A stretch of 64,000 bases of DNA, from assembly GCA_020161135.1 (NCBI GenBank), contig JAIUOB010000001.1, positions 558,001 through 622,000 on the forward strand. The letters run 5' to 3'. Both the position numbers and the translations under genes were made by a program. Under the pieces are notes generated by a model, which was not told the DNA's origin, searched no databases, and saw nothing but the letters and a program-made list of their open reading frames with translations. Positions 1 through 64,000 of the stretch are shown here, piece by piece. Source of the DNA: Gemmatimonadota bacterium. GTDB lineage: Bacteria > Gemmatimonadota > Gemmatimonadetes > Gemmatimonadales > Gemmatimonadaceae. Numbering within the stretch: the first letter of the stretch is position 1; every line of letters starts with the position of its first letter.

Positions 1-532
1 CGGGGAACGAGAGGATCTCCTCGATGAGCGAGTCGCCGCGCACGCGCAGTTGGGTGACGAGCAACGCGTTCCCCACCTTGAACCCGGACACCAGCAGGTC
101 GCCCAGGAGCTGCGCCGATAGGCGGACGCCTCCCCCCTCGTCGACGTACATGTCGCCCGGGCCGACGCCGCGACACAGGCGGTAGTCCTTCACGGCGCGC
201 ACCGTGTCGCGCTCGCGATACGTGGTCTTCCACGGCACGCAGCTACTGTCGGCGGTGGGATAGGCCCCGAGCTCGACGGTCACATCCACCTGCGGCGCTC
301 GCGGGCGGAGCGGCAGGTTGACCAGCGTGCCGCGCCAGGTCCCGGCGAGGCCCGGCAGGTCGGTGGTGGGCGGCGCCCCTGCCCGCACCGCACCCGCGGG
401 GGCGCCCTGCGCTGGCAGCGCCGCCGGCCGCACGGCCATGATCACCGCCGCGAGCGTCATGCACGCCACCGCGGCCGTGGTCGTCACTCGGCCAGCCACC
501 GACTTACCTGCCGATCTCTGAACGCGACGCAT
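1..532 (-). CDS. Secreted protein of unknown function (3' end cut by window edge)
   Basis: About 177 residues are visible; the C-terminus lies outside the window. The N-terminus is Arg-rich, followed by a hydrophobic stretch (about residues 20-40) and an Ala-x-Ala-Gln-like site, which reads as a signal peptide, so the product is probably periplasmic or outer-membrane. The mature part starts with Ala/Pro/Gly-rich sequence, then a beta-rich segment containing GLAGTWRGTL, a phrase seen in secreted proteins that measure or bind small ligands, but I cannot name a family. I chose the second ATG (532) because GAGAG sits about 6 nt upstream of it; an ATG at 538 is also in frame. It is divergent from the kinase at 602. 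Confidence 0.6.
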   Translation of the reverse strand, partial: MRRVQRSAGKSVAGRVTTTAAVACMTLAAVIMAVRPAALPAQGAPAGAVRAGAPPTTDLPGLAGTWRGTLVNLPLRPRAPQVDVTVELGAYPTADSSCVPWKTTYRERDTVRAVKDYRLCRGVGPGDMYVDEGGGVRLSAQLLGDLLVSGFKVGNALLVTQLRVRGDSLIEEILSFP

Positions 533-601
533 ACACATCTCTCGTAGGGGGACGAGGTCCGGGTGCACCCGGCTGCTGACCACCGTCTAGTTTAGTCTCC
601 C

Positions 602-2479
602 ATGGTCCCTCACGAGCCCGCGACACCCGACGTGCTGGCCGCCTTCCGTACCGCGCTCCGCGGCCAATACGACGTCCAGCGCGAGCTGGGTCGCGGCGGC
701 ATGGGCATCGTGCTGTTGGCGCGCGACGAACGGCTCGACCGGGCCGTGGCGCTCAAGGTGCTTCCCCCGGAGCTCGCGCAGGCCCCGGAGACGCGGGAGC
801 GCTTCCTGCGCGAGGCGCGCATGGCGGCGCAGCTCTCGCACCCGAACATCGTGCCGGTGCATCGCGCCGACGAGATCGGCGGGTTCGCGTTCTTCGCCAT
901 GGGCTACGTCGATGGCGAGTCGCTGGGCGATCGCATCCGCTCGCGCGGCCCGCTGCCGGCCGGCGATGTCGTGCGCACGCTGCGCGAGGTCGCCTGGGCG
1001 CTCGCCTACGCGCATGCACGCGGCATCGTGCACCGCGACATCAAGCCCGACAACATCCTGATCGAGCGCGCGGGCGGCCGCGCCATCGTCACCGACTTCG
1101 GCATCGCGCGCGCCGACTTCAATCCGTCGCTCACACAGGACGGATTGGTGCTGGGCACCGTGCACTACATGAGCCCCGAGCAGGCGAGTGGCGAGCCGCT
1201 CGACGGACGCAGCGACCTCTACGCCCTCGGCTGCATCGGCTTCCTCGCGCTCAGCGGCCAGTTGCCGTTCGATGGCACGGTACCGCATGCGGTGCTCGTC
1301 GCGCACGCGACCAAGGAACCACCCGCTCTGCGCAGCGTCGCGCCGCACGTGCCGCCCGGCATCGCGGCGGTCATCGATCGCTGCCTGCGCAAGTCGCGAG
1401 ACGCTCGATTCGCCACCGGCGAGGAGCTCGCCGACGCACTCGGCAAGGCGCTCGAAGCGATCGTCGAGGAGACGCCGGCTGGCGCGCAGCTCTCGCTGTC
1501 GGCTGATGACGCGGCGCAGGTGTGGCGACGCGCGGCCGAACTGCAGGCGGAGGCGGCGGCGCGACTCGAGTCGCGCATGCGTGCGACCAGCAGCCAGCGG
1601 GCGGTCGGCGCGGGATCAGCTGGCGCCGGCGCACCACACGGCCACGCGAGCGGTCAGGGTGCGCAGGCCGCGCCGAGCGATGCGTATCGGCTGCGCGATG
1701 TCGAGGCGGCGGCCATCGAGGCCGGGATCTCGCAGCGGTTCGTGGCCCTGGCACTCGACGAGCTGCGCGCGCGGGAGCCCGGTGTGTCGCTCGCGCCGGT
1801 GGTGTCGCCCTTCACCGAGCGTCTCGCGCCGCGCGTGCTGGGCACGGCGCAGCGGACCTTGTCGGTGTCGCGCGTCTTCCCTGCCGCGCCGCGCACCGTG
1901 TTGCCCGCCCTCGGTCGCGCGCTGCAGGGCGCGCCCTGGATGCTGGAGTTGCGCGACACGCTCGGTGGCCATCCGCTCGACGGCGGCGTGCTGGTGTTCG
2001 ACTTTCCGCCCATCGGGTCGAACGTGACGTACAAGTGGACGTGGACCCGCTACGGACTGTACGCGAAGCAGGCTCGCGTGACGCTGGCGCCCGTGCCGGG
2101 CAACACCAACGCCTGCGAGGTGACCATGACCATCGACCTGCGCGAGGGGTACGTCGCGAACCTCGTCGGTGCGAGCGTGATGTCGGGGCTGGGCGCATTC
2201 GGTGGTGGCGTCGCTGGCCTGGCCATCGCGAAGGCCGCTCTCGCGCTCAGCGGCCTGGCGATGTTGGGCCCTGCCGTGGGTGCGGCGGCGCTCATGGCGG
2301 TGGCCGGTGTGGCGGTCACCGGCCCGATGTACCGCTGGGAGGTGCGCGCGGCAGCCAAGGAGCTCGACCAGGCGCTGGGGGCGATCGCCGTGTCGATGCG
2401 GGCGCAGGACATCTTCGGCGAGGCGCCGCCGAAGCGCCCGACACCGCCCCCGTTCGACATCACGGGGATGGGGATCTGA
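602..2479 (+). CDS. Serine/threonine protein kinase with C-terminal membrane region
   Basis: 625 aa. A complete Hanks-type kinase domain spans about residues 23-285: Gly-rich loop GRGGMG (31-36), ATP-anchoring Lys 52 in VALKV, catalytic HRDIKPDN (144-151), DFG (165-167) and MSPEQ as the APE motif. All catalytic residues are present, so an active PknB-like kinase is expected. The rest is unlike a TolB/TPR kinase: an Ala-rich linker, a stretch about 360-400 with RLRDVEAAAIEAG-type helix, a beta-rich part, and hydrophobic helices about 530-585 that should anchor it in the inner membrane. Substrate is unknown. There is no Shine-Dalgarno; a TAGTTT box (588-593) ends 8 nt before the ATG, compatible with a leaderless message. 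Confidence 0.93.
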   Translation: MVPHEPATPDVLAAFRTALRGQYDVQRELGRGGMGIVLLARDERLDRAVALKVLPPELAQAPETRERFLREARMAAQLSHPNIVPVHRADEIGGFAFFAMGYVDGESLGDRIRSRGPLPAGDVVRTLREVAWALAYAHARGIVHRDIKPDNILIERAGGRAIVTDFGIARADFNPSLTQDGLVLGTVHYMSPEQASGEPLDGRSDLYALGCIGFLALSGQLPFDGTVPHAVLVAHATKEPPALRSVAPHVPPGIAAVIDRCLRKSRDARFATGEELADALGKALEAIVEETPAGAQLSLSADDAAQVWRRAAELQAEAAARLESRMRATSSQRAVGAGSAGAGAPHGHASGQGAQAAPSDAYRLRDVEAAAIEAGISQRFVALALDELRAREPGVSLAPVVSPFTERLAPRVLGTAQRTLSVSRVFPAAPRTVLPALGRALQGAPWMLELRDTLGGHPLDGGVLVFDFPPIGSNVTYKWTWTRYGLYAKQARVTLAPVPGNTNACEVTMTIDLREGYVANLVGASVMSGLGAFGGGVAGLAIAKAALALSGLAMLGPAVGAAALMAVAGVAVTGPMYRWEVRAAAKELDQALGAIAVSMRAQDIFGEAPPKRPTPPPFDITGMGI

Positions 2480-2488
2480 CGGCGGGGC

Positions 2489-2516
2489 TTGAGTTATCTC
2501 ATAACTGAGATATATT
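2489..2516 (+). promoter_or_regulatory. Promoter with overlapping palindromic operator upstream of pirin gene
   Basis: TTGAGT (2489-2494) and TATATT (2511-2516) are separated by 16 bp and fit a sigma-70-type promoter. The spacer is occupied by a perfect inverted repeat, TATCTCA-TAAC-TGAGATA (2495-2512), placed so that a bound protein would block polymerase. It lies 10 nt after the kinase stop and 41 nt before the pirin ATG, which has GAGG 6 nt upstream. The 18-bp palindrome resembles the MhqR (MarR-family) quinone-sensing operator of Bacillus as I remember it (TATCT-N8-AGATA); that link is from memory and inferred. Confidence 0.6.
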
Positions 2517-2556
2517 CACCGAAGTTGCGGTTCCGCACCCATCTCCCGAGGTCCCG

Positions 2557-3462
2557 ATGTCCATTCGCCCCGTCAAGCGCGTCGTCACTGCCCAGCCCAC
2601 CATGGAGGGGGCCGGGGTTCACCTGCACCGGGCCTTCGGCTTCGGCGACACGGCGGAGACCGATCCGTTCCTGTTGTTCGACGATTTCCGCAACGATGTG
2701 CCGTCGCGATACCAGGCGGGCTTTCCGTGGCATCCGCATCGCGGCATCGAAACCATCACCTACGTGCTGGCCGGTGAGGTGGAGCATGCCGACTCGCTGG
2801 GCAATCGCGGCATGCTGGGCGCCGGCGACGTGCAGTGGATGACGGCCGGGCGGGGGATTGTGCACCACGAGATGCCGGTGGGTGATGCGCAGGGGCGCAT
2901 GCACGGCTTCCAGCTGTGGGCCAACCTCCCGTCGTCGCTCAAGATGACCGCGCCGCGCTACCAGGATGTGAAGGCGCAGGAGATCGCCGAGATCGTCGAT
3001 GACGATGGCACCCGCGTGCGGGTGATCTGCGGCGAGTTCTGGGGGAAGCGCGGTCCGGTGGACGGCATCGCGGCCGATCCCTGCTATCTCGACGTGTGGG
3101 TGCCCGCCGGCGTGAGGAAGTCCCTGCCGGTGGACGCATATCGCAGCACCTTTGCCTACATTTTTCAGGGATCGGGCACCTTCCGGCATGCGTCGGACCC
3201 CATGGGCGTCCTGACCGAACGCACCGCCGGCAATGACGACGATCTCGTGCGCGACCGCACCGGGAATCGCTCGTTGGTGGTGTTCGACAGCGGTGACGAG
3301 GTGGTCGTGCGGGCCGGCGAGGAGGGAATCCGTTTCCTGCTCGTCAGCGGCGCGCCCATCAAGGAACCGGTGGCGTGGTACGGTCCCATCGTGATGAACA
3401 CCCAGGCCGAGTTGCAGCAGGCGATGCGTGAGCTGCGCGAGGGGACGTTCATCCGGGACTGA
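2557..3462 (+). CDS. Pirin family protein (cupin, quercetinase-like)
   Basis: 301 aa, the usual size for pirin. The N-terminal cupin carries the pirin metal site: His59 and His61 in WHPHRGIET, then His103/His104 and Glu105 in GIVHHEMP. Pirins of this type bind one metal ion; several bacterial members oxidise quercetin and others act as redox-dependent regulators. Which applies here is not shown by sequence. The C-terminal pirin_C cupin contains the usual LLVSGAPIKEPVAWYGP region. A dedicated promoter/operator (2489-2516) and a GAGG ribosome-binding site precede it; it is followed after 25 nt by the first DUF481 gene. Confidence 0.93.
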   Translation: MSIRPVKRVVTAQPTMEGAGVHLHRAFGFGDTAETDPFLLFDDFRNDVPSRYQAGFPWHPHRGIETITYVLAGEVEHADSLGNRGMLGAGDVQWMTAGRGIVHHEMPVGDAQGRMHGFQLWANLPSSLKMTAPRYQDVKAQEIAEIVDDDGTRVRVICGEFWGKRGPVDGIAADPCYLDVWVPAGVRKSLPVDAYRSTFAYIFQGSGTFRHASDPMGVLTERTAGNDDDLVRDRTGNRSLVVFDSGDEVVVRAGEEGIRFLLVSGAPIKEPVAWYGPIVMNTQAELQQAMRELREGTFIRD

Positions 3463-3487
3463 CGACACTCCCCCTTCTCGACCGATC

Positions 3488-4255
3488 ATGCGCGCGCTCC
3501 TCCCCCTGTTGTGCGTCGTGTTGCCTGCATCGCTGCTCGCCCAGAGCGCGTCGCCCAAGTCGGTGCCGGCCCGCAAGGCCAAGCCGTTCGACTTCACGGG
3601 GTCGCTCGGCTTCACGCAGGCTGGGGGCAACGCGAATGCGATGACCACCCAGGTCACGAACAAGCTGAAGTACAGCATGGCCGGGTGGTCGGTACTGCAG
3701 GATCTCGCGTTCTACTACGGCGAGGCCAACGAGAAGGTCAACACGAACTTCTGGAACGGCGGCGTGCGTGGGGAGCGCATGGTGGCACAGCGGGTCGCGC
3801 TGTTCATGGCGTCGCGCTACGACCGCAACGTGCTGCAGGGTGTCGAGAACCGCTTCCAGCAGGGGTTCGGCGTCACCGTCGCGGCGGTGGACGATTCGCT
3901 CACGCGCCTCAACCTCGCGTTTGGCGGCTCGTTCTTCCAACAGCAACTCTCTCCGGGCGCGACGGCGAAGGTGTCGCGCGCGTTCCCGGCGGCCCGTGCG
4001 GCGGTGGACTACCGCCGCAAGCTGGCCGGTGCGGCGTATGTGCAGCAGACGGCCGAGTACCTGCCGGCCATCGGGGACACCGCGACGGCGTACTTCCTCA
4101 ACACCGAGAGCGCCGTCGTGGCGCCGCTGTCGAAGCAGATCGGCCTCAAGATCGGCTACGTGATTCGCTACAATTCCGAGCCGCCGATTCGCAACAGCGT
4201 GCAGCTGCGCACCACCGACACGTTCTTCTCGAGCGGACTGACGCTCACCTTCTAG
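3488..4255 (+). CDS. DUF481 family outer-membrane protein, copy 1
   Basis: 255 aa from an ATG that begins a clear signal peptide (MRALLPLLCVVLPASLLAQ). The mature part is a run of amphipathic beta-strands ending in an aromatic residue (LTLTF), as in outer-membrane beta-barrels. Phrases such as GSLGFTQAGGNAN, YYGEANEKVN and RNVLQG match the DUF481 (YdiY-like) family, described as putative salt-induced outer-membrane proteins; no biochemical role is established. It lies 25 nt after the pirin gene and 23 nt before a close paralogue, so the three may share a transcript. An in-frame ATG at 3428 inside the pirin gene was not used because it would bury the signal peptide. Confidence 0.88.
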   Translation: MRALLPLLCVVLPASLLAQSASPKSVPARKAKPFDFTGSLGFTQAGGNANAMTTQVTNKLKYSMAGWSVLQDLAFYYGEANEKVNTNFWNGGVRGERMVAQRVALFMASRYDRNVLQGVENRFQQGFGVTVAAVDDSLTRLNLAFGGSFFQQQLSPGATAKVSRAFPAARAAVDYRRKLAGAAYVQQTAEYLPAIGDTATAYFLNTESAVVAPLSKQIGLKIGYVIRYNSEPPIRNSVQLRTTDTFFSSGLTLTF

Positions 4256-4278
4256 CACCGGCTCCCAACCCGACCGTC

Positions 4279-5025
4279 ATGCGCCTCCCGCTCGCCCTCT
4301 GCTGCACCGTCCTGCCGTTCGCCCTCGCCGCGCAGGACGCGCCGGCCAAGCCCAAGGCGCTCGAGACATCGATCTCAGCGGGCTTCACGCAAACGAGCGG
4401 CAACGCCAACGCGCTCACCATGAACTTCGGCGACAAGCTGAAGTACACGGCGCGCGGTTGGGTGCTGGCGCAGGACCTCGCGTTCTTCTACGGCGAGGCC
4501 GAGGACAAGGTGAACGCGAACTTCTGGAACGGCGGCGTGCGCGCCGAGCGGGCCATCAACACCCGCCTCGGCGTGTACGTGGTGACGCGGTTCGATCGCA
4601 ACGTGCTGCAGGGGATCGCGCGACGCTTCGAGGAAGGCTTCGGCCTCGATGCGAAGCTTCTCGTCGCGCCGCGCGACCGGTTGTCGATGCAGGTCGGTGG
4701 GTCGGCGTTCCAGCTCACCACCACCCCGGGCGCCACGGTGACGGCCAAGCGGCACTACCCCGCGGCGCGCGTGGGGCTCGACTACAAGCACCTCTTCTCC
4801 GAGCTCGCCTACGTGCAGCAGACGGCGGAGTACCTGCCCAACCTCTCGGAGACCGAGTCGTACCTCGTGAACACGGAGACGTCGCTCGTGGCGCCGCTGT
4901 CGAAGCGTCTCGCCATCAAGGTGGGGTACGTGATCCGCTACAACTCGACGCCGCCGGTGCGCAACGGCGTTGCGCTCAAGACCACCGACGCGTTCTTCTC
5001 GAGCGGACTGACGTTCTCGTACTGA
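4279..5025 (+). CDS. DUF481 family outer-membrane protein, copy 2
   Basis: 248 aa with signal peptide (MRLPLALCCTVLPFALAAQ) and the same strand pattern as the preceding gene. Shared blocks include NFWNGGVR, RNVLQG, YVQQTAEYLP, VGYVIRYNS and TDAFFSSGLT, so the pair is a recent tandem duplication. The last residues (LTFSY) give the aromatic end expected for insertion by the BAM machinery. Differences concentrate in the middle third, suggesting loop divergence. Role as for DUF481: an outer-membrane barrel of unknown cargo. It converges with the PEP-CTERM gene across a 114-nt gap in which I see no clear terminator. Confidence 0.87.
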   Translation: MRLPLALCCTVLPFALAAQDAPAKPKALETSISAGFTQTSGNANALTMNFGDKLKYTARGWVLAQDLAFFYGEAEDKVNANFWNGGVRAERAINTRLGVYVVTRFDRNVLQGIARRFEEGFGLDAKLLVAPRDRLSMQVGGSAFQLTTTPGATVTAKRHYPAARVGLDYKHLFSELAYVQQTAEYLPNLSETESYLVNTETSLVAPLSKRLAIKVGYVIRYNSTPPVRNGVALKTTDAFFSSGLTFSY

Positions 5026-5139
5026 TCCGGCGTCTGGTGTACCGCGCTCGCGAACAGGAAGGCTGCCGCGACGAGCGCGGTCGCGAGGATGACGGCATCG
5101 ACGCGACTGCCGTGACCGCCTGGCACGGCCCGGCCCCTG

Positions 5140-5898
5140 TTACGCTGCCGTGCGGCGCCGACGGCGCGCCGCCCCGCCGATGGCGAGCAGCCCGGCGGCA
5201 CTGAGCGCCCACGTGCTGGGCTCCGGCACCACCCGCGTGCTGCTGATCGTCACGGCGTAGTTGTCCAGGCCGAGTGAAGCCCGGGCGGCGCTGCAACCGT
5301 TGACGTTCGGGCAGTTGGTGGAGAACCCGGAGCGGAAGCCGAAGGTGATGGGCGCGCCGGTGGCGGAGAAGTCGGGCTGCGTACCGGGCACGCTCGCCGT
5401 CCACGTGTCAGTGGCCAGCCAGTTGAACTGCAGCGTCGACCACTGCGTGCTGGCCACCGACAACGGTGTCGACGCCTGAAAGAAGACCCCGTTCTGCTGC
5501 ATCGACGCCCCGATGAATCCGTAGAACGGCGCGCTGAAGCCCGCCGTCGCGAGCCCGATGACGTCCATCGAGAAGCTCACGCCGGTGAACGTGCCATCAA
5601 CGGCGGGATTGAACACGAACCCCGAGTTGATCCAGGCGACGTTGAAGGTGTTCGCCCCGGTGGTGGCCGCGATGGCCACGTCGAGCCGGAACATGTCGCC
5701 GGGGTTGCCGCCGGTGGTGAGGGGCGTGCGCGTGAAGGTGACCGGGGCCGAGAGGCCACGGATGGTCTCGGTCCACTGCGCGTCGGGAAACGCGCCGGCG
5801 GTATAGGTGATCGACTGGGCGTCGACGGTGGTCGGCGCGAACGTCGGCGCGAGGACCGCGGCAGCGAGCAGCGAGGTGGCAAGCGAACGGCGGAGCAT
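5140..5898 (-). CDS. PEP-CTERM sorting-domain protein
   Basis: 252 aa. The N-terminal signal peptide (MLRRSLATSLLAAAVLAPTFA) is followed by a beta-sandwich-like body with many Thr/Phe/Gly residues. The C-terminus is a textbook PEP-CTERM tail: VPEPSTWA, a hydrophobic helix, then an Arg cluster (RRRRR). In organisms with an exosortase this tail is cleaved and the protein is placed at the surface, usually together with extracellular polysaccharide. No exosortase gene is in this window, so it must be encoded elsewhere. The body matches no domain I can name. It is a single gene, divergent from the ECF sigma factor at 6053. Confidence 0.88.
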   Translation of the reverse strand: MLRRSLATSLLAAAVLAPTFAPTTVDAQSITYTAGAFPDAQWTETIRGLSAPVTFTRTPLTTGGNPGDMFRLDVAIAATTGANTFNVAWINSGFVFNPAVDGTFTGVSFSMDVIGLATAGFSAPFYGFIGASMQQNGVFFQASTPLSVASTQWSTLQFNWLATDTWTASVPGTQPDFSATGAPITFGFRSGFSTNCPNVNGCSAARASLGLDNYAVTISSTRVVPEPSTWALSAAGLLAIGGAARRRRRTAA

Positions 5899-6052
5899 GA
5901 GCAGGAAGGCTGGAGGAACGGGGCGCGGCGGCGGCGGCGAGGTGTGACCGCCGGCGCGTGGATCCGTCCAGTCGACGGTGCCGAGGACGGGCGATTCTCA
6001 CTCGGCCTGCAACTGTGGCGTCCCGGCCACACCCGACCCTAGCTTCCCCGGC

Positions 6053-6622
6053 ATGACCGACGAGCCCCGCCTGGGTCTCGCCCTTGAGGCGGTGCTGACA
6101 CGTTTTCGCGCGCTGTTCGTGCAGATCGCGCGCGCACGTGGCGCCCGGAGCGATGAACTGGACGAGATCGTCCAGGACATTCGCCTCCGCCTGTGGAAGG
6201 CGCAGGGGACGGCTGAGAAGATCGAAGGGCTCAGTACGTCTTATCTCATGCGGGTCGCGACCTCGGCGGTGGTGGACCGGGTGCGCGCGCGTCGCCGACA
6301 GCACGAACCGCTGCCGGAGCGTGATGGCGCGGTCCCCCCCGCGCTGCAGGTGGCGCCGGACGACGGCATCGAGCGATCGGCGCTGGCGACGCAGTTGGCA
6401 CGGGTGCTCGATGGGCTCGCGCGCAACCGACGCATCCTCGTGCAGTTGCACCTCGAGGGCTACGACCGGCAGGAGATGTGTGCGATGACGGGGTGGAGCG
6501 AGGCCAAGGTGCGCAACCTCCTCTATCGCGGACTGGACGACCTGCGGGTCGCCATGCGGCAAACGCAGGCCGGCGCCCATGACGGGCGCCCTGCATCGGA
6601 GGGAACCGATGACGATGGATGA
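6053..6622 (+). CDS. ECF-type RNA polymerase sigma factor
   Basis: 189 aa. Region 2 is recognisable in LDEIVQDIRLRLWKAQ with following AVVDRVRARRR, and region 4 in LEGYDRQEMCAMTGWSEAKVRNLLYRG, a helix-turn-helix that reads the -35 element. There is no region 3, as expected for an ECF factor. Its stop overlaps the next gene by 14 nt, so the two are co-expressed. An earlier ATG (5978) is in frame, but the residues before 6053 look non-coding; a TAGCTT box (6040-6045) lies 7 nt before the chosen ATG, again fitting a leaderless start. Confidence 0.88.
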   Translation: MTDEPRLGLALEAVLTRFRALFVQIARARGARSDELDEIVQDIRLRLWKAQGTAEKIEGLSTSYLMRVATSAVVDRVRARRRQHEPLPERDGAVPPALQVAPDDGIERSALATQLARVLDGLARNRRILVQLHLEGYDRQEMCAMTGWSEAKVRNLLYRGLDDLRVAMRQTQAGAHDGRPASEGTDDDG

Positions 6623-7370
6623 AGCACCAGAGGGCGAGATGCGGGCGGAGCACGCGTCGGAGGACGGGTCGGTTGACGACGCGGTGCGCGCGGCTTGGCA
6701 GTCGCTCAAGGTCGAGCGGACGCGCCGGGGTCACGCGGTCGCGCCCGATGCGGAGCAGGTGCGCGCAGCGCTGGCCGGCGAGCTCGACGCGGACCGACGG
6801 GAAGCGGTGCTCGATGCCGCGCTGCAGGCCGGCGACCATGACACGGTCGCGATGCTCCATGCGGCACGTCTCGCGTCGGCGGGCGCCATGGCCGGCGGTG
6901 CGTTTGCCGAGTCGGCCACGGCGGCGACCGATGTCGGTCGCGCGCACCGCGCCCGCGCGCGGCGACGCTCGCCGTGGGTGGGCGCGACGGCGCTGGTGGC
7001 ACTGGCCGCGACCATCGTGGTGGCAGTGTGGGTGCCGAAGCGCCTGCAGGTGGCGCAGACGCCGGCCGCCGACGTGCGGGGTGAGTCGTCGGCCGTCCAA
7101 CTGGTGGCGCCGGCTGCCAACGTCGCCGTGGCCGACACGATGCAGTTCGTGTGGCGCACGATGCCCGGCGCCCAGCGCTACGCGCTCGAACTGCTCGACA
7201 GCGCCGGTACGGTGGTGCAGCAGGTCGCCACGACCGACACCACAGCCACCGTAGTCCTGCAGGATGCGGCGCGCGGCGCGACGGCATGGTGGGTGCACGC
7301 CACGCGCGCCGACGGCACGCGCGCACCGGGCGCGCTACGGCTGCTCGCGCCCCGCGCCCCCCAACCATGA
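6609..7370 (+). CDS. Single-pass membrane protein, probable partner of the ECF sigma factor
   Basis: 253 aa, overlapping the sigma-factor gene by 14 nt. The N-terminal 115 residues are acidic and Ala-rich without an obvious zinc motif; a transmembrane helix follows (about 128-148, WVGATALVALAATIVVAVW); the outer part (about 165-253) has a fibronectin-III-like strand pattern ending RADGTRAPGALRLLAP. Cytoplasmic N-terminus, one helix and a periplasmic sensor-like domain is the layout of many anti-sigma factors, and the overlap supports that role, but no anti-sigma signature is visible. The last 36 nt overlap, tail to tail, the end of the CHAT gene on the other strand. Confidence 0.75.
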   Translation: MTMDEAPEGEMRAEHASEDGSVDDAVRAAWQSLKVERTRRGHAVAPDAEQVRAALAGELDADRREAVLDAALQAGDHDTVAMLHAARLASAGAMAGGAFAESATAATDVGRAHRARARRRSPWVGATALVALAATIVVAVWVPKRLQVAQTPAADVRGESSAVQLVAPAANVAVADTMQFVWRTMPGAQRYALELLDSAGTVVQQVATTDTTATVVLQDAARGATAWWVHATRADGTRAPGALRLLAPRAPQP

Positions 7371-10286
7371 GCGCACGCGCGCACGGACACGGGTCCACCA
7401 GCCCGGCGTGCGCGACGCGAGCGTCACCTGCACCGTGGCATCGCCGGCGTACACCAGGTTGGCCCACACCGCCGGCGATGCGCCCTCGGCGATCGCGTCC
7501 CGCTGCACCGCGGTGAGTGCGTCGAGCGCCGTAGGTGCCGTGAGCAGGCGCCGATAGTAGCGCAGCATCCACGGCACGATGGCCGTGTCGCCAACGGCCC
7601 ATCGCGTGGCCACCACGCCCCGCGCACCCGCGTCGAGAGCGCTGCTCACGAAGCCGTGCAGCCCCTGCCCCGCCAGCAGCAGGCCGTCGGCGCTGGCGCA
7701 CGACGACAGCACGACCAGGTCGAAGGGGAGTGGACGTGACGCGAAGAGGGCCGGCGTGACGAGGCCATCGTGCGTCGCGGTGGGCTGCATCGCGAGCGCG
7801 GTGCGCGTGAACGATCCGGGATCGGCACGGACGTGCGTGGCGATGTGCAGCACCGCGCCACCCGCATCGAGGCGGGTGCGCAGCGCGTCCCAGGTCGCTG
7901 CGCGCCCCTGCAGCGCCTGGGCATCCTGCAGCAGCGACGCGATGCCCCGCACTTCGGACTGCGCCCCGGGCAACGCGCCCCACGGTGCCCCTCCATCGAC
8001 GGGGGCAGGCATCGTGGCGGGCGCGCCCACGAGCACTGCGCGGCGCTGTCGTTGCTGGTCGGCCCGCACGGCCACGATGGGACGCACGCTGCCCAGCGCG
8101 TCCTCGACCGACGGCGCGAGCACCAGCGTGTAGCGCGCCACCAGCGGGCGCCCGTCGCCCGCATCGAGTGCCGCGAACGGCAGGCGATGGAGGTCGCCGT
8201 CGGCGACGACGTGCAGGCGCGTGACCGACGGCGGCAGCGACGCGAGGGCCGGCGTCAGCACGGCGCGCGAGAGCCGCTGTACCAGCGCCGAGAGACGCGC
8301 CCCGGCGGCGAGGTAGCCGGCGAAGGCGCGAATGGGCTGCGTCAGGGAATCGATGGGGGCGAGCGTGTGGCTGACCAGCGTGTCGCGGGTGAGCACGAAC
8401 ACCGTGGTCGGCTCCATTCCGCGCCCCGTCGTGTACGCCAGCACGGCTTCGTCCGCGCGCAGGCGTGCCCGCGCCAGGCGCGGCAGGCGCTCGGCGTCGA
8501 GCGCCAGCGTGTCGACCGCCCGCACGGGCACCGCCGAGGTGCCGCGCAACGTGACGTCCACCGCCGCGCGCTGCAGCGCGAGCTGCTCCAGCGCCCGCAC
8601 CCGCCGCCACTCGGCCAGCGTCAGCGCACGGTGCGCCTCATCGGCCTGCGCGAAGCGCGATACCATGGTCGCGAGGTCGAGATCGCGGTCCCAGTCGAGC
8701 GCGCGATCCTGCAACGCCGCGAGCACGAGCTCCCGACGCGCGGGCCCGCTGCGCCAGAGGTCGAACGCGCGCGCCGCCTCGGCCTGTACCCGCCAGGCGC
8801 TGTCGCGCTGCGCCTGCGCCGCGTCGCGCGTACGCAGGGCGTCCGCACCCGTGGCGCCACGCAACAGGGCCTCGGCACGCCGGGTGTTCACCTCGAAGCG
8901 GGTCGGACCCACCAGACGGAGCCGCGCCAGCGAGTCGAGCGCCAGGCGGGCGTCCGGCAAGGCGCCGCGCCGCAATGCGTCGACGGCGCGCAGGTAGAGC
9001 AGGTCGACGCGCCACCCCGGCAGGTTGCGGCGCGCCGCGAGCTGTTCGGCGGAGTCGGCGAGTTGTCGGGCGGTCGCCGCATCACCCCGGCGCTGCGCAA
9101 TGCTCGCGCGCGCCGCGATCACGCCCACGAGTGCCTGCGGCGAGAACGCGTCGAGTTCCGGCATGATGCGACGCAGCAGGGTATCGGCTTCGAGCGGATC
9201 CCCGTCGAGCAACACCCCCTGCGCGCGTGCGTAGTCGGCCAACACCAGCCCGACCCGGTCCCCAGTCGCGACGAAGTGCGCGCGGGCCTCGACGAAGTGT
9301 CGTTGCGCATCGGCAGGCGCGCCAAGACGCTGCGCGATGCGCCCCAGCTCGAGTTGCGCCCACGCTTCGCCGTTGCGGCTCTCGCTGCGTCGTGCGAGTG
9401 CGAGGGCGCTGTCGAGGCGTACGGCCGCGTCGCCGTAGAAGCCACGCGTGATGAGCTCGCTGCCCTGCCACTGCCGCGTGGCGGAGAGCGCCGCCCACGA
9501 GCGGACGGCCGTCTGCGCGACGGCCACCGAGTCGAAGGCCGCCACGGCCGCCGCGCCACGCCCCTGCGAGGAGAGGAACTGCGCGTGCACGAAGCCGCAG
9601 TCGGCGAAGTAGCGCGGGCCCGCGCGTCGCGCCGCGTCCAGCACCCGCGTCCAGGTGCTGTCGGCCACGCGCACACCGCCGCGTACGTCGAGCTGCAGCG
9701 TGGCACAGGCCAGCCGCGACTGCACCACGATGTCGGCACTCACCGGCGCCGTGCGAGCCAGTCGCGCCGCCTGTGCAAGCTGCGCGCGCGCCACCTCGAG
9801 TCCGCGCGTGCGCGCCTGCAGCAGCGCCAGGCTGATGCGCGCCTCCGCTTCGCCGGTCGCGTCCCCGCGCTGCGCCATCTGCGTCACGGCGCTGTCCATG
9901 GCCGCGTGCGCACGTGCGTAGTCGCCGCGGTTGGCGAGGACGGCGGCACGACCCATCGCGGCGTGGGCGGCGATGAGCGTCGCGGTGTCACGCGCGGCGC
10001 GATCGTAGTCACGCAGCGCCGCATCGTACTGGAACGCGAGGCGCGCGAGCGTGGCGTCGGCCAGGGCCAGCTGTGCCGCGGCCGCCGGGGCAGGCACGGC
10101 GCGCAGCGACTGCGCGAAGCGCGCACGCCACGCCCCCTCCGTGCCCGCGTCGAAGGCACGCGTGGCGTCACGCACCACGCTTCGCGCCGATGGTGCCGTC
10201 GACACCGCAGCCTGCGCGCACAGCCCCCCCGGTGCGCCGAGCAGGAGCAGGCAGGATATTGCGAGACGGCGGGGCGCGCGGGACAT
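7335..10286 (-). CDS. Secreted TPR-CHAT (caspase-like) protein
   Basis: 983 aa with a signal peptide (MSRAPRRLAISCLLLLGAPGGLCAQA). Residues about 40-600 are Ala/Arg-rich helical repeats in the TPR style. The C-terminal third is a CHAT domain: His818 in VLHIATH and Cys863 in VVLSSCAS form the dyad, followed by GLHGFVSSALDAGARGVVATRW, the usual CHAT tail. CHAT proteins are caspase/separase-like proteases; some are toxic effectors released by a sensor, others are processing enzymes. Export to the periplasm or surface argues against an intracellular abortive-infection role. A longer upstream frame exists but is antisense to the helicase. It converges with the sigma-partner gene and diverges from the helicase (54 nt apart). 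Confidence 0.87.
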   Translation of the reverse strand: MSRAPRRLAISCLLLLGAPGGLCAQAAVSTAPSARSVVRDATRAFDAGTEGAWRARFAQSLRAVPAPAAAAQLALADATLARLAFQYDAALRDYDRAARDTATLIAAHAAMGRAAVLANRGDYARAHAAMDSAVTQMAQRGDATGEAEARISLALLQARTRGLEVARAQLAQAARLARTAPVSADIVVQSRLACATLQLDVRGGVRVADSTWTRVLDAARRAGPRYFADCGFVHAQFLSSQGRGAAAVAAFDSVAVAQTAVRSWAALSATRQWQGSELITRGFYGDAAVRLDSALALARRSESRNGEAWAQLELGRIAQRLGAPADAQRHFVEARAHFVATGDRVGLVLADYARAQGVLLDGDPLEADTLLRRIMPELDAFSPQALVGVIAARASIAQRRGDAATARQLADSAEQLAARRNLPGWRVDLLYLRAVDALRRGALPDARLALDSLARLRLVGPTRFEVNTRRAEALLRGATGADALRTRDAAQAQRDSAWRVQAEAARAFDLWRSGPARRELVLAALQDRALDWDRDLDLATMVSRFAQADEAHRALTLAEWRRVRALEQLALQRAAVDVTLRGTSAVPVRAVDTLALDAERLPRLARARLRADEAVLAYTTGRGMEPTTVFVLTRDTLVSHTLAPIDSLTQPIRAFAGYLAAGARLSALVQRLSRAVLTPALASLPPSVTRLHVVADGDLHRLPFAALDAGDGRPLVARYTLVLAPSVEDALGSVRPIVAVRADQQRQRRAVLVGAPATMPAPVDGGAPWGALPGAQSEVRGIASLLQDAQALQGRAATWDALRTRLDAGGAVLHIATHVRADPGSFTRTALAMQPTATHDGLVTPALFASRPLPFDLVVLSSCASADGLLLAGQGLHGFVSSALDAGARGVVATRWAVGDTAIVPWMLRYYRRLLTAPTALDALTAVQRDAIAEGASPAVWANLVYAGDATVQVTLASRTPGWWTRVRARVRSWLGGAGREQP

Positions 10287-10340
10287 GCAGGCAATCTGCG
10301 TGCGGTGCGCGCGGTGCGCCGAGTCCGCCTGCCCCCCCCG

Positions 10341-13001
10341 ATGCCGCGCTCGATGCCGCGCACCCGCCGACTCCCTGCCAGCGCCGACGCCGTACACGCC
10401 CTCGAGGCGTGGTTTGCGTCGCGTGGGTGGGAGCCGTTCGCCTTTCAGCGTGAGGTGTGGGCGGCGTATGCCCGCGGTGAGTCCGGACTGATTCACGCGG
10501 CCACCGGCACCGGCAAGACCTACGCCGCGTGGCTGGCACCGGTACTGGAAGGGCTGACGGAGCTGACGGACGCCGCGCGTGGCCGCGGTACCGTGCGCCG
10601 GACCGTGCGGCGACGCGCGGAGGCGGCGCCACTCCGGGTGCTCTGGCTCACGCCGCTCAAGGCACTCGCTGCGGACACCGAGTTGGCGCTCCAGGACGCC
10701 GTCGAGGCGCTGCGGCTGCCGTGGACGGTGGAGAGTCGCACCGGCGATACAAGCCAGGCGCGCCGCGCGCGGCAGCGCAGCCAGTTGCCCACAGCCCTCG
10801 TGACCACACCGGAAAGCCTGTCGCTGCTGCTCTGCCGCGCCGATGCGGCGTCGCTGTTCCGCGATCTGCGGTGCGTGATCGTGGACGAGTGGCACGAGCT
10901 GCTGTCCACCAAGCGTGGGGCGCAGGTGGAGTTGTGCCTGGCCCGGTTGCGCGCGCTCTGCCCCGCCCTGCGCACGTGGGGGCTGTCGGCCACGCTCGGC
11001 AACCTCGAACAAGCCGCGGCGACGCTCATGGGTGTGGACGCGCAGGGGGTGACGCGTCCGCACCGGCTGGTGCGCGGGCTGGTGCCAAAGACTGTCGAGG
11101 TGGAGGCGCTGGTGCCCGACACCATGGAGCGCTTCCCGTGGGCGGGGCATCTCAACACCAGGCTGCTCCCCGAGGTCATGCGGCGGCTGTCGCAGGCGGG
11201 GAGCGCGATCATGTTCACGAACACGCGCTCGCAGTGCGAGCTGTGGTTCCAGAGCCTCATTGCGGCCGACCCCGACTGGTTCGCGTTCACGGCCATTCAC
11301 CACGGCTCGCTGTCACGACGCCAGCGTGAGGATGTCGAAGACGGTCTCAAGACCGGCCGCTACCGCGTGGTGGTGGCGACGAGCTCACTCGACCTGGGCG
11401 TCGACTTCTCTCCCGTGGACCTCGTGCTGCAGGTGGGGAGCCCGAAGGGCGTGGCGCGGCTGCTGCAGCGCGCCGGGCGCTCGGGGCACGCGCCGGGGCG
11501 ACCGTCGCGCATCGTGTGCGTGCCGACGCATGCGTTCGAACTGGTGGAAGTGGCCGCGGCGCGCGACGCGATCGCGGCCGGCGCCATCGAGGCGCGCGAA
11601 CCGCTCGACCGCCCGCTCGACCTGCTGGCGCAGCACCTCGTGACGCTCGCGCTGGGAGGTGGCTTCACGCGCGAGGCGGTGCTGGCGGAGGTGCGCACGA
11701 CGCACGCCTATCGCCTGCTCACCGAGGCGGAGCTCGACTGGGTGCTGGCCTTCGTGACGCACGGCGGCGACACGCTGCGCGCATACCCCGAGTACGCGAA
11801 GGTGGTGGTGGACGAGCAGGGCGTGCACGTGGTGACCGATCGCCGCGTCGCGCTGCGGCACCGGCTCAACATCGGCACCATCGTGAGCGACGCGAGCATC
11901 GCGGTGCGCACACTGCGCGGACGCTCGCTGGGCACGGTGGAGGAGAGCTTCGTGGCGCGCCTTTCGCCGGGCGACCGGTTCATGTTCGCGGGGCAGGCGC
12001 TCGAGTTCGTGCGGCTGCGCGACCTCACCGCGTTCGTGAAGAAGGTGAAGGGGGCGAGTGGTGCGATTCCGCGCTGGGCGGGGGCGCGCATGCCGCTCAG
12101 CACCGAGCTGGCGGCCGCGGTGCGCGCCAAGCTCGAAGAGGCGCGCACGGGCACGCTGACCGGCCCCGAGATGCATGCGGTGCGCGAGGTGCTGGCCACG
12201 CAGGCCGAGCGGAGCGTGATTCCGCGACCGGATGAGCTGCTGGTCGAGCGCACGGAGACGCGCGACGGGCACCATCTGTTCGTGTATCCATTCGAGGGGC
12301 GGCTGGTGCACGAGGGGCTGGCGGCGCTGTGCGCCTATCGTATCGCGCAACTCGCGCCCATCACGTTCACCTTCACCTGCAACGATTACGGCTTCGAGCT
12401 GCTCTCGCCCGAACGGGCGCCGCTCGAGGAGGCGCTCGAGGCGGGGCTCTTCTCCACGCAACACCTGCTGCACGACGTGACCAACAGCCTCAACGCCGCC
12501 GAGCTGGCGCGGCGGCAGTTCCGCGAGATCGCGCGCGTCGCCGGCCTTGTGTTCGCCGGCTATCCCGGACAGGCCAAGAGCTTGCGGCAGGTGCAGGCGA
12601 GCACCGGGTTGCTGTTCGATGTGTTCATGCAGTACGACCCCGACAACCTGCTCCTGGCGCAGGCGCGGCGCGAAGTGCTGGAACGGCAGCTCGAGGTGAG
12701 CCGACTGGGGCGTGTGCTGGCGCGTATTGCCACGAGCGATGTGCGGGTGGTCGATGTCGAGCGTCCGACGCCGTTCGGCTTTCCGCTCATGGTGGACATC
12801 GCCCGCGCCAAGCTGAGCACCGAGTCGTTGGCAGCGCGCGTGAAGCGCATGACGGTGGCCGCCGAGCGTCCCGCGCGCAGCGGGAGTGCGTCGGTGTTTC
12901 GCATCGGCGACACGGTGGAGCGGCTCATGACGCGCCCCGATGCACCGCGGGCCGTGGCAGCGCCGGATGCTCGGCGTGGCCGCGGGCGACGGGCGCGATG
13001 A
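10341..13001 (+). CDS. Ligase-associated DNA-damage-response DEXH-box helicase (Lhr-like)
   Basis: 886 aa. RecA-like domain 1 has ATGTGKT (54-60), LWLTPLKAL (Ia), TTPESL, DEWH (182-185, the II box) and GLSATLGN (III); domain 2 has FTNTRSQCE and QRAGRSGH (VI). The long C-terminal part has the Lhr core winged-helix and beta-barrel character. Together with the overlapping phosphoesterase gene this matches the ligase-associated helicase/phosphoesterase set known from many bacteria, an ATP-driven 3'-5' helicase for single-stranded-DNA-loaded repair substrates. The start is ATG 10341 or 10353. Its partner ATP-dependent ligase and exonuclease genes are not in the window. Confidence 0.92.
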   Translation: MPRSMPRTRRLPASADAVHALEAWFASRGWEPFAFQREVWAAYARGESGLIHAATGTGKTYAAWLAPVLEGLTELTDAARGRGTVRRTVRRRAEAAPLRVLWLTPLKALAADTELALQDAVEALRLPWTVESRTGDTSQARRARQRSQLPTALVTTPESLSLLLCRADAASLFRDLRCVIVDEWHELLSTKRGAQVELCLARLRALCPALRTWGLSATLGNLEQAAATLMGVDAQGVTRPHRLVRGLVPKTVEVEALVPDTMERFPWAGHLNTRLLPEVMRRLSQAGSAIMFTNTRSQCELWFQSLIAADPDWFAFTAIHHGSLSRRQREDVEDGLKTGRYRVVVATSSLDLGVDFSPVDLVLQVGSPKGVARLLQRAGRSGHAPGRPSRIVCVPTHAFELVEVAAARDAIAAGAIEAREPLDRPLDLLAQHLVTLALGGGFTREAVLAEVRTTHAYRLLTEAELDWVLAFVTHGGDTLRAYPEYAKVVVDEQGVHVVTDRRVALRHRLNIGTIVSDASIAVRTLRGRSLGTVEESFVARLSPGDRFMFAGQALEFVRLRDLTAFVKKVKGASGAIPRWAGARMPLSTELAAAVRAKLEEARTGTLTGPEMHAVREVLATQAERSVIPRPDELLVERTETRDGHHLFVYPFEGRLVHEGLAALCAYRIAQLAPITFTFTCNDYGFELLSPERAPLEEALEAGLFSTQHLLHDVTNSLNAAELARRQFREIARVAGLVFAGYPGQAKSLRQVQASTGLLFDVFMQYDPDNLLLAQARREVLERQLEVSRLGRVLARIATSDVRVVDVERPTPFGFPLMVDIARAKLSTESLAARVKRMTVAAERPARSGSASVFRIGDTVERLMTRPDAPRAVAAPDARRGRGRRAR

Positions 13002-13687
13002 CGCGCGACCTGCGACCGGGCAGCGCACCACCCGTGCGGCATGCCCTCACGCTGGCGGGGGTGTCGGTGGAGCTGTGTCCCTCGCGCGCCCTGTGGATGC
13101 CCGCGCTGCACACGCTGGTGGTGGCCGACCTGCACTGGGGCAAGGCCGCGGCGCTGCGCGCGTCGCAGGTACCGGTGCCGCGTGGCACCACCGCACACGA
13201 CCTCGATCGGCTGTCGCGCACGCTGCACGACACGGCGGCCACACAGCTCGTCGTGCTGGGCGACCTGCTGCATGCACGGCACGGGCGCGGCGACGAGACG
13301 ATGCGCACCATTGCCACCTGGCGGGCGCAGCATGCGGACGTGCGCATCACGCTGGTGCGTGGCAATCACGACGTGCACGCGGGCGACCCGCCGGCGGCGC
13401 TCGACATCGCGTGCGTGGACGGGCCGTTTGCGTTCGGGCCGTTCGTGGGCGTGCACGACCCGGACGAGATGGTCGCGGGGCCGGGCTATGTACTGAGTGG
13501 CCACCTGCATCCCAGCGTGACGGTGCATGGGCGCGGGCGCCTGTCGGCACGGCTCGCCTGCTTCGTGTTCGGCGCAACGCGCGGGGTGCTGCCGGCGTTC
13601 TCGAGCTTCACCGGCGGCGGCATGTATGCGCGCGCGCCGGGGGATGCGCTGTATGCGATCGTCGGGGAGGAGATTGTTGCGCTGTGA
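12998..13687 (+). CDS. pdeM: Ligase-associated DNA-damage-response phosphoesterase PdeM
   Basis: 229 aa, start overlapping the helicase stop (ATGA). It is a calcineurin-like metallophosphoesterase with all metal-site motifs: DLHWGK (44-49), GDLLHAR, GNHD and GHLHP. The DLHWGKA and SGHLHPS wording is characteristic of PdeM, a small phosphoesterase that always travels with the Lhr-like helicase in repair clusters. It is presumed to trim or clean DNA ends; the exact substrate is not known to me. Translation is evidently coupled to the helicase. Downstream is a 64-nt gap with a heptamer repeat and then a convergent hydrolase gene. Confidence 0.92.
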   Translation: MTRDLRPGSAPPVRHALTLAGVSVELCPSRALWMPALHTLVVADLHWGKAAALRASQVPVPRGTTAHDLDRLSRTLHDTAATQLVVLGDLLHARHGRGDETMRTIATWRAQHADVRITLVRGNHDVHAGDPPAALDIACVDGPFAFGPFVGVHDPDEMVAGPGYVLSGHLHPSVTVHGRGRLSARLACFVFGATRGVLPAFSSFTGGGMYARAPGDALYAIVGEEIVAL

Positions 13688-13713
13688 CGGGTTGCGGTTG
13701 TCGGGGGCCGGGT

Positions 13714-13741
13714 GCCGTGGGCCGTGGGCCGTGGGCCGTGG
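13714..13741. repeat. Four perfect copies of a 7-bp unit (GCCGTGG)
   Basis: Heptamer GCCGTGG repeated four times without interruption in the 64-nt gap between the convergent pdeM and hydrolase genes, followed by a partial fifth copy (GCCA). It probably arose by replication slippage; it does not form a terminator hairpin, and it is too short and regular for a CRISPR. Confidence 0.85.
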
Positions 13742-13751
13742 GCCAGATCGC

Positions 13752-15050
13752 CTATGGGGCCCTGACCGCGGCGAGCAACTGCTGCACGAGCGCATCGAGG
13801 CTCGCGGTCGTGTCCATCCACCGCACCACGGCCACGATGTCGTTGACCGGGTCGACATAGATGAAGTTGTTGCCGGCGCCGACGTGCGTGAACGCCTGTG
13901 GGGGCGCGCTCTTGAGATGAGCGCGGTCGGTGTTCACGTACCAGTTCATGTAGCCGTACGTCTTCTGCGCCGGCGTGGGCGTGAGCGCCTGCGTGACCCA
14001 CTTGTCCGACAGCAGCCGCTTGTCGCCCCACACGCCGCGGCGCAGCGTGAGCAGGCCGAAGCGCGCCATGTCATAGGCATCGATGACCAGGCCGCCGCCC
14101 CAGTGGCCGCCGCCGCTCACGCTCTGCACCTCCTTGCCGTCGAGCACGATCCACGAGTTCTCGTAGCCGTACCAGCGCCACGTGGTCGACGCACCGATGG
14201 GGTCCATGATGCGTTCCTTGAGCACCTCCGGCAGCGGCCGGCGCCACACCTGCAGCGCGGCCAGCGCCAGCACGTTCACGCGCGTGTCGTTGTACTCGAA
14301 GGTGCTGCCGGGCTCGAGACGTTTGCGGGTGACGTACGCCTCGTTGAGCTGCTGGCCCTGCGGCGGTCGATCGGCCCACTCGGGCTTCCCCCACAACGTG
14401 CCTTCCCAGTCGCTCACCTGCCGCAGCAGATGATCCCACGTGAGCCGCCTGTTGTGTGGTGTGTCGAACGGCATAAGCAGCTTGTCGGTGCCGGGCCAGT
14501 CCCGCGCGTAGCCGGTGCCGTTGGGGCGCGCGCGCACGATGGGCGGCACGTAGTGCGCCACCGTGTCGTGCACGCTGCGAATGCGTCCGTCGTCCACGGC
14601 GAGCCCCACCATGGTGCTCACGAAGCTCTTGGTCACCGAGTTGGTGATCTCGTCGGCGGTGGGGTCGCCCCACGACGCGACGATGTACCCCTTGCGCACG
14701 ATGACGCCCGTGGCGCCGCCGCGCGGCGGCAGCGGACCGATGGGCGCGCCCAGCGGCTCGCGGCCGAACGTCGCCCAGTGGTTGAGCTCGAGGTCACGTG
14801 GCGACTTGCTCTCCTTGGCCAGCGCGATGGCCACCGCCGCCGCGACACCGGCCGAGTCGAGGCCCACCGCGGCGGGGGAGCGGCGCTCCCAACTGCCGGC
14901 GGGGGGCACGTAGGGCGTGGCGGCCGCTGGAGTGCCCCGACGGGCGGGCTGCGCGCGCACCGACGCGGCGGACGCGGCCTTCAGCAGGGTGATCGCGGCG
15001 AGTGAGGCAACGGCGCACGGCGCGCCGCGCAGGCGAGGGATGGCGGACAT
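13752..15050 (-). CDS. Secreted serine hydrolase, beta-lactamase/class C family
   Basis: 432 aa with a signal peptide (about residues 1-33). The fold is the penicillin-binding-protein/class C beta-lactamase type: SVTK (138-141) supplies the Ser-x-x-Lys nucleophile/base pair, YND (in FEYNDTRVN) fills the YxN position, and HVGAGNNF near the C-terminus fills the K/H-T-G position. Proteins of this group include esterases, D-aminopeptidases and true lactamases, so 'serine hydrolase' is the safe call. A downstream HWGGG-rich region is usual for the family. A much longer upstream frame is antisense to the VanZ gene and was discarded. It is divergent from the VanZ gene (33 nt between starts). Confidence 0.88.
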   Translation of the reverse strand: MSAIPRLRGAPCAVASLAAITLLKAASAASVRAQPARRGTPAAATPYVPPAGSWERRSPAAVGLDSAGVAAAVAIALAKESKSPRDLELNHWATFGREPLGAPIGPLPPRGGATGVIVRKGYIVASWGDPTADEITNSVTKSFVSTMVGLAVDDGRIRSVHDTVAHYVPPIVRARPNGTGYARDWPGTDKLLMPFDTPHNRRLTWDHLLRQVSDWEGTLWGKPEWADRPPQGQQLNEAYVTRKRLEPGSTFEYNDTRVNVLALAALQVWRRPLPEVLKERIMDPIGASTTWRWYGYENSWIVLDGKEVQSVSGGGHWGGGLVIDAYDMARFGLLTLRRGVWGDKRLLSDKWVTQALTPTPAQKTYGYMNWYVNTDRAHLKSAPPQAFTHVGAGNNFIYVDPVNDIVAVVRWMDTTASLDALVQQLLAAVRAP

Positions 15051-15083
15051 CGGCACTCGGTCGGAGGGGAATCGGTTCGGGAA

Positions 15084-16475
15084 ATGTCCGCAGCGGCCGA
15101 TACTCCGCAAGGCATGCTCGCCGACGCACCGCTCCCTTCGCACGCCGCACCGCGCCGCTCCCTCGGCGCGCCATTCCGTTTCCGTCGCGCAGCCGACCTC
15201 ACCGCACTCCGCCTGGGACGTGTGGTGCTCGGCTATCTCGCGCTGGTCACGATGGTCATAACGCTCGCGCCGTTCCGCTTCGCCACGCACCCCGTGCACG
15301 GCCTCTCGACGGCGTGGAGCGTGTCGGACCTCGTCATGAACGTCGTCATGTTCGTGCCATTCGGTTTCGTGCACCAGCTCACGCGGCCGCGTGGGGCGCC
15401 GGCCGGCTGGATGCGCGTCGCGCTGCTCGGGCTCGGGCTGAGCGGCATCATCGAAGTGGCACAACTGTTCGCCCCCACGCGCTTCCCATCGCTGCTCGAC
15501 CTGGCCACGAACACCGCGGGCGCCCTCGTCGGCGCGTGGCTGTTCCGACGCCTCACGCAGGTCATGGACGGTGACGCACGCCGCGCGCACACGGGCACGG
15601 CGGCCCGATTCGACGTGCTGGCGCCCGGCGCGCTCGCGCTCGAACTGCCGCTCATGGGGCTCGTCTACCTGCTGATACCGCTCGGCTGGCTCATCGGCCT
15701 CGCCAGCGGTGGCGTGACCGCCGATGGCGACGCGAAGCGCCTGCTGCTGCTCCCCATCGGCATGATGGCGGGCGCCGTGCTGGGCTCGGTATCGGCGGCG
15801 TACGTGCCACCGGGCCCCACGCGCACGCTGCGCTGGCTGGTGCTGCTGCCGCTGGGGTGGGTGCTGGTCACGGTCGTGCCGGCCGCGCGCGGCGACTGGC
15901 TGCTGGTGGCGGGCACGCTGGCGGTGACGTGTGCCGCGGCCGTGCTGCGGCACCTGCGCACCACCCACGCGCTGCGCGCTGCGCGACGCCGATTCGAGCG
16001 CCCCACGCTGCAGGCGGTGCTGCCGCTGTTCGCGGCCTACCTCACGCTGTCGGCGCTGTGGCCGCTCACGGGCGACGTGCAGGCATGGCACGGCGCGCTG
16101 GGGCTGGTGCCGGCCGGCGTGCCGCTGTCCGACACGCTGGTCTTCGCGACGCTCGAGCAGCTCGCGGCGTTTGCGCTGGTGGGGTACGCCGGCGCCGAGT
16201 TTCATGGTCGCGACGACCGGCGCGTGGGGCGCTGGGCGTGGCGTCCGCTGGCGTGGAGTGTCGCGGTGGCGCTGCTCCTGCAGGGGGCGCGCGGCTTCCA
16301 TGCCCTGCACGGGGCCAGCGCGCTGCTGCTCGTGCTGTCGCAGGTGGCGGCCGGCTTCGGGCTGCTGGTGTATGTGCGCCAGCGGGCGCATGTGCAGGCG
16401 CTGGTGCGGCGGCGCGCGCGGCTGGCGGACGTGGCGGCGCGCGAGGGCGAACGGATGCTGGAACAGGCCGCGTAA
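15084..16475 (+). CDS. VanZ family multipass membrane protein
   Basis: 463 aa. The N-terminal half holds the VanZ-like pattern: a helix with ITLAPFRF, then WSVSDLVMNVVMFVPFGF, GLGLSGIIEVAQLFAPTRFPSLLDLATNTAGALVGAW, i.e. the conserved N..N/P-F-G, E..Q and D..N positions on successive helices. About four more helices follow and end in an Arg-rich cytoplasmic tail. VanZ proteins give low-level teicoplanin resistance in enterococci; in most bacteria their function is unknown. The start could instead be ATG 15114. It sits alone on its strand, with the RCC1 lipoprotein gene 58 nt downstream. Confidence 0.83.
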   Translation: MSAAADTPQGMLADAPLPSHAAPRRSLGAPFRFRRAADLTALRLGRVVLGYLALVTMVITLAPFRFATHPVHGLSTAWSVSDLVMNVVMFVPFGFVHQLTRPRGAPAGWMRVALLGLGLSGIIEVAQLFAPTRFPSLLDLATNTAGALVGAWLFRRLTQVMDGDARRAHTGTAARFDVLAPGALALELPLMGLVYLLIPLGWLIGLASGGVTADGDAKRLLLLPIGMMAGAVLGSVSAAYVPPGPTRTLRWLVLLPLGWVLVTVVPAARGDWLLVAGTLAVTCAAAVLRHLRTTHALRAARRRFERPTLQAVLPLFAAYLTLSALWPLTGDVQAWHGALGLVPAGVPLSDTLVFATLEQLAAFALVGYAGAEFHGRDDRRVGRWAWRPLAWSVAVALLLQGARGFHALHGASALLLVLSQVAAGFGLLVYVRQRAHVQALVRRRARLADVAAREGERMLEQAA

Positions 16476-16533
16476 GGCGAAGACGCGAGCCGGCGCCGCT
16501 GGACAGTGCGCCACGGGCTCGTCAACTTCGCGC

Positions 16534-18801
16534 ATGCGACTGCGTGTCCTTCTGGCGCTGGCAACCACCGCGGTGGTGCTCATGGGCTGCCGCGACGAGC
16601 TCACCGCGAGCGGCGTGCGGTCGGTGCGCCTGCGCACGGGCGACGGGTGGACGGACACCATGCGCGTGGGCGAGCTGCGCATGGCCTCCATCGTGGCACG
16701 CGATGCCGCGACCGACGCGACCGTTGGTACGCAGCGTCTCGTGTGGGCCGTCTCCGACGCCGACCTCCTGCGGGTGAGTGCGCAGGGCGACACGGTGGTG
16801 CTGGCGGCCATCGATGCCGGCGAGGTCGAGGTGCAGGTGCGCATCGATCATCCGGGACTCCGCTCCGACACGCTCACTCGCGTCATTGTGATCGAGCCGG
16901 CGAAGTGGAGCGGTCTCATCACCATCGGCGAGTTTGTCGACGCGATCCTCACATCACGCGGCATTCCCGGACTGGCGGCGGCCGTCGACTCCATTCGCTG
17001 GCTCCCGCCCACGTCGTCGAGCCTCAACCTGGAGCCGGCCGAGCCCAGCGACGATCCGCTCGGCGAGAAGAACGGGCAGGTCATGATGTACGGCACGCGC
17101 GCGGGACCGGTGGTGCTGTCGGCCGACGTGCACTTCGCGGGCACGCGCCCGCCGCTGGCGCTCGACTTTCCGATCTTCGTCGGCAGCCCCTACCTCGAGC
17201 CGCCCGCGGGAAAGCCGTGGCCGACGACGCTGCAGTTCGGCGACTCGGTGTTGCTGGAGACACTCATCATCTCGGCGTCGGGCGCCGACACCCTCGACCC
17301 CGACTTCCAGGGGCTCCGCTATCGCTCCACCAATCCGTCGGTGCTGCAGGTGGATTCCGCCGGCGGCATGGTGCGTGCCATCGGCCGCGGCGCGGGGGAG
17401 ATCATCGCCACCGTGGGCGTGCAGGACGAGCAGGTCACCGAGCGACGCGGCACGCTGCGCGTCCTGCAAACGTGGCGCGGGATCACCACCGGCTATCGGC
17501 ACAGTTGCGCGCTGAGCAGCACGCGTGTGGGGTACTGCTGGGGGAACAACACCTTCGGCGAACTCGGCATCGGCGCACTGGGGGGCATGGTAGCCGCGCC
17601 CACACCGCTGGGCACCGCGGTGCGCTTCGAGGAGCTGCGCGCTGGCGGCGCGGACCTGCCACAGCAGTGGTATGAGTCGCCCACGAGCAGCGTGCAGGCG
17701 CACAGTTGCGGACGCGCGGCGAGCTATGTGTTCTGCTGGGGCGCCAACAACAACAACCAGTTGGGCGACGGGCGCGGACCGTGCTTCAACGTCGCGCAGG
17801 TGAGTGGCTGCCGACAGTCGCTGCCGCGCGAGGTGTACGATGGCGGACGGCAGTTCGGGGATGCGCGCGCCATCGCGGCCGGTGGCCAGCTCTCCTGTGC
17901 GGCCACGACGTCCGACAGCTACGACGTGATCGAGATCGGGACGTTCCCCGGCTTCTCGCGCGTAACCTGCTGGGGATGGGAGCTCATCTCGAGCTTCGAC
18001 TACGCGTTTGCCCCCGTACGGCCTCTGGGGGCGCGTCCGTTCGAGCGCCACCTTGCGCTGCGCAATGCGCTGGCCGGCTTCACGGTGTCGGGTGGCGGCG
18101 CGCATGCCTGCTTCCCGGTGGTGCGCGTGGCGCAGGGCCCGCGTCAGGCGCAGTGCATCGGCGACAACCGCTGGGGTCAGCTCGGCGACGGGACGGCCCT
18201 CGTGCATCCTCTCGACAGCGGCGCGGTCGTGCTCGACGGGGACGCGCAGTTCCGGCGCGTCGTGGTGACGCGCGCCGGCACACCACTCGTGACGCAGCAA
18301 CTCGCCGCGGGCGGTGCGCATACCTGCGCACTCGACGGCACCTTCCACGCCACGACCCCGCCGCCCGGTGCCGTGTGGTGCTGGGGCGCGAATGGGCGCG
18401 GACAGTTGGGCGCGCTCACCACCGACCTGTGTGATGGCGGCACCGAGCCGTGCAGTCGCGTCGCGCTCCCGGTGACGACCGCCGGGCGCTTCACCGCCAT
18501 CACCGCCGGCGCCGCGCACACCTGCGCGCTCACCGCGCAGGGCGAGGCGTGGTGCTGGGGGGACAACCGCGATGGCCAGGTGGGCGCGGGCCCCGCCAGC
18601 GCGGCGCTCGTGGCGACCCCCACGCGGGTGAGCACCACGCAGCGCTTCGTGGCCATCGCGGCCGGCGGCGCGCACACCTGTGGCATCACCGCAGCGGGTG
18701 CCGCGTGGTGTTGGGGGCGCAACCTCGAAGGTCAACTGGGCACGGGGAGCACCGACGTGCGTCTCACCGTGCCCACGCGCGTCACCGAGCCACCCCTCTG
18801 A
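16534..18801 (+). CDS. RCC1-repeat lipoprotein
   Basis: 755 aa. The signal sequence ends in a lipobox (VVLMGC), so it is a lipoprotein. Residues about 25-320 are beta-rich with a bacterial-Ig-like segment (LRYRSTNPSVLQVDSAGGMVRAIG pattern, split across strands). From about residue 325 there are RCC1-type repeats, each with a Cys-containing motif: HSCAL, GYCWGNN, HTCALDG, WCWGANG, HTCALTAQ and HTCGITA. These would build a seven-bladed propeller with paired cysteines, a form common in secreted bacterial RCC1 proteins. Ligand unknown. The gene ends inside the convergent gene at 18782 (20-nt overlap). Confidence 0.87.
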   Translation: MRLRVLLALATTAVVLMGCRDELTASGVRSVRLRTGDGWTDTMRVGELRMASIVARDAATDATVGTQRLVWAVSDADLLRVSAQGDTVVLAAIDAGEVEVQVRIDHPGLRSDTLTRVIVIEPAKWSGLITIGEFVDAILTSRGIPGLAAAVDSIRWLPPTSSSLNLEPAEPSDDPLGEKNGQVMMYGTRAGPVVLSADVHFAGTRPPLALDFPIFVGSPYLEPPAGKPWPTTLQFGDSVLLETLIISASGADTLDPDFQGLRYRSTNPSVLQVDSAGGMVRAIGRGAGEIIATVGVQDEQVTERRGTLRVLQTWRGITTGYRHSCALSSTRVGYCWGNNTFGELGIGALGGMVAAPTPLGTAVRFEELRAGGADLPQQWYESPTSSVQAHSCGRAASYVFCWGANNNNQLGDGRGPCFNVAQVSGCRQSLPREVYDGGRQFGDARAIAAGGQLSCAATTSDSYDVIEIGTFPGFSRVTCWGWELISSFDYAFAPVRPLGARPFERHLALRNALAGFTVSGGGAHACFPVVRVAQGPRQAQCIGDNRWGQLGDGTALVHPLDSGAVVLDGDAQFRRVVVTRAGTPLVTQQLAAGGAHTCALDGTFHATTPPPGAVWCWGANGRGQLGALTTDLCDGGTEPCSRVALPVTTAGRFTAITAGAAHTCALTAQGEAWCWGDNRDGQVGAGPASAALVATPTRVSTTQRFVAIAAGGAHTCGITAAGAAWCWGRNLEGQLGTGSTDVRLTVPTRVTEPPL

Positions 18802-19666
18802 TCCAGAAGCGCATCACGGCGGGGCGCGCCATCGCCCCCGACGCATCGCCACCCACGGTGAGGGTGTAGACACCGCCGGGTGCATCGGACGCAAGACACA
18901 CCGGCACCACGAGTGGGCTGCCGCGTCCCAGGCCGCCGTAGGGCGCCCGGCAGCCGTCGCGCATCGCGACCGCCACCAGCGCGCCATCCTCGCCACGCCG
19001 CTGCACCGTGGCCCGCGCCCGCTCGATGCGCGTGTTCACCAGGAGGCGCAACTCGAAGTTCGCGGATGGCGGCGTCGTGTCACCGGCGTATGTGAGTCGC
19101 ACCGGCACGTGCACGCTGTCAACCGTACCGCTCCCCGCGCGCACGGCCGCGATGGCTTGCACCCAGACCTCCGGCGCGGGGCGCACGATGGGGATGCCGA
19201 ACGGGAAGACCGCCTGCTGCCGCAGCACGTCGGTGGGCCACGGCCACCGCCCGCGCCCCGTACTGTCTGTGCGCAACTGCGCGTCGAGCTGGTAGAAGCC
19301 CCGCGCGCGCGACCGCCCGATGAGCCGCACGTCGGACCCCGGCGGCGCCTGCCACTCCACCCACAGCGTATCGATGCGACGGGCGCGTGTGCTGTCCACC
19401 AGCAGCGGCCGACCGAAGCCCTCGAGCGTCATCTCGACGCCGCCCACCTCCTCGGCGTACGTCCCTTCACACCACGTCGTGCCGCGACCACGCACCCGAT
19501 AGGCGGTGGTGCCCTGCGTCGCGGCGCGCAGCAGCTTCGCATCGCACACGGCGGGCGCTGCGACGGGCGCCGCGGGTTGCGCCGCGGGTTGCGCGAAGAG
19601 CAGCCGTGGCGACTGCAGCACGACGCACGCGACCAGCGCGCGTCGCCATGTCAACGGGGATGCCAT
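18782..19666 (-). CDS. Secreted protein of unknown function (last gene of protease operon)
   Basis: 294 aa with signal peptide (MASPLTWRRALVACVVLQSPRLLFAQ) and an Ala/Pro-rich start. The remainder is beta-rich with three cysteines (VCDAKLL, TTWCEG, DGCRAPYG) and no motif I recognise; the C-terminal part (GGVYTLTVGGDASG) looks like an immunoglobulin-type sandwich. Its start overlaps the end of the upstream protease gene by 16 nt, so it is translated from the same message. Because all upstream genes of the operon encode proteases, a phosphoesterase and a cytochrome, it may be a substrate, inhibitor or chaperone in that system, but this is a guess. Confidence 0.7.
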   Translation of the reverse strand: MASPLTWRRALVACVVLQSPRLLFAQPAAQPAAPVAAPAVCDAKLLRAATQGTTAYRVRGRGTTWCEGTYAEEVGGVEMTLEGFGRPLLVDSTRARRIDTLWVEWQAPPGSDVRLIGRSRARGFYQLDAQLRTDSTGRGRWPWPTDVLRQQAVFPFGIPIVRPAPEVWVQAIAAVRAGSGTVDSVHVPVRLTYAGDTTPPSANFELRLLVNTRIERARATVQRRGEDGALVAVAMRDGCRAPYGGLGRGSPLVVPVCLASDAPGGVYTLTVGGDASGAMARPAVMRFWIRGVAR

Positions 19667-21069
19667 CGGACACCGAGTCCTGTGTAGAGGTGCGGTACGT
19701 CGGGGGCCTGGGGCGTGGTGCCGTAGTTCCAGCGCGTCACCGAGAACGCGAGCGCCGTGCGTGGCTGCACCAGCCAGGTCAGCACCGCTCCACCGCCCAC
19801 GATCGTGCTGCTGGCATGCTCCACCGCCCAGACCGGCTGATAGACACTGCGTCCATTCGTCGTGAGCCAATAGCCCTGTCGATCGTGCCGCGCGGTGACC
19901 TGGCCGAGGCCGAGGTCGGCATGGACGGTCATGGCGAACCGCGGCGTGCGCACACCGTACTCCACGCCGGCGATCGCGCCGTGCAGCGCCACCCGTGAGG
20001 GCGCGAGACGCAGCACGCCCGCGTGCCACCCCACCGCTCGCCGCCCGCGCGCGCTCCACACGGCACGCACCGACGGGAGGCGCGTGCCGTCGGGTAATGA
20101 GTCGGGCGTGCTGGTGGCCCACGGCGCCGTGAGCGCGTCCACCTGCAGGGCCGCGAGATAGCCCTCGCGCGGATACCGCGCCCGCTGCCAGTGCACCGGG
20201 AGCCCGGCGCGACGCAGCACCATCGTCACCTCGTCCACGGGAATGGCCTCGACGAGCGCGCCCTCGGTGTTCACCACGACACCGACGAGCTCGAAGAGCC
20301 GGTCGAACAGGGCGCCGCCGGAGTTGCCATTGGTGACGCTGAGCGACTGGAACTGCAGTGCACCGGCCAGGCGCGTGCGACGCGGCACCGCCTCCTGGAA
20401 GCGATCACCGCGCGGCGGCAGCTCCCAGCAACGTCCCCCCGGACAGCCGAGTGGCGTGACTTCGTCGCCGCGCACGAGATCGCTCACGCTGCCCAGGCGA
20501 TCGAGCCGCGCGGGCACCCAGCCACGCGACCGCGCCAGCGCAGCGTCGACGCGCACCACGGCCAGATCGTACGACGCGATGAGGCTGGAGTCGCGCGCGA
20601 GACGCTCCGCGACGTCGCGCACGGAGTCGGGCTCGCTCACGCGCTCGCGCGCCGCGCGCAGGTCAGCCAGGAACGCGCTGTCCAGCAGCATCGGGCGTCC
20701 CGGCAGGGTCACCCGACGCCCGTCGGCGAGCAGCAGTCCCACCTCGACGCGGGGATGCAGCACGAACGGCACCGCACCGGACAGCTCGGCGGCCACCACG
20801 TGCCGCGCCGTCACGATCCAGACGGCCGAGTCGATGGCCACGACCACGCCGGCCCCGCCGATCGCGGCGCCCTCCTCCGGATACGCCTGCAGCGCCGCCA
20901 CCATGAGCGCCGCGCGACGCGCGTTGCCATCGCGCACACGGGTGATGGACGGCGTGGCCCCCGGCGTGGCGACGATCTCCTGCGCCGCGAGCGTGCCGTG
21001 CCGCCCCGCCGTCGGCGACAGCACGGCCGCGGACAGCAGCCACCGCAGGCATCGCGCACGCACGGTCAC
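19651..21069 (-). CDS. Secreted trypsin-like serine protease with C-terminal beta-domain
   Basis: 472 aa, GTG start overlapping the preceding stop (GTGA). The signal peptide covers about residues 1-30. The chymotrypsin-fold triad is complete: His90 in IVTARHVV, Asp168 in ASYDLAVV and Ser250 in GNSGGALF. DegP-like PDZ domains are absent. From about residue 330 the sequence switches to alternating strands (GVEYGVRTPRFAMTVHADLG, GAVLTWLVQPRT) ending in VRWHPR, like an outer-membrane or surface beta-domain. It thus looks like a protease tethered to or delivered at the outer membrane. It follows another protease with a different topology in the same operon. Confidence 0.83.
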   Translation of the reverse strand: MTVRARCLRWLLSAAVLSPTAGRHGTLAAQEIVATPGATPSITRVRDGNARRAALMVAALQAYPEEGAAIGGAGVVVAIDSAVWIVTARHVVAAELSGAVPFVLHPRVEVGLLLADGRRVTLPGRPMLLDSAFLADLRAARERVSEPDSVRDVAERLARDSSLIASYDLAVVRVDAALARSRGWVPARLDRLGSVSDLVRGDEVTPLGCPGGRCWELPPRGDRFQEAVPRRTRLAGALQFQSLSVTNGNSGGALFDRLFELVGVVVNTEGALVEAIPVDEVTMVLRRAGLPVHWQRARYPREGYLAALQVDALTAPWATSTPDSLPDGTRLPSVRAVWSARGRRAVGWHAGVLRLAPSRVALHGAIAGVEYGVRTPRFAMTVHADLGLGQVTARHDRQGYWLTTNGRSVYQPVWAVEHASSTIVGGGAVLTWLVQPRTALAFSVTRWNYGTTPQAPDVPHLYTGLGVRWHPR

Positions 21070-22865
21070 GCCTCGCGTGCGCTGCCCACGCGACGCATCC
21101 GCCGGATGGCCATGGACGCCACGAACAGCGCGAAGGCGAGCCCCACCACGAACGCCTGGATGGGATACCGCTGCCGCACGCGCGTGAGCCACGTCGGGCG
21201 CAGCGCGAGGTGCGTGCCGTCGGCGCTGCCGATGTCGAGTGCGCGCGCCGTACCGCCAAAGGTCACGGCGATCATGCCGTTCTCACCCGGAATCGACAGC
21301 CCGAACACCCGCAGCGAGTCCGCCCCGATGATGAGACTGTCGCGCATGTGCAGGCGCACCGTGCTGCCCGTTTCGCGACCATCCACCAGCAGGGTGCCGC
21401 TCCGGATGGCCGGTGTGCGCACCCGTCCACGATCGTGCACCTCGGTGAAGTCGAGTCGCTGCACGGAGAGGTTGCCGTCGCTGCCGGCCTCGTCGCGAGG
21501 CACACCGGCCGGCAGGTCGAACAGCAGGCTCATCTCGTGCGCACCGAAGAGCTGCAGCGTCTGCTCGACGGGACTCGAGGCGGTATCGTCGACAAAGGTG
21601 CGGACGGGATTCTCGCCGTCATCGACCGTGCCCGACACGCGCCCGCCAAAAGCCACTGTCACCGGGTTGCGCAGCGCGCGCAGTTGCAGCTCGTAGCGAT
21701 TGACCGTGCGCCCGGGTGCGCGTAGGAGTCGCACCTGGGTGCCGGCGTCGAGCGGTTGCCCGAAGTCGAGCACGAGGGCGTCGTGCGCCCGCGGATTGCC
21801 GGCGCGACGCATCTCCACGTTGGCCGCGCGCACGGTCTGTCCATCGCCGGCGATGCGCACGCTGTCGAGGCCCGTCGCCGTCACATGGCTCACTTCGAGG
21901 AGCCCGTTCCCCGACTCGAGCCCGAGCGGTCCCGTCGCGCCCAGCGTGAAGCCGAGCGCACTGGTCTGCACGGAGCCCTCCACGTTCATCGACGGCACGT
22001 GCACCGTCGCGAGCAGCAGCACCACCAGCGCCATGACCATGCTCGCGGCGGTGATGGCGAACAGCTCGCGCCCCGCCATCTCGGTGAGCGCCTCGAGTGG
22101 CGACAGCTGCCGCGGCAACGGCGGCAGCGGCGGCGCGTCGAGCATGGGCCACTTGCTGCTCACCGCCCCCACCGGACACGCGTACAGCGTGCCCATCTCG
22201 GTGCGCCCCGCATCCATGAGGGCGAAGCGCATGACGCCCACCAGTTGCCCGCCGATGACCACCGGCGCGCCGCTCATGCCGGACACCTTGCCACCGCCGC
22301 CGGCCGCGGCCTGTTCGCAGCTCAACTGGTGCGCCGGGACGCTCTCCAGCGTGCCGTCGCAGTACGCCACGGTGCCGGTGAGCAGCATGCCGTACGGATT
22401 CGCGTCCGGAAAGCCGTAGCTCTGCCACGCCCGGGCGCTCTCGGCCAGGCGCGCGACCCGCATGGGCTGAATGGGCGGCCAGGCGGCGCACTCGATGAGC
22501 ACCCAGTCGGACACCCGATCCCACGCGCCGGACACGATGGTGCCGGTGGTGGTGAAGCTCGGGAAGGTGAGCTTGATGACGCCGGGATACGGCGTGGGTG
22601 GCTCGGCACGACGGTTGGCCACCACATGCAACGCGGAGAGCACGATGCCGAGCGCGGCACCGTGCTGGTCAGCGTGCGGCGGCGAGCCGTCCGCGTGTAC
22701 CGGGTGCCGGTAGATGAGCGTGCCCGTGCCCCGGCTCAGCACCTTCCCGTCGGCCGCCTCGACCGTGATGCAGCAGATGGCGGCGCGGTCGAACTCGGTG
22801 CGCGGCAAGGCGGCGGCCGTGACGTCGTTCGCGCTTGTCGGCGTGACCGATACCGTGGCGCCCAC
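21066..22865 (-). CDS. Membrane-anchored trypsin-like serine protease
   Basis: 599 aa from GTG at 22865, 2 nt after the upstream stop; a TTG at 22871 is an alternative start. There is no signal peptide. Residues about 25-250 form a chymotrypsin-like domain with His80 (VLSALHVV), Asp120 (RVSDWVLIE) and Ser198 (SGMSGAPVV). A transmembrane helix lies near 262-285 and a second near 570-590, with an approximately 280-residue beta-rich region between them. With no export signal the protease domain would be cytoplasmic and the middle region periplasmic, unlike HtrA proteins, a regulated, sensor-like design. It is sandwiched between a phosphoesterase and a secreted protease gene. Confidence 0.8.
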   Translation of the reverse strand: MGATVSVTPTSANDVTAAALPRTEFDRAAICCITVEAADGKVLSRGTGTLIYRHPVHADGSPPHADQHGAALGIVLSALHVVANRRAEPPTPYPGVIKLTFPSFTTTGTIVSGAWDRVSDWVLIECAAWPPIQPMRVARLAESARAWQSYGFPDANPYGMLLTGTVAYCDGTLESVPAHQLSCEQAAAGGGGKVSGMSGAPVVIGGQLVGVMRFALMDAGRTEMGTLYACPVGAVSSKWPMLDAPPLPPLPRQLSPLEALTEMAGRELFAITAASMVMALVVLLLATVHVPSMNVEGSVQTSALGFTLGATGPLGLESGNGLLEVSHVTATGLDSVRIAGDGQTVRAANVEMRRAGNPRAHDALVLDFGQPLDAGTQVRLLRAPGRTVNRYELQLRALRNPVTVAFGGRVSGTVDDGENPVRTFVDDTASSPVEQTLQLFGAHEMSLLFDLPAGVPRDEAGSDGNLSVQRLDFTEVHDRGRVRTPAIRSGTLLVDGRETGSTVRLHMRDSLIIGADSLRVFGLSIPGENGMIAVTFGGTARALDIGSADGTHLALRPTWLTRVRQRYPIQAFVVGLAFALFVASMAIRRMRRVGSAREA

Positions 22866-22867
22866 GC

Positions 22868-24442
22868 TCAAACGGCCTCGGCGGCGACGTCGTCGGTGAA
22901 GCGGCACAGCGCCGCGTCCCGCACCACCGCATCGGGACCCACATCGAGGCGCACGTAGGTCGGTCGCGTCGGCACGTACCGCGTGAGGTCGCCGGTGAGC
23001 AGGTGCTGCACGAACTCCTTGAGCCGCGGCAGGACCTGCGCCCGGTCGCCATCGAGCAGGCCATCCGGAATGGCCATCACGTCGGCCCAGGTGCCGCTGT
23101 TGAGATAGAAGCCGCCCGATGGCAGGCTGATGCGCTTGGGCATGTGCGTGTGCCCGAACACCACGTGCTTCACGCCGTTGCGCGCAAGCGCCGTCGCGGC
23201 ATCGAGGTACTCCTTCGCCGTCTCGGTGGTCTCGTCGAAGGTGCGATCGTCGCGCAGCGACTTGAAGGCGGCAAAGAGCGCATCGAGGCGGGTGGAGAAG
23301 TCGTCGTCCGAATCGGCGAACAGCAGCTTCATCATGCCCACCGAGCGATCGACGAAGTCGCCGAACGTGCTGATGTCGCTGCCGATCGCCGGCGTCGCGG
23401 CCTCGGCCTGCACCAGCGTCTTCACGGCGCCCGCATCCTGCGCCAGCGTCTCGGTGAGCAGGGCGTCCAGCGCCGCCTGCGCCGGGTCGGTCGTGGTCGG
23501 CGCGCTGATGTCGCTTCCAAAGCCGCCGCCCATGCCACCCATGTCGCCACCGATGCTGCCCATGTCGCCCATGCCGGCGGTCGGCATGGCGGAGATGTCG
23601 CTGCCGTGCTTCCGGTCGGTCTCCTGCCCCATGGCGATTTTCACCGCGTCGCGCGCCTGCGCCGCAATGAGCGCCACCCTGCCCAGCACATCGCGGTACG
23701 ACGGTGCGAGCGTGAGCAGCAGCGGCACCACGGCACCGGTCTCGGGCTTGAGCAGGTCGACGAACTTGAAGCGCGTCTTGATGGGGTTGATGACCTCGGC
23801 CACCATGCGGCTGCCCGGCGGCGGATCGAACACCGTGGGCGCCGTGGGTTGCGACCGCGACTGCAGGGCGCTGGCCCGCGACAACTTCTCGTGATCGACG
23901 ATATTGAAGCGGTCGTAGCGATTGCCGTGTTCGATGAGCGCGTCGCCGACCAGATACGCCTCCGGACCAGGCACCAGCACGTAGTCACTGCCGGCATGCG
24001 CCCCCACCGCCCGCGCCAGCGCATCGCGCACCGGCGGCAGCCACAGCTCGATGTCGTGGTTGCCGAGCAGGATGACGAGGCGGTGCCCCCTGGCCAGGAA
24101 GCGCGCGAGCGCGTCGAAGAAGGTGCGGTCGCGCTCCACGATCGCCTCGAACTTGCGCACCGCTTCCTGCGGCTCGTGCGTGAACGCGCTCCACCCCTTG
24201 CCGTCGCTGTTCGACTCGGCCAGGAAGTCGACGAGGTCGCCGTTGATGATGAGTTCGATGGCGGGCGACCCATCACCGCCGCGTGGCCGCGCCGTGAGTG
24301 CATCGACGAAGCGCACGAGCCCCGGCACGTTGGTACAGATGCGGAAGCCGCGGTCGCCCTTCGCGGCCGCTTCGGCGTCGGGATAGACGCCGCCCAGGTG
24401 CAGATCGGAAATGACGTACGTGCGCTTGGCGAGCGAGCTCAT
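22868..24442 (-). CDS. Calcineurin-like metallophosphoesterase with Gly/Met-rich insert
   Basis: 524 aa. Metal-binding motifs are complete: SDLHLGG (11-17), NGDLVDF, LGNHDIE, EHGNRYD and GHTHMP, the set seen in LpxH/UDP-2,3-diacylglucosamine pyrophosphatase-like enzymes, though the protein is about twice their length. The extra mass is an insert between the HGNRYD and GHTHMP motifs that contains a Gly/Met/Asp-rich run and three copies of GSDIS. No signal peptide, so cytoplasmic. Substrate unknown. It starts 10 nt after the cytochrome gene and ends 2 nt before a protease gene, so it belongs to one operon. The chosen ATG (24442) begins directly at the phosphoesterase fold. Confidence 0.87.
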   Translation of the reverse strand: MSSLAKRTYVISDLHLGGVYPDAEAAAKGDRGFRICTNVPGLVRFVDALTARPRGGDGSPAIELIINGDLVDFLAESNSDGKGWSAFTHEPQEAVRKFEAIVERDRTFFDALARFLARGHRLVILLGNHDIELWLPPVRDALARAVGAHAGSDYVLVPGPEAYLVGDALIEHGNRYDRFNIVDHEKLSRASALQSRSQPTAPTVFDPPPGSRMVAEVINPIKTRFKFVDLLKPETGAVVPLLLTLAPSYRDVLGRVALIAAQARDAVKIAMGQETDRKHGSDISAMPTAGMGDMGSIGGDMGGMGGGFGSDISAPTTTDPAQAALDALLTETLAQDAGAVKTLVQAEAATPAIGSDISTFGDFVDRSVGMMKLLFADSDDDFSTRLDALFAAFKSLRDDRTFDETTETAKEYLDAATALARNGVKHVVFGHTHMPKRISLPSGGFYLNSGTWADVMAIPDGLLDGDRAQVLPRLKEFVQHLLTGDLTRYVPTRPTYVRLDVGPDAVVRDAALCRFTDDVAAEAV

Positions 24443-24452
24443 CGTGGTGGCG

Positions 24453-26036
24453 TCACAGCGTCTTGAGGTACTCGAGCAGCGCCTTGCGTTGCGCGTCGGA
24501 GAGCGTGGTGCCCCAGAGATGCCCGGCGTTGCTGTTGCCCGTGAGCCCCGTGTCGAAGGTGAACGGCGGGCCACGCATGGGGCCGGTGGCGGCGAGCCCC
24601 ACCTTCACGGGGTCGAACTCGTGATGCCCGAGCGTGAACGTGGCCGGTCGCTGCGATGGCGGCAGGAGCAGGTCGTGCAGCGTGGGCACCGAGCCGTTGT
24701 GCAGGAACGGCGGGTGTGACCAGATGGCGGTGAGCGGGCGCGCGGCGTAGCTCTGCGTCACGCGCCACTCGCTGCGTGCGCGATTGCCCTCGAGCTTGGC
24801 CTGCTGCGCCGCATCGATGCCACTCTGTCGGAACGCCGTGTCCTTCACGACGCGCAGGAACTCCCCCGCCACGACGGGATAGAGCCCACCACCCTTGAGC
24901 GGAATCGCCGCCGAGGTAGCGCGCTGCGGGTCGGTGCCGACGTCCTTGTACGAGATGAGGGTGTCGCGCTCGGTGTCCGTGCCCGCACGCAGCGCGTGGC
25001 AGGCCACGCACTGCTGCTGGTAGAGCGCCCGCCCCTCGGCCGCGAGCACCGTGTCGATCGCGCCGAAGATCGCCACCGGCCAGCGGGGCGGCACGATGCG
25101 CGCCGAGAGCTCCTCGAGCGCGTAGTGGTTCATCGGCAACAGCGAGGAGTGCTTCGTGACGGGGTCGACGATGGCACCCGCCGCGATCGCCTGCCCGATG
25201 TTGCGCTCGATGATCGAGTTGGTGTTGGCGTCCCAGTGCAGCCAGGTGTGGCGATACGCGTCGTAGGTGACCGGATACCGCACCGGTGCCGTGAGCGGCA
25301 CCTTGGAGTCGGGGAAGAGCAGGTTGCGTCCGGTCCCGAACGCATCGATGCGCCCGTAGCCGGACGGCGTGCGCTCGGTGTGCTCCAGCAGGTCGCGCAC
25401 GGCGCCGAACGAGGCGAGGCGCGCCTTCAGCTTCGGGAACAGCTTCGCGAACTCGTCGAAGCTCGGCAACTGCGCCTTGAGGCCGGTGTCGCCCGACGCG
25501 CGCACCTCGCGCACCCGCGTGAGCCACGCGGCAAAGCGCGACGGGTGCTTGAGCGAGTCCATCGCCGCCATCAGTTCACGTTCGAATCCCTCGGCATCGA
25601 CGGTGCCTGAGCCGCCTTCGATGAGGAACGGCGTGCCGCGGTACGTCAGGTGTCCCGTGTGGCACACCGCGCAGGAGAAGCCCACCATCTTGCCGGCCAG
25701 CTCACCCACGTCGCGCGGCTCACTGGCCGACAGGCCGATGGGCAGCCCGTACGGGTCGGCCGGGTCGCGCAGCATGCCGAAGCGCTCGACATCGTCGAGG
25801 AAGAGCTTTCCTGTTGCTGGATTCTCGAGTGCGACCAGCCATGCGACGGGAATGAACTCGTCGCCTTCGGACATGTGGTGCAGCGAGTCGCGCTGCGGGC
25901 CGGTGAGCCCCTGCAGCGAGTCGGTCACCGCCAGGGTGCGCGGGTCGGGCATGCGCACGGTGAGCGACGACGACGCATCGCGCCAACAGGCCGTCAGCAG
26001 CATCGCGACGGCAAGACACCAACGGAGAGATCGCAT
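24453..26036 (-). CDS. Dihaem cytochrome c lipoprotein
   Basis: 527 aa. A lipobox (MLLTAC, Cys17) indicates a lipoprotein. Two haem-c motifs are present: CAVCH (122-126) and CVACH near residue 345. The C-terminal phrases PPFLHNGSVPTLHDLL and the final ALLEYLKTL are typical of the dihaem cytochrome c peroxidase/thiol-oxidoreductase-like group. It should carry electrons, or reduce a small substrate, in the periplasm. It is the first gene of the leftward operon and starts 105 nt from the divergent GMC oxidoreductase gene; GMC dehydrogenases frequently use a cytochrome c as electron acceptor, so the pair may work together. Confidence 0.88.
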   Translation of the reverse strand: MRSLRWCLAVAMLLTACWRDASSSLTVRMPDPRTLAVTDSLQGLTGPQRDSLHHMSEGDEFIPVAWLVALENPATGKLFLDDVERFGMLRDPADPYGLPIGLSASEPRDVGELAGKMVGFSCAVCHTGHLTYRGTPFLIEGGSGTVDAEGFERELMAAMDSLKHPSRFAAWLTRVREVRASGDTGLKAQLPSFDEFAKLFPKLKARLASFGAVRDLLEHTERTPSGYGRIDAFGTGRNLLFPDSKVPLTAPVRYPVTYDAYRHTWLHWDANTNSIIERNIGQAIAAGAIVDPVTKHSSLLPMNHYALEELSARIVPPRWPVAIFGAIDTVLAAEGRALYQQQCVACHALRAGTDTERDTLISYKDVGTDPQRATSAAIPLKGGGLYPVVAGEFLRVVKDTAFRQSGIDAAQQAKLEGNRARSEWRVTQSYAARPLTAIWSHPPFLHNGSVPTLHDLLLPPSQRPATFTLGHHEFDPVKVGLAATGPMRGPPFTFDTGLTGNSNAGHLWGTTLSDAQRKALLEYLKTL

Positions 26037-26141
26037 CGGGCGGGGATCGGGTGGGCAGGATCATCGTACACGCTGCGGAGCAACGCAAGCCGCGCTATGT
26101 TCGCCCCACGACGCAGGTCTTCCCGAGCAGGAGCATGACAG

Positions 26142-29100
26142 ATGTCGACAACGAGACTTTCCCGCCCGCTCGATACGATGGCGGCACACTACGACGCGGT
26201 GGTGGTCGGTTCAGGGTATGGCGGTGGAGTGGCCGCCTCGCGTCTCGCACGGGCCGGCAAGCGCGTGGCCCTGCTGGAGCGCGGCCCGGAGCGCCAGCCG
26301 GGCGAGTTCCCGGACACCCTCCTCGAGTCGCAAGCGGCCATGCAGATGACCGTCAGCGGCCGCCACGTGGGCGACGCCGGGGGCCTCTTCGACTTTCATG
26401 TCGACGACGACATCGTGGTCCTGACCGGCTGCGGACTGGGTGGCACCTCGCTCATCAATGCGAACGTGTCGTTGCGCGCCGACGCGCGCGTCTTTGACCA
26501 CGACGCGTGGCCGGCAGCCCTCCGCGCCGACACGGATGGCCTCGAAGCGGGTTACGCCCGCGCCGAGGCGATGCTGCGCCCCACGCCCTACCCGGCGTCG
26601 CAGCCACCGCTCAAGAAGTACGAGGCCCTCGAGCGCTCGGCCAAGCGCCTCGGCCTGCCGGTGTACCGCACGCCCATCAACGTGACCTTCGAGGATGGGG
26701 TCAACCACGTCGGCGTTGAGCAGAAGGCGTGCACGCTCTGCGGCGATTGCGTGAGCGGGTGCAACCACCGCGCCAAGAACACCACGCTGATGAACTACCT
26801 CCCCGACGCCGTGAACCACGGCGCGGCGCTGTTCACGTCGGTGGCGGTGCATCACCTCTCGCGCCACGCCGAGGGCGGGTGGATCGTGCACTTCATGCCG
26901 GTGGGCGTGGGGCGTGAGCGCTTCGATGCGCCGCCCATGACCGTGCGCGCCGATGTCGTCGTGCTGGGGGCAGGGGCCCTGGGCTCGAGCGGCATCCTGC
27001 TCCGCTCGCGCGAGGCCGGCCTGTCGCTCTCGCCGCAGGTGGGGGCGCGGTTCACGGGCAATGGCGACGTCATCGGCTTCGCGTACAACGCGGACCAGAC
27101 CATCAACGGCATCGGGCGCGGCACGCGACCGGTCGAGCCCGGTGACGAACCCGGCCCCTGCATCACCGGCGTCATCGACGGCCGTGGTACGCCCAACGTC
27201 GAAGACGGCTTCGTGATCGAGGAAGGCGTGGTCCCCGGCGCCATCGGCGGGCTCAACCCGCTCATGTACGCCACCGCCGGCCCGTTCATCGGCAAGGACA
27301 CCACGCACGGCAACTCGGCGCAGGAGGCCGTGCGCACCATGCAGAGCCTGCTGGGCGGTGCCTACAAGGGTGCCACCGACCGCGCGCAGACCTTCCTCGT
27401 CATGTCGCATGACGACGCGGGTGGCCGCGTCGAGCTCGACGACGGCAAGGTGCGCGTGCGCTGGCCCAACGTGGGCAAGCAGCCGCACTTCGCCCGCATG
27501 GATGAGCAGCTCCATCAGGCGTCGGCAGCCGTGGGCGCGACCTACTATCGCAACCCGCTGTGGACGTCGATGCTCGGCGATCGGCTCATCACCGTGCATC
27601 CGCTCGGTGGCGCGCCGATGGGTGAGGACGCGACGCGCGGCGCCATCAACCACAAGGGACAGGTGTTCAGCGGCGCCACCGGCGACGCGGTGTACGACGA
27701 CCTCTATGTGGCGTGCGGCGCGGCGCTGCCGCGATCGGTGGGGGTGAACCCGCTGCTCACCATCACGGCCATCGCCGAGCGCAACATGGCCATGCTGTGT
27801 GCCGATCGCGGGTGGCATCTCGATGTCTCGCTGCCGTCGCGGCCGGCGGTGACACTCGCGCCGGCCACGCCGTCGCTCGAGTTCACCGAGACGATGCGCG
27901 GGTGGTGGGCCCCGGCTGCCGGCGAAGCGGGCGAGGGGCAGGACGCCTTCACCGCGGCCGCAAAGGCCGGCAAGGCGGCGCAGCGCGACTTCGCCTTCAC
28001 GCTCACCATCGACGCCGACGACGCGCGCCGGCTCATCGACGTGCCGCCGCACGAGGCCGCGATGTTCGGCACGGTGGTGGCGCCGGCGCTGTCGGCCGAG
28101 CCGCTCACGGTCACGCAGGGCGTCTTCCACCTGTTCGAGGACGATCCCGACACGCCCGATGAGCGTCGCATGCGCTACCGCATGACCATGCGCGCGCCGA
28201 GCGGCCGTGCGTGGTTCATGGACGGCTACAAGCGCGTGCGGCCGCGCAGCCTGCTGCATGCCTGGGGCGATACGTCGACGCTGTACATCACGATCCACGA
28301 CGGCGCCGACGCGACGGCACCGGTGATGGGGCGTGGCGTGCTGCGCATCGAGCCGCGTGACTTCCAGCGGCAGATGACCACCATGCGGGTCACCAACGCC
28401 GCGAACAACCGGGAGCGCCTCGAGCTGCTCTACGGGTTCGGCAAGCTGTTCGCCGGCGTGCTGTACGAAACCTACGGCGGCATCTTCGGGCAGACCTCCC
28501 CGTTCCGGGAGGAGGCCAAGGAGCCACGCAAGCGTCGTTCACTCGCGCTGCCGGCACCCGAGGTGCATCACATCATGGCCGCCGACGGCACCACGCTGCA
28601 GCTCACGCGCTTCGAGGGCGGCAGCAAGGGGCCCGTCATCGTCGCGCCCGGCTTCGGCATGGCCGTGGGGGCCTACCTGCTCGACACCATCGAGCAGAAC
28701 CTCACCGAGGCGCTCGTCGAGGCGGGGTACGACGTGTGGCTGTTCGACTATCGCACGAGCCCGGCGCTGCCAAGCGCGTCGCAGCCCACGACCATCGACG
28801 AGGTGGCGCGCTACGACTGGCCGGCCGCGGTGGCGCGGGTGCGCGAGGTGACGGGGGCGGAGAGCGTGCAGGCGATGGGGCACTGCGTGGGTTCGCTCAC
28901 GCTGCTCATGGCGCAACTCGCCGGCCTCACGGGCGTACGCAGCATGATCTGCTCGGCGCTCACGGCCCACCCGCGCGCGCCCTTGCTCACGGACATCAAG
29001 GCCGGGCTGCGGCTGCCGTCGCTGCTCACGTCCATGGGGGTCGAGAAGCTCAGCACCGACGTGAACCAACCGCGCTGGTTCGACAAGGCGCTCGACCAGG

Positions 29101-29639
29101 TCATGCGCGTGTTCCCCACCAAGGAGCGCTGCCACCTGCCGGTGTGCCGCCGCATCCTGTTCATGTACGGCGAGGTGTTCGAGCACGCGCAGCTCAACCG
29201 CGAGACGCACGAGATGCTCGACGAGCTCTTCGGCGTGGCGCACATGCAGCCGTTCGCGCAGTTGGCGGCCATGACGCGCGAAGGACACATCGTGGACGCC
29301 GATGGGAACGACACGTACATGCCGCACGTCGCGCGGCTGTCGCTGCCCATCACGTTCCTGCACGGCGCCGACAACAACATGTTCCAGCCCGAGGGGAGCC
29401 TCAAGACGCTCGAGTGGCTGCAGCAGCACAACAATCCGGCGCTGTACACGCGCGAGGTGATTCCCGACTACGCGCACCTCGACACGTTCATCGGGCGCAA
29501 CGTGCATCGCGATGTGTTCCCACGCATCATTGCCGCGCTCGACCGGTACGCGATGCCGGCCGGCACGTCGGCCGCCGCCCATCCCGGGGCGCCCGCGGGG
29601 GCCCCGGTGCCGCCCGCGCGCACGCTGGAGACGCGGTGA
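26142..29639 (+). CDS. GMC oxidoreductase fused to PHA-synthase-like alpha/beta hydrolase
   Basis: 1165 aa, with AGGAG about 8 nt before the ATG. Residues about 15-570 are a cholesterol-oxidase-type GMC flavoprotein: FAD loop GSGYGGG (23-29), a CxxCxxCxxxC cluster (about 196-206, CTLCGDCVSGC), HPLGGAPMGED and the C-terminal GVNPLLTITAIAERNM. A linker and beta-rich domain follow. From about 805 it is an alpha/beta hydrolase whose nucleophile is Cys915 in GHCVGS rather than serine; Asp1077 and His1112 complete the triad, as in PHA synthases. Oxidation of a sterol- or alcohol-like compound and an acyl transfer or hydrolysis could be coupled. Natural substrate unknown. No signal peptide. The next gene overlaps by 4 nt. 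Confidence 0.88.
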   Translation: MSTTRLSRPLDTMAAHYDAVVVGSGYGGGVAASRLARAGKRVALLERGPERQPGEFPDTLLESQAAMQMTVSGRHVGDAGGLFDFHVDDDIVVLTGCGLGGTSLINANVSLRADARVFDHDAWPAALRADTDGLEAGYARAEAMLRPTPYPASQPPLKKYEALERSAKRLGLPVYRTPINVTFEDGVNHVGVEQKACTLCGDCVSGCNHRAKNTTLMNYLPDAVNHGAALFTSVAVHHLSRHAEGGWIVHFMPVGVGRERFDAPPMTVRADVVVLGAGALGSSGILLRSREAGLSLSPQVGARFTGNGDVIGFAYNADQTINGIGRGTRPVEPGDEPGPCITGVIDGRGTPNVEDGFVIEEGVVPGAIGGLNPLMYATAGPFIGKDTTHGNSAQEAVRTMQSLLGGAYKGATDRAQTFLVMSHDDAGGRVELDDGKVRVRWPNVGKQPHFARMDEQLHQASAAVGATYYRNPLWTSMLGDRLITVHPLGGAPMGEDATRGAINHKGQVFSGATGDAVYDDLYVACGAALPRSVGVNPLLTITAIAERNMAMLCADRGWHLDVSLPSRPAVTLAPATPSLEFTETMRGWWAPAAGEAGEGQDAFTAAAKAGKAAQRDFAFTLTIDADDARRLIDVPPHEAAMFGTVVAPALSAEPLTVTQGVFHLFEDDPDTPDERRMRYRMTMRAPSGRAWFMDGYKRVRPRSLLHAWGDTSTLYITIHDGADATAPVMGRGVLRIEPRDFQRQMTTMRVTNAANNRERLELLYGFGKLFAGVLYETYGGIFGQTSPFREEAKEPRKRRSLALPAPEVHHIMAADGTTLQLTRFEGGSKGPVIVAPGFGMAVGAYLLDTIEQNLTEALVEAGYDVWLFDYRTSPALPSASQPTTIDEVARYDWPAAVARVREVTGAESVQAMGHCVGSLTLLMAQLAGLTGVRSMICSALTAHPRAPLLTDIKAGLRLPSLLTSMGVEKLSTDVNQPRWFDKALDQVMRVFPTKERCHLPVCRRILFMYGEVFEHAQLNRETHEMLDELFGVAHMQPFAQLAAMTREGHIVDADGNDTYMPHVARLSLPITFLHGADNNMFQPEGSLKTLEWLQQHNNPALYTREVIPDYAHLDTFIGRNVHRDVFPRIIAALDRYAMPAGTSAAAHPGAPAGAPVPPARTLETR

Positions 29640-31048
29640 CAGCGTCGCGCATCCCGGACGAAGTCCTGCAGTGCCCGCTGCTCGCCGCGATCGCCGGACG
29701 GCGGTCGCGGCGGGTGGCGCGCGGCGTGTCGGTCGCGGCCGGCGCGCTGTCGCACACGAGCACCAACGCCCCCGCACCGCTCGACCCGCTCGAGGAGGCG
29801 GTGCTCATCGTCGCCACGCTCATCACGGGCGCGGTCACGCACGACGGTCCGCTGGACATTCCGGGCGGCGGCCGTGAGCTGGGCACGCCGTTCCTCAACA
29901 TCGTCGGCCGCAGCGCAAGCAGCCCGGACAACATCCAGGCGGTGCACTTCGTCGTGGTGAACGACGAGGGGACGTGGCTCATTCGCCGCCCGAGCCCCGC
30001 GGACATGGTCGCGCTGCTGGGTGGCCTGCCCGCACGCTGGGAGCAGTGGGAGGCGTCGCACTGGCTCGCCGTCGCGCGTGCCGTGAAGTATCGCATCGGG
30101 GATCGTCTCACCCTGCCCCGACGCTTCCCGTACTACCTGGGGTGGAACAAGCAGCTCTCAAACGTGCCCGGCACGACGATGTTCCTGCCGCTGGTCGACT
30201 GCACGCACGGCTACATCAACGCGCTGCTCAACCTGGCCATGGAGCCCGACGGGCAGCGTCCGCTGTTCATCGACGACTGGCGCCCGTTCGACGCCGAGTC
30301 GGTGGCGGACTTTGCGGCCAAGGCGATGGCGCTGGTCGGGAAGATCGAACTGCCGTACCAGCTCATCGGTGGCGTATCGCACGTGCGCTCCAAGTACGTG
30401 AACCCCGACATCGCCGCGCCGCTCGGCCTGTTCCGCACGTTCATTGCCGACCACGAGGCGCACTTCCACCTGCAGAACCTCATGCTGCTCACGCAGGCCA
30501 TGGGGCTCGCGGGATGGGTGCACTTCTGTCCGCCGTCGCCGTACCTGTTCGAGGGCGATGGCACGCCCGAGCATCCCGGGCTCGGCTTCACCATGCAGAA
30601 GCCCGAGAAGGATTGGGGGCGGCATCCGCCGCCACCGCCGTCGTGGATGCCCAACCCGGTGGGCATTCCCGGTGTGCTCGAAGCGCTCACCCCGCCCTTC
30701 GTGCCGGACATGAACACGGCGGTGGACAAGGTGCTCGCCATGAAGTTCGGCGCACAGGGTGCGTATCGCGACGCCTCGCTCGCGATGGGGCTCCGCAACC
30801 CGGGCGACGCCCAACCGTTCCTCGCGCACGCCGCCCGCTACGACGACCGTGCGGTGGCGTATGTGAAGGAGATCTGCAACTACATCTGGGACACGTACGG
30901 CCGCTTCCCCGCGCACGTCGATGCCTGGTTCGTGCCGGGGAGCTGGCTGCAGGTGGCGCACCCGGAGCTCGAGTACTACGAGCGTACGGTGCCTGCGGCG
31001 ATGTTCGAGCGGCAGGCGCGCCATGCCGCCATGTGGGGGGAGACGTGA
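29636..31048 (+). CDS. Conserved-looking protein of unknown function, coupled to the GMC fusion
   Basis: 470 aa from GTG, overlapping the GMC stop (GTGA). The first 150 residues contain AIAGRRSRR, PLDPLEEAVL and HFVVVNDEGTWL, which in order and spacing weakly recall nitroreductase-fold flavoproteins (RRSxR, P-x-x-x-L-E, FVVVxDxE), but the rest does not align by eye. Later parts are rich in Trp, Tyr, Pro and His (PPPPPSWMPNP, VDAWFVPGSWLQ). No signal peptide or membrane helix. Since it is translationally coupled on both sides it probably acts on the same substrate as the GMC-hydrolase fusion. Confidence 0.65.
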   Translation: MTASRIPDEVLQCPLLAAIAGRRSRRVARGVSVAAGALSHTSTNAPAPLDPLEEAVLIVATLITGAVTHDGPLDIPGGGRELGTPFLNIVGRSASSPDNIQAVHFVVVNDEGTWLIRRPSPADMVALLGGLPARWEQWEASHWLAVARAVKYRIGDRLTLPRRFPYYLGWNKQLSNVPGTTMFLPLVDCTHGYINALLNLAMEPDGQRPLFIDDWRPFDAESVADFAAKAMALVGKIELPYQLIGGVSHVRSKYVNPDIAAPLGLFRTFIADHEAHFHLQNLMLLTQAMGLAGWVHFCPPSPYLFEGDGTPEHPGLGFTMQKPEKDWGRHPPPPPSWMPNPVGIPGVLEALTPPFVPDMNTAVDKVLAMKFGAQGAYRDASLAMGLRNPGDAQPFLAHAARYDDRAVAYVKEICNYIWDTYGRFPAHVDAWFVPGSWLQVAHPELEYYERTVPAAMFERQARHAAMWGET

Positions 31049-31689
31049 GCGGCACCGGTGTGACCGCACCGGCCGCGCGTCCCGGCACGCCGCAGCTCAT
31101 TCGCTGGTCGGCGCCCTGCCTCGCGCTGGCCGGCATCATGTTCGCGACCTTCCTGGCGCTCTCCAACGGTCAGTTCACGGGGGCGGAGTTCGGCCTCTCC
31201 ATGCGGCATCACCTGGCGCACACGGCGCACTTCGTGTCGGCCATGGCAATGCTGTTCGCCGTGCTGGGGGTGTACGCGCACCAGCGTGCCCATGGCGGGC
31301 TGCTGGCGTTCGTGATGTTCGTGGTGGGCGTCGTCGGCAGCGCCCTGTTCGTGTCGACGGGGGTCATCACGGCCTTCGTGTGGCGCACGATCAGCGCGCA
31401 TGCGCCCCAACTGGTGGAGGCGCACGGCGCGTTCTTCGAGCCGCCGCTGCCGATCATCTTCATCGCCACGGTGCTGTATTCGCTCACCGCGGCGCTCCTC
31501 GGCGTCACGGCGCTGCGCACGCGCACACTGCCGCGCGGTCCGGCATGGCTGCTCATTGCCGGCGCCGGGCTGGTGCTGCTACCGCCGCCGCCCTGGGGGC
31601 CCGTGCCCTACCCCGTCATCGACGTGGGCGGGGTGTGCTTCATGCTCGGCTGCGTGGGACTCGCGCGAGGGTTGTGGCGCTCGGCGTGA
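31045..31689 (+). CDS. Six-helix membrane protein, third gene of GMC operon
   Basis: 214 aa from GTG, overlapping the preceding stop (GTGA). About six hydrophobic helices are visible, with HHLAHTAHF between helices 1 and 2: a His-rich stretch that could bind haem or metal. No family recognised. A small His-rich membrane protein beside an oxidoreductase and a divergent cytochrome c could be a haem or quinone-linked electron carrier, but nothing proves it. The gene ends 54 nt before a long palindromic repeat. Confidence 0.68.
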   Translation: MSGTGVTAPAARPGTPQLIRWSAPCLALAGIMFATFLALSNGQFTGAEFGLSMRHHLAHTAHFVSAMAMLFAVLGVYAHQRAHGGLLAFVMFVVGVVGSALFVSTGVITAFVWRTISAHAPQLVEAHGAFFEPPLPIIFIATVLYSLTAALLGVTALRTRTLPRGPAWLLIAGAGLVLLPPPPWGPVPYPVIDVGGVCFMLGCVGLARGLWRSA

Positions 31690-31743
31690 ACGCCGGGCCC
31701 GTGTGCGAGCCTGCTCGGCTGGCACTCGATCAGGACGGGCATC

Positions 31744-31893
31744 GCTGAACAGCCTCGCCACGGATTGCGCGGATGGCACGCGGATCGACCTCGATGCCGT
31801 CCTGATGCGGCGCGGGCAGCCGGATGTCAGAACGCGGGCGATCGTGCATCTCCATCCGCACGTATCCGCGAAATCCGTGGCAAGCAGTTCAGC
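31744..31893. repeat. Long intergenic palindrome, copy A (left edge of defence island)
   Basis: Ends are GCTGAAC and GTTCAGC. The left arm (GCCACGGATTGCGCGGAT) and the right arm (ATCCGCGAAATCCGTGGC) are near-perfect inverted complements around a looser middle of about 95 bp, giving a 150-bp element. A shorter relative lies at 41468-41581. Its right end carries the stop codon of the 72-aa gene. Elements built on repeated ATCCGTG words are known from several bacterial phyla as dispersed intergenic palindromes; mobility here is inferred only. Confidence 0.8.
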
Positions 31894-32107
31894 GGGTATG
31901 GCACGACGGACAGCAAAATGCGCATCCATCGATCACGGCCTGAGGCCAGCTCATCCGGGCCTGAGCAAGCGCGCCGTGGCAACTGCTGTGCCAGCCGAGA
32001 TCGATCTGATTCTGGGGAAGGGGCATCGCGCCGCAACCACTCGTGAGGTTGTGGACCTCGTACTCGCCGGACGGCTGGACATTCTTGTTGATGATGAACC
32101 GAGACAT
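31889..32107 (-). CDS. Small Cys-rich protein (72 aa), function unknown
   Basis: 72 aa with a perfect GGAGG ribosome-binding site 5 nt before the ATG and its own near-consensus promoter (32194-32222), so it is surely expressed. Sequence features: MSRFIINKNVQ start, VHNLTSGCG, DLGWHSSCHGAL and a C-terminal GCAFCCPSCHT block. The seven cysteines and neighbouring His residues suggest zinc binding or redox chemistry. I believe close relatives occur as stand-alone small proteins in many genomes, but cannot cite one. The stop codon lies inside the palindromic repeat. It is last in the leftward array of the defence island and may be cargo, a regulator or an unrelated passenger. Confidence 0.78.
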   Translation of the reverse strand: MSRFIINKNVQPSGEYEVHNLTSGCGAMPLPQNQIDLGWHSSCHGALAQARMSWPQAVIDGCAFCCPSCHTR

Positions 32108-32193
32108 CGGAGCCTCCACTGCTAGGCGGTGACATGAGGCGACTGGTCTCGGGTCGGACTTTCGACCGAAGATCGAGCCGCGAACTGAAAACC

Positions 32194-32222
32194 ATCCTAG
32201 GGCAGCAGATGTTCAGTGTCAA
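32194..32222 (-). promoter_or_regulatory. Sigma-70-type promoter for the 72-aa gene
   Basis: Reading leftward: TTGACA (32222-32217, six of six), 17-bp spacer, TAGGAT (32199-32194, four of six). Transcription would begin about 80 nt before the ATG at 32107. An inverted repeat AGTGT-N7-ACACT (32215-32231) covers the -35 box and could be an operator, for example for the XRE regulator encoded 0.8 kb upstream. Confidence 0.65.
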
Positions 32223-32249
32223 CTGTACACTACCCGAACATACTCCGAA

Positions 32250-32927
32250 TTAAAGTAGGACGGGATCGAGCACCACCAAGCCGGACTCCTTGAGGGCAAT
32301 GCCCATCGCGGTGACCGACGCGAGAAACACGCGCGACAAGGATGGCTGATCGGCCATCGCTCTACGCGAGATCTCGCGGGCGAAACTGCCGAGGTCTGAT
32401 CCCTGTGGACAGACGAGTGGTGCACCGCCGAACCGCTCAGCGAACTCCCTTCTCAACGGAGCGCGAGGAATCAGTAGATGGCTGGCAAAGTAGTTTGCTT
32501 GCCACTCGATTGAGTCGAGGTTCGAGCTCGCCTCGTCACCCAGAGTAGCCACCGAGACCAGCAGTTCTTCCTGCATCGTCGTGGCGTCTCGCAGATGTCG
32601 CTCGAGAGCCAGCGGTCTGTGCAGGACCCAGTGACCGATCTCGTGCGCTAGTGTGAACCGAAACCTCGCGAGATCTCTGGCCTTGAGGTTCGAGCAGACG
32701 AATATCCTCCCGGCAACCAGCTCGGTGAGCCCGAGGACCTCGTGACCCTCATGAGAAGCGAGAGGTCTGTCTTCCACGAAGACGAGCCCCTCACGCTCGC
32801 AGAGGTAGTCGTACACCAGCGTCTCAAGATCGACCGGAACCTGCCCCGCTCGGTCTCCAAGTGCTCGTGAGAGGAGTGCGCTCGCCGCATTGACAATCAA
32901 TGGCTTGGTCAGGAATGGTGCCCGCAC
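32250..32927 (-). CDS. ImmA/IrrE family metallopeptidase (M78)
   Basis: 225 aa. The zinc-protease motif HEIGHW (95-100) sits in LARFRFTLAHEIGHWVLH, the diagnostic block of ImmA/IrrE. A third ligand is likely the Glu in SIEWQANYFASHLLIP, also family-typical. Enzymes of this type cleave a partner XRE repressor or DdrO-like regulator when activated by stress or a mobile-element signal. Here the partner is encoded just upstream (6-nt gap). The C-terminal 45 residues are family-variable. Base composition is lower in GC than the flanking chromosome, as elsewhere in the island. Confidence 0.93.
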   Translation of the reverse strand: MRAPFLTKPLIVNAASALLSRALGDRAGQVPVDLETLVYDYLCEREGLVFVEDRPLASHEGHEVLGLTELVAGRIFVCSNLKARDLARFRFTLAHEIGHWVLHRPLALERHLRDATTMQEELLVSVATLGDEASSNLDSIEWQANYFASHLLIPRAPLRREFAERFGGAPLVCPQGSDLGSFAREISRRAMADQPSLSRVFLASVTAMGIALKESGLVVLDPVLL

Positions 32928-32933
32928 GGTCTG

Positions 32934-33284
32934 TCACTCCTTCTGCTTTCTGGCGAGATCCCTCAACAGCCCTTCCTTCTCGGCGTCCGTCATCTTCTGC
33001 ACACGGCGGAACAGGGCGACTTCCCGAGCAGAAGTCGGAAGCGCCTCCTCCGGAACCTTGCGTACCAATCCGAAGAGTTCATCCTCGGAGATGCCCAGCG
33101 CTGTCGAAACTGCGCGCAATAGTGCATCCGTGGTCGATGGCGGGACTGACTCTGTTTCTAGAAGCACAACGAAGGTCGGTGACTTCTCGATGAGCTTGGC
33201 GAACTGGCGAATCGACAATCCGCGGTCAGCACGCGCCTCACGAATACGCCTGCCGAGATCAGACGGCATGGGAAGTCCGGTCAT
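32934..33284 (-). CDS. XRE-family helix-turn-helix regulator
   Basis: 116 aa. The DNA-binding domain (about residues 8-68) reads LGRRIREARADRGLSIRQFA, then KSPTFVVLLETE, the lambda-Cro/XRE fold. The C-terminal 45 residues are charged helix. It immediately precedes the ImmA gene (6 nt), forming the classic repressor-protease pair in which ImmA cuts the XRE protein to relieve repression. Possible targets are the palindromes near 32223 and at 39930-39994. An ATG at 33269 is an alternative start. It lies 37 nt after the nuclease gene, so the pair may be read from the restriction operon. Confidence 0.9.
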   Translation of the reverse strand: MTGLPMPSDLGRRIREARADRGLSIRQFAKLIEKSPTFVVLLETESVPPSTTDALLRAVSTALGISEDELFGLVRKVPEEALPTSAREVALFRRVQKMTDAEKEGLLRDLARKQKE

Positions 33285-33321
33285 GGGTTGTTTCCGATCA
33301 TGGCGATGCGTGCGGTTTGCG

Positions 33322-34788
33322 TCATGTAGAGCGAATCTCGCCGAGCAGGGCGTCATGAAGCCGCACCATCGCCATCGTATCCAGCGCGCAGTATTCGAGC
33401 AGCTCACGTCGCCGCGCGTCGTGCTCAGCAGAAGGGACCTCGCCAACCTTCATGAACGAGAAGATTGCGGCGGCTACGGTGCCGTTTCCGACTGCGAGGT
33501 GCTCGTATGAGAGACTGGGAACCATGACTGGCAGCACCTTCTTGATCGACGACGAACCCGCGAACCGATAGTCGATGTAACCGTTCTTGAAGAACGGCTC
33601 AAGGTCAAACAACCTGGCGACGATCCGTTCGAGTTGTTCAGCGAGATCCGGGTATGCAACGGACAGTGCGTTAAGCCGCGTCTTCTCGTACGACGAGTAC
33701 ACCATGATCGAGCCCTCGCCGTGCAGGCTCGACACCAAGCGCTCGGCGAGCTCGCGCCGCCAATCGCCATCGACAGACGCGAGATACTCGACGTGGGTGG
33801 GCTCCGCCAGCGGCGTGGCCCGCGTGTGAATCGAGAACTGGTGTGGCCAGGTGGCATACGTGGTGTCTCCCTCGAACCACGGAATGGCCGGCATTACCGC
33901 CTCGAAGTCGAGGTAGTGCACTGGCCATTGCACCCGAAGCAGATTACTGAGCACATCATCGTCGCGCTCAACGCCACCACGCTTCACGAGATCGACGACC
34001 TGCCGCTGCGCTGGAGTGAGACTCACGGAGTCAGGCAGCGTCGCGATACGCACATGCGGCAATAGCTCGTTCAGCTTCTTCTCATTGAGCCGCGGGATGC
34101 GGAGCACTGAATCTTCGATGCCCACGCCAATGCATCGGGTGTCGAAGTAGGCGCACTCCTTGCAGGTCATCGAGAGCGATGGCGCAGGCTTCGCCGAGCC
34201 GCTGAGGGTCCGGACCAAGTCGGGAGCGATGACGTTGAACTCTACTGCGCGCGCTGTGGCCTCCGCAGTAATGTCAAGCGCTTCGAGCAGTGGAAGATCC
34301 GCTCCCGCTACGTACGCGCGCGACAGCAGCATCAGTGTCACGCGTGATACCTGAACGCCGGCCCACTGCGCGACGAGCAGTGTGAACGCCGCGTCGTCGA
34401 TGTGCTCCGGTTTCGGAACACCTTTCTCCGGCATCTTGCTGGACTTCACTTCCACCAGCTCCCAACCATTCTCCGTCGGGAGCATTGCATCGGCCCTGGC
34501 GAGCAACCCACCGGCAGACATTGTCACCTCGTACAGTCGCTCGCTCGTCGATGCGAGCGCGGCGGCGGACTCCTGCAGTGCCGTGTCGCCGAAAGGTGGC
34601 AGCATGCGGCCCGGGCCGATCACTTCACGTGCAATCGCGCCGATCTGATTGCCCTCGAAGAACTTCCACCGAAGTCCCGCATCGGGCGACGAACCGGGCC
34701 CTTCGCGATCCAGAAACGCCATCGTCTGGCAAGCCAGACCGTTCAGGAACTCACGCTTGCTGAGGGGTTTCGTCTCGGGAGCTGTCAT
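33322..34788 (-). CDS. DUF2779 protein: Cas4-like nuclease plus DEDD-exonuclease-like domain
   Basis: 488 aa. N-terminal part: SKREFLNGLACQ (Cys20), Asp100 in ARADAML and Glu113-x-Lys115 in VEVKSS form a PD-(D/E)XK core, and Cys209, Cys212 and Cys219 (CKECAYFDTRC) with Cys20 match the four-cysteine iron-sulphur arrangement of Cas4/AddB nucleases. C-terminal DUF2779 part: HYLDFE (Asp294, Glu296), YSSYEKTRL (364-372) and YCALD (466-470) resemble motifs I-III of DEDD/RNase-H-like 3'-5' exonucleases. Its ATG overlaps the mod stop by 4 nt, so it is co-translated with the type III methylase. Domain assignments are by motif reading; DUF2779 has no defined role that I know. Confidence 0.85.
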   Translation of the reverse strand: MTAPETKPLSKREFLNGLACQTMAFLDREGPGSSPDAGLRWKFFEGNQIGAIAREVIGPGRMLPPFGDTALQESAAALASTSERLYEVTMSAGGLLARADAMLPTENGWELVEVKSSKMPEKGVPKPEHIDDAAFTLLVAQWAGVQVSRVTLMLLSRAYVAGADLPLLEALDITAEATARAVEFNVIAPDLVRTLSGSAKPAPSLSMTCKECAYFDTRCIGVGIEDSVLRIPRLNEKKLNELLPHVRIATLPDSVSLTPAQRQVVDLVKRGGVERDDDVLSNLLRVQWPVHYLDFEAVMPAIPWFEGDTTYATWPHQFSIHTRATPLAEPTHVEYLASVDGDWRRELAERLVSSLHGEGSIMVYSSYEKTRLNALSVAYPDLAEQLERIVARLFDLEPFFKNGYIDYRFAGSSSIKKVLPVMVPSLSYEHLAVGNGTVAAAIFSFMKVGEVPSAEHDARRRELLEYCALDTMAMVRLHDALLGEIRST

Positions 34789-37043
34789 CCAACGCTCACT
34801 GGAAACAAGGTGGTCGTGTCGTTGCCGAAGATGTCGATGACCTTCACGGCGACCACGTAGCGACCCGCCTTCGGGTACGTGTGGGGCGCCGAGGTGAGCT
34901 CGAGGCTACGGTCCTTCCGTGTACGGAAGCTCTGCCATTCGTTCTCGAAGATATAGCTACCCGTCCAGCGCTCCTCGAACTCGACAAACTCGAGCGGATC
35001 GGCCAGTCCGGGCAGTTGTCCCTCCACGCCCAGGTTCTTCGGCATCTTGATGATCTCCTTGCGACTCTCGTAGTCGAAGTCCACCGCCCAGTAGTCCACC
35101 CAGTCGGTCCAGTGCTTCGTGAGCACGCTGGTGGTCACCACGCCGTTCTTGTCCTTGGCCACCTTGACGAGCCGGCCCTGATCGCACACCACTTCGCTCT
35201 TGCCGGCCTTGAGCTCGGCCGTGATCGCATCGAGGACGCCCTGCGAGTAGTACACCGAGAAATCGGTGAGCTCGATGGCCAGCGACAGCGGGTTGCCGGC
35301 GTCGTAGCGCGGCGTGGCTTCCACATAGGCCACATCGTGGAAGCGCACCTGCCCCTTCTCCACCGCGCGCTTGTCGAACACTTCGGGCGGAATGGTCCGC
35401 GGTGTGATGTCGATGCCCTTCTGTTTGGCCTCGTCGAGCACGGCAGGGAAGAGCCCCATCTCGAACTCGAAGGCGAGAATGTCGACCCGCGTGGCGCCGC
35501 GTTTGCGGCACTCGGTGATGACTTCCTCCACGAACAGTCGCCCCACCGGCAGGTTGATGGGGCCCACCACCACCAGCCGCGAGCCGCTGCGCCCGTGAAA
35601 GAACGCCACGTCGGCCAGCGGCTCGGCGCGATACGCCTTGAGGATGAGGTCGCGGAACTCCTGCTCTCGCTTGGCCAGCGCGTCGGCCCTCTTCTTGCCC
35701 GTCAGGCGCCCAGACACATTGAGGTACGCCTGCCGCTCGTAGCGCCCTAGATTGAGCACCTCGAACGCGCGAAACGGCGTGCCGGCGGACTTGAGGTCGC
35801 GCTGCACCTGGATGAGCCGCTTGCGCGTGGTGTGAATGCCGAACTTGCCCAGATCGGTGGCGATCCACTTGCGGCCGAGCTTCTCGGCCACAGCGGCCGT
35901 GGTGCCGGAGCCGATGAAAAAGTCGGCGACGAGATCGCCGGGGTTCGAGCTGGTCAGGATGATGCGCTCAAGCAAAGACTCCGGCTTCTGGGTCGGATAG
36001 TCCGTGCGTTCGACCGAAGCTGTGCCTATCTGACCGATGTCGACCCACAGATTGTCGACGGCCGAACCCTCGGACTCGTCCAGGTATTTCTTGTATATGG
36101 GATACTTGGAAGAAGGAATGATCCGAGCCTCACCTGCCGCGATAAGCTGTGCGAGCCTCTCATCGGAATAGGTTGCCATCGGCTGCCACTTAAACCGCCT
36201 TCCCGACCCATCGACCTTGTCATACCGCTTCATTGCGCCGTCGTTCAGTTCACGCCACTGCTTGTTGAAGATCGCTCGCTCGGAGCGAACGAAGTAGAAG
36301 ACGGTGTCGGTGTTCGCCGGTAGCTTATTCGCGAGCCCCTTGCTGCTGCCCGCGTTGAATGTGCGCTTCCAAATGATCTCTGCTTTGAAGTTGCTTTGGC
36401 CGAAGACTTCGTTAAGCAGCAATCTTATGAATGCGCTTACTCGATAGTCGCAGTGAACGTAGATGCTCGCGTCGTCCGCCATCAGATCTCGCATTAGGAC
36501 CAAGCGTTCGTAGATCATCGCGATGAACGAGTCCGCGCCCCGCCCCCACGTATCCCGATATGCAATCTGCTCGAGCAGATTCGGTTCCTTGTGGAACGTC
36601 TCACCGCCGATCTCGATATCCATGCTGAAATCCGCCCCGACATCGAACGGCGGATCGATGTAGATGAGCTTGAGCCCACCGGCATCCTCGATCTGCTGAC
36701 GCAGCGCACCAGACTTGAGCGACGACAGGATGAGCTTGTTGTCTCCCCAGATGAGCTTGTTGGTCCAGCCCTTGCTTTGACGCCCACCGAGGTCGAAGCC
36801 CAGCTCCTCGTTGCCGCGCGTTTCGCGACGCGGTTCGTCGATGTGCTCGAGCGTCTGGAATGGCAGAATCGCCGTGCTCACTTCGCGCGTCTTGCCGTTC
36901 CACACCAGTTCCACTTCGCGCTTGTCGGCAAAGAGAATGAACCGGTACTTGTCCGGCAAGGGCTCACCCAGATCGATGAGTTTGATGAGGTCGCGCTTCT
37001 CGGCGTCGGAAAGGTCGTACGCCTTCTCGGTGCTGCGGGCCAT
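34785..37043 (-). CDS. mod: Type III DNA methyltransferase, Mod subunit
   Basis: 752 aa. DPPF (130-133) precedes FIGSGT (376-381), the beta-class order of N6-adenine methyltransferases used by type III systems. The region between them (about 135-365) is the target-recognition domain; its DNA (about 35.95-36.65 kb) is visibly lower in GC than the rest of the gene, as expected if specificity was swapped by recombination. The C-terminal 300 residues form the Res-contacting part. Mod methylates one strand of an asymmetric site and guides the Res helicase. It starts 11 nt after res and overlaps the DUF2779 gene. I start at ATG 37043; an upstream in-frame extension runs antisense to nothing useful but overlaps res. 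Confidence 0.93.
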   Translation of the reverse strand: MARSTEKAYDLSDAEKRDLIKLIDLGEPLPDKYRFILFADKREVELVWNGKTREVSTAILPFQTLEHIDEPRRETRGNEELGFDLGGRQSKGWTNKLIWGDNKLILSSLKSGALRQQIEDAGGLKLIYIDPPFDVGADFSMDIEIGGETFHKEPNLLEQIAYRDTWGRGADSFIAMIYERLVLMRDLMADDASIYVHCDYRVSAFIRLLLNEVFGQSNFKAEIIWKRTFNAGSSKGLANKLPANTDTVFYFVRSERAIFNKQWRELNDGAMKRYDKVDGSGRRFKWQPMATYSDERLAQLIAAGEARIIPSSKYPIYKKYLDESEGSAVDNLWVDIGQIGTASVERTDYPTQKPESLLERIILTSSNPGDLVADFFIGSGTTAAVAEKLGRKWIATDLGKFGIHTTRKRLIQVQRDLKSAGTPFRAFEVLNLGRYERQAYLNVSGRLTGKKRADALAKREQEFRDLILKAYRAEPLADVAFFHGRSGSRLVVVGPINLPVGRLFVEEVITECRKRGATRVDILAFEFEMGLFPAVLDEAKQKGIDITPRTIPPEVFDKRAVEKGQVRFHDVAYVEATPRYDAGNPLSLAIELTDFSVYYSQGVLDAITAELKAGKSEVVCDQGRLVKVAKDKNGVVTTSVLTKHWTDWVDYWAVDFDYESRKEIIKMPKNLGVEGQLPGLADPLEFVEFEERWTGSYIFENEWQSFRTRKDRSLELTSAPHTYPKAGRYVVAVKVIDIFGNDTTTLFPVSVG

Positions 37044-37054
37044 GGGCAGGGCGC

Positions 37055-39769
37055 TCAGTGCTGGTATTCGGTGAAGCTCGCCGCGAGGGCGGCCATCGTC
37101 GCCGGGGGGTGCTTCGCGAAGCCGTCCTCGTCCACATACACGAACCGGTACGCTGTGCCGCTGTCGCCTGCGCCGGCGGCCGTGGCATCGGCACACCACT
37201 GGCGCAGCCGCGCCATTTTCTGTGGCAAATCCAGCTCCTCGCGTCCCTTGGTCTCCACCAGCCACACCGTGCCATCGGCGGTGCGTACGATGAAGTCGGG
37301 GATGTAGTTGGACAGTTCACCGTTTGCTCGCACGTAATCGATGCGGAATCCTACGGCGAGGTAGTTCTTGGCATGGGCCTGCACATCGGGCGCCGCCTCG
37401 AGGAAGGCCGCAAACGCCAGCTCCAGCCCCCCGGCGCGCGGCTCGGCCACCATGCGGGTGAACACGGATTTCTTCGGGTACAGGAACGGGCGACTCTCGG
37501 TGCGGAACGGCCGTGCATCCTGCAGGCGAATGGTGCTCTCGATCTGCGTGCTGCCGCTGTCCTGCACGGTGAGCGCATTGATGGCCGCCTTGAACCGGTC
37601 GACGATGATCTTGCCCACCTCCGGCTCCGAAAGGTTGCGCAGCACGACGGCGCTGTCGAGGTCGACCGGGTCGCCCTCGAAGAGAAATTCACGGATGAAC
37701 CGCTTCACCTGCCCGTACACCACCTCGTACCCGCCCACGAGGCGCAGGTCATTGAGCAGCTGCCGGGCGAAGAACCCGATTACCGACCGCCAGTCGGCTG
37801 GGCCGGCGCCGTCCAGATGGATCGTGTGATCGACCTCGCCGTGCAGCATGGTCTTGAAGACAATCTCGCGCGTCTCATCGGCGTTGAACGCCTTGAGTGG
37901 CAGGCGTGGGCCGCCGAGGGCGGCGGCATCGAGTCCCTCCAGACCGCCAAACTCCCGCACGAAACGGCGCGCCATGCGTGGCAGCGCAATATCCAGCGCG
38001 TCGATGTCCTTGTCCGGATTGCCGCGCTCCACTTCCACTACGAGCGAGTCGGTACGCGCGGAGCCGGCGCCCATCGCCACCCGCTCGAATGTCACGCCTT
38101 CGTTCTGGATCGACTCGACGAAATCCATGAACGCCGGAGTCCCCATCACGGAGACCGTTTCGCGCACATCGGTACCGAAGTACATGCGCCGGAGACCACG
38201 CCCGAGGGTCTGTTCAGGGAGGATGTTGCTCTTGGCCGCGTACGCCCGCAGGCCCACGATCGTGGTCACGTTGCGCACGTCCCACCCCTCCTTGAGCATC
38301 AGCACCGACACGATGGCCTTGTAGGGAGACGGCCACGAGTCGATCTGATTGGACTGCTTCCGCAGCAGTTCCAGCTCCTCCTTGTTCTTGCCGCTCGCCG
38401 CCTCGGCGATCTCACCGTTGTTCTTGGTGTGAATGACCAGCACCCCGCCGGCCAGCTCGGGGCAGATCTTCTCGAGGTACTCCCCAACGTCGTCACAGTT
38501 GCGGGTGTCGTCCACCATCACGAACAGCACCGCCTTCTTGCCCAGGGCCTGATGCTCGGCGAAGCTCTTGCGCCACTCCTCCACGCCGAGGGCGAGATAG
38601 TCGGCGTACTTCTCGGTGAACAGCGCGCTGGCACGCTCGTGCAGCTTGCTTCGGCTGGCTTCGTCCGGGAGCACCGGATGCTTCACCACGTTCTGGTGGA
38701 TGGCCTCCACCAGCGGGTAGTCCGACACCGTTTGCACGAAGATCGCGCCGTTGTCGTGGCGCGGCGTAGCCGTCACATCCACCTGCAGGGCGAGCTTCAG
38801 TTCCTTCTGGCGCATCCGATGGTGGATGTTCGCAATGGACTTGAACCACGCCATGCGCGCGTCGTGGATGTGGTGGGCCTCGTCGTTGAAGACCGCCAGC
38901 TCGTCGATCTCGCGCACGATCTCGCCGAGGTCGGTCTTGCTATCGTTCGTCCTGCCGGTAGGGCGATCACCAAACGGCTGCAGGAAGTAGTTGCGAAGGT
39001 CCTCATCGGCCAGCGAGGGCTCCGGCACGTCGCTCAGGAAGACGCGATGAATGTTCGTGAGGAAGATGTTGCCCGTCTCCCGGACCACCCGGACATCGTC
39101 CTGCACGTGCAGCGCGACTTGAAAGTCGTCACGCCAATTCTGCCCCGCATGGCCGTTCTCGGGCAGCACGGGATCGTTGAAGAAGATCCGCAGCCCATCG
39201 AAGTCTGCGCGCAGGCGATCGAGCACGATGATGTTCGGCGCAATCACCAGGAAGTTGCGGGCAAGCTCGGAACCTTCCTCGTAGGTGCGATGGAAGAAGC
39301 TCCAGGCGATGAGCAGTGACAGCACCTTGGTCTTGCCGGCGCCGGTCGCGAGCTTGAGCACGAAGCGTGGCCAGTCCTCATCGAACATGCCGCTTGACAC
39401 GGCGCCGGACGCATCGAATCGCAGCAGATCGAACTTGTCGCGCACCTTGCGCACATCGTAGAGCCAGATAACCGTCTCGACGGCCTCCCGCTGCGCGAAG
39501 TAGTAGCGAAACTCGCTGAGCGACCCGTCGGCGTGCTCCGTCAGGTGCGGCGTGTCGAACCACCAGCGCAGCAGGGCCGCAGAGGTCGCGCTCGCGCCGA
39601 CATAGCCGCCCTCACGCCAGGTGTGCACCTCTTGCCTGACCTTGGCCACCAGCGGCGGCAGGAGCTTCTCGTAGGCGGTCGCCCGAAGCGTCTCGTCGGC
39701 AGGGAACCACCGCTGGTCGGGCAGCAGCGGTGCATAGGGAGAGGTTGGAAAGTCCGGGTGCAGCGACAT
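37055..39769 (-). CDS. res: Type III restriction enzyme, Res subunit
   Basis: 904 aa. Superfamily 2 helicase motifs: GAGKT (143-147), NDEAHH (295-300), VTATPR (332-337), MLKEGWDVRNV and QTLGRGLRR (VI). The C-terminal nuclease has PDF (Asp825), then Glu839-x-Lys841 in VETKG, a complete PD-(D/E)XK site. Together with Mod it would translocate along DNA and cut near head-to-head unmethylated sites. Here res is upstream of mod, opposite to the common mod-res order. It is the first gene of the leftward island operon; its promoter must lie in the AT-rich 39.77-40.0 kb gap, but I find only weak boxes for it. Confidence 0.93.
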   Translation of the reverse strand: MSLHPDFPTSPYAPLLPDQRWFPADETLRATAYEKLLPPLVAKVRQEVHTWREGGYVGASATSAALLRWWFDTPHLTEHADGSLSEFRYYFAQREAVETVIWLYDVRKVRDKFDLLRFDASGAVSSGMFDEDWPRFVLKLATGAGKTKVLSLLIAWSFFHRTYEEGSELARNFLVIAPNIIVLDRLRADFDGLRIFFNDPVLPENGHAGQNWRDDFQVALHVQDDVRVVRETGNIFLTNIHRVFLSDVPEPSLADEDLRNYFLQPFGDRPTGRTNDSKTDLGEIVREIDELAVFNDEAHHIHDARMAWFKSIANIHHRMRQKELKLALQVDVTATPRHDNGAIFVQTVSDYPLVEAIHQNVVKHPVLPDEASRSKLHERASALFTEKYADYLALGVEEWRKSFAEHQALGKKAVLFVMVDDTRNCDDVGEYLEKICPELAGGVLVIHTKNNGEIAEAASGKNKEELELLRKQSNQIDSWPSPYKAIVSVLMLKEGWDVRNVTTIVGLRAYAAKSNILPEQTLGRGLRRMYFGTDVRETVSVMGTPAFMDFVESIQNEGVTFERVAMGAGSARTDSLVVEVERGNPDKDIDALDIALPRMARRFVREFGGLEGLDAAALGGPRLPLKAFNADETREIVFKTMLHGEVDHTIHLDGAGPADWRSVIGFFARQLLNDLRLVGGYEVVYGQVKRFIREFLFEGDPVDLDSAVVLRNLSEPEVGKIIVDRFKAAINALTVQDSGSTQIESTIRLQDARPFRTESRPFLYPKKSVFTRMVAEPRAGGLELAFAAFLEAAPDVQAHAKNYLAVGFRIDYVRANGELSNYIPDFIVRTADGTVWLVETKGREELDLPQKMARLRQWCADATAAGAGDSGTAYRFVYVDEDGFAKHPPATMAALAASFTEYQH

Positions 39770-39898
39770 TGGGACTGGAGTGCCTTCGTGAGTTGTGGAA
39801 ACGTGGCCAAGTTATCCCTCCCCAAGACTGAGCGCAGTACACGCTCGTGGATTCTTCGGGTTAAAGCGATTAGACGATATTATTGAACCTTTTACACC

Positions 39899-39994
39899 CG
39901 CTTAAGCGCCGTTCGTCACTTCAACTTGTCTAAGATCAGAAGACTGACCTTGACCAGACACGGAAATGCAGTAAGATTAACTGACTGATCTTAG
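39899..39994. promoter_or_regulatory. Divergent control region between res and the AAA ATPase gene
   Basis: This is an AT-rich stretch within a 234-nt gap. Rightward, TTGACC (39950-39955) and TAAGAT (39972-39977), 16 bp apart, form a plausible promoter. Three copies of the word TAAGAT are arranged around it: direct at 39931, direct at 39972, inverted at 39988; the outer two extend to a perfect pair CTAAGATCAG (39930-39939) and CTGATCTTAG (39985-39994). A 10-bp perfect palindrome, CGCTTAAGCG, lies at 39899-39908 on the res side. The layout suggests control by a DNA-binding protein, perhaps the XRE regulator or the ATPase's own winged helix. Confidence 0.5.
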
Positions 39995-40003
39995 GAGAGT
40001 ACA

Positions 40004-41455
40004 GTGAGACAGATCCCTGCTGAGCAGGTACACAAGCGGCTCCGCGCCGAGAATCCGTGGTGGGCCGCACCGTACCAGACCGCCGCGACGTACAGGAGCT
40101 GGCATCCGCGCGCGTACCACGGACTCTTCCAGCCGCTCATCGAGCAGGTCGGCGTGCGGCGCGCCGTGCTGCTCATGGGTCCCCGTCGTGTCGGCAAGAC
40201 CGTGCTGCTGCATCACGCGGTACAGTCGCTACTCGATCGCGGAGCCGACCCACGCTCCCTTTGCTACATCGCGGTCGATCATCCCATCTACAATGGCTGC
40301 GGTATGGAGGAGCTCATTGAGCACTACGAGGCGGCGAGCGGCTTCACCGACCCGAACGCGCAGCGATTCATCTTCTTCGATGAGGTGCAATACCTTCGCG
40401 ATTGGGAAGTGCACCTCAAGGCGCTCGTGGACTCGCATCCGCGCATCAAGTTCGTCGCGTCGGGTTCGGCGGCAGCGGCGCTACGGCTGAAGAGCCACGA
40501 GTCTGGCGCGGGACGCTTTACCGACTTTCTGCTGCCACCACTCACCTTTCACGAGTACCTCGACCTGCTCGGCACCACAGCGGCGGTGCGACCCACTCCA
40601 CCGGCGGCGGGCGTTGACGACGACACATTTCCACGCGTCGAGGATATTCATGCCCTCAACACCGCCTTCATTCATTACCTCAACTTCGGCGGCTACCCCG
40701 AGGTCATTTTCTCTGACCTGATCCAGTCGGACCCGGGACGGTTCATCAAGAACGATATCGTAGACAAGGTTCTACTGCGCGACCTGCCAGGCCTGTACGG
40801 CATTCAAGACGTTCAGGAGCTCAACTACCTGTTCACAACGCTGGCATACAACACCGCGCAGGAAGTCTCGCTGGAACAGATCGCGCAGCGTTCCGGCGTG
40901 GCCAAGAATACCATCAAGCGCTACATCGAGTATCTCGAGGCGGCGTTCCTGTTGAAGGTGGTTCACCGCATCGACCGTTCGGCCAAGCGCTTTCAGCGCG
41001 CCAACTTCTTCAAGGTGTACCTCACGAACCCGTCCATCCGCGCGGCATTATTTTCGCCTATCGACGCGGACGACGACGCCGTTGGGGCGCTGGCTGAAAC
41101 CGGCATCTTCTCGCAGTGGTTTCACTGGACGGAGGCTCACTACTACGCGCGCTGGCAACAGGGCGAGGTCGACATCGTGGGTCTCGGTGGCCAGCAAAAG
41201 CCGCTGTGGGCAGTCGAGGTCAAGTGGAGTGACCGGTACGTCGATCATCCGTCGGAGCTACGGAGCACACTCCAATTCTGCCACGCCAATCAGCTCGACC
41301 GTGTAACTGTCACCACGCGGACACGCTCGGCCGAGCGCGTTGTGGAGGGCATTACGATCCGATTCGTCCCGGCAAGCCTGTACTGCTGGACTGTCGGGCG
41401 TAACGTCGTGCTGGGCAAGCACATGCTCGCCGCCGCTCGCATCGTGCAGCCGTGA
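40004..41455 (+). CDS. AAA_14/DUF4143 ATPase
   Basis: 483 aa from GTG, with AGGAG about 8 nt upstream. Walker A is GPRRVGKT (59-66); Walker B is FIFFDEVQ (122-129); a sensor region FVASGSAAAAL follows. A winged-helix segment (SLEQIAQRSGVAKNTIKRYIEYLEAAFLL, split over two helices) and a C-terminal DUF4143 domain containing GEVDIVGLGG and AVEVKW complete it; the latter resembles a PD-(D/E)XK fold and may bind or cut nucleic acid. Proteins of this architecture are common in genomic islands and often move on their own, function unknown. It is divergent from the restriction operon and ends 12 nt before repeat copy B. Confidence 0.88.
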   Translation: MRQIPAEQVHKRLRAENPWWAAPYQTAATYRSWHPRAYHGLFQPLIEQVGVRRAVLLMGPRRVGKTVLLHHAVQSLLDRGADPRSLCYIAVDHPIYNGCGMEELIEHYEAASGFTDPNAQRFIFFDEVQYLRDWEVHLKALVDSHPRIKFVASGSAAAALRLKSHESGAGRFTDFLLPPLTFHEYLDLLGTTAAVRPTPPAAGVDDDTFPRVEDIHALNTAFIHYLNFGGYPEVIFSDLIQSDPGRFIKNDIVDKVLLRDLPGLYGIQDVQELNYLFTTLAYNTAQEVSLEQIAQRSGVAKNTIKRYIEYLEAAFLLKVVHRIDRSAKRFQRANFFKVYLTNPSIRAALFSPIDADDDAVGALAETGIFSQWFHWTEAHYYARWQQGEVDIVGLGGQQKPLWAVEVKWSDRYVDHPSELRSTLQFCHANQLDRVTVTTRTRSAERVVEGITIRFVPASLYCWTVGRNVVLGKHMLAAARIVQP

Positions 41456-41467
41456 GCCGTCGGCATC

Positions 41468-41581
41468 GCTGAACCGCCTTACGACGGATCGCGCGGACTG
41501 CACACGGATCATGGGCCGTGGCATGCGTGCGGCAGCACCTCATCCGCGCGAATCCGTGCGATCCGTGGCGAGTAGTTCAGC
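41468..41581. repeat. Long intergenic palindrome, copy B (right edge of defence island)
   Basis: 114 bp from GCTGAAC to GTTCAGC, with arms carrying ACGGATCGCGCGGA and CACGGATC on the left, and ATCCGCGCGAATCCGTG and CGATCCGTGGC on the right. It shares its ends and arm words with copy A but has a shorter middle. It lies between the convergent ATPase and hydrolase genes and could also act as a terminator for both. Confidence 0.8.
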
Positions 41582-41623
41582 GGTCTGTCAAACGGACTGT
41601 GGCCGGCTCGCAATCACGCGCCC

Positions 41624-42481
41624 CTACCAGCGCACACGCCCCGCCAATCGCGCCGCGGCCGTGTCGTCGTGCGTCGGCAGATACATACTCGGCGCCGCAT
41701 CCAGCAGCGCGCGCAGCTGCGCCATGGTCGCACGTGTCACGGTCTCGTCCGGACTGATCGCGTCCACCGCGTCCTCGCGCAGCGTCGCCTCGGCGTACGT
41801 CGCGTCGCCCGCCAGCACGATGCGCAGGTCGTCGCACTCGACCACCACGCTCACATGTCCCCGCGTGTGTCCCGGGGTGGGAATCACCCGGACACGCCCA
41901 TCTGCGGTGATCGCCTGCGAGGCCGCGAACGGCCCGACCGGCGCGTCGACAAAGTCGTACGACCGCGGCGCGAACCCCGGCGGCAGACGATGCGGCAAGT
42001 AGCCGCGCAGCAGCGCCTCGGCACCGGTCGCGTCGGCGAGCTCCTGCGCGTGCACCCACACCGCCGCGTGGGGCGCGCGGGCGGCCAGGTCGTTGAGCCC
42101 GCCCACATGATCGGTGTGCAGGTGCGTGAGCAGCACGGCCCGCAGGTCGCCGGGCGCGACACCATGCGCCGCGAGCTGCGCGTCGATGGCGTCACCCGCA
42201 TCGAGCGTGGTGCGCAGCGCGTGCGCGTAGTACGGATGCGCCGACGGATACCACTCGGGCTCCGTGGCGCGCGGCGTTTCACCGGCGTCCACCAGCAGCG
42301 GCCCGTCCGGGTGCAGCACCAGCCACGCGTGAATGGGCAGCGGCGCGGTCCACGCCGGGTCGCCGAACACCGCCTGGATGCGCGCCTCGCCGGCCCCCAC
42401 CGCGCGCACCTGGCTCGGCTTGATCTGCACGCGCCCCGTCGTGAGCGGCACCACGTCGATCGTTCGTCCTGCAGCGGTCAT
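41624..42481 (-). CDS. Metallo-beta-lactamase-fold hydrolase
   Basis: 285 aa. The zinc-binding signature HLHTDH (His120, His122, Asp124, His125 in LLTHLHTDHVGG) is intact, with later ligands in PTPGHTRGH and VLAGDATY. The PTPGHTRGH wording and overall length are those of AHL-lactonase/quinolone-hydrolase-like MBL proteins, which open lactones or hydrolyse esters; the substrate here is unknown. Its ATG overlaps the kinase stop (ATGA), so it is the second gene of a two-gene operon, possibly a signalling or detoxification output of the kinase. It ends 42 nt from repeat copy B. Confidence 0.87.
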   Translation of the reverse strand: MTAAGRTIDVVPLTTGRVQIKPSQVRAVGAGEARIQAVFGDPAWTAPLPIHAWLVLHPDGPLLVDAGETPRATEPEWYPSAHPYYAHALRTTLDAGDAIDAQLAAHGVAPGDLRAVLLTHLHTDHVGGLNDLAARAPHAAVWVHAQELADATGAEALLRGYLPHRLPPGFAPRSYDFVDAPVGPFAASQAITADGRVRVIPTPGHTRGHVSVVVECDDLRIVLAGDATYAEATLREDAVDAISPDETVTRATMAQLRALLDAAPSMYLPTHDDTAAARLAGRVRW

Positions 42482-44904
42482 GTAAAGGCTCCGGGCACCT
42501 GCGTGAGGTGCATGCGGTCGAGGATCGAGCGGAAACGGGGATGCCCGCGAAGTGGATCGACCAGCGCCGACACCGCAAGGTAGCTCTGCGTGTACGTCCG
42601 CTCGTCGGCGCCCTTGTCCAGCCAATCGAGGGCGGTGTCGTGGTCGCCGAGGCCGATGTGCACCTGCGCCCGGTTGTAGCCGGACATGTAGGAGCGCGTC
42701 GCCAACTGGTCCATGCGCGCCAACACGGCACGCGCATCGTCCGCGCGGCCGAGCACGCCGTACGTGCAGCCCAGCCCGCCCAGCGCGGACGGATAGTCGA
42801 CGAGCTGCTCGAAGCGCTGCAGCGCCTCCTCCGGACGGTTGGCGGCCAGCAGCGAGTACCCCAGCAGCGACTGCGCGACACGAAACGACGGCTCGAGCTC
42901 GACCGCGACGCTCAGCAGATGAATCGACGCCTCGAAGTCCCGCGCGAAGTACGCGACCCACCCGACCAGCGTGCCGTAGATGGGCGAGAGCGGGTCGAGC
43001 TGCTGGGCCCGCGCGACGGCATCACGGGCCCGTTCGTGGCGCCCCTGCGCCGCGAGCATGAGCGCGTAATACGCATGCGCGAGCGAGTACTGCGGATTGA
43101 ACGCCAGCGCCTGCCGGAAGCTGTCCTCGGCCGCGCGCCACTCCCACGCGAAGTGCGCCCGCGCGCACCCCAGCGCCGTGTGCGCCTCGGCCAGCGTGCT
43201 GTCGATCGTGAGCGCGCGCTCGGCCGCCGCGATGACCTTGGGGAAGGCATCGGTGGGGGCAAGGTACTCGTAGGCGCCGAAGGTGTTGAACGCATCGGCG
43301 AGCCCCACCAGCGGCATGACGTACAGCGGGTCGATCTCGAGCGCCTGCCGATAGCAGGCGAGCGCCTGCTGCAGTGCATCGCCCTGTCGTCGCCCCCACA
43401 GGTGCCGGCCCCGCAGGTAGAGCTGGTACGCCTCGACGTTCGTGGTCGTGCGCGGCACGATGGGAGTGCTCGGACGCGAGAGGTGCACGCTCAGCGCGTC
43501 CACCACGCGCGTGGCGATCTCGTTCTGCACCGCGAACAGGTCCGACGCATCGCGGTCGAACGTCTCCGTCCACAACTGGAACCCGTCGGCCGTCGAGAGC
43601 AGCGACGCACTGATGCGCACCCGATCGCCGCCCCGCTGCACCGTGCCCTCCAGCACCGACGCCACATCGAGTTCACGCCCCACCGTGCGCACGTCCACCG
43701 CGCGCCCCTTGTAGGCCAACGCGCTCGTGCGCGCGGCCACACGCAGGTGACTGAGGCGCGACAACGCCGCGCGCAGGTCCTCGGTGATGCCGTCGCACAG
43801 GAACTCCTGGTCGCGTGCGGCGCTCAGGTCGGCAAAGGGGAGCACGGCGACCGACGTGACCGGCGCGCTCGAGTCGCCACGGCGCACCGGCGCGGCCCAC
43901 CGCGAGCTGGGCGGCGCTTCGCCACGGATATCGAGCTCACTGAGCACCGCCAGCGAGGCGTTGGTCGGCGTGCGCAGGTCGGCGCCGTCTCGCGTGTCGC
44001 GCTGGGCGCGGGCGTCCGCCTGCGCGTCGAGCCGCTGCACCTCGCTCCGCCGCACCGCGTCGAGCGCCGTGAGGAACGCCAGCGCACTCGGAAAGCGGTC
44101 GTCGGCGTGCTTGGCCAGCGCGCGCGCGATGACCGCGTCGAGTGCCGGCGGCACCTCCGCCCGCATCACCCGCGCGCTCGGGATGGGGTCGAGCATGTGC
44201 CGCGCCATGAGGCGCATGGGGGTGTTCCCCGTGAACGGCGGCACCCCCACCAGCATCTCGAACAGCACGCACCCCAGGCTGTACAGGTCGCTGCGTCCGT
44301 CGACGGTCGACTCCGCCGCCGACTGCTCGGGGCTCATGTACAGCGGCGAGCCGACCACGAGCCCGCTCTGCGTGATGCCCGGCGCCGTCGTGTCGCCCAC
44401 CGCGCGCGCCACACCGAAGTCGGCCAGCAGCGCATGCGCACCGGAGATGAGGATGTTCTCCGGCTTCACGTCGCGGTGCACGAACCCCAGCGCGTGCGCG
44501 TGCCCCAACGCGTCGGCCACCGCGCGGGCGATGGCCATTGCCTCCGCCACCGGCAGCTCGTGCTCGCGCTCCAGCCGCTGCCGCAGCGACTCGCCCTCGA
44601 TATACGGCATGGCGTAGTACAACAGCCCGCCAGCCTCGCCCGAATCGAACAGGGCCAGGATGTGCGGATGCGTCAGCCCGGCGGCAATGCGCACCTCACG
44701 CCCGAAACGCTCCACCCCCAGCGACGCCGTGAGCTCGGGGTGCATGACCTTGAGTGCCACACGACGCCCATGGCGTCGATCCTCGGCCAGGTACACGGTC
44801 GCCATGCCGCCACGCCCCAGCTCGCGCTGCACGTGGTAGCGGTCGGCCAGGGCGGCCGCGACGTGGTCGAACGGACTGGAGGGGCCGGAGGGCGTGTCGG
44901 ACAT
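42478..44904 (-). CDS. Serine/threonine kinase fused to TolB-like and TPR domains
   Basis: 808 aa. The kinase domain (about 23-290) is complete: GRGGMA (31-36), Lys52, HRDVKPEN (143-150), DFG (162-164) and MSPEQ. Then comes a TolB_N-like segment (about 380-480) starting SVAVLPFADLSA with FLCDGITEDL, and VASVLEGTV, found in adenylate-cyclase-like and TolB-type fusions. About 500-808 is a TPR array (repeated GCARAHFAWEW, LGYSLLAANRPEEAL). No membrane helix is obvious, so it is a soluble kinase-scaffold. This architecture is abundant in Gemmatimonadota and Acidobacteria. Upstream of the ATG there is no Shine-Dalgarno. It is coupled to the downstream hydrolase gene. Confidence 0.92.
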   Translation of the reverse strand: MSDTPSGPSSPFDHVAAALADRYHVQRELGRGGMATVYLAEDRRHGRRVALKVMHPELTASLGVERFGREVRIAAGLTHPHILALFDSGEAGGLLYYAMPYIEGESLRQRLEREHELPVAEAMAIARAVADALGHAHALGFVHRDVKPENILISGAHALLADFGVARAVGDTTAPGITQSGLVVGSPLYMSPEQSAAESTVDGRSDLYSLGCVLFEMLVGVPPFTGNTPMRLMARHMLDPIPSARVMRAEVPPALDAVIARALAKHADDRFPSALAFLTALDAVRRSEVQRLDAQADARAQRDTRDGADLRTPTNASLAVLSELDIRGEAPPSSRWAAPVRRGDSSAPVTSVAVLPFADLSAARDQEFLCDGITEDLRAALSRLSHLRVAARTSALAYKGRAVDVRTVGRELDVASVLEGTVQRGGDRVRISASLLSTADGFQLWTETFDRDASDLFAVQNEIATRVVDALSVHLSRPSTPIVPRTTTNVEAYQLYLRGRHLWGRRQGDALQQALACYRQALEIDPLYVMPLVGLADAFNTFGAYEYLAPTDAFPKVIAAAERALTIDSTLAEAHTALGCARAHFAWEWRAAEDSFRQALAFNPQYSLAHAYYALMLAAQGRHERARDAVARAQQLDPLSPIYGTLVGWVAYFARDFEASIHLLSVAVELEPSFRVAQSLLGYSLLAANRPEEALQRFEQLVDYPSALGGLGCTYGVLGRADDARAVLARMDQLATRSYMSGYNRAQVHIGLGDHDTALDWLDKGADERTYTQSYLAVSALVDPLRGHPRFRSILDRMHLTQVPGAFT

Positions 44905-44956
44905 GCAGGAGGGGCGGGTACAGCACCAGGCGTCCCACAAGGGGCAGCGTGTCGGG

Positions 44957-44978
44957 TAATATGCGGTACATGTAACGC
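44957..44978. promoter_or_regulatory. Palindrome between divergent kinase and DUF808 genes
   Basis: GCG-TACATGTA-CGC with single mismatched bases between blocks (44963-44978); a TAATAT box (44957-44962) abuts it. It lies centrally in the 110-nt divergent gap and could be a shared operator or rightward -10 box. No convincing -35 element is seen. Confidence 0.35.
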
Positions 44979-45014
44979 GCCGGTAGGTGGTCGACTCCCA
45001 CGCACTCCGCTCCC

Positions 45015-45938
45015 ATGGCTTCGAGCCTGCTCGCCCTGCTCGACGACATCACGTCGTTGCTCGATGATGTTGCTACGCTCACCAAAGTCGCCGCCACCAA
45101 GACCTCGGGGGTCATGGGCGACGACCTGGCCCTCAACGCACAGCAGGTCGCAGGCTTCGCCGCCGAGCGGGAGCTGCCGGTCGTGTGGGCGGTGGCCAAG
45201 GGGAGCTTCGTCAACAAGCTGATTCTCGTGCCGGCGGCACTGGCCATCAGCGCGTTCGTGCCGGCCGCCGTGCTGCCGCTGCTCATGATCGGCGGCCTGT
45301 TCCTCTGCTACGAAGGCGTCGAGAAGCTGCTGCACAAGTGGATGCATCGCGGCGAACCGGCCGAGCCGTCGCTCGCCCACGCGATCATCGAGGAAGCGCC
45401 CGAGGCCGACATCGCCGCGCTCGAGAAGACGCGCGTGAAGGGCGCCGTCCGCACCGACTTCGTGCTGTCGGCCGAGATCATCGTCATCACCCTCGGCACG
45501 CTGGCGGGGGAGCCGCTGGTGCGGCAGGTGACGGTGCTGTCGCTCATCGGCATAGCCGCCACGGTGTTCGTGTACGGCATCGTCGCGGGCATCGTGAAGA
45601 TCGACGATCTGGGGCTGCGCCTCGTACGGCGCGGCGGTGCGAGCGTGCGCGCCGGTGAGCTGCTGCTGGCGACGGCGCCGCGCCTCATGCGGGCGCTGTC
45701 GGTGCTCGGCACCGCCGCCATGTTCACCGTGGGCGGTCACATCATCGTCGAGGGGGTCCCCCCGATTCACCACGCCATCGAGGGAGTCGTGGAGTCGCTG
45801 CACGGCGCCGGCGGCGTGGTCACGTGGATCGTGTCCACGGTGCTCGACGCCGTGGTGGGTGTCGCGAGCGGGGCGCTGGTGGTGGCGGTGGTGATGGCGG
45901 GGAAGAAGCTGTTCGCGCGCACGCCGGCCGCGGCCTGA
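45015..45938 (+). CDS. DUF808 family inner-membrane protein (YedI-like)
   Basis: 307 aa. The N-terminus MASSLLALLDDITSLLDD, then KTSGVMGDDLALNA and FVNKLILVPAALAIS, is the unmistakable DUF808 signature; E. coli YedI is a member. About six transmembrane helices are spread over the length, with HKWMH after helix 2 and a cytoplasmic stretch of acidic helix (EEAPEADIAALEKTR). Function is unknown in all members. It is a single gene, divergent from the kinase operon and convergent with a small secreted-protein gene (31 nt apart). Confidence 0.92.
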   Translation: MASSLLALLDDITSLLDDVATLTKVAATKTSGVMGDDLALNAQQVAGFAAERELPVVWAVAKGSFVNKLILVPAALAISAFVPAAVLPLLMIGGLFLCYEGVEKLLHKWMHRGEPAEPSLAHAIIEEAPEADIAALEKTRVKGAVRTDFVLSAEIIVITLGTLAGEPLVRQVTVLSLIGIAATVFVYGIVAGIVKIDDLGLRLVRRGGASVRAGELLLATAPRLMRALSVLGTAAMFTVGGHIIVEGVPPIHHAIEGVVESLHGAGGVVTWIVSTVLDAVVGVASGALVVAVVMAGKKLFARTPAAA

Positions 45939-45969
45939 GGGAGCGACCGGCCACCGCGATCACGCCCTA

Positions 45970-46449
45970 TCAGCCGGCCGTCGACACGCCCAGCTTCGCC
46001 AGCGCCGCCTGCACCTCGCGCCGCGTCACGCGCCGCGGTTCCTTCGTGCCGTCCACGAAGCCGGGCGTGGTGTACGTGATGCCCTGCACGGCGCCGCGCG
46101 CGTCGATCGACACCACCGCTTCGGCCACGCCATGCCGGCCGCCCTCGCCCTGCTCGACGGCAAGCACCAGCACCCACGGCGTGCCCGCGTCCCACTGCCG
46201 CGCGACGGTGTAGTGCGTGGAATCGCGACGCACGAGGGTGAGTGCGCGCGTGACCGGCACGCCGCGCTGCACGCCTTCCGCGCGCGCGGTCACGGCCACG
46301 TCCTCATGGTGATGTTCGATGGCCACGGTGAACGCCGGCGCGCCGGGCGTGGCGGGCTGGGGCGCGACGGCCGTGACGGTGAGATGCGGGGGGCCAAACA
46401 GCGCAGCGGCCACGAACGGCAGGGCGAGCGAACGCGCAACGAGTCGCAT
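45970..46449 (-). CDS. Small secreted protein of unknown function
   Basis: 159 aa with signal peptide (MRLVARSLALPFVAAALFG) and GGAG about 7 nt before the ATG. The mature part has VAIEHHHEDVAVTA, a His run that could bind metal, and GITYTTPGFVDGTKEPR, ending in a Lys/Gln helix. No family recognised. It follows the DUF4097 gene on the same strand after 141 nt, so it may be an independent unit or a distal member of that operon. An in-frame ATG upstream (46506) was not used because it would displace the signal peptide. Confidence 0.65.
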   Translation of the reverse strand: MRLVARSLALPFVAAALFGPPHLTVTAVAPQPATPGAPAFTVAIEHHHEDVAVTARAEGVQRGVPVTRALTLVRRDSTHYTVARQWDAGTPWVLVLAVEQGEGGRHGVAEAVVSIDARGAVQGITYTTPGFVDGTKEPRRVTRREVQAALAKLGVSTAG

Positions 46450-46590
46450 GAGACGCTCCGAAAGGGGGAGGTGCCCGGGCCGCGCAAGGCGCACGGCCGG
46501 TGACACGCTCCGTCACACACTCGGATGCCGCGTCGCGCGCGGCGGTTTAGCGCTACGTCCGATGTCGCCGCTCAGCGCGACAACGGCACG

Positions 46591-47424
46591 CTATCGCTTC
46601 CCGTCGCGTGTCACGACAATCGCCCCCTTGAACGAGCGCGCAGTCACGCGCCCGTGCGCGGCGCTGCCGCCACGCACGTCGCCCTGCACCGGACCCGCGC
46701 GCGTCTGCAGGTCGAGCTGCGGTACCGCCGCCGCCGGAAACGCCAGCACGATGCGTCCGCCGTGCGTCTGCACATCGGTCGTGCCGCGCCCGATGCCGCC
46801 ACGCAACGTCACGTCGCCACCGATCGTCTCCACGCGCGCGTCGGCGAGGAATCGCGCGAGCGTCACCGCGCCACTGATGGTCGACACCGACGCCATGCCG
46901 CTCACGCTGTCACAGTCCACCGCGCCCTTGCCGCCGCGCACGCGCAGGTCGCCGCCCACGTCACGCACCGTCACCGGCGCATCGATGGACTCGAGGCTCG
47001 TCGTGCCGCGCGCGTTCGCGACGGTGATGCGCCCGCGCACGGCGTAGGCTTCGAGCTCCCCCTCGGTGCCGCGCACGTCGAGCACGGCGTCGATGACCTT
47101 GATCCACACCCGCGATGCGCGTGGGATCATGACCTGCCAGTCGGCCGTGGGCAGCGTGCTGTCGCGTGGCGACGCGGCTTCGACGCCCAGCTTGACGTGC
47201 GTGCGCGTGCCCCCGCCGAAGAAGCGCGCGTTGGGGCCGGTCACGCCGCGCACGTCGATCGAGTCGCGATCCCAGGTGCGCACCACGAGCTTCCCCGCCG
47301 GCACATAGATGCGCATGGTCACATCGCGCGTGGTGCGAAAGCCCGCCACCGGCCCGCCGCCGCCCAGGGGCAGCGTGGCCAGCAGCGCCAGCAATGCCGA
47401 GCGCGCACCCGGTAGCCAGTTCAC
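46591..47424 (-). CDS. DUF4097-like putative adhesin
   Basis: 277 aa with an N-terminal signal peptide. The rest is a right-handed beta-helix-like series of short strands, each turning on Gly/Asp: LDVRGTEGELEAYAV, VRGRITVANARG, VRDVGGDLRVRGG, ASVSTISGAVTL, VETIGGDVTL, VQTHGGRIVL. That is the DUF4097 (DUF4098) pattern of bacterial putative adhesins, often encoded behind ECF sigma/anti-sigma pairs, as here. Its ATG overlaps the anti-sigma stop (ATGA), so it is the third gene of the operon. Likely periplasmic or surface-exposed. Confidence 0.82.
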   Translation of the reverse strand: MNWLPGARSALLALLATLPLGGGGPVAGFRTTRDVTMRIYVPAGKLVVRTWDRDSIDVRGVTGPNARFFGGGTRTHVKLGVEAASPRDSTLPTADWQVMIPRASRVWIKVIDAVLDVRGTEGELEAYAVRGRITVANARGTTSLESIDAPVTVRDVGGDLRVRGGKGAVDCDSVSGMASVSTISGAVTLARFLADARVETIGGDVTLRGGIGRGTTDVQTHGGRIVLAFPAAAVPQLDLQTRAGPVQGDVRGGSAAHGRVTARSFKGAIVVTRDGKR

Positions 47425-48158
47425 GACGCCGCCTCCCGCACCTGCCGCGCGAGCTCCGCGCGGCGCGCGCGCACCGACGCCAGCCCGTCACGCAGCGTCG
47501 CATCGTCCGGCGCCGCCTCCAGCGCGGCCTCCAGCTCGGCCGCCGCCGCGTCGAGGGCCTGGAACTCCCCCTGCGCGGGTTCACCCGCCAGCCGCGCGGC
47601 GCGGCGCATGACCGGCGCCATCAGCGGTTCGTTCGCCACCGGACCGGAGTCGGCCACCACCTGCCCGGCCCCGTCGGCGAGGCGCGCGCCCACGCGCGAC
47701 GCGTTGCCCGACAGCGCGTCCGACAGCGCCCCCGCGCCGGTGCCATGCACCCGCACGACCACCACGAGCACGGCGGCCGCAGCCAGCAGCGCGCTGCCGG
47801 CCCCGCCCCAGCGGCCCCACCCGCGTGCTGCCGCGCGACCACCGGGCGGCGTGGCCTGTGCCACTGCCGCCAGCGTCTCCGCACGGAGCGACGGCGGCAG
47901 CGGTGGCGCGAAGGCGGCCACAGATGCCACGGCCTCCAACGCCTCCCGCGAGCCGCGCTCGAGCACCGCCTCACAGCGGGCACAGGTCGCCGCATGCGTC
48001 TCCACGGCCTCTGCCGCGGTCTCGTCGAGCCGCCCGGCCAGATAGTCCGGCAGCGCGGCGTCGACCTCGACGCACGTCAGCGCCGCTGACGCGGGGCCTG
48101 CCCCGTGCGACCACGCGTTCGGAACATCGTTCATGGGATCCTGCCTCGGCTCTGTCAT
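47421..48158 (-). CDS. Zinc-finger anti-sigma factor
   Basis: 245 aa, with its start overlapping the sigma-factor stop (ATGA). The N-terminal zinc-binding anti-sigma motif is His55-x3-Cys59-x2-Cys62 (HAATCARC), preceded by LPDYLAGRLDE, the usual lead-in helix. A transmembrane helix follows at about 120-138 (GSALLAAAAVLVVVV). The outer C-terminal part is helical, Ala/Glu-rich and ends with a coiled-coil-like ELAR. It should hold the sigma factor at the inner membrane until a signal releases it, possibly by site-1/site-2 proteolysis. Target genes likely include its own operon. Confidence 0.9.
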   Translation of the reverse strand: MTEPRQDPMNDVPNAWSHGAGPASAALTCVEVDAALPDYLAGRLDETAAEAVETHAATCARCEAVLERGSREALEAVASVAAFAPPLPPSLRAETLAAVAQATPPGGRAAARGWGRWGGAGSALLAAAAVLVVVVRVHGTGAGALSDALSGNASRVGARLADGAGQVVADSGPVANEPLMAPVMRRAARLAGEPAQGEFQALDAAAAELEAALEAAPDDATLRDGLASVRARRAELARQVREAAS

Positions 48159-48703
48159 CGATCGAGCATCCCGCGCAGCAGTCGCCGCGCCCGGAAGAGG
48201 TGCGCCTTCGAGGTCCCCTCGGCGATGCCGAGGTGCGTCGCGATCTCGGCGTGCGTGAAGCCCGCCATGTCGTACAGCACGAACACGGCCCGGGCACCGT
48301 CGGGGAGTCGGGCGATGGCGCGCTCGAGGTCGAGGCGCAGTCCGACGTCCTCGCCCGCACCGCCGGCCGCCTCCAACGCCCCCACCCCCTGCCCCTTCCC
48401 CGTATCGTCGCTACGGTCGAGGTCGCCTTCGGAGGCCACGCGCGCCAACCGCCGTCGTCGCGCGCGGGCCTCCCCCAGCAGACAGTTCACCGCCACACGA
48501 TGCAGCCAGGTGCCGAAGGCGCAGTCGCCGCGGAAGGTGTCGAGCTTCTCCCACGCCCGGACGAAGGCGTCCTGTACCAGCTCCGCGGCGGCGGCCCGAT
48601 CGCCGGTGAGACCGACGCACACGGCGAACAACCGCGCCGCGTGCGCGTCGTACAGCGACGCGAACGCCTGCGCGTCGCCGGCCTGGGCGGCGCGCACCAC
48701 CAC
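48155..48703 (-). CDS. ECF-type RNA polymerase sigma factor
   Basis: 182 aa as drawn from GTG 48703. Region 2: FASLYDAHAARLFAV, LVQDAFVRAWEKLDTFRG, FGTWLHRVAVN; region 4: AIARLPDGARAVFVLYDMAG, THAEIATHLGIAEGTSKAHLFRAR. This is RpoE-like. Three GTG codons in a row (48703, 48700, 48697) are possible starts with no Shine-Dalgarno. The frame stays open upstream through a short tandem repeat that would add a Leu-Thr-Pro tail, but no ATG or GTG occurs there, so I do not extend it. First gene of the operon with the zinc anti-sigma and DUF4097 genes. Confidence 0.88.
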   Translation of the reverse strand: MVVRAAQAGDAQAFASLYDAHAARLFAVCVGLTGDRAAAAELVQDAFVRAWEKLDTFRGDCAFGTWLHRVAVNCLLGEARARRRRLARVASEGDLDRSDDTGKGQGVGALEAAGGAGEDVGLRLDLERAIARLPDGARAVFVLYDMAGFTHAEIATHLGIAEGTSKAHLFRARRLLRGMLDR

Positions 48704-48730
48704 GTCGACCGGCGGCGCGTCAGTCCGCCC

Positions 48731-48787
48731 GGGGGTCAGCGCTGGCGTCAGGGTCGGGGTCAGAGTTGGGGTCAGAGTCAGGGTGAG
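48731..48787. repeat. Imperfect tandem repeat (about 12-bp unit, GGGGTCAGAGTT-like)
   Basis: Two good copies (GGGGTCAGAGTT, GGGGTCAGAGTC) with degenerate relatives on both sides, directly upstream of the ECF sigma factor. The frame of the sigma gene remains open across it and would read Leu-Thr-Pro-Thr repeats. Promoter signals of the sigma operon must lie within or before it. Confidence 0.6.
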
Positions 48788-48940
48788 CGCACACAGGACT
48801 AGGATGCCGGTGCGACGGGCACGGTTTAAGATGAAACGCGGCCAGCCGCTCGGGCGTCCTTGATGCGCCTCGGCTGCGCCCCCGACGCGGCACCGTCCGC
48901 GTCGGTCCCGCAGTCACTCCCGCTCCCGCTGCCCCTCCCC

Positions 48941-49945
48941 ATGGCCTCGCTCGAAGGCTACCAGCGCGTCCTCGTGACCGGTGGTGCCGGTTTCCTCGGC
49001 TCGCACCTCTGCCAGCGCCTCCTGGAAGAAGGCCACGACGTCCTCTGCGTCGACAACTTCTTCACCAGCTCGCGGCGCAACATCCAGCACCTCTTCGACT
49101 ACCGGTCGTTCGAGCTGCTGCGGCACGACGTGACCATGCCGCTCTACGTCGAGGTGGACCGGATCTTCAACCTGGCCTGCCCGGCGTCGCCGGTGCACTA
49201 CCAGCACGACCCGGTGCAAACCACCAAGACCAGCGTGCACGGCGCCATCAACATGCTGGGGCTCGCCAAGCGCGTCGGCGCGACCATCATGCAGGCGTCC
49301 ACCAGCGAGGTGTACGGCGACCCGACGATCCATCCGCAGCCCGAGGAGTACTGGGGCAACGTGAACCCCATCGGGCTCCGGAGCTGCTACGACGAGGGCA
49401 AGCGCTGCGCGGAGACGCTGTTCTTCGACTACTACCGCCAGCACAAGCTCCCCATCAAGGTTGTGCGCATCTTCAACACGTACGGCCCGCGCATGCACGC
49501 CAACGACGGGCGCGTGGTGTCGAACTTCGTGGTGCAGGCGCTCCGTGGCGAGCCCATCACGCTGTACGGCGACGGGACGCAGACGCGTTCGTTCTGCTTC
49601 GTGAGCGACCTCATCGAGGGGTTCGTGCGCGTCATGAACACCCCGAAGGACGTCACCGGCCCCATCAACCTCGGCAACCCGACCGAGTTCACCATGGTGG
49701 AGCTGGCCAAGCTGGTGCTCGAGCTCACCGGGTCGAAGTCCGAGCTCGCCTTCCGGCCGCTCCCGGCCGACGATCCGAAGCAGCGCCAGCCCGACATCAC
49801 CAAGGCCAAGGCACTGCTGGGGTGGGAACCGACCGTGCCGCTGCGCGAAGGGCTGCGGCAGACGATCGCGTTCTTCGAGGACGCGCTGTCGCGCGGCGTG
49901 AAGCCGCACGGCAGGCCGCCGCACGGACGACCGGTCAGCGCATGA
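48941..49945 (+). CDS. UDP-glucuronate decarboxylase-type SDR enzyme
   Basis: 334 aa. NAD-binding GGAGFLGSH (14-22), TSEVYGDP (121-128), catalytic Tyr150-x3-Lys154 in RSCYDEGKR and [12 protein letters not shown] near the C-terminus are the UXS (UDP-xylose synthase) wording; the family converts UDP-glucuronate to UDP-xylose, a donor for surface polysaccharide. UDP-xylose is the likely product, though close relatives make other sugars. I start at ATG 48941, just before the fold; an ATG at 48863 with a Pro-rich leader is possible. First of five translationally coupled genes (49.9-54.9 kb). Confidence 0.9.
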
Positions 49946-51228
49946 CCGCATCTGCGGCGCGGCGTCCGCTCCGCTTTGCGTTCCTCACGACCTTCTATCC
50001 GCCGTACAACTTCGGCGGCGACGGCATCGGCATCGAGCGACTCGCGCACGGCCTCGTGCGCGCGGGGCACGAGGTCACGGTCATCCATGACGCCGACGCC
50101 TACGAGTCGCTGGCGCCGGCACGCCCCACCGCCGGCTACCGCGAGGCGCCGGGGCTCACCTGCATCGCGCTGCGCAGCGGCCTGGGGGTGCTCTCGCCGC
50201 TGCTCACGCAGCAGTTGGGGCGCCCGGTGCTCAACGGCCCGCGCATTCGCCGGCTGCTGGCCGACGGCGGCTTCGACGTCATCAACTACCACAACGTCAG
50301 CCTCGTGGGCGGTCCCGGGCTGCTGGCCTACGGCAGCGGGATCAAGCTCTACATGGCGCACGAGCACTGGCTCGTGTGCCCCAGCCACGTGCTCTGGCGG
50401 CATGGCCGGGAGCTGTGCACCGGGCGCGAGTGCCTGCGGTGCCAGCTCTCGTACAAGCGGCCGCCCCAGTGGTGGCGCTGGACCGGTCTCCTCGACCGCC
50501 ACCTCGACGAGGTGGACACGTTCATCGCCATGAGCGAGTTCAGTCGCGCCAAGCACAAGGAGTTCGGCTTCCCGCGCGACATGGCCGTGCTCCCCTACTT
50601 CCTCCCCGACGCGCCGGCGGCCACCACGGCGCCGGCCGCACCGCCGCGTCTCCACGACCGCCCGTACCACCTGTTCGTCGGCCGTCTCGAGGAGATCAAG
50701 GGCGTGCAGGACGTGCTCCCGGCCTTCGAAGGCCCCGGCGACACCGACCTCGTGGTCGTCGGCGACGGCGACTTCCGGGCAGCGCTCGAGACGCAGGCGG
50801 CGGGCAATCCGCGCGTCCGCTTCACCGGCCGCGTGGCCAGCGACGGCCTGGCGGCGTGGTACGCGCACGCGATTTCGCTCCTCGTGCCATCGCGCTGCTT
50901 CGAGACCTTCGGCATCATCCTGCTCGAGGCCTTCCGCCAGGGCACCCCGGTCATCGTGCGGCGCCTCGGTCCGCTCCCCGAACTGGTGACACGCGCCGGC
51001 GGAGGCCTCATCTTCGACGACGACGCGGGACTGCGCTCCGCCATGCACCAGCTCGAAACCGATCCGGCGCTGCGCGCCCGACTCGCCGCGCAGGGCAGGG
51101 ACGCCGTCGACCGCTACTGGTCGGAGCGCGTCGTCATTCCGCAGTACCTCGATCTCGTTCGCCAGGCGGCCACGCGCCGCAACCGGCACGACCTCCTGGC
51201 CACCCTCTCCACGGACCGTCCCGCATGA
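49942..51228 (+). CDS. GT4-family glycosyltransferase
   Basis: 428 aa, ATG overlapping the preceding stop (ATGA). GT-B fold: N-terminal Rossmann start [18 protein letters not shown], the YHNVS region, and a C-terminal domain with [19 protein letters not shown] and the EX7E-type site in [16 protein letters not shown] cysteine-rich segment ([15 protein letters not shown]) between the domains is seen in a subgroup that handles lipid- or cell-wall-linked acceptors. Donor specificity cannot be read; UDP-xylose or the epimerase product are natural candidates. Cytoplasmic, membrane-associated. Confidence 0.9.
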
Positions 51229-52199
51229 AGGTCTTCATCACCGGCGGCGCCGGATTCATCGGCTCGCATCTCGCCACCCGCCTCCTCGACCGTGGCGACC
51301 AGGTGCTCATCCTCGACGACCTGTCGACGGGCGCGATGGAGAACATCGAGCACCTCATCGGACGCCCGGGCTTCAGCTACCGCATCGGCTCGGCCCTCGA
51401 CCCGGCGCTGGTCAGCGAGTGCGTCGATCGCTGCGACGTGACCATCCACCTCGCCGCCGCGGTGGGCGTCAAGCTCATCGTCGAGCGTCCGGTGCACACG
51501 ATCGAGACGAACGTGAAGGCCACCGAGACGGTCCTCAACGCCGCCGCGAAGAAGCAGAAGCTCGTGCTCGTCGCCAGCACCTCCGAGGTGTACGGCAAGA
51601 GCACGCGCATCCCCTTCACCGAGGACGACGACCTCCAGCTCGGTCCCACGTCGCACTCGCGGTGGGCCTATGCCTGCTCGAAGGCGCTCGACGAGTGGCT
51701 CTCGCTGGCGTACCTGCGCGAGAAGGGCGTGCCCGTCATCCTGGTGCGCTTCTTCAACACGGTCGGCCCGCGCCAGACCGGCCGCTACGGCATGGTCATC
51801 CCCACCTTCGCGCAGCAGGCACTGCGCGGCGAACCCATCACCGTGTACGGCAGCGGCACGCAGTCGCGCTGCTTCGGCCACGTGCAGGATGCCGTGGAGG
51901 CGCTGCTGCGTCTCATCGCCACGCCGGGCGCCATCGGGCAGGTGTACAACATCGGCAGCGACGAAGAAGTGACCATCATGCGCCTCGCCGAGCTCATTCG
52001 CGACGAGGCCGGGAGCTCGTCGCCCATCCAGCTCGTGCCGTACAGCGAGGCGTATCCGCCCGGCTTCGAGGACATGCACCGCCGCGTCCCCAACTGTGCG
52101 CGACTCGAGGCCACCATCGGCTTCCGCCCGCGCACCTCGCTCGCACAGATCATCCGCGACGTGGTGGCGGACCAGCGAGCGCGCACCGGCACGGCGTGA
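51225..52199 (+). CDS. NAD-dependent sugar-nucleotide epimerase/dehydratase
   Basis: 324 aa, ATG overlapping the GT4 stop. Extended SDR: GGAGFIGSH (7-15), ASTSEVYG (117-124), Tyr149-x3-Lys153 (YACSK) and RFFNTVGPRQ. UDP-glucose 4-epimerase, UDP-glucuronate epimerase and dTDP-glucose dehydratase all share these motifs; NIGSDEEVTI near the end is common in the GalE/UXS-like cluster. It probably makes a second activated sugar for the glycosyltransferases of the operon. Its stop overlaps the GTG of the next gene. Confidence 0.88.
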   Translation: MKVFITGGAGFIGSHLATRLLDRGDQVLILDDLSTGAMENIEHLIGRPGFSYRIGSALDPALVSECVDRCDVTIHLAAAVGVKLIVERPVHTIETNVKATETVLNAAAKKQKLVLVASTSEVYGKSTRIPFTEDDDLQLGPTSHSRWAYACSKALDEWLSLAYLREKGVPVILVRFFNTVGPRQTGRYGMVIPTFAQQALRGEPITVYGSGTQSRCFGHVQDAVEALLRLIATPGAIGQVYNIGSDEEVTIMRLAELIRDEAGSSSPIQLVPYSEAYPPGFEDMHRRVPNCARLEATIGFRPRTSLAQIIRDVVADQRARTGTA

Positions 52200-54253
52200 C
52201 CGACGCCGCACCGCAGCACACCGCGACCACGTCCGCACCGTCGGGCGTGGCGGCGGTCGGCGCCGCGCGCACGAGCGCCGCGCTCGCGGGCGCCGCGCTG
52301 GTGTTCGCCGGACAGGCGGCGCTCCTCGCCGGCACGGTCGCCGGCAAGAACGTCGCCTATCAGCACCTGGCCCCGTGGAGCACACCGGCCGGCGCGTGGC
52401 CCCGCTGGGCGCTCGCCGTGTTCGGTGCGCAGGCGCTGCTGGTGCTGCTCACCGTGCGCGCCTGGCGGCCGCTCGCCGCGCGCGCCATCGCGTCGCTCGG
52501 CGTGGTGCGCACGCTGCTCGTCGCGGCCCTCGTGCTGGGCACGGCCGCCGCGCTCTCGCGCTCACCCGTGGCCACGCTCACCGAATCGGGCACGGCCGCC
52601 CTGCTGCAACTGCTGCAGCTCTGCACCGTGGCCGCCACGCTCGCCTCCGCACCGGCCGCCTGGCTCGCGCGCGTCGAGACGCGCGCCCATGCGCTGCTCG
52701 TGCATCCGCGCACGGTGCCGGTGGCCGCGATCGCCACCGCCGTCGTGGCCGCACTGCTCGCCACCTTTGCCTACCAGCAGCACCCGCACGTCCCCGACGA
52801 GATCGCGTACCTGTTCCAGGCTCGGTTGCTGGCCACCGGCACCATCTGGGCGCCGCAGCCGCCGGTGCCGGAGGCGTTCCCGGTGCCGTTCACGCTCGAG
52901 CTCAACGGCCGCTGGTTCTCGGCCATGCCCTCGGGGTGGCCGTTCCTGCTCACACTGGGCGTCATGGCGGGCGTGCCGTGGCTGATCAACCCGCTGCTCG
53001 GCGCGCTCAATGTGGTGCTGGTCGCGCGAACGGTGCGCGTGTGGTACAAGGACACGCGCCTCGCGACCCTCGCAGCGCTCCTGCTGGCCGTGTCGCCGTG
53101 GCACCTGTTCCTCGCGATGAGCTTCATGAGCCACACGCTCTCGCTCACGCTGGCGCTCGTGGCCACGCTGGTGCTCGCCCGCTCGTTCGACGACGACGCG
53201 CCGTGGCGCCTGCTGCTGGCGGGCGCCTGCATCGGGCTCGTGGCCTTCAACCGTCCGCTCGAAGGCGCGGCGGTGGCGCTTCTGCTCGGCTTCTGGTGCC
53301 TGCTGCGCGAGCCGGGACGCCTGCGCCTGGTACCCACCGTATGGCTGGCGCTCGGCAGCATGCTCACGGGTGCGCTCGTTCCGCTCTACAACCGCCTTCT
53401 CACCGGGTCACCCACGACGTTCCCGGTGATGCTCTACTTCGATCGCATCTACGGCGCGGGGAGCAACGCCCTGGGCTTCGGCCCCGATCGCGGCTTCGAC
53501 TGGCGCGGGCTCGATCCGCTGCCCGGGCACGGCGCCGTCGACGTGGTCATCAACACGTTGCTCAACACCTTCCAGGTCAACACCGAGCTGCTCGGCTGGT
53601 CCGTCGGCTCGCTGCTGCTCACGTGGGTGCTGCTCGTCGGGCGCGCACGCACACGGCGGGACACGGCGCTGCTGGCGTCGCTCATCGTGCTGGTCGCGGT
53701 GCAGCACCTGTACTGGTTCAGCGGCGGCCCCGACTTCGGCGCACGCTACTGGTTCCTGGCCATCGTGCCGCTCGTGGCGCTCAGTGCTCGCGCCCTGCTG
53801 GCGTCCGGGTCCATGCTGTTGCCGGGCGCGGCGCTGCTCACGATCTCCACGCTCGTGGTGTTCGTGCCGTGGCGCGCGGCGGACAAGTACCACCACTATC
53901 GCGGCATGCGCCCCGACGTGCGGGCGCTCATGGCCGACACGACGTACCAGGGCGGCGTCCTGCTGCTGCGCGGACGCGCCCACCCGGATCTCGGCAGCGC
54001 CGAGGTCTACGACGACCTCCGTTTCGCGTCGTCCGCGCCCCTCGTGGCGTGGGACCGCGACCCCACGGTGCGACGCCAGCTTGCGCGGGTCTTCGGGACC
54101 CGCCGCTTCTGGATCGTCGACGGACCCTCCCTGACCGGCGACGGCTATCGCGTGGTCGCGGGGCCGTACGCGGCGCTCGACCTGCTGGCCGGGCGTGTCG
54201 CACCGGACGCTTCGGCGTCATCCGATCTCCTCCTCCCCGACGCGCCGCCGTGA
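52196..54253 (+). CDS. GT-C (GT39-like) multipass membrane glycosyltransferase
   Basis: 685 aa from GTG overlapping the epimerase stop (GTGA). About eleven to twelve transmembrane helices; the first periplasmic loop carries HVPDEIAYLFQARLL with the Asp-Glu pair that is catalytic in GT39/ArnT-type polyprenyl-phosphate-sugar transferases, followed by FNRPLEG. The C-terminal 170 residues are soluble and periplasmic. It probably moves a sugar from a polyprenyl-phosphate donor to a lipid or polysaccharide acceptor outside the membrane. Donor and acceptor are unknown. Confidence 0.85.
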   Translation: MTDAAPQHTATTSAPSGVAAVGAARTSAALAGAALVFAGQAALLAGTVAGKNVAYQHLAPWSTPAGAWPRWALAVFGAQALLVLLTVRAWRPLAARAIASLGVVRTLLVAALVLGTAAALSRSPVATLTESGTAALLQLLQLCTVAATLASAPAAWLARVETRAHALLVHPRTVPVAAIATAVVAALLATFAYQQHPHVPDEIAYLFQARLLATGTIWAPQPPVPEAFPVPFTLELNGRWFSAMPSGWPFLLTLGVMAGVPWLINPLLGALNVVLVARTVRVWYKDTRLATLAALLLAVSPWHLFLAMSFMSHTLSLTLALVATLVLARSFDDDAPWRLLLAGACIGLVAFNRPLEGAAVALLLGFWCLLREPGRLRLVPTVWLALGSMLTGALVPLYNRLLTGSPTTFPVMLYFDRIYGAGSNALGFGPDRGFDWRGLDPLPGHGAVDVVINTLLNTFQVNTELLGWSVGSLLLTWVLLVGRARTRRDTALLASLIVLVAVQHLYWFSGGPDFGARYWFLAIVPLVALSARALLASGSMLLPGAALLTISTLVVFVPWRAADKYHHYRGMRPDVRALMADTTYQGGVLLLRGRAHPDLGSAEVYDDLRFASSAPLVAWDRDPTVRRQLARVFGTRRFWIVDGPSLTGDGYRVVAGPYAALDLLAGRVAPDASASSDLLLPDAPP

Positions 54254-54912
54254 GTATTGCCTACACCCCGCATGCACTCGCCGTGCGTGCGGCTCCTGTT
54301 TATCACGGCGAGTCGTGGGCGGCACGCGCGCTCGCCTACGGCCGACCCTTCATCTCACCCATGCACGAGCTGCTCACGCTCGTGCCCCCGGGATCGCGGG
54401 TATTCGATGTCGGGTGCGGGCGCGGGCTCATGCTCACGCTGCTCAGCCAGGTCGATCGCATTGCCGAAGGCGTCGGCTTCGACATCGAGCCGGGCGTGAT
54501 CGCCGCCGCGGAGCGGGTGCGGCAGCGCCTGCCTGCGGCGCAGGGCGCGCGCCTCCACTTTCATCACTGCCCTGTCGGCACGCCGTGGCCCGCCGGGCCC
54601 TTCGATGTCGTGTCGATGGTGGACGTGCTGCATCACGTACCGCCCGCGGCGCAGGAGCAGGTCGTGCGTGATGCCGTGGCGCGGGTGCGTCCGGGGGGCG
54701 TGTTCATGTACAAGGACATGTGCGAGCGCCCGCGGTGGCGTGCGGCCTTCAATCGGCTGCACGACCTGCTCGTCGTGCAGCAGTGGATCCACTATCGGCC
54801 GGTCGTGCAGGTCGAGCAGTGGGTGCGCGACGCGGGGTTCACGCTCGAGTTCTCGCGCAACGAGAACATCTGGTGGTACGGCCACGAGCTGCGCGTCTTC
54901 CGCCGCGGCTGA
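54250..54912 (+). CDS. Class I SAM-dependent methyltransferase
   Basis: 220 aa from GTG overlapping the preceding stop (GTGA). Motif I is VFDVGCGRG (about 48-56), motif II GFDIEPG, then DVVSMVDVLHHVP and the motif III region RVRPGGVF. The C-terminal part has YKDMCERPRWR and WIHYRPVVQVEQW. Methyltransferases in such operons cap or decorate polysaccharide or the lipid carrier; this one lacks a membrane helix, so it is cytoplasmic. Last gene of the coupled operon; a palindromic repeat follows. Confidence 0.88.
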   Translation: MSIAYTPHALAVRAAPVYHGESWAARALAYGRPFISPMHELLTLVPPGSRVFDVGCGRGLMLTLLSQVDRIAEGVGFDIEPGVIAAAERVRQRLPAAQGARLHFHHCPVGTPWPAGPFDVVSMVDVLHHVPPAAQEQVVRDAVARVRPGGVFMYKDMCERPRWRAAFNRLHDLLVVQQWIHYRPVVQVEQWVRDAGFTLEFSRNENIWWYGHELRVFRRG

Positions 54913-55063
54913 CGCACGGCCCGGAACGCACGGCCCAGAACGTAGAACACTGAACGCACGGCGCAGAACCCTCAACCGAGAGGACACACGACGCGATGTC
55001 GTCGATCCTACGGCGTGCGTTGTGCGTTGTGAGTCCTAGGTTCTGTGTTGTGCGTTGTGTGTT
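54913..55063. repeat. Intergenic palindrome that also encodes a C-terminal tail
   Basis: Left arm 54946-54970 (AACACTGAACGCACGGC...) and right arm 55039-55063 (GGTTCTGTGTTGTGCG...) pair over 25 positions with two mismatches and three G-U pairs as RNA. A second small hairpin (ACGAC-GCGAT-GTCGT, 54988-55002) sits in the loop. Tandem ACGCACGGCC words precede it. It lies between convergent genes, so it may serve as a two-way terminator. The stop codon and last 13 codons of the 55036 gene lie inside the right arm. Confidence 0.7.
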
Positions 55064-56568
55064 GGCTCTGACGCACCCATTCGCCACCACACCAGCCACG
55101 CCACGAACGCCACCGCGCCCACCAAGATCACGCCCAGCGGCTGCGCGCCGGCGCCGGTGAGCCACGGCGCATAGGCGGCGGCCGTACGCCGCAGGACGAG
55201 CAGCATGGGCAGCGTGGGCCCCTGCCGGAGCGTGAGCGTCACCGCTTCCACCACGTTCTCGCGCGTCATCGACACCGCGGCGGACACGAACAGGCTGCAC
55301 GACACCAGCACGCGCGCCGTCCACCGGGACACGGCGCCCAGGCGGCAATCGCCATGCAGCACCGGCACACACAGCAGGAACAGCAGCGGCACCAGCGGCA
55401 CCATGTAGCGCACGCCGGTATTGAACTGCATGTACGAGAAGAGGTTCGCCGCGCTGAACAGCCAGAGCGCCAGCGCGACGCCCCACGTCGCCCGCACCGT
55501 GCCGCGCGACAGCCACAGCGGACGACGCCACGATCCCACGACCGCGAGCACCAGGAACGGACAGAAGGCGAAGAGCCCGTACGCCGTACCGAAGCTGTTT
55601 TGCCAGAGCAGGTCGGGGGTGGGCCACGTCATGCCGTTCCACCCCAGCACGCTGTATTGGGTGGGCGGCATGTAGCGCTGCGCCGGATACCAGGGCGACC
55701 CGAACGCCGCCTGCTGATACAGCAGCAGCGCGAGCACACCCGGCACGCTCCCCGCCACAGTGAGGGCGCCACGCACGATCGCCGCGCGCAGGCCGCCCGC
55801 CTGCCAGCCGTCCACCAGTGCCCACACGCCAAAGGCGATCGCGAGCGGCGCTGCACTGTAGTCGAGGAGCATGCCGAGGCCGAGCAGCAACCCCACGGCG
55901 AACCAGCGTCGGTCACGGTCAGCGGCGGTGGGTGACTGCCCGCGCCACGTGAGCAGCGCCCACATGCCCAGCACCGCGTGCGTGAGCAGCAGGTTCTGGT
56001 TGAGGAAGGCCGTGCGGAAGAGCACCGGCGTGCCCAGCGCGTAGAGCAAGCCGAGTCGCTCGGCGGTGCGCGCATCCCCGGTGAGTGCGGTGAGCCAGCG
56101 CATGACCAGCACGGCACTCAGCGCCGTGAGCGGCGCCATGAGCCCGAGCTGTGTGAGGAAGGCGGCGAGCGCGAGGTGCACGTCGAGCCCCTTCGCACGC
56201 ATCGCGTTCATGAAGCGCGTGCGGTTGGGGCGGGGATCGTCGTAGGTCGTGGGCGGCTTGGGAGCGCGCAGCTGCGGCTTCCACGCGTACAGCGCCGCCA
56301 GCCCCGGTCGTGCCACCACCAGCGGCACCGCGCCCAGGAACGACGCGCCCGGGTTACTGTTGATGTACCCGCCGCGCCCCGCGATGGTGAACAGGTCGGG
56401 GTGCAGCTCCACGTACTCGTCCACCCGCACCGTCGCGTGCTCGGCCACCGCGAGCGCGAGATACGTCTCGCGCACCACGTTCGACGTGAGCAGCGACGCG
56501 GCGACGAGGTACACCACCGCGAACAGCCGCACACCGGGCACCTGCCACCAGCGTCTCACCATCACCAC
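55036..56568 (-). CDS. GT-C-like multipass membrane protein
   Basis: 510 aa. About twelve hydrophobic helices. The first external loop has HATVRVDEYVELHPDLFTIAGRGGYINSNPG-type sequence (shown split) with an Asp-Glu that fits the GT-C catalytic position, so a polyprenyl-phosphate-sugar glycosyltransferase is likely. The last residues (SEPTHNAQHRT) are encoded by the adjoining palindromic repeat and are probably an accidental extension. It follows the UbiA-like gene by 25 nt on the same strand, so the two form an operon. Specificity unknown. Confidence 0.75.
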   Translation of the reverse strand: MVMVRRWWQVPGVRLFAVVYLVAASLLTSNVVRETYLALAVAEHATVRVDEYVELHPDLFTIAGRGGYINSNPGASFLGAVPLVVARPGLAALYAWKPQLRAPKPPTTYDDPRPNRTRFMNAMRAKGLDVHLALAAFLTQLGLMAPLTALSAVLVMRWLTALTGDARTAERLGLLYALGTPVLFRTAFLNQNLLLTHAVLGMWALLTWRGQSPTAADRDRRWFAVGLLLGLGMLLDYSAAPLAIAFGVWALVDGWQAGGLRAAIVRGALTVAGSVPGVLALLLYQQAAFGSPWYPAQRYMPPTQYSVLGWNGMTWPTPDLLWQNSFGTAYGLFAFCPFLVLAVVGSWRRPLWLSRGTVRATWGVALALWLFSAANLFSYMQFNTGVRYMVPLVPLLFLLCVPVLHGDCRLGAVSRWTARVLVSCSLFVSAAVSMTRENVVEAVTLTLRQGPTLPMLLVLRRTAAAYAPWLTGAGAQPLGVILVGAVAFVAWLVWWRMGASEPTHNAQHRT

Positions 56569-56593
56569 GCCACCGCCGCCCGCATGCGTGCGG

Positions 56594-57475
56594 TCACGCC
56601 GTCACACCGGGCACGCGGTAGATGAGCCATGCGCTGTACGCGATCCACAGCAGCACCGTGAGTTGCAGCGGCCGGTCCTCGACGATGGCATCGGTGGGCG
56701 TGCCCTGCGCATGCTGGTGCACGAGGTACAGGTACCGGAACACGCCGAAGAGCACGAAGATCGTGCCGTAGCTCAACTGCTCATTGCCCAGCCGACGCGC
56801 GGCTTCGGAGTTGAGCGTGTACATGAGGTACGCGACGATCGTGACCGCCAGCAGGATCGACGAGATCTGGTCGAGCAACGGGGCACTGTAGTGCGCCAGC
56901 ACGCCGCGGTGCGAGGCCGCGTCGGTGCCCAGCACCGCCAACTCATGGCGCCGCTTCGCGAAGCCCAGGTAGAGCGACAGCAGCCCGCCGCAGGTGAGCA
57001 GCCACACCGACGAGTGCACGCCCACCGCCGCCGCCCCCGTGAGCAGCCGCATGATGAAGAAGATCGCGATGCAGAACACGTCGAGCAGCACGATCTGCTT
57101 CCAGCCGAACGTGTACGCGAGGTTGAGCGCGAAGTAGCCGGCGATCCACGCGGCCACGGCTGGACGAATGCTCCACCCGAGCGCCAGCGCGCCCACGGCG
57201 CACGCGCCTGCCGTTGCCAGGGCCACGGCCACCGGCACCTGCCCCGACGCCACCGGCCGATGCCGCTTGGTCGGGTGCAGCCGGTCCTCCTCGGCGTCGC
57301 GCACATCGTTGAGCGCGTACACCGCGCTGGCCGCGAGGCAAAAGGCGGCGAAGGCGCCGAGTGCGGCAAGCACCATCGCCGGCTCGGTCGCGCGGCCGGA
57401 GAAGAGCAGCGGCGCGAGCACGAAGGCGTTCTTGAGCCACTGGCTGGGGCGCAGGAGCTTGACGTACGCCGTCAC
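56594..57475 (-). CDS. UbiA-family decaprenyl-phosphate phosphoribosyltransferase
   Basis: 293 aa, about eight transmembrane helices. LLRPSQWLKNAFVLAPLLFSG at the start and NDVRDAEEDRLHPTKRHRP (56-74; Asn56-Asp57-x2-Asp60 and Asp64) carry the Mg-pyrophosphate-binding Asp-rich motif of the DPPR-synthase subgroup (mycobacterial Rv3806c-like). It would attach phosphoribose from PRPP to polyprenyl phosphate, the first step towards decaprenyl-phosphoryl arabinose. The phosphatase and the DprE1/E2 epimerases of that pathway are not in the window, so the end product is uncertain. Upstream of a GT-C protein that could use the donor. Confidence 0.87.
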   Translation of the reverse strand: MTAYVKLLRPSQWLKNAFVLAPLLFSGRATEPAMVLAALGAFAAFCLAASAVYALNDVRDAEEDRLHPTKRHRPVASGQVPVAVALATAGACAVGALALGWSIRPAVAAWIAGYFALNLAYTFGWKQIVLLDVFCIAIFFIMRLLTGAAAVGVHSSVWLLTCGGLLSLYLGFAKRRHELAVLGTDAASHRGVLAHYSAPLLDQISSILLAVTIVAYLMYTLNSEAARRLGNEQLSYGTIFVLFGVFRYLYLVHQHAQGTPTDAIVEDRPLQLTVLLWIAYSAWLIYRVPGVTA

Positions 57476-57636
57476 GAGGCGCGTCCGGGGCGAAACACGG
57501 GGCGAGACATGACCGGAGGATGCACGACCGACGACGGCTGAGCCAGTCGTCTCGTCACGCCGCAGGTCCGGTCAACGGTACGACCTCACGCGCCTTCCCC
57601 CCCTCTCCCCTTCATCCTGCCCCCTGCCCCCGGATC

Positions 57637-59046
57637 CTACCGCGCAAACACCGTCACCACCCCCGCCGCGGGCAGCGTCACACGCAGCGCACCAGCCGCA
57701 TCGGCCGTGACATCCGCCAGCGCTTGGCCCGTGGCTGCCGCGGTGGTCATGTGCACGCCGTACCGCCCGGGGCGCAGCCCCCGCACCACGACGGCACCGG
57801 CCGCCGGCGTCTGCACGACCGTGACGAAGCCCGTGCGCGGGTGCACGAAGGCCGTGACGCGCGCGGACTCCGCCCCGACTGACGACATCCCTCCGGTCGA
57901 CGCACTGTCCGCCACCGTCGCGCCCACCCGCACCGCGCCGCGTCGCACATAGCGGAAGTACTGCCGCAGATACCGGGTGCGGTCGCCCATCACGGGGCGC
58001 CCGTCCTGCCAGGCGAAGTAGTGCCCGCCGTTGTCCTTGCCGGGAAAGGCCAGCGTGTACTGCTGCCACGCCGACACGTTCCCCTTCGTGAGGTCGTCGT
58101 GCAGCGTGCGGACGTCGGCGCCGATGAGCTCCGTCATGGCCGTGCGCACCCCGAGCTGCGACGCGCGCTGCGCGATGGCGGTGAGCGTCGCATCCGACAC
58201 GCCGCCGTACCGATGATACGACAGCTCGGTGAGCAGCCCTGCCGCCCCCGGCACGCGCAGCAGGTCGTCCACGAACGGCACGGCCGCGTCCATGCGCTTG
58301 GTGCTGGGCCCGATGAACGCCGGCGTGAACCCCGCCGCGCGCAATCGCGACGACACCGCGACGAGCGCCCCGCCAAGCCGCGTGCCCGTGTAGGGCGTGC
58401 CGTTGTCCGGCTCGAGCATCAGCTCCACCGCATCGGGCACCCAGCCCACGCGCCGCTGCAGGTGCTGAAACAGCGCCAGCACGAACTCGGCGTACTCCGC
58501 CGGATCCTGGTGCACATAGCCGGCGGGGCGGTCGCCCACGAAGGCCACGAGACACACACTCACGTACAGCGACTCGCCACGCGCCGCCCACCGCTCCCGC
58601 ATGGGGCCCACGAGCAGCGCGACCTTGCGATCGATCTCGCTGAACTGGAAGCCCGCAGTGTCGATGACCTGCGGGTCGGCGTTGTCGTTGACGGTCTGGT
58701 AGCGAACCTTCCGCCACTGCTCGTAGTCGCGTCCCTGCAGCCGTGCATGCCAGTCGACGGGGTTCTCGACCCCGGCGCGCAGCTCGAGCCGCACCCGATC
58801 GATGCCGAGGTCGACAAGGCTGTCGACGAGCGCCGCATGCGGCCAGCTCGCGAATCCCGCCTCGTCCTGGCCGAACTGCGAGCTCCCTTCCCACCCCTGC
58901 ATCGTCTGGAAGCGCGCCGTCGAGTCGACGGTGACCGTCAGCGCGACGGGCGCATGCGGCGCCTCCACGCGCGTGGTGCAGGCGGCCGCCAGTGCCACAC
59001 ACCACAGCGTGCGTCCCAACGCACGCACCAGCGACGTCGTGGTCAT
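57637..59046 (-). CDS. GH30-like glycoside hydrolase lipoprotein
   Basis: 469 aa. A lipobox (ALAAAC, Cys23) indicates a lipoprotein. The body is a TIM barrel of the GH30 type: TMQGWEGSSQFGQD near residues 48-61, acid/base Glu212 in LMLEPDNG and nucleophile Glu306 in AMTELIG, with a C-terminal beta-sandwich (PRTGFVTVVQTP, GLRPGRYGVH). The family includes glucosylceramidases, xylanases and beta-1,6-glucanases; the specificity cannot be read. Its ATG overlaps the stop of the upstream beta-propeller gene. A pyrimidine-rich tract (57.59-57.64 kb) follows the stop. Confidence 0.85.
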   Translation of the reverse strand: MTTTSLVRALGRTLWCVALAAACTTRVEAPHAPVALTVTVDSTARFQTMQGWEGSSQFGQDEAGFASWPHAALVDSLVDLGIDRVRLELRAGVENPVDWHARLQGRDYEQWRKVRYQTVNDNADPQVIDTAGFQFSEIDRKVALLVGPMRERWAARGESLYVSVCLVAFVGDRPAGYVHQDPAEYAEFVLALFQHLQRRVGWVPDAVELMLEPDNGTPYTGTRLGGALVAVSSRLRAAGFTPAFIGPSTKRMDAAVPFVDDLLRVPGAAGLLTELSYHRYGGVSDATLTAIAQRASQLGVRTAMTELIGADVRTLHDDLTKGNVSAWQQYTLAFPGKDNGGHYFAWQDGRPVMGDRTRYLRQYFRYVRRGAVRVGATVADSASTGGMSSVGAESARVTAFVHPRTGFVTVVQTPAAGAVVVRGLRPGRYGVHMTTAAATGQALADVTADAAGALRVTLPAAGVVTVFAR

Positions 59047-61016
59047 CCGCCCGCAGCGCACTGGGTGAGCGCGGCAACCGGCACGCGATGCACCGCGCCC
59101 TTGCGGTCCACCGCCAGGAGGTCGTTGCCGGCGCGCACCGGGCCCGCGCGGTCGAAGCCCTCGGAGAGCTTCACGCGACAGCGCACGGCGCCCGTCACGA
59201 GACTGCGTGAGACGATCGACCCGTCGCGCATCGCGTGCACCGCGAGGCTGTCCACCAGCAGCAGCGGCCCGCGCGAACCGCCGCCGGTGGTGCGCCACTG
59301 TTCCACGCCCGTGCGCGCGTCGAAGCCGGCGAGCGTATCCTGCTGCGGATAGATGATCACCCCGCGCGCGCCCTGCACCACCGCGGTCCCCGACGGGTGT
59401 CCGCCAATGGGCTTGGTGTCGACGTGCATGGGCCCCGCCCACAGCAACGCGCCGTCGGCCAGACGCATGGCCCACAGCCGCTGGCCGAGTGGCAGGAAGC
59501 GCGGGCGCAGCAGACTGCGAAGCGCCGTGTTGCGCATCGAATCGGGGAGCGCGCGGAACTCGCCAAGCGAGAGGCCCGGAAACACCACCGAGCCGGCAGC
59601 ATACACCACCCCGTCCACCACCGTCGGTGCGTAGTGCCCCATGAGAATCGTGTGCGGAAAGGTGCGACACCACAGCCGCGTCAGCGACGCCAGCTGCACC
59701 GCACAGACGTCGCGTGAGTCGAGCGTGATGATGGCCGTGTCGCCCACCATCGCCGGCGGCCCCATGATCACGCCGCCGGGCAGGGAGTCCTCGGCCAGCA
59801 GTGCGCCATCGACGAGCCGCCGCTTCCTCAGGCGCCCCGACGCACTCACATAAACGAGCGCATCACCCGTCACGAGCGGCGACGTCATGACCGACGTTTC
59901 GTCGAACACCGTCCAGAGCGGCGCGCCCGTGGCCGCGGCGTACGCCACCACCCCCGACGGCGCCTGCCCCGCGAACGAATTCGCGTTGTCGCCAAAGCCC
60001 ACGACGATCACGCGCCCATCGCTCACCGGGTCCTGATGCACCCAGTTGGGCAGGCGGCGGCGCCAGCGCAGCGCACCGGTGCGCCGGTCGAAGGCCGCCA
60101 GCTCGCCGTTGCCGTGCGTGCCCACCACCAGCAGGTCGCCGATGAGGCTTGCCGACGCGCGCACTTCGCCTTCGATGCGCGCGGGCCACGTCGCGGCCGT
60201 CGGCACGCTGTCGCTGTGCAGGGCGGTGTGGGCCGCGTCGCCACGATACTGCGGCCACGCGAGACCAACCGACGGCGGCAGTGCCGTGACCGGCGTCGCC
60301 TCGGCCGGCAGGCGAGTCACCGTCGAGTACACCGGTGTCGGCGGTGGCGTGCGCCCCGCGCACGGCAGCAACTCCTGTGTCTCGTTCTTGCCGCGGGTGG
60401 GCAGGTCGTGCCCGTCGTGTGCGGACACCGGCTGCGGCAGCTCGGCGCAACGCACCACCGTGTCGGCGCGCGCCCATACCCACACCGTGTCACCGCCCCC
60501 CCGCTCGATGGCCACCTGCACACTGTCGGGAAACAGCCACGACGCCGGGATGGACAGCGAGTCCGCGTGCGCGGCCGGCAGCGGTGCACCGTCGGTGCCG
60601 CGCAGCCAGTCGAGACGGTGCATGATGACGCGCGCGGCAAACTCGGCGCGCTCGGCAGGCTTCATGGTGCGCTGCACCGCCGCCCAGTCGCCCGCCACCG
60701 CCGGTGGCCACCGATAGCCGGGGTCACGCCCCGCGCGCAGGTACACGAACAGCGCCAGGACGCACGCGACGCCCAACGCCACGAGGCGTCCGATGGCGCG
60801 CCCGAAGGCGCCGCGGGCACCGCGCGCGAAGGCCAGGGCGAGCAGCGCCACCAGTGCGGCACCGCCATACAAGGCACCCTTCGCCCCCGTGCTCGACGGC
60901 CACTCGTGGAACTCGTTCGGCACGGCGCGCGCAATCAGCCACCCGGCCAGCGCCGCGACGGCCAGCAGGATCACGACATCGAGCAGGGTGCCAGGAACAC
61001 GGCGGCGTTCAGCCAT
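59043..61016 (-). CDS. Membrane-anchored PQQ-like beta-propeller protein, copy 2
   Basis: 657 aa. Three hydrophobic helices lie in the first 95 residues, then a cytochrome-oxidase-style region with two cysteines (VRCAELPQ, LLPCAG), and from about residue 255 a PQQ-like eight-bladed propeller: AWPQYRGDAAHTAL, ELAAFDRRTGALRWRRRLP, VVAYAAATGAPLWTV and VRCRVKLSEGFDRAG. The Ala-Trp-type 'W' repeats fit the BamB/PQQ-dehydrogenase fold, but there are no catalytic acid residues I can assign to a quinoprotein. Paralogous to the next gene upstream, with an overlap of 8 nt. Possibly an electron-transfer or assembly scaffold; function unknown. Confidence 0.75.
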   Translation of the reverse strand: MAERRRVPGTLLDVVILLAVAALAGWLIARAVPNEFHEWPSSTGAKGALYGGAALVALLALAFARGARGAFGRAIGRLVALGVACVLALFVYLRAGRDPGYRWPPAVAGDWAAVQRTMKPAERAEFAARVIMHRLDWLRGTDGAPLPAAHADSLSIPASWLFPDSVQVAIERGGGDTVWVWARADTVVRCAELPQPVSAHDGHDLPTRGKNETQELLPCAGRTPPPTPVYSTVTRLPAEATPVTALPPSVGLAWPQYRGDAAHTALHSDSVPTAATWPARIEGEVRASASLIGDLLVVGTHGNGELAAFDRRTGALRWRRRLPNWVHQDPVSDGRVIVVGFGDNANSFAGQAPSGVVAYAAATGAPLWTVFDETSVMTSPLVTGDALVYVSASGRLRKRRLVDGALLAEDSLPGGVIMGPPAMVGDTAIITLDSRDVCAVQLASLTRLWCRTFPHTILMGHYAPTVVDGVVYAAGSVVFPGLSLGEFRALPDSMRNTALRSLLRPRFLPLGQRLWAMRLADGALLWAGPMHVDTKPIGGHPSGTAVVQGARGVIIYPQQDTLAGFDARTGVEQWRTTGGGSRGPLLLVDSLAVHAMRDGSIVSRSLVTGAVRCRVKLSEGFDRAGPVRAGNDLLAVDRKGAVHRVPVAALTQCAAGG

Positions 61017-63084
61017 CGGTTGTCAGACGGAGAGTCGAAGAAGGGGCGGTGCCGGAATATCGCGCATTCCCGCACTGCGTGAGGAGCGCCAGCGGCACTG
61101 CATGCACGCCGCCCCGCACGTCGCCCACATACAGCATGCCCCCCGACAGCGCGGGCCCCGCGCGGTCGAAGCCCGCCGGCATCTCCACGCGACAGCGCAG
61201 CGCACCCGTCTGTACGTCACGCGACTCGATCGACCCGTCGCGCCCCGCATGGATCAGCAGGCCATGGTACAGCAGCGGCGGGCCCCGCGTGCCGTGCCCA
61301 GGCACCACCCAGCGGGTCGCACCGGTGCGCACATCGAACCCGACGAGAGAATCTTGTGCGGGATAGATGATCGCGCCCACATCGCCTGCGATCACCGCCG
61401 TGCCCGCAGGGTGCCCCCCCACTTCACGCGCCCCCGCGCGCAGCGGGCCATCCCACATCGGCGCACCGTCGTGCAGCCGTATGGCATGCAACCGCTGGGC
61501 CGCCGCGAAGAAGCGCGGTGACACGAACGCCTCGGCCGCACGCACGAGCCACGCCATCGGCATCGCTCGCAGCTCCTGCCACCCGAGCGCCTGCACCACC
61601 TGCGAACTCGCGGCGTACACCACGCCCTCGTGCACGGTGGGTGCATAGTGCCCCATCATGAATGCCTTGGGCACGTCGCGACACCAGCGTACGGTGAGCG
61701 CCGGCAACTGCACCGCGCACACGATCGACGGGTCGAGCGACACGACCAGCGTGTCGCCCACCAGCACCGGTGGCGCCATGATCACACCGCCGGGGAGTTG
61801 CCGAGACCCGAGCAGTGCCCCCGTCGCGAGGTCGCGTCGACGCAGCAGCCCGGACGCCGTCGCATACACGACGGCGCCGTCGACGATGACGGGCGACGTC
61901 ATCACCGAGCTTTCGTCGAACACCGTCCACGCGCGTACCCCGCTGCGCAGTCCGTACGCCGCCACCCCCGCCGGCAGGCGGCCGGTGAACGAGGCGTGAT
62001 TGTCGCCGAACCCCACCACCACCAGCGCACCGTCGGACACGGCGTCCTGATGGACCCAGTTCGGGAGTCGGTGACTCCACAGACGACGTCCATCGTCCGC
62101 ATCGAAGGCCGCCAGCGTGCCGGTACCGTGCGCCCCCACGACCACCGTGCCTGCGGCCACGCTCGGCGAGCTGCGCACTTCACCGCTGATGCGCGCGCGC
62201 CACCGCGCGACCACGCGGGTCGTCGCCTCGACACGCGCGAGTTCAGCGTCGTGCGCGCCGTCGTGACGGTACTGCGGCCACGCCTGCAGCGAATCGGCGA
62301 CGCCGTCGCCGGCCGCGTCGACCCGATCGAGCTGCTGCGCGTGGATCGGGAACACCTCGTCGCCGCGCGCCGGCAGCGCGAACTGCGACATCGGCGGCGC
62401 CGCGCGTCCCTCACACGGCACAAACTCCGTACCCGGATTCGTTCCCCGCCGCTTGTGATGCGGCTCGGCGAGCTGCGGCCGTTCGGCGCAGCGCACGCTG
62501 TCGTCGGGGGTGCGCGTCCACACGCGCATGCTGTCGAGGCCTCCCCGCTCCACCGCAACCTGCACATCCGGCGGGAACGGCCATGCGGCCGGAATCGTGA
62601 GCGGGGCGTCGGCCGGCAGTTCGCTCAGCCGATGCATCGCCACCCGCGCCGCCCACTCCGCCCGCTGCGCCGAGGGCAGGCGCGGCACCTCCTGCATCGG
62701 CTGCCGCGTCACGACCGGCGGCCACATCCAGCCCACGCGTTGCGACACGCGACCGATCGCCATCGCGGCCAGCACCACCGCGCCGGCCCCCGCGGCGACA
62801 CGCAATACCGGCCGCAGCACCCTGCGAACGGCGCGCGGCGCGAGGGCTCCCACGGTCAGCGTCGCCAGCAGCAAAGCCGCCACGCGCCCGTACACGAAGA
62901 GCTGGTCGGCGCGCTGCCACGGCCAGTCCGTGGTCTGGCGTGGCACGGGGCGGAACATCAGATAGCCCGCCGCGAGCACGATGACGGCGCCGATGAGCGC
63001 CTCGGGCCACCACGCGGCGGCCCGTCGGCGCGCGTCCGCGGGGCGCAGCGTCGCCCCCGGGGACTCCGGCACTGGAAAGGTCAT
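61009..63084 (-). CDS. Membrane-anchored PQQ-like beta-propeller protein, copy 1
   Basis: 691 aa, AGGAA about 6 nt before the ATG. Same layout as the downstream paralogue: two to three N-terminal helices, a Cys pair (VRCAERPQ, FVPCEG) and a propeller with AWPQYRHDGAHDAEL, TLAAFDADDGRRLWSHRLPNWVHQD and MMGHYAPTVHEGVVYAA in the same order. The shared blocks PNWVHQD, GFGDN, FDE-SVMTSP, PGGVIM and MGHYAPTV show a tandem duplication. They would stand in the periplasm on N-terminal anchors. An ancient role in electron transfer or polysaccharide export is possible; nothing in the sequence decides. It is divergent from the GT-C gene at 63283. Confidence 0.77.
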   Translation of the reverse strand: MTFPVPESPGATLRPADARRRAAAWWPEALIGAVIVLAAGYLMFRPVPRQTTDWPWQRADQLFVYGRVAALLLATLTVGALAPRAVRRVLRPVLRVAAGAGAVVLAAMAIGRVSQRVGWMWPPVVTRQPMQEVPRLPSAQRAEWAARVAMHRLSELPADAPLTIPAAWPFPPDVQVAVERGGLDSMRVWTRTPDDSVRCAERPQLAEPHHKRRGTNPGTEFVPCEGRAAPPMSQFALPARGDEVFPIHAQQLDRVDAAGDGVADSLQAWPQYRHDGAHDAELARVEATTRVVARWRARISGEVRSSPSVAAGTVVVGAHGTGTLAAFDADDGRRLWSHRLPNWVHQDAVSDGALVVVGFGDNHASFTGRLPAGVAAYGLRSGVRAWTVFDESSVMTSPVIVDGAVVYATASGLLRRRDLATGALLGSRQLPGGVIMAPPVLVGDTLVVSLDPSIVCAVQLPALTVRWCRDVPKAFMMGHYAPTVHEGVVYAASSQVVQALGWQELRAMPMAWLVRAAEAFVSPRFFAAAQRLHAIRLHDGAPMWDGPLRAGAREVGGHPAGTAVIAGDVGAIIYPAQDSLVGFDVRTGATRWVVPGHGTRGPPLLYHGLLIHAGRDGSIESRDVQTGALRCRVEMPAGFDRAGPALSGGMLYVGDVRGGVHAVPLALLTQCGNARYSGTAPSSTLRLTTDG

Positions 63085-63282
63085 GGTTCCTGGATCGTCT
63101 GGAGGGAGACGTTCGGCCTCACGTGCAGCGCCCGGCCAGACGGCCAGGCGCCCACGGCACACGGCGCGGGAACCGTTGTGTCGCGAGTGTGTCTGCGATT
63201 GTCTTTGGTCGTCTGCAAGTCCCGAACCTTTCGCCCTGCCCTGCATGCCCATCGGCGACGCCGCCCTCACCTGCCTGCCCTC

Positions 63283-64000
63283 ATGACCACGCGTCACGCA
63301 CGCGATCCGCTGCGCATCGCGGCGCTGGGGGCTGCCGCCGTTGCGCTGCTGCTGCCGCCCGCGTGGCTGGCCACACGGGCCGGGCACAGCGATCCGACCG
63401 CGCTCACGACGGGCTTCTGGTTGCTCAAGGGGATGGTCCTGCTGTCCGCCGTGGGCGCCTACATGTTGGCAATGTGGCTCCCGGCGTCGGTGACCGACGA
63501 CACTGGACTGGGACGAGTCACGCGGGATGTCCCACCCGGCGACCGTGTCGGCACGCTGCCGCTCGTCCTGCTGCTCGCGGTGGGCCTGGCACTCCGGCTC
63601 CCGGCGCTGGGAGAGGGGCTCTGGTTCGACGAGATCCAGACCCAGCTCGAGTACGTGCGGCTGCCGTGGGGCCAGCTCCTCACCACCTTCGACAGCACCA
63701 ACCAGCACCTCCTCTTCTCCGCCGCGGCGCGCCTCACGCAGCAGATCGGCGGGGAGTCGGCCAGCACGCTGCGCCTGCCGGCGGTGCTGTTCGGCGTGGC
63801 CAGCCTGTGGGCCGCGCTGGTGTTTGGCCGGCGATGGATGCCCGCCCGTCAGGCCTGGTGGGCGGCCGCCCTGCTGACCGTGGCCTACCACCACATCTGG
63901 TTCTCCCAGAACGCCCGCGGCTACACGTCGCTACTGCTCTGGACGGTCGTGTCCAGCATCGCCTTCCTCGATCTGCTGCGCGGCACCAGCCGCCCGCGCC
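63283..64000 (+). CDS. GT-C (GT39-like) membrane glycosyltransferase, 3' end cut by window edge
   Basis: 239 codons visible. Two N-terminal helices, then a loop with GEGLWFDEIQTQLEY, the Asp-Glu pair of GT39/ArnT-type enzymes, and QNARGYTSLLL at the start of the next helix, a family-typical phrase. The gene continues past the window. It is divergent from the beta-propeller operon with a 198-nt gap; no clear promoter boxes were found in it. A third GT-C protein in this region supports an export-side glycan assembly pathway. Confidence 0.82.
   Translation, partial: MTTRHARDPLRIAALGAAAVALLLPPAWLATRAGHSDPTALTTGFWLLKGMVLLSAVGAYMLAMWLPASVTDDTGLGRVTRDVPPGDRVGTLPLVLLLAVGLALRLPALGEGLWFDEIQTQLEYVRLPWGQLLTTFDSTNQHLLFSAAARLTQQIGGESASTLRLPAVLFGVASLWAALVFGRRWMPARQAWWAAALLTVAYHHIWFSQNARGYTSLLLWTVVSSIAFLDLLRGTSRPR

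Follow-up and report, generated by a model that had tools for sequence, protein, structure and literature searches.

The island lies in a 64,000-nucleotide stretch of a Gemmatimonadota genome (the window) and carries seven genes. Six of them, namely res, mod, a DUF2779 nuclease gene, an XRE gene, an ImmA gene, and a gene for a 72-aa protein, form a collinear leftward set on the minus strand, and an AAA_14/DUF4143 ATPase gene (40004–41455, plus strand) faces them. Profile and PADLOC checks of the seven genes agreed with the initial annotation on gene order, strands, and domains, and the divergent ATPase gene and the lower G + C content of the island (61.6%, vs. 70.8% in the flanks) were also as it had described. 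The gaps it gave between mod and DUF2779 (−4 nt, an ATGA overlap), DUF2779 and XRE (37 nt), XRE and ImmA (6 nt), and ImmA and the 72-aa gene (142 nt) were correct, but res and mod are separated by 8 nt and not by 11. The island is bounded by two imperfect palindromes, at 31738–31893 and 41462–41583, and the first 49 nt of the right palindrome are 84% identical to the left palindrome in direct orientation. No integrase, transposase, or relaxase was recognized among the seven genes. An empty site was sought by way of the right flanking gene without success; this gene is not conserved, with a match in one of 29 other genomes of the genus at 39% identity. The full gene set was found in no other genome, and none of the papers listed by literature searches describes it.

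Type III restriction–modification (RM) systems methylate one strand of their target, and cutting occurs through communication between two sites. The res gene (37055–39769, minus strand) encodes a type III restriction subunit with an SF2 helicase and a C-terminal PD-(D/E)XK motif (ResIII; REase_III in PADLOC), in which GAGKT at 143, DEAH at 296, PDFI at 824, and ETKG at 839 are in place; a PDB sequence search with Res gave no match. The adjoining mod gene (34785–37046, minus strand) encodes a type III DNA methyltransferase (N6_N4_Mtase; best PADLOC match MTase_III, E value 4.1e-111) with the N6/N4 methyltransferase motifs DPPF at 131 and FIGSG at 377, and EcoP15I Mod was among its PDB matches. 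The gene-level features of a type III system are present. The four closest mods are 72–76% identical; one is cut inside mod, and three are two-gene res–mod systems (in G393, G040, and contig C10 of G095) with res followed by mod, as on the island. Unlike the island, none of the four had a relative of DUF2779, XRE, or ImmA beside it in the stretches examined.

The DUF2779 gene (33322–34788, minus strand), whose start overlaps the end of mod, encodes a predicted double nuclease in which a Cas4-like PD-(D/E)XK domain carrying a set of four cysteines is combined with a DEDDy 3′–5′ exonuclease. PF11074 (E value, 2.2e-29) was the sole family found in the 488-aa protein, which has no fused UvrD helicase, and the layout of that family, in which a PD-(D/E)XK domain precedes the DEDDy domain, was recovered. 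Seven residues (D100, E113, K115, D294, E368, Y466, and D470) do not vary across 79 aligned relatives; E296 is retained by 78 of them, and C20, C209, C212, and C219 by 75 to 78. Foldseek returned Cas4/AdnA/RecE-type matches, with low TM-scores for matches of this nuclease kind (0.25–0.27 by query length), and residues 287–488 matched the fold of a family-B polymerase proofreading exonuclease (VIA list, exonuclease part only). The conserved catalytic residues and fold matches sustain the earlier reading of a dual nuclease, and the protein is predicted to be a well-conserved one. In 179 genomes of the family, no DUF2779 relative other than the island protein exceeded 48% identity; in other members of the genus, none passed 1e-60, and two weak matches were seen. 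Metagenomes contain closer relatives, at 53–67% identity. DUF2779 has been placed in family F.17 of the RNase H-like superfamily, where a predicted 3′–5′ exonuclease domain likewise occurs together with a PD-(D/E)XK-like domain (DUF83), but the part of that paper available to us describes the family without the RM context of the island (PMC3985635).

The XRE gene (32934–33284, minus strand; by the pattern in relatives, its start may be at 33269) encodes a CapH-like repressor (PADLOC capH, 1.3e-11), the sole HTH family match among the seven genes. Its neighbor (32250–32927, minus strand) encodes a CapP-like ImmA/M78 metalloprotease with an HEIGH motif (Peptidase_M78; PADLOC capP, 3.9e-18). CapP (7t5t) was the sole PDB sequence match and the top fold match of ImmA, followed by PprI in fold, from a structure model of middling quality (pLDDT 74.8, with two of the five models exceeding 70). 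A relative of XRE adjoins a relative of ImmA in all four phylum relatives. From the sequences and the modeled ImmA fold, the pair looks like a CapH/CapP damage switch, and the trigger known for CapP, a protease activated by single-stranded DNA (ssDNA) that cleaves the repressor, would carry over by homology. As in the CapH/CapP regulators described in the part of PMC13373217 available to us, an XRE repressor followed by an M78 protease stands beside an immune operon, with capH and capP as the best PADLOC matches, whereas the island pair differs in lying downstream of the operon genes. For CapW/BrxR and CapH+CapP taken together, the systems given in the same part are BREX, Pycsar, CBASS, and DISARM; type III systems are not among them. 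The matches listed for the seven genes include no CD-NTase, the component expected of CBASS.

Two copies of an operator-like palindrome, TAAGATyAn4ACTGAyCTT, lie between res and the AAA_14 gene (39931–39951 and 39972–39992, plus strand). Allowing two mismatches, these are the only copies in the 4.55-Mb genome, and 2 of 1000 shuffles yielded a pair as good. They fall on the AAA_14 side of the intergenic region, where a sigma70-like promoter of the AAA_14 gene (39950–39977, plus strand), a consensus match only, overlaps both; two sigma70-like sites were found in the region, against 2.0 expected by chance. The duplicated palindrome is likely, from its sequence and placement, to be an operator in the res/AAA_14 promoter region. 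No similar palindrome turned up ahead of XRE in four relatives or ahead of the UvrD-Cas4 gene in locus L345, and an operator shared with relatives was not found. The AAA_14 protein itself (family match; PADLOC candidate PDC-S01) may carry a winged helix of its own. Regarding the initial proposal that the XRE–ImmA pair makes the whole system inducible, the CapH/CapP likeness and the unique palindrome pair speak for it, and the lack of the palindrome upstream in the relatives checked speaks against it.

The gene for the 72-aa Cys-rich protein (31889–32107, minus strand) had been counted as a component of the system. Its relatives occur on scattered mobile records, 16 from plasmids and 14 from phages, eight of whose contexts were examined. 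The protein was therefore rejected as a system partner; it is probably independent mobile cargo and not a functional part.

The proposed association of DUF2779 with type III mod was checked by a census of DUF2779 loci, consisting of L002–L118 without L108 and L109 (L119 was left out) and the 40 best further matches of a longer list after the island's own. One locus without a DUF2779 call (L165) was dropped, giving 154 loci, of which 152 are distinct; the scan of genome contigs kept 80 of 540 matches. A clear Mod or Res within three genes of DUF2779 was found in two of the 154 loci (L086 and L092). Weaker Mod-profile matches lay 1–9 kb from DUF2779 in seven census loci, and L104, on the L086 contig, had weak matches two to three genes away. 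Conversely, DUF2779 was near none of 80 mod-query loci (80 of 438 matches), and none was seen by the four closest mods in the stretches examined. The association is thus rare; a regular partnership of DUF2779 with type III mod is not supported, and a strict one was rejected. In L092, an ATGA overlap joins Res to DUF2779, just as one joins Mod to it in the island, and L086 has the order DUF2779, DrmD-like, Mod, Res. These two contigs, with 19 and 10 called proteins longer than 100 aa in the stretches covered, have just Res (35%) and DUF2779 (36%) in common; two further loci, L321 and L320, lie on the L086 and L092 contigs, respectively. No fixed partner was seen in the 14 nearest DUF2779 loci examined, and neighbors were diverse. 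WYL was the commonest direct same-strand neighbor (8/139; 5/68 upstream and 3/71 downstream), with a control giving 3 of 575 near genes vs. 1 of 1346 far genes (p 0.08), in which an incorrect ORF served as one of the seeds and the profile had drifted. M78-like genes, identified by pattern, occurred in 2 of the 154 loci, in one case no more than two genes away; toxin–antitoxin and HsdM names among the neighbors were judged by eye.

Another Cas4-class nuclease recurs beside type III genes. Of 80 mod loci on viral contigs (80 of 438 matches), 13 encoded a relative of UvrD-Cas4 no more than 200 nt from mod, and these 13 proteins form eight groups at 90% and two groups at 50% identity. UvrD-Cas4 fusions with type III Mod/Res, several with HTH or WYL regulators, have been reported (PMC5704561; Hudaiberdiev et al., 2017), and the island resembles those loci in encoding a Cas4-class PD-(D/E)XK nuclease beside mod and res. 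It differs in that its nuclease, a DUF2779 protein, carries a DEDDy exonuclease domain and lacks the UvrD helicase; PMC5704561 is not among the six papers found to contain the term DUF2779, and PF11074 does not occur in it. Because PF11074 was the only family recognized in the 488-aa protein, the island is not a UvrD-Cas4 locus, yet it may work like one. The earlier idea of a second nuclease joined to Mod and Res is partly supported, for the Cas4-class context, which recurs as UvrD-Cas4, and not for DUF2779 as a regular partner.

XRE–ImmA pairs were also located near type III genes, although ImmA was near none of the 80 mod-query loci (80 of 438 matches). The ImmA scan covered 80 of 82 matches. 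The order Res, XRE, ImmA was observed in L331/L377 (L377 is on the L331 contig), and L345 has the order UvrD-Cas4, Mod, Res, XRE, ImmA. The Res proteins of L331 and L345 are only 23% identical, but the two loci sit on related mobile contigs in which 8 of 10 proteins match and the XRE–ImmA pair is 51–55% identical. They are therefore not independent, and XRE–ImmA may be a component of that backbone rather than of the restriction loci. In L322 and L333 the pair lies upstream of mod; their Res proteins are 99% identical, so these were counted as one. In L226 and L229 the pair precedes a large gene on the same strand instead of standing at the end of an operon, and neither gene received a PADLOC name. 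Parts of the same kinds are thus present, combined otherwise, at a few other type III loci.

The reading we tentatively prefer, at somewhat short of an even chance, is a res–mod type III operon with a DUF2779 double nuclease attached through the ATGA overlap and a CapH/CapP-like pair that makes the operon likely DNA-damage-inducible. Gene order, motifs, predicted folds, the unique palindrome pair, and the recurrence of parts were observed; activity, binding, induction, and phage defense are predictions. A possible though lesser alternative is that independent units share one transcript: a type III system of two genes, a DUF2779 nuclease acting alone in defense or repair, and XRE–ImmA, with no common DNA substrate. 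The closest mods without DUF2779, the varied neighbors of the nearest DUF2779 genes (WYL, the commonest, at 8/139), and the GC3 of res and mod (0.86 and 0.82) vs. that of DUF2779, XRE, and ImmA (0.74, 0.66, and 0.69) are in line with separate units, but DUF2779 overlaps a type III gene by ATGA at two loci (the island and L092), the L086 and L092 stretches share only Res and DUF2779, and Cas4-class nucleases recur at type III mod.

The two other alternatives concern the regulators. It is unlikely that the palindromes serve the AAA_14/DUF4143 protein as its own operators, with XRE–ImmA acting elsewhere, e.g., at its own internal promoter. In favor, they coincide in part with the promoter-like site before the AAA_14 gene, and none resembling them precedes XRE in four relatives; against it, XRE alone of the seven genes has an HTH family match. 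It is quite improbable that XRE–ImmA is a mobile-element immunity switch of the ImmR–ImmA type, governing the element and not restriction. Related palindromes bound the island, its GC is foreign, and the L331/L345 pair sits in the backbone of related mobile contigs with differing Res; against this, no mobility gene of the three kinds sought was recognized, PADLOC and PDB favor CapH/CapP, and the res/AAA_14 promoter region holds the likely operators. Because L331 and L345 share a backbone, this alternative was weighted higher and the damage-inducible operon lower.

If the damage-inducible operon is the right reading, XRE would repress the divergent res/AAA_14 promoter at the two palindromes. 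Phage attack or restriction would generate ssDNA, which would activate ImmA, and the activated protease would cleave XRE. Levels of Mod and Res would then rise, and Res would cut unmethylated DNA. DUF2779 could enter at the cut ends and degrade or resect them, doing what the UvrD-Cas4 fusion would do at other type III loci. A wider extension, which we regard as improbable and which was weighted lower for the same shared backbone, is that type III RM, a Cas4-class nuclease (UvrD-Cas4 or DUF2779), and a CapH/CapP switch make up one modular, self-amplifying defense. The nuclease would resect Res-made ends, the ssDNA would fire the protease, repression of the same operon would be lifted, and restriction would be raised only where foreign DNA is cut.

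Type III systems are usually viewed as constitutive two-gene units. The operon described here comes with a predicted damage switch, and nucleases of the Cas4 class, in two architectures, are found attached to type III operons. These results raise the questions of whether the damage done by a restriction system may induce that system and what role Cas4 relatives play outside CRISPR.

The seven genes of the island and their order agree with the initial annotation: on the reverse strand, the genes encoding a 72-aa protein (window positions 31889–32107), ImmA (32250–32927), XRE (32934–33284), DUF2779, a predicted Cas4-like/DEDDy double nuclease (33322–34788), Mod (34785–37046) and Res (37055–39769), and on the forward strand a divergent AAA_14/DUF4143 gene (40004–41455). 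The intergenic gaps were also reproduced, except that between res and mod, which measured 8 nt rather than 11 nt, and the G + C content was indeed low (61.6% vs. 70.8% in the flanks). The underlying observation is real, but the interpretation held only partly as put forward, and every functional step proposed for the island is one that we infer.

The 4.55-Mb genome holds two copies of a candidate operator palindrome, TAAGATyAn4ACTGAyCTT; both lie between res and AAA_14, 41 bp apart. Because the pattern was derived from these sites, their uniqueness and pairing count as evidence and the match itself does not. An equally good pair arose in 2 of 1,000 shuffles of the res/AAA_14 region, and no similar palindrome was seen in the relatives examined. 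Each end of the island also has an imperfect palindrome that begins at the stop codon of the outermost gene on that side (31738–31893 on the left and 41462–41583 on the right); over the first 49 nt the two share 84% identity in direct orientation. They belong to a repeat family with arms resembling CACGGATT.CGCGGAT, members of which also occur as single copies at other sites of this genome and in three of the 29 other genomes from the genus. These palindromes may be island ends or terminators.

The 72-aa protein had no matches in Pfam, NCBIfam or PADLOC, and belongs to a Cys-rich family, as yet unnamed, that is carried by plasmids and prophages, with relatives in 16 plasmid and 14 phage records. 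In three aligned members, N7, N9, Q11, H19, C25, C43, C62, C65, C66, C69 and H70 are invariant. Neighbours in eight contexts included transposases, recombinases, TA, YegP, helicase, RM or lysogeny-region genes.

Type III Mod/Res is the commonest context of UvrD-Cas4 helicase-nuclease fusions, several loci also carrying HTH and WYL regulators (PMC5704561). When 80 viral-contig mod loci, drawn from 438 matches, were searched with the fusion of comparison locus L345, which matches a C-terminal cysteine motif pattern, 13 of them (12 if only the 77 distinct loci are counted) had a relative of the fusion no more than 200 nt from Mod; extending the distance to 6 kb raised the number to 16. The 13 adjoining proteins form eight groups at 90% identity and two at 50%. 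L345 carries UvrD-Cas4, Mod, Res, XRE and ImmA in a run (L345:305–9675); the window has the same set, but with DUF2779 in the place of the nuclease. Relatives of the window mod have extra genes between mod and res (L241:3799–4620, L242:8499–10222 and L262:5715–6227), and these operons therefore take up accessory genes. On an Aminobacter plasmid (L108:1–12796), a DNA repair exonuclease and AAA ATPases are followed by a Mod-Res pair, its Mod being 56% identical to that of the window.

The best matches of XRE and ImmA were capH and capP, a damage-responsive repressor-protease pair. CapP (7t5t) was the sole match of ImmA among PDB sequences (E value, 0.0013) and ranked first in a fold search with a model of middling quality (E value, 1.6e-5), followed by PprI, a structure likewise solved with single-stranded DNA. 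An XRE relative lies directly upstream of ImmA in 58 of 80 viral-contig loci (80 of 82 matches) and in all four phylum relatives, in one of which (L227) the gene caller missed ImmA and its position came from a separate search. XRE-ImmA is also found upstream of mod in L322 and its near copy L333. In L331/L377, two loci of one contig, Res, XRE and ImmA stand in a row with an ATGA overlap and then a 6-nt gap, and the sequence ends before Res (L377:1–3677). This contig and that of L345 are related mobile contigs (8 of 10 proteins match; XRE 55% and ImmA 51% identical). Their Res proteins are just 23% identical, though both directly precede the related pair. Either one regulator has been placed after differing type III cores, or XRE-ImmA is part of the mobile backbone. 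Besides the window, no second locus combining DUF2779 with XRE-ImmA was found.

The proposal that DUF2779 is a regular type III partner was not borne out by a census of its neighbours, in which clear type III genes lay within three genes of DUF2779 in 2 of 154 loci (window excluded). Conversely, no DUF2779 or ImmA was found within 6 kb of Mod in 80 loci found via Mod (of 438 matches). Three of the nearest four Mod matches in the phylum read as members of res-mod pairs (G393, G040 and contig C10 of G095), and the fourth is on contig C157 of G095, which ends inside mod; no relatives of DUF2779, XRE or ImmA were found in the stretches read near them. On an Aliarcobacter plasmid (L116:5940–9494), QatC and a TatD-family hydrolase directly precede DUF2779.

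In L092, Res is immediately upstream of DUF2779 with an ATGA overlap, and L086 has DUF2779, a DrmD-like helicase, Mod and Res in a row; weak Mod-profile matches also lie two and three genes from DUF2779 in L104, on the contig of L086. Of their 19 and 10 called proteins longer than 100 aa, the L092 and L086 stretches have just two in common, Res (35% identity) and DUF2779 (36%), which argues that the link has persisted in this branch. Neighbours vary across 14 near DUF2779 loci, some being HipA-, HipB- or MazF-like as judged by eye, and WYL regulators, D12 methylases, GmrSD and IetA-, HEC- or DrmD-like genes adjoin DUF2779 in wider loci. These varied neighbours and scarce type III contexts indicate that DUF2779 is a promiscuous island nuclease that accompanies type III operons in two or more branches, rather than a fixed subunit of them.
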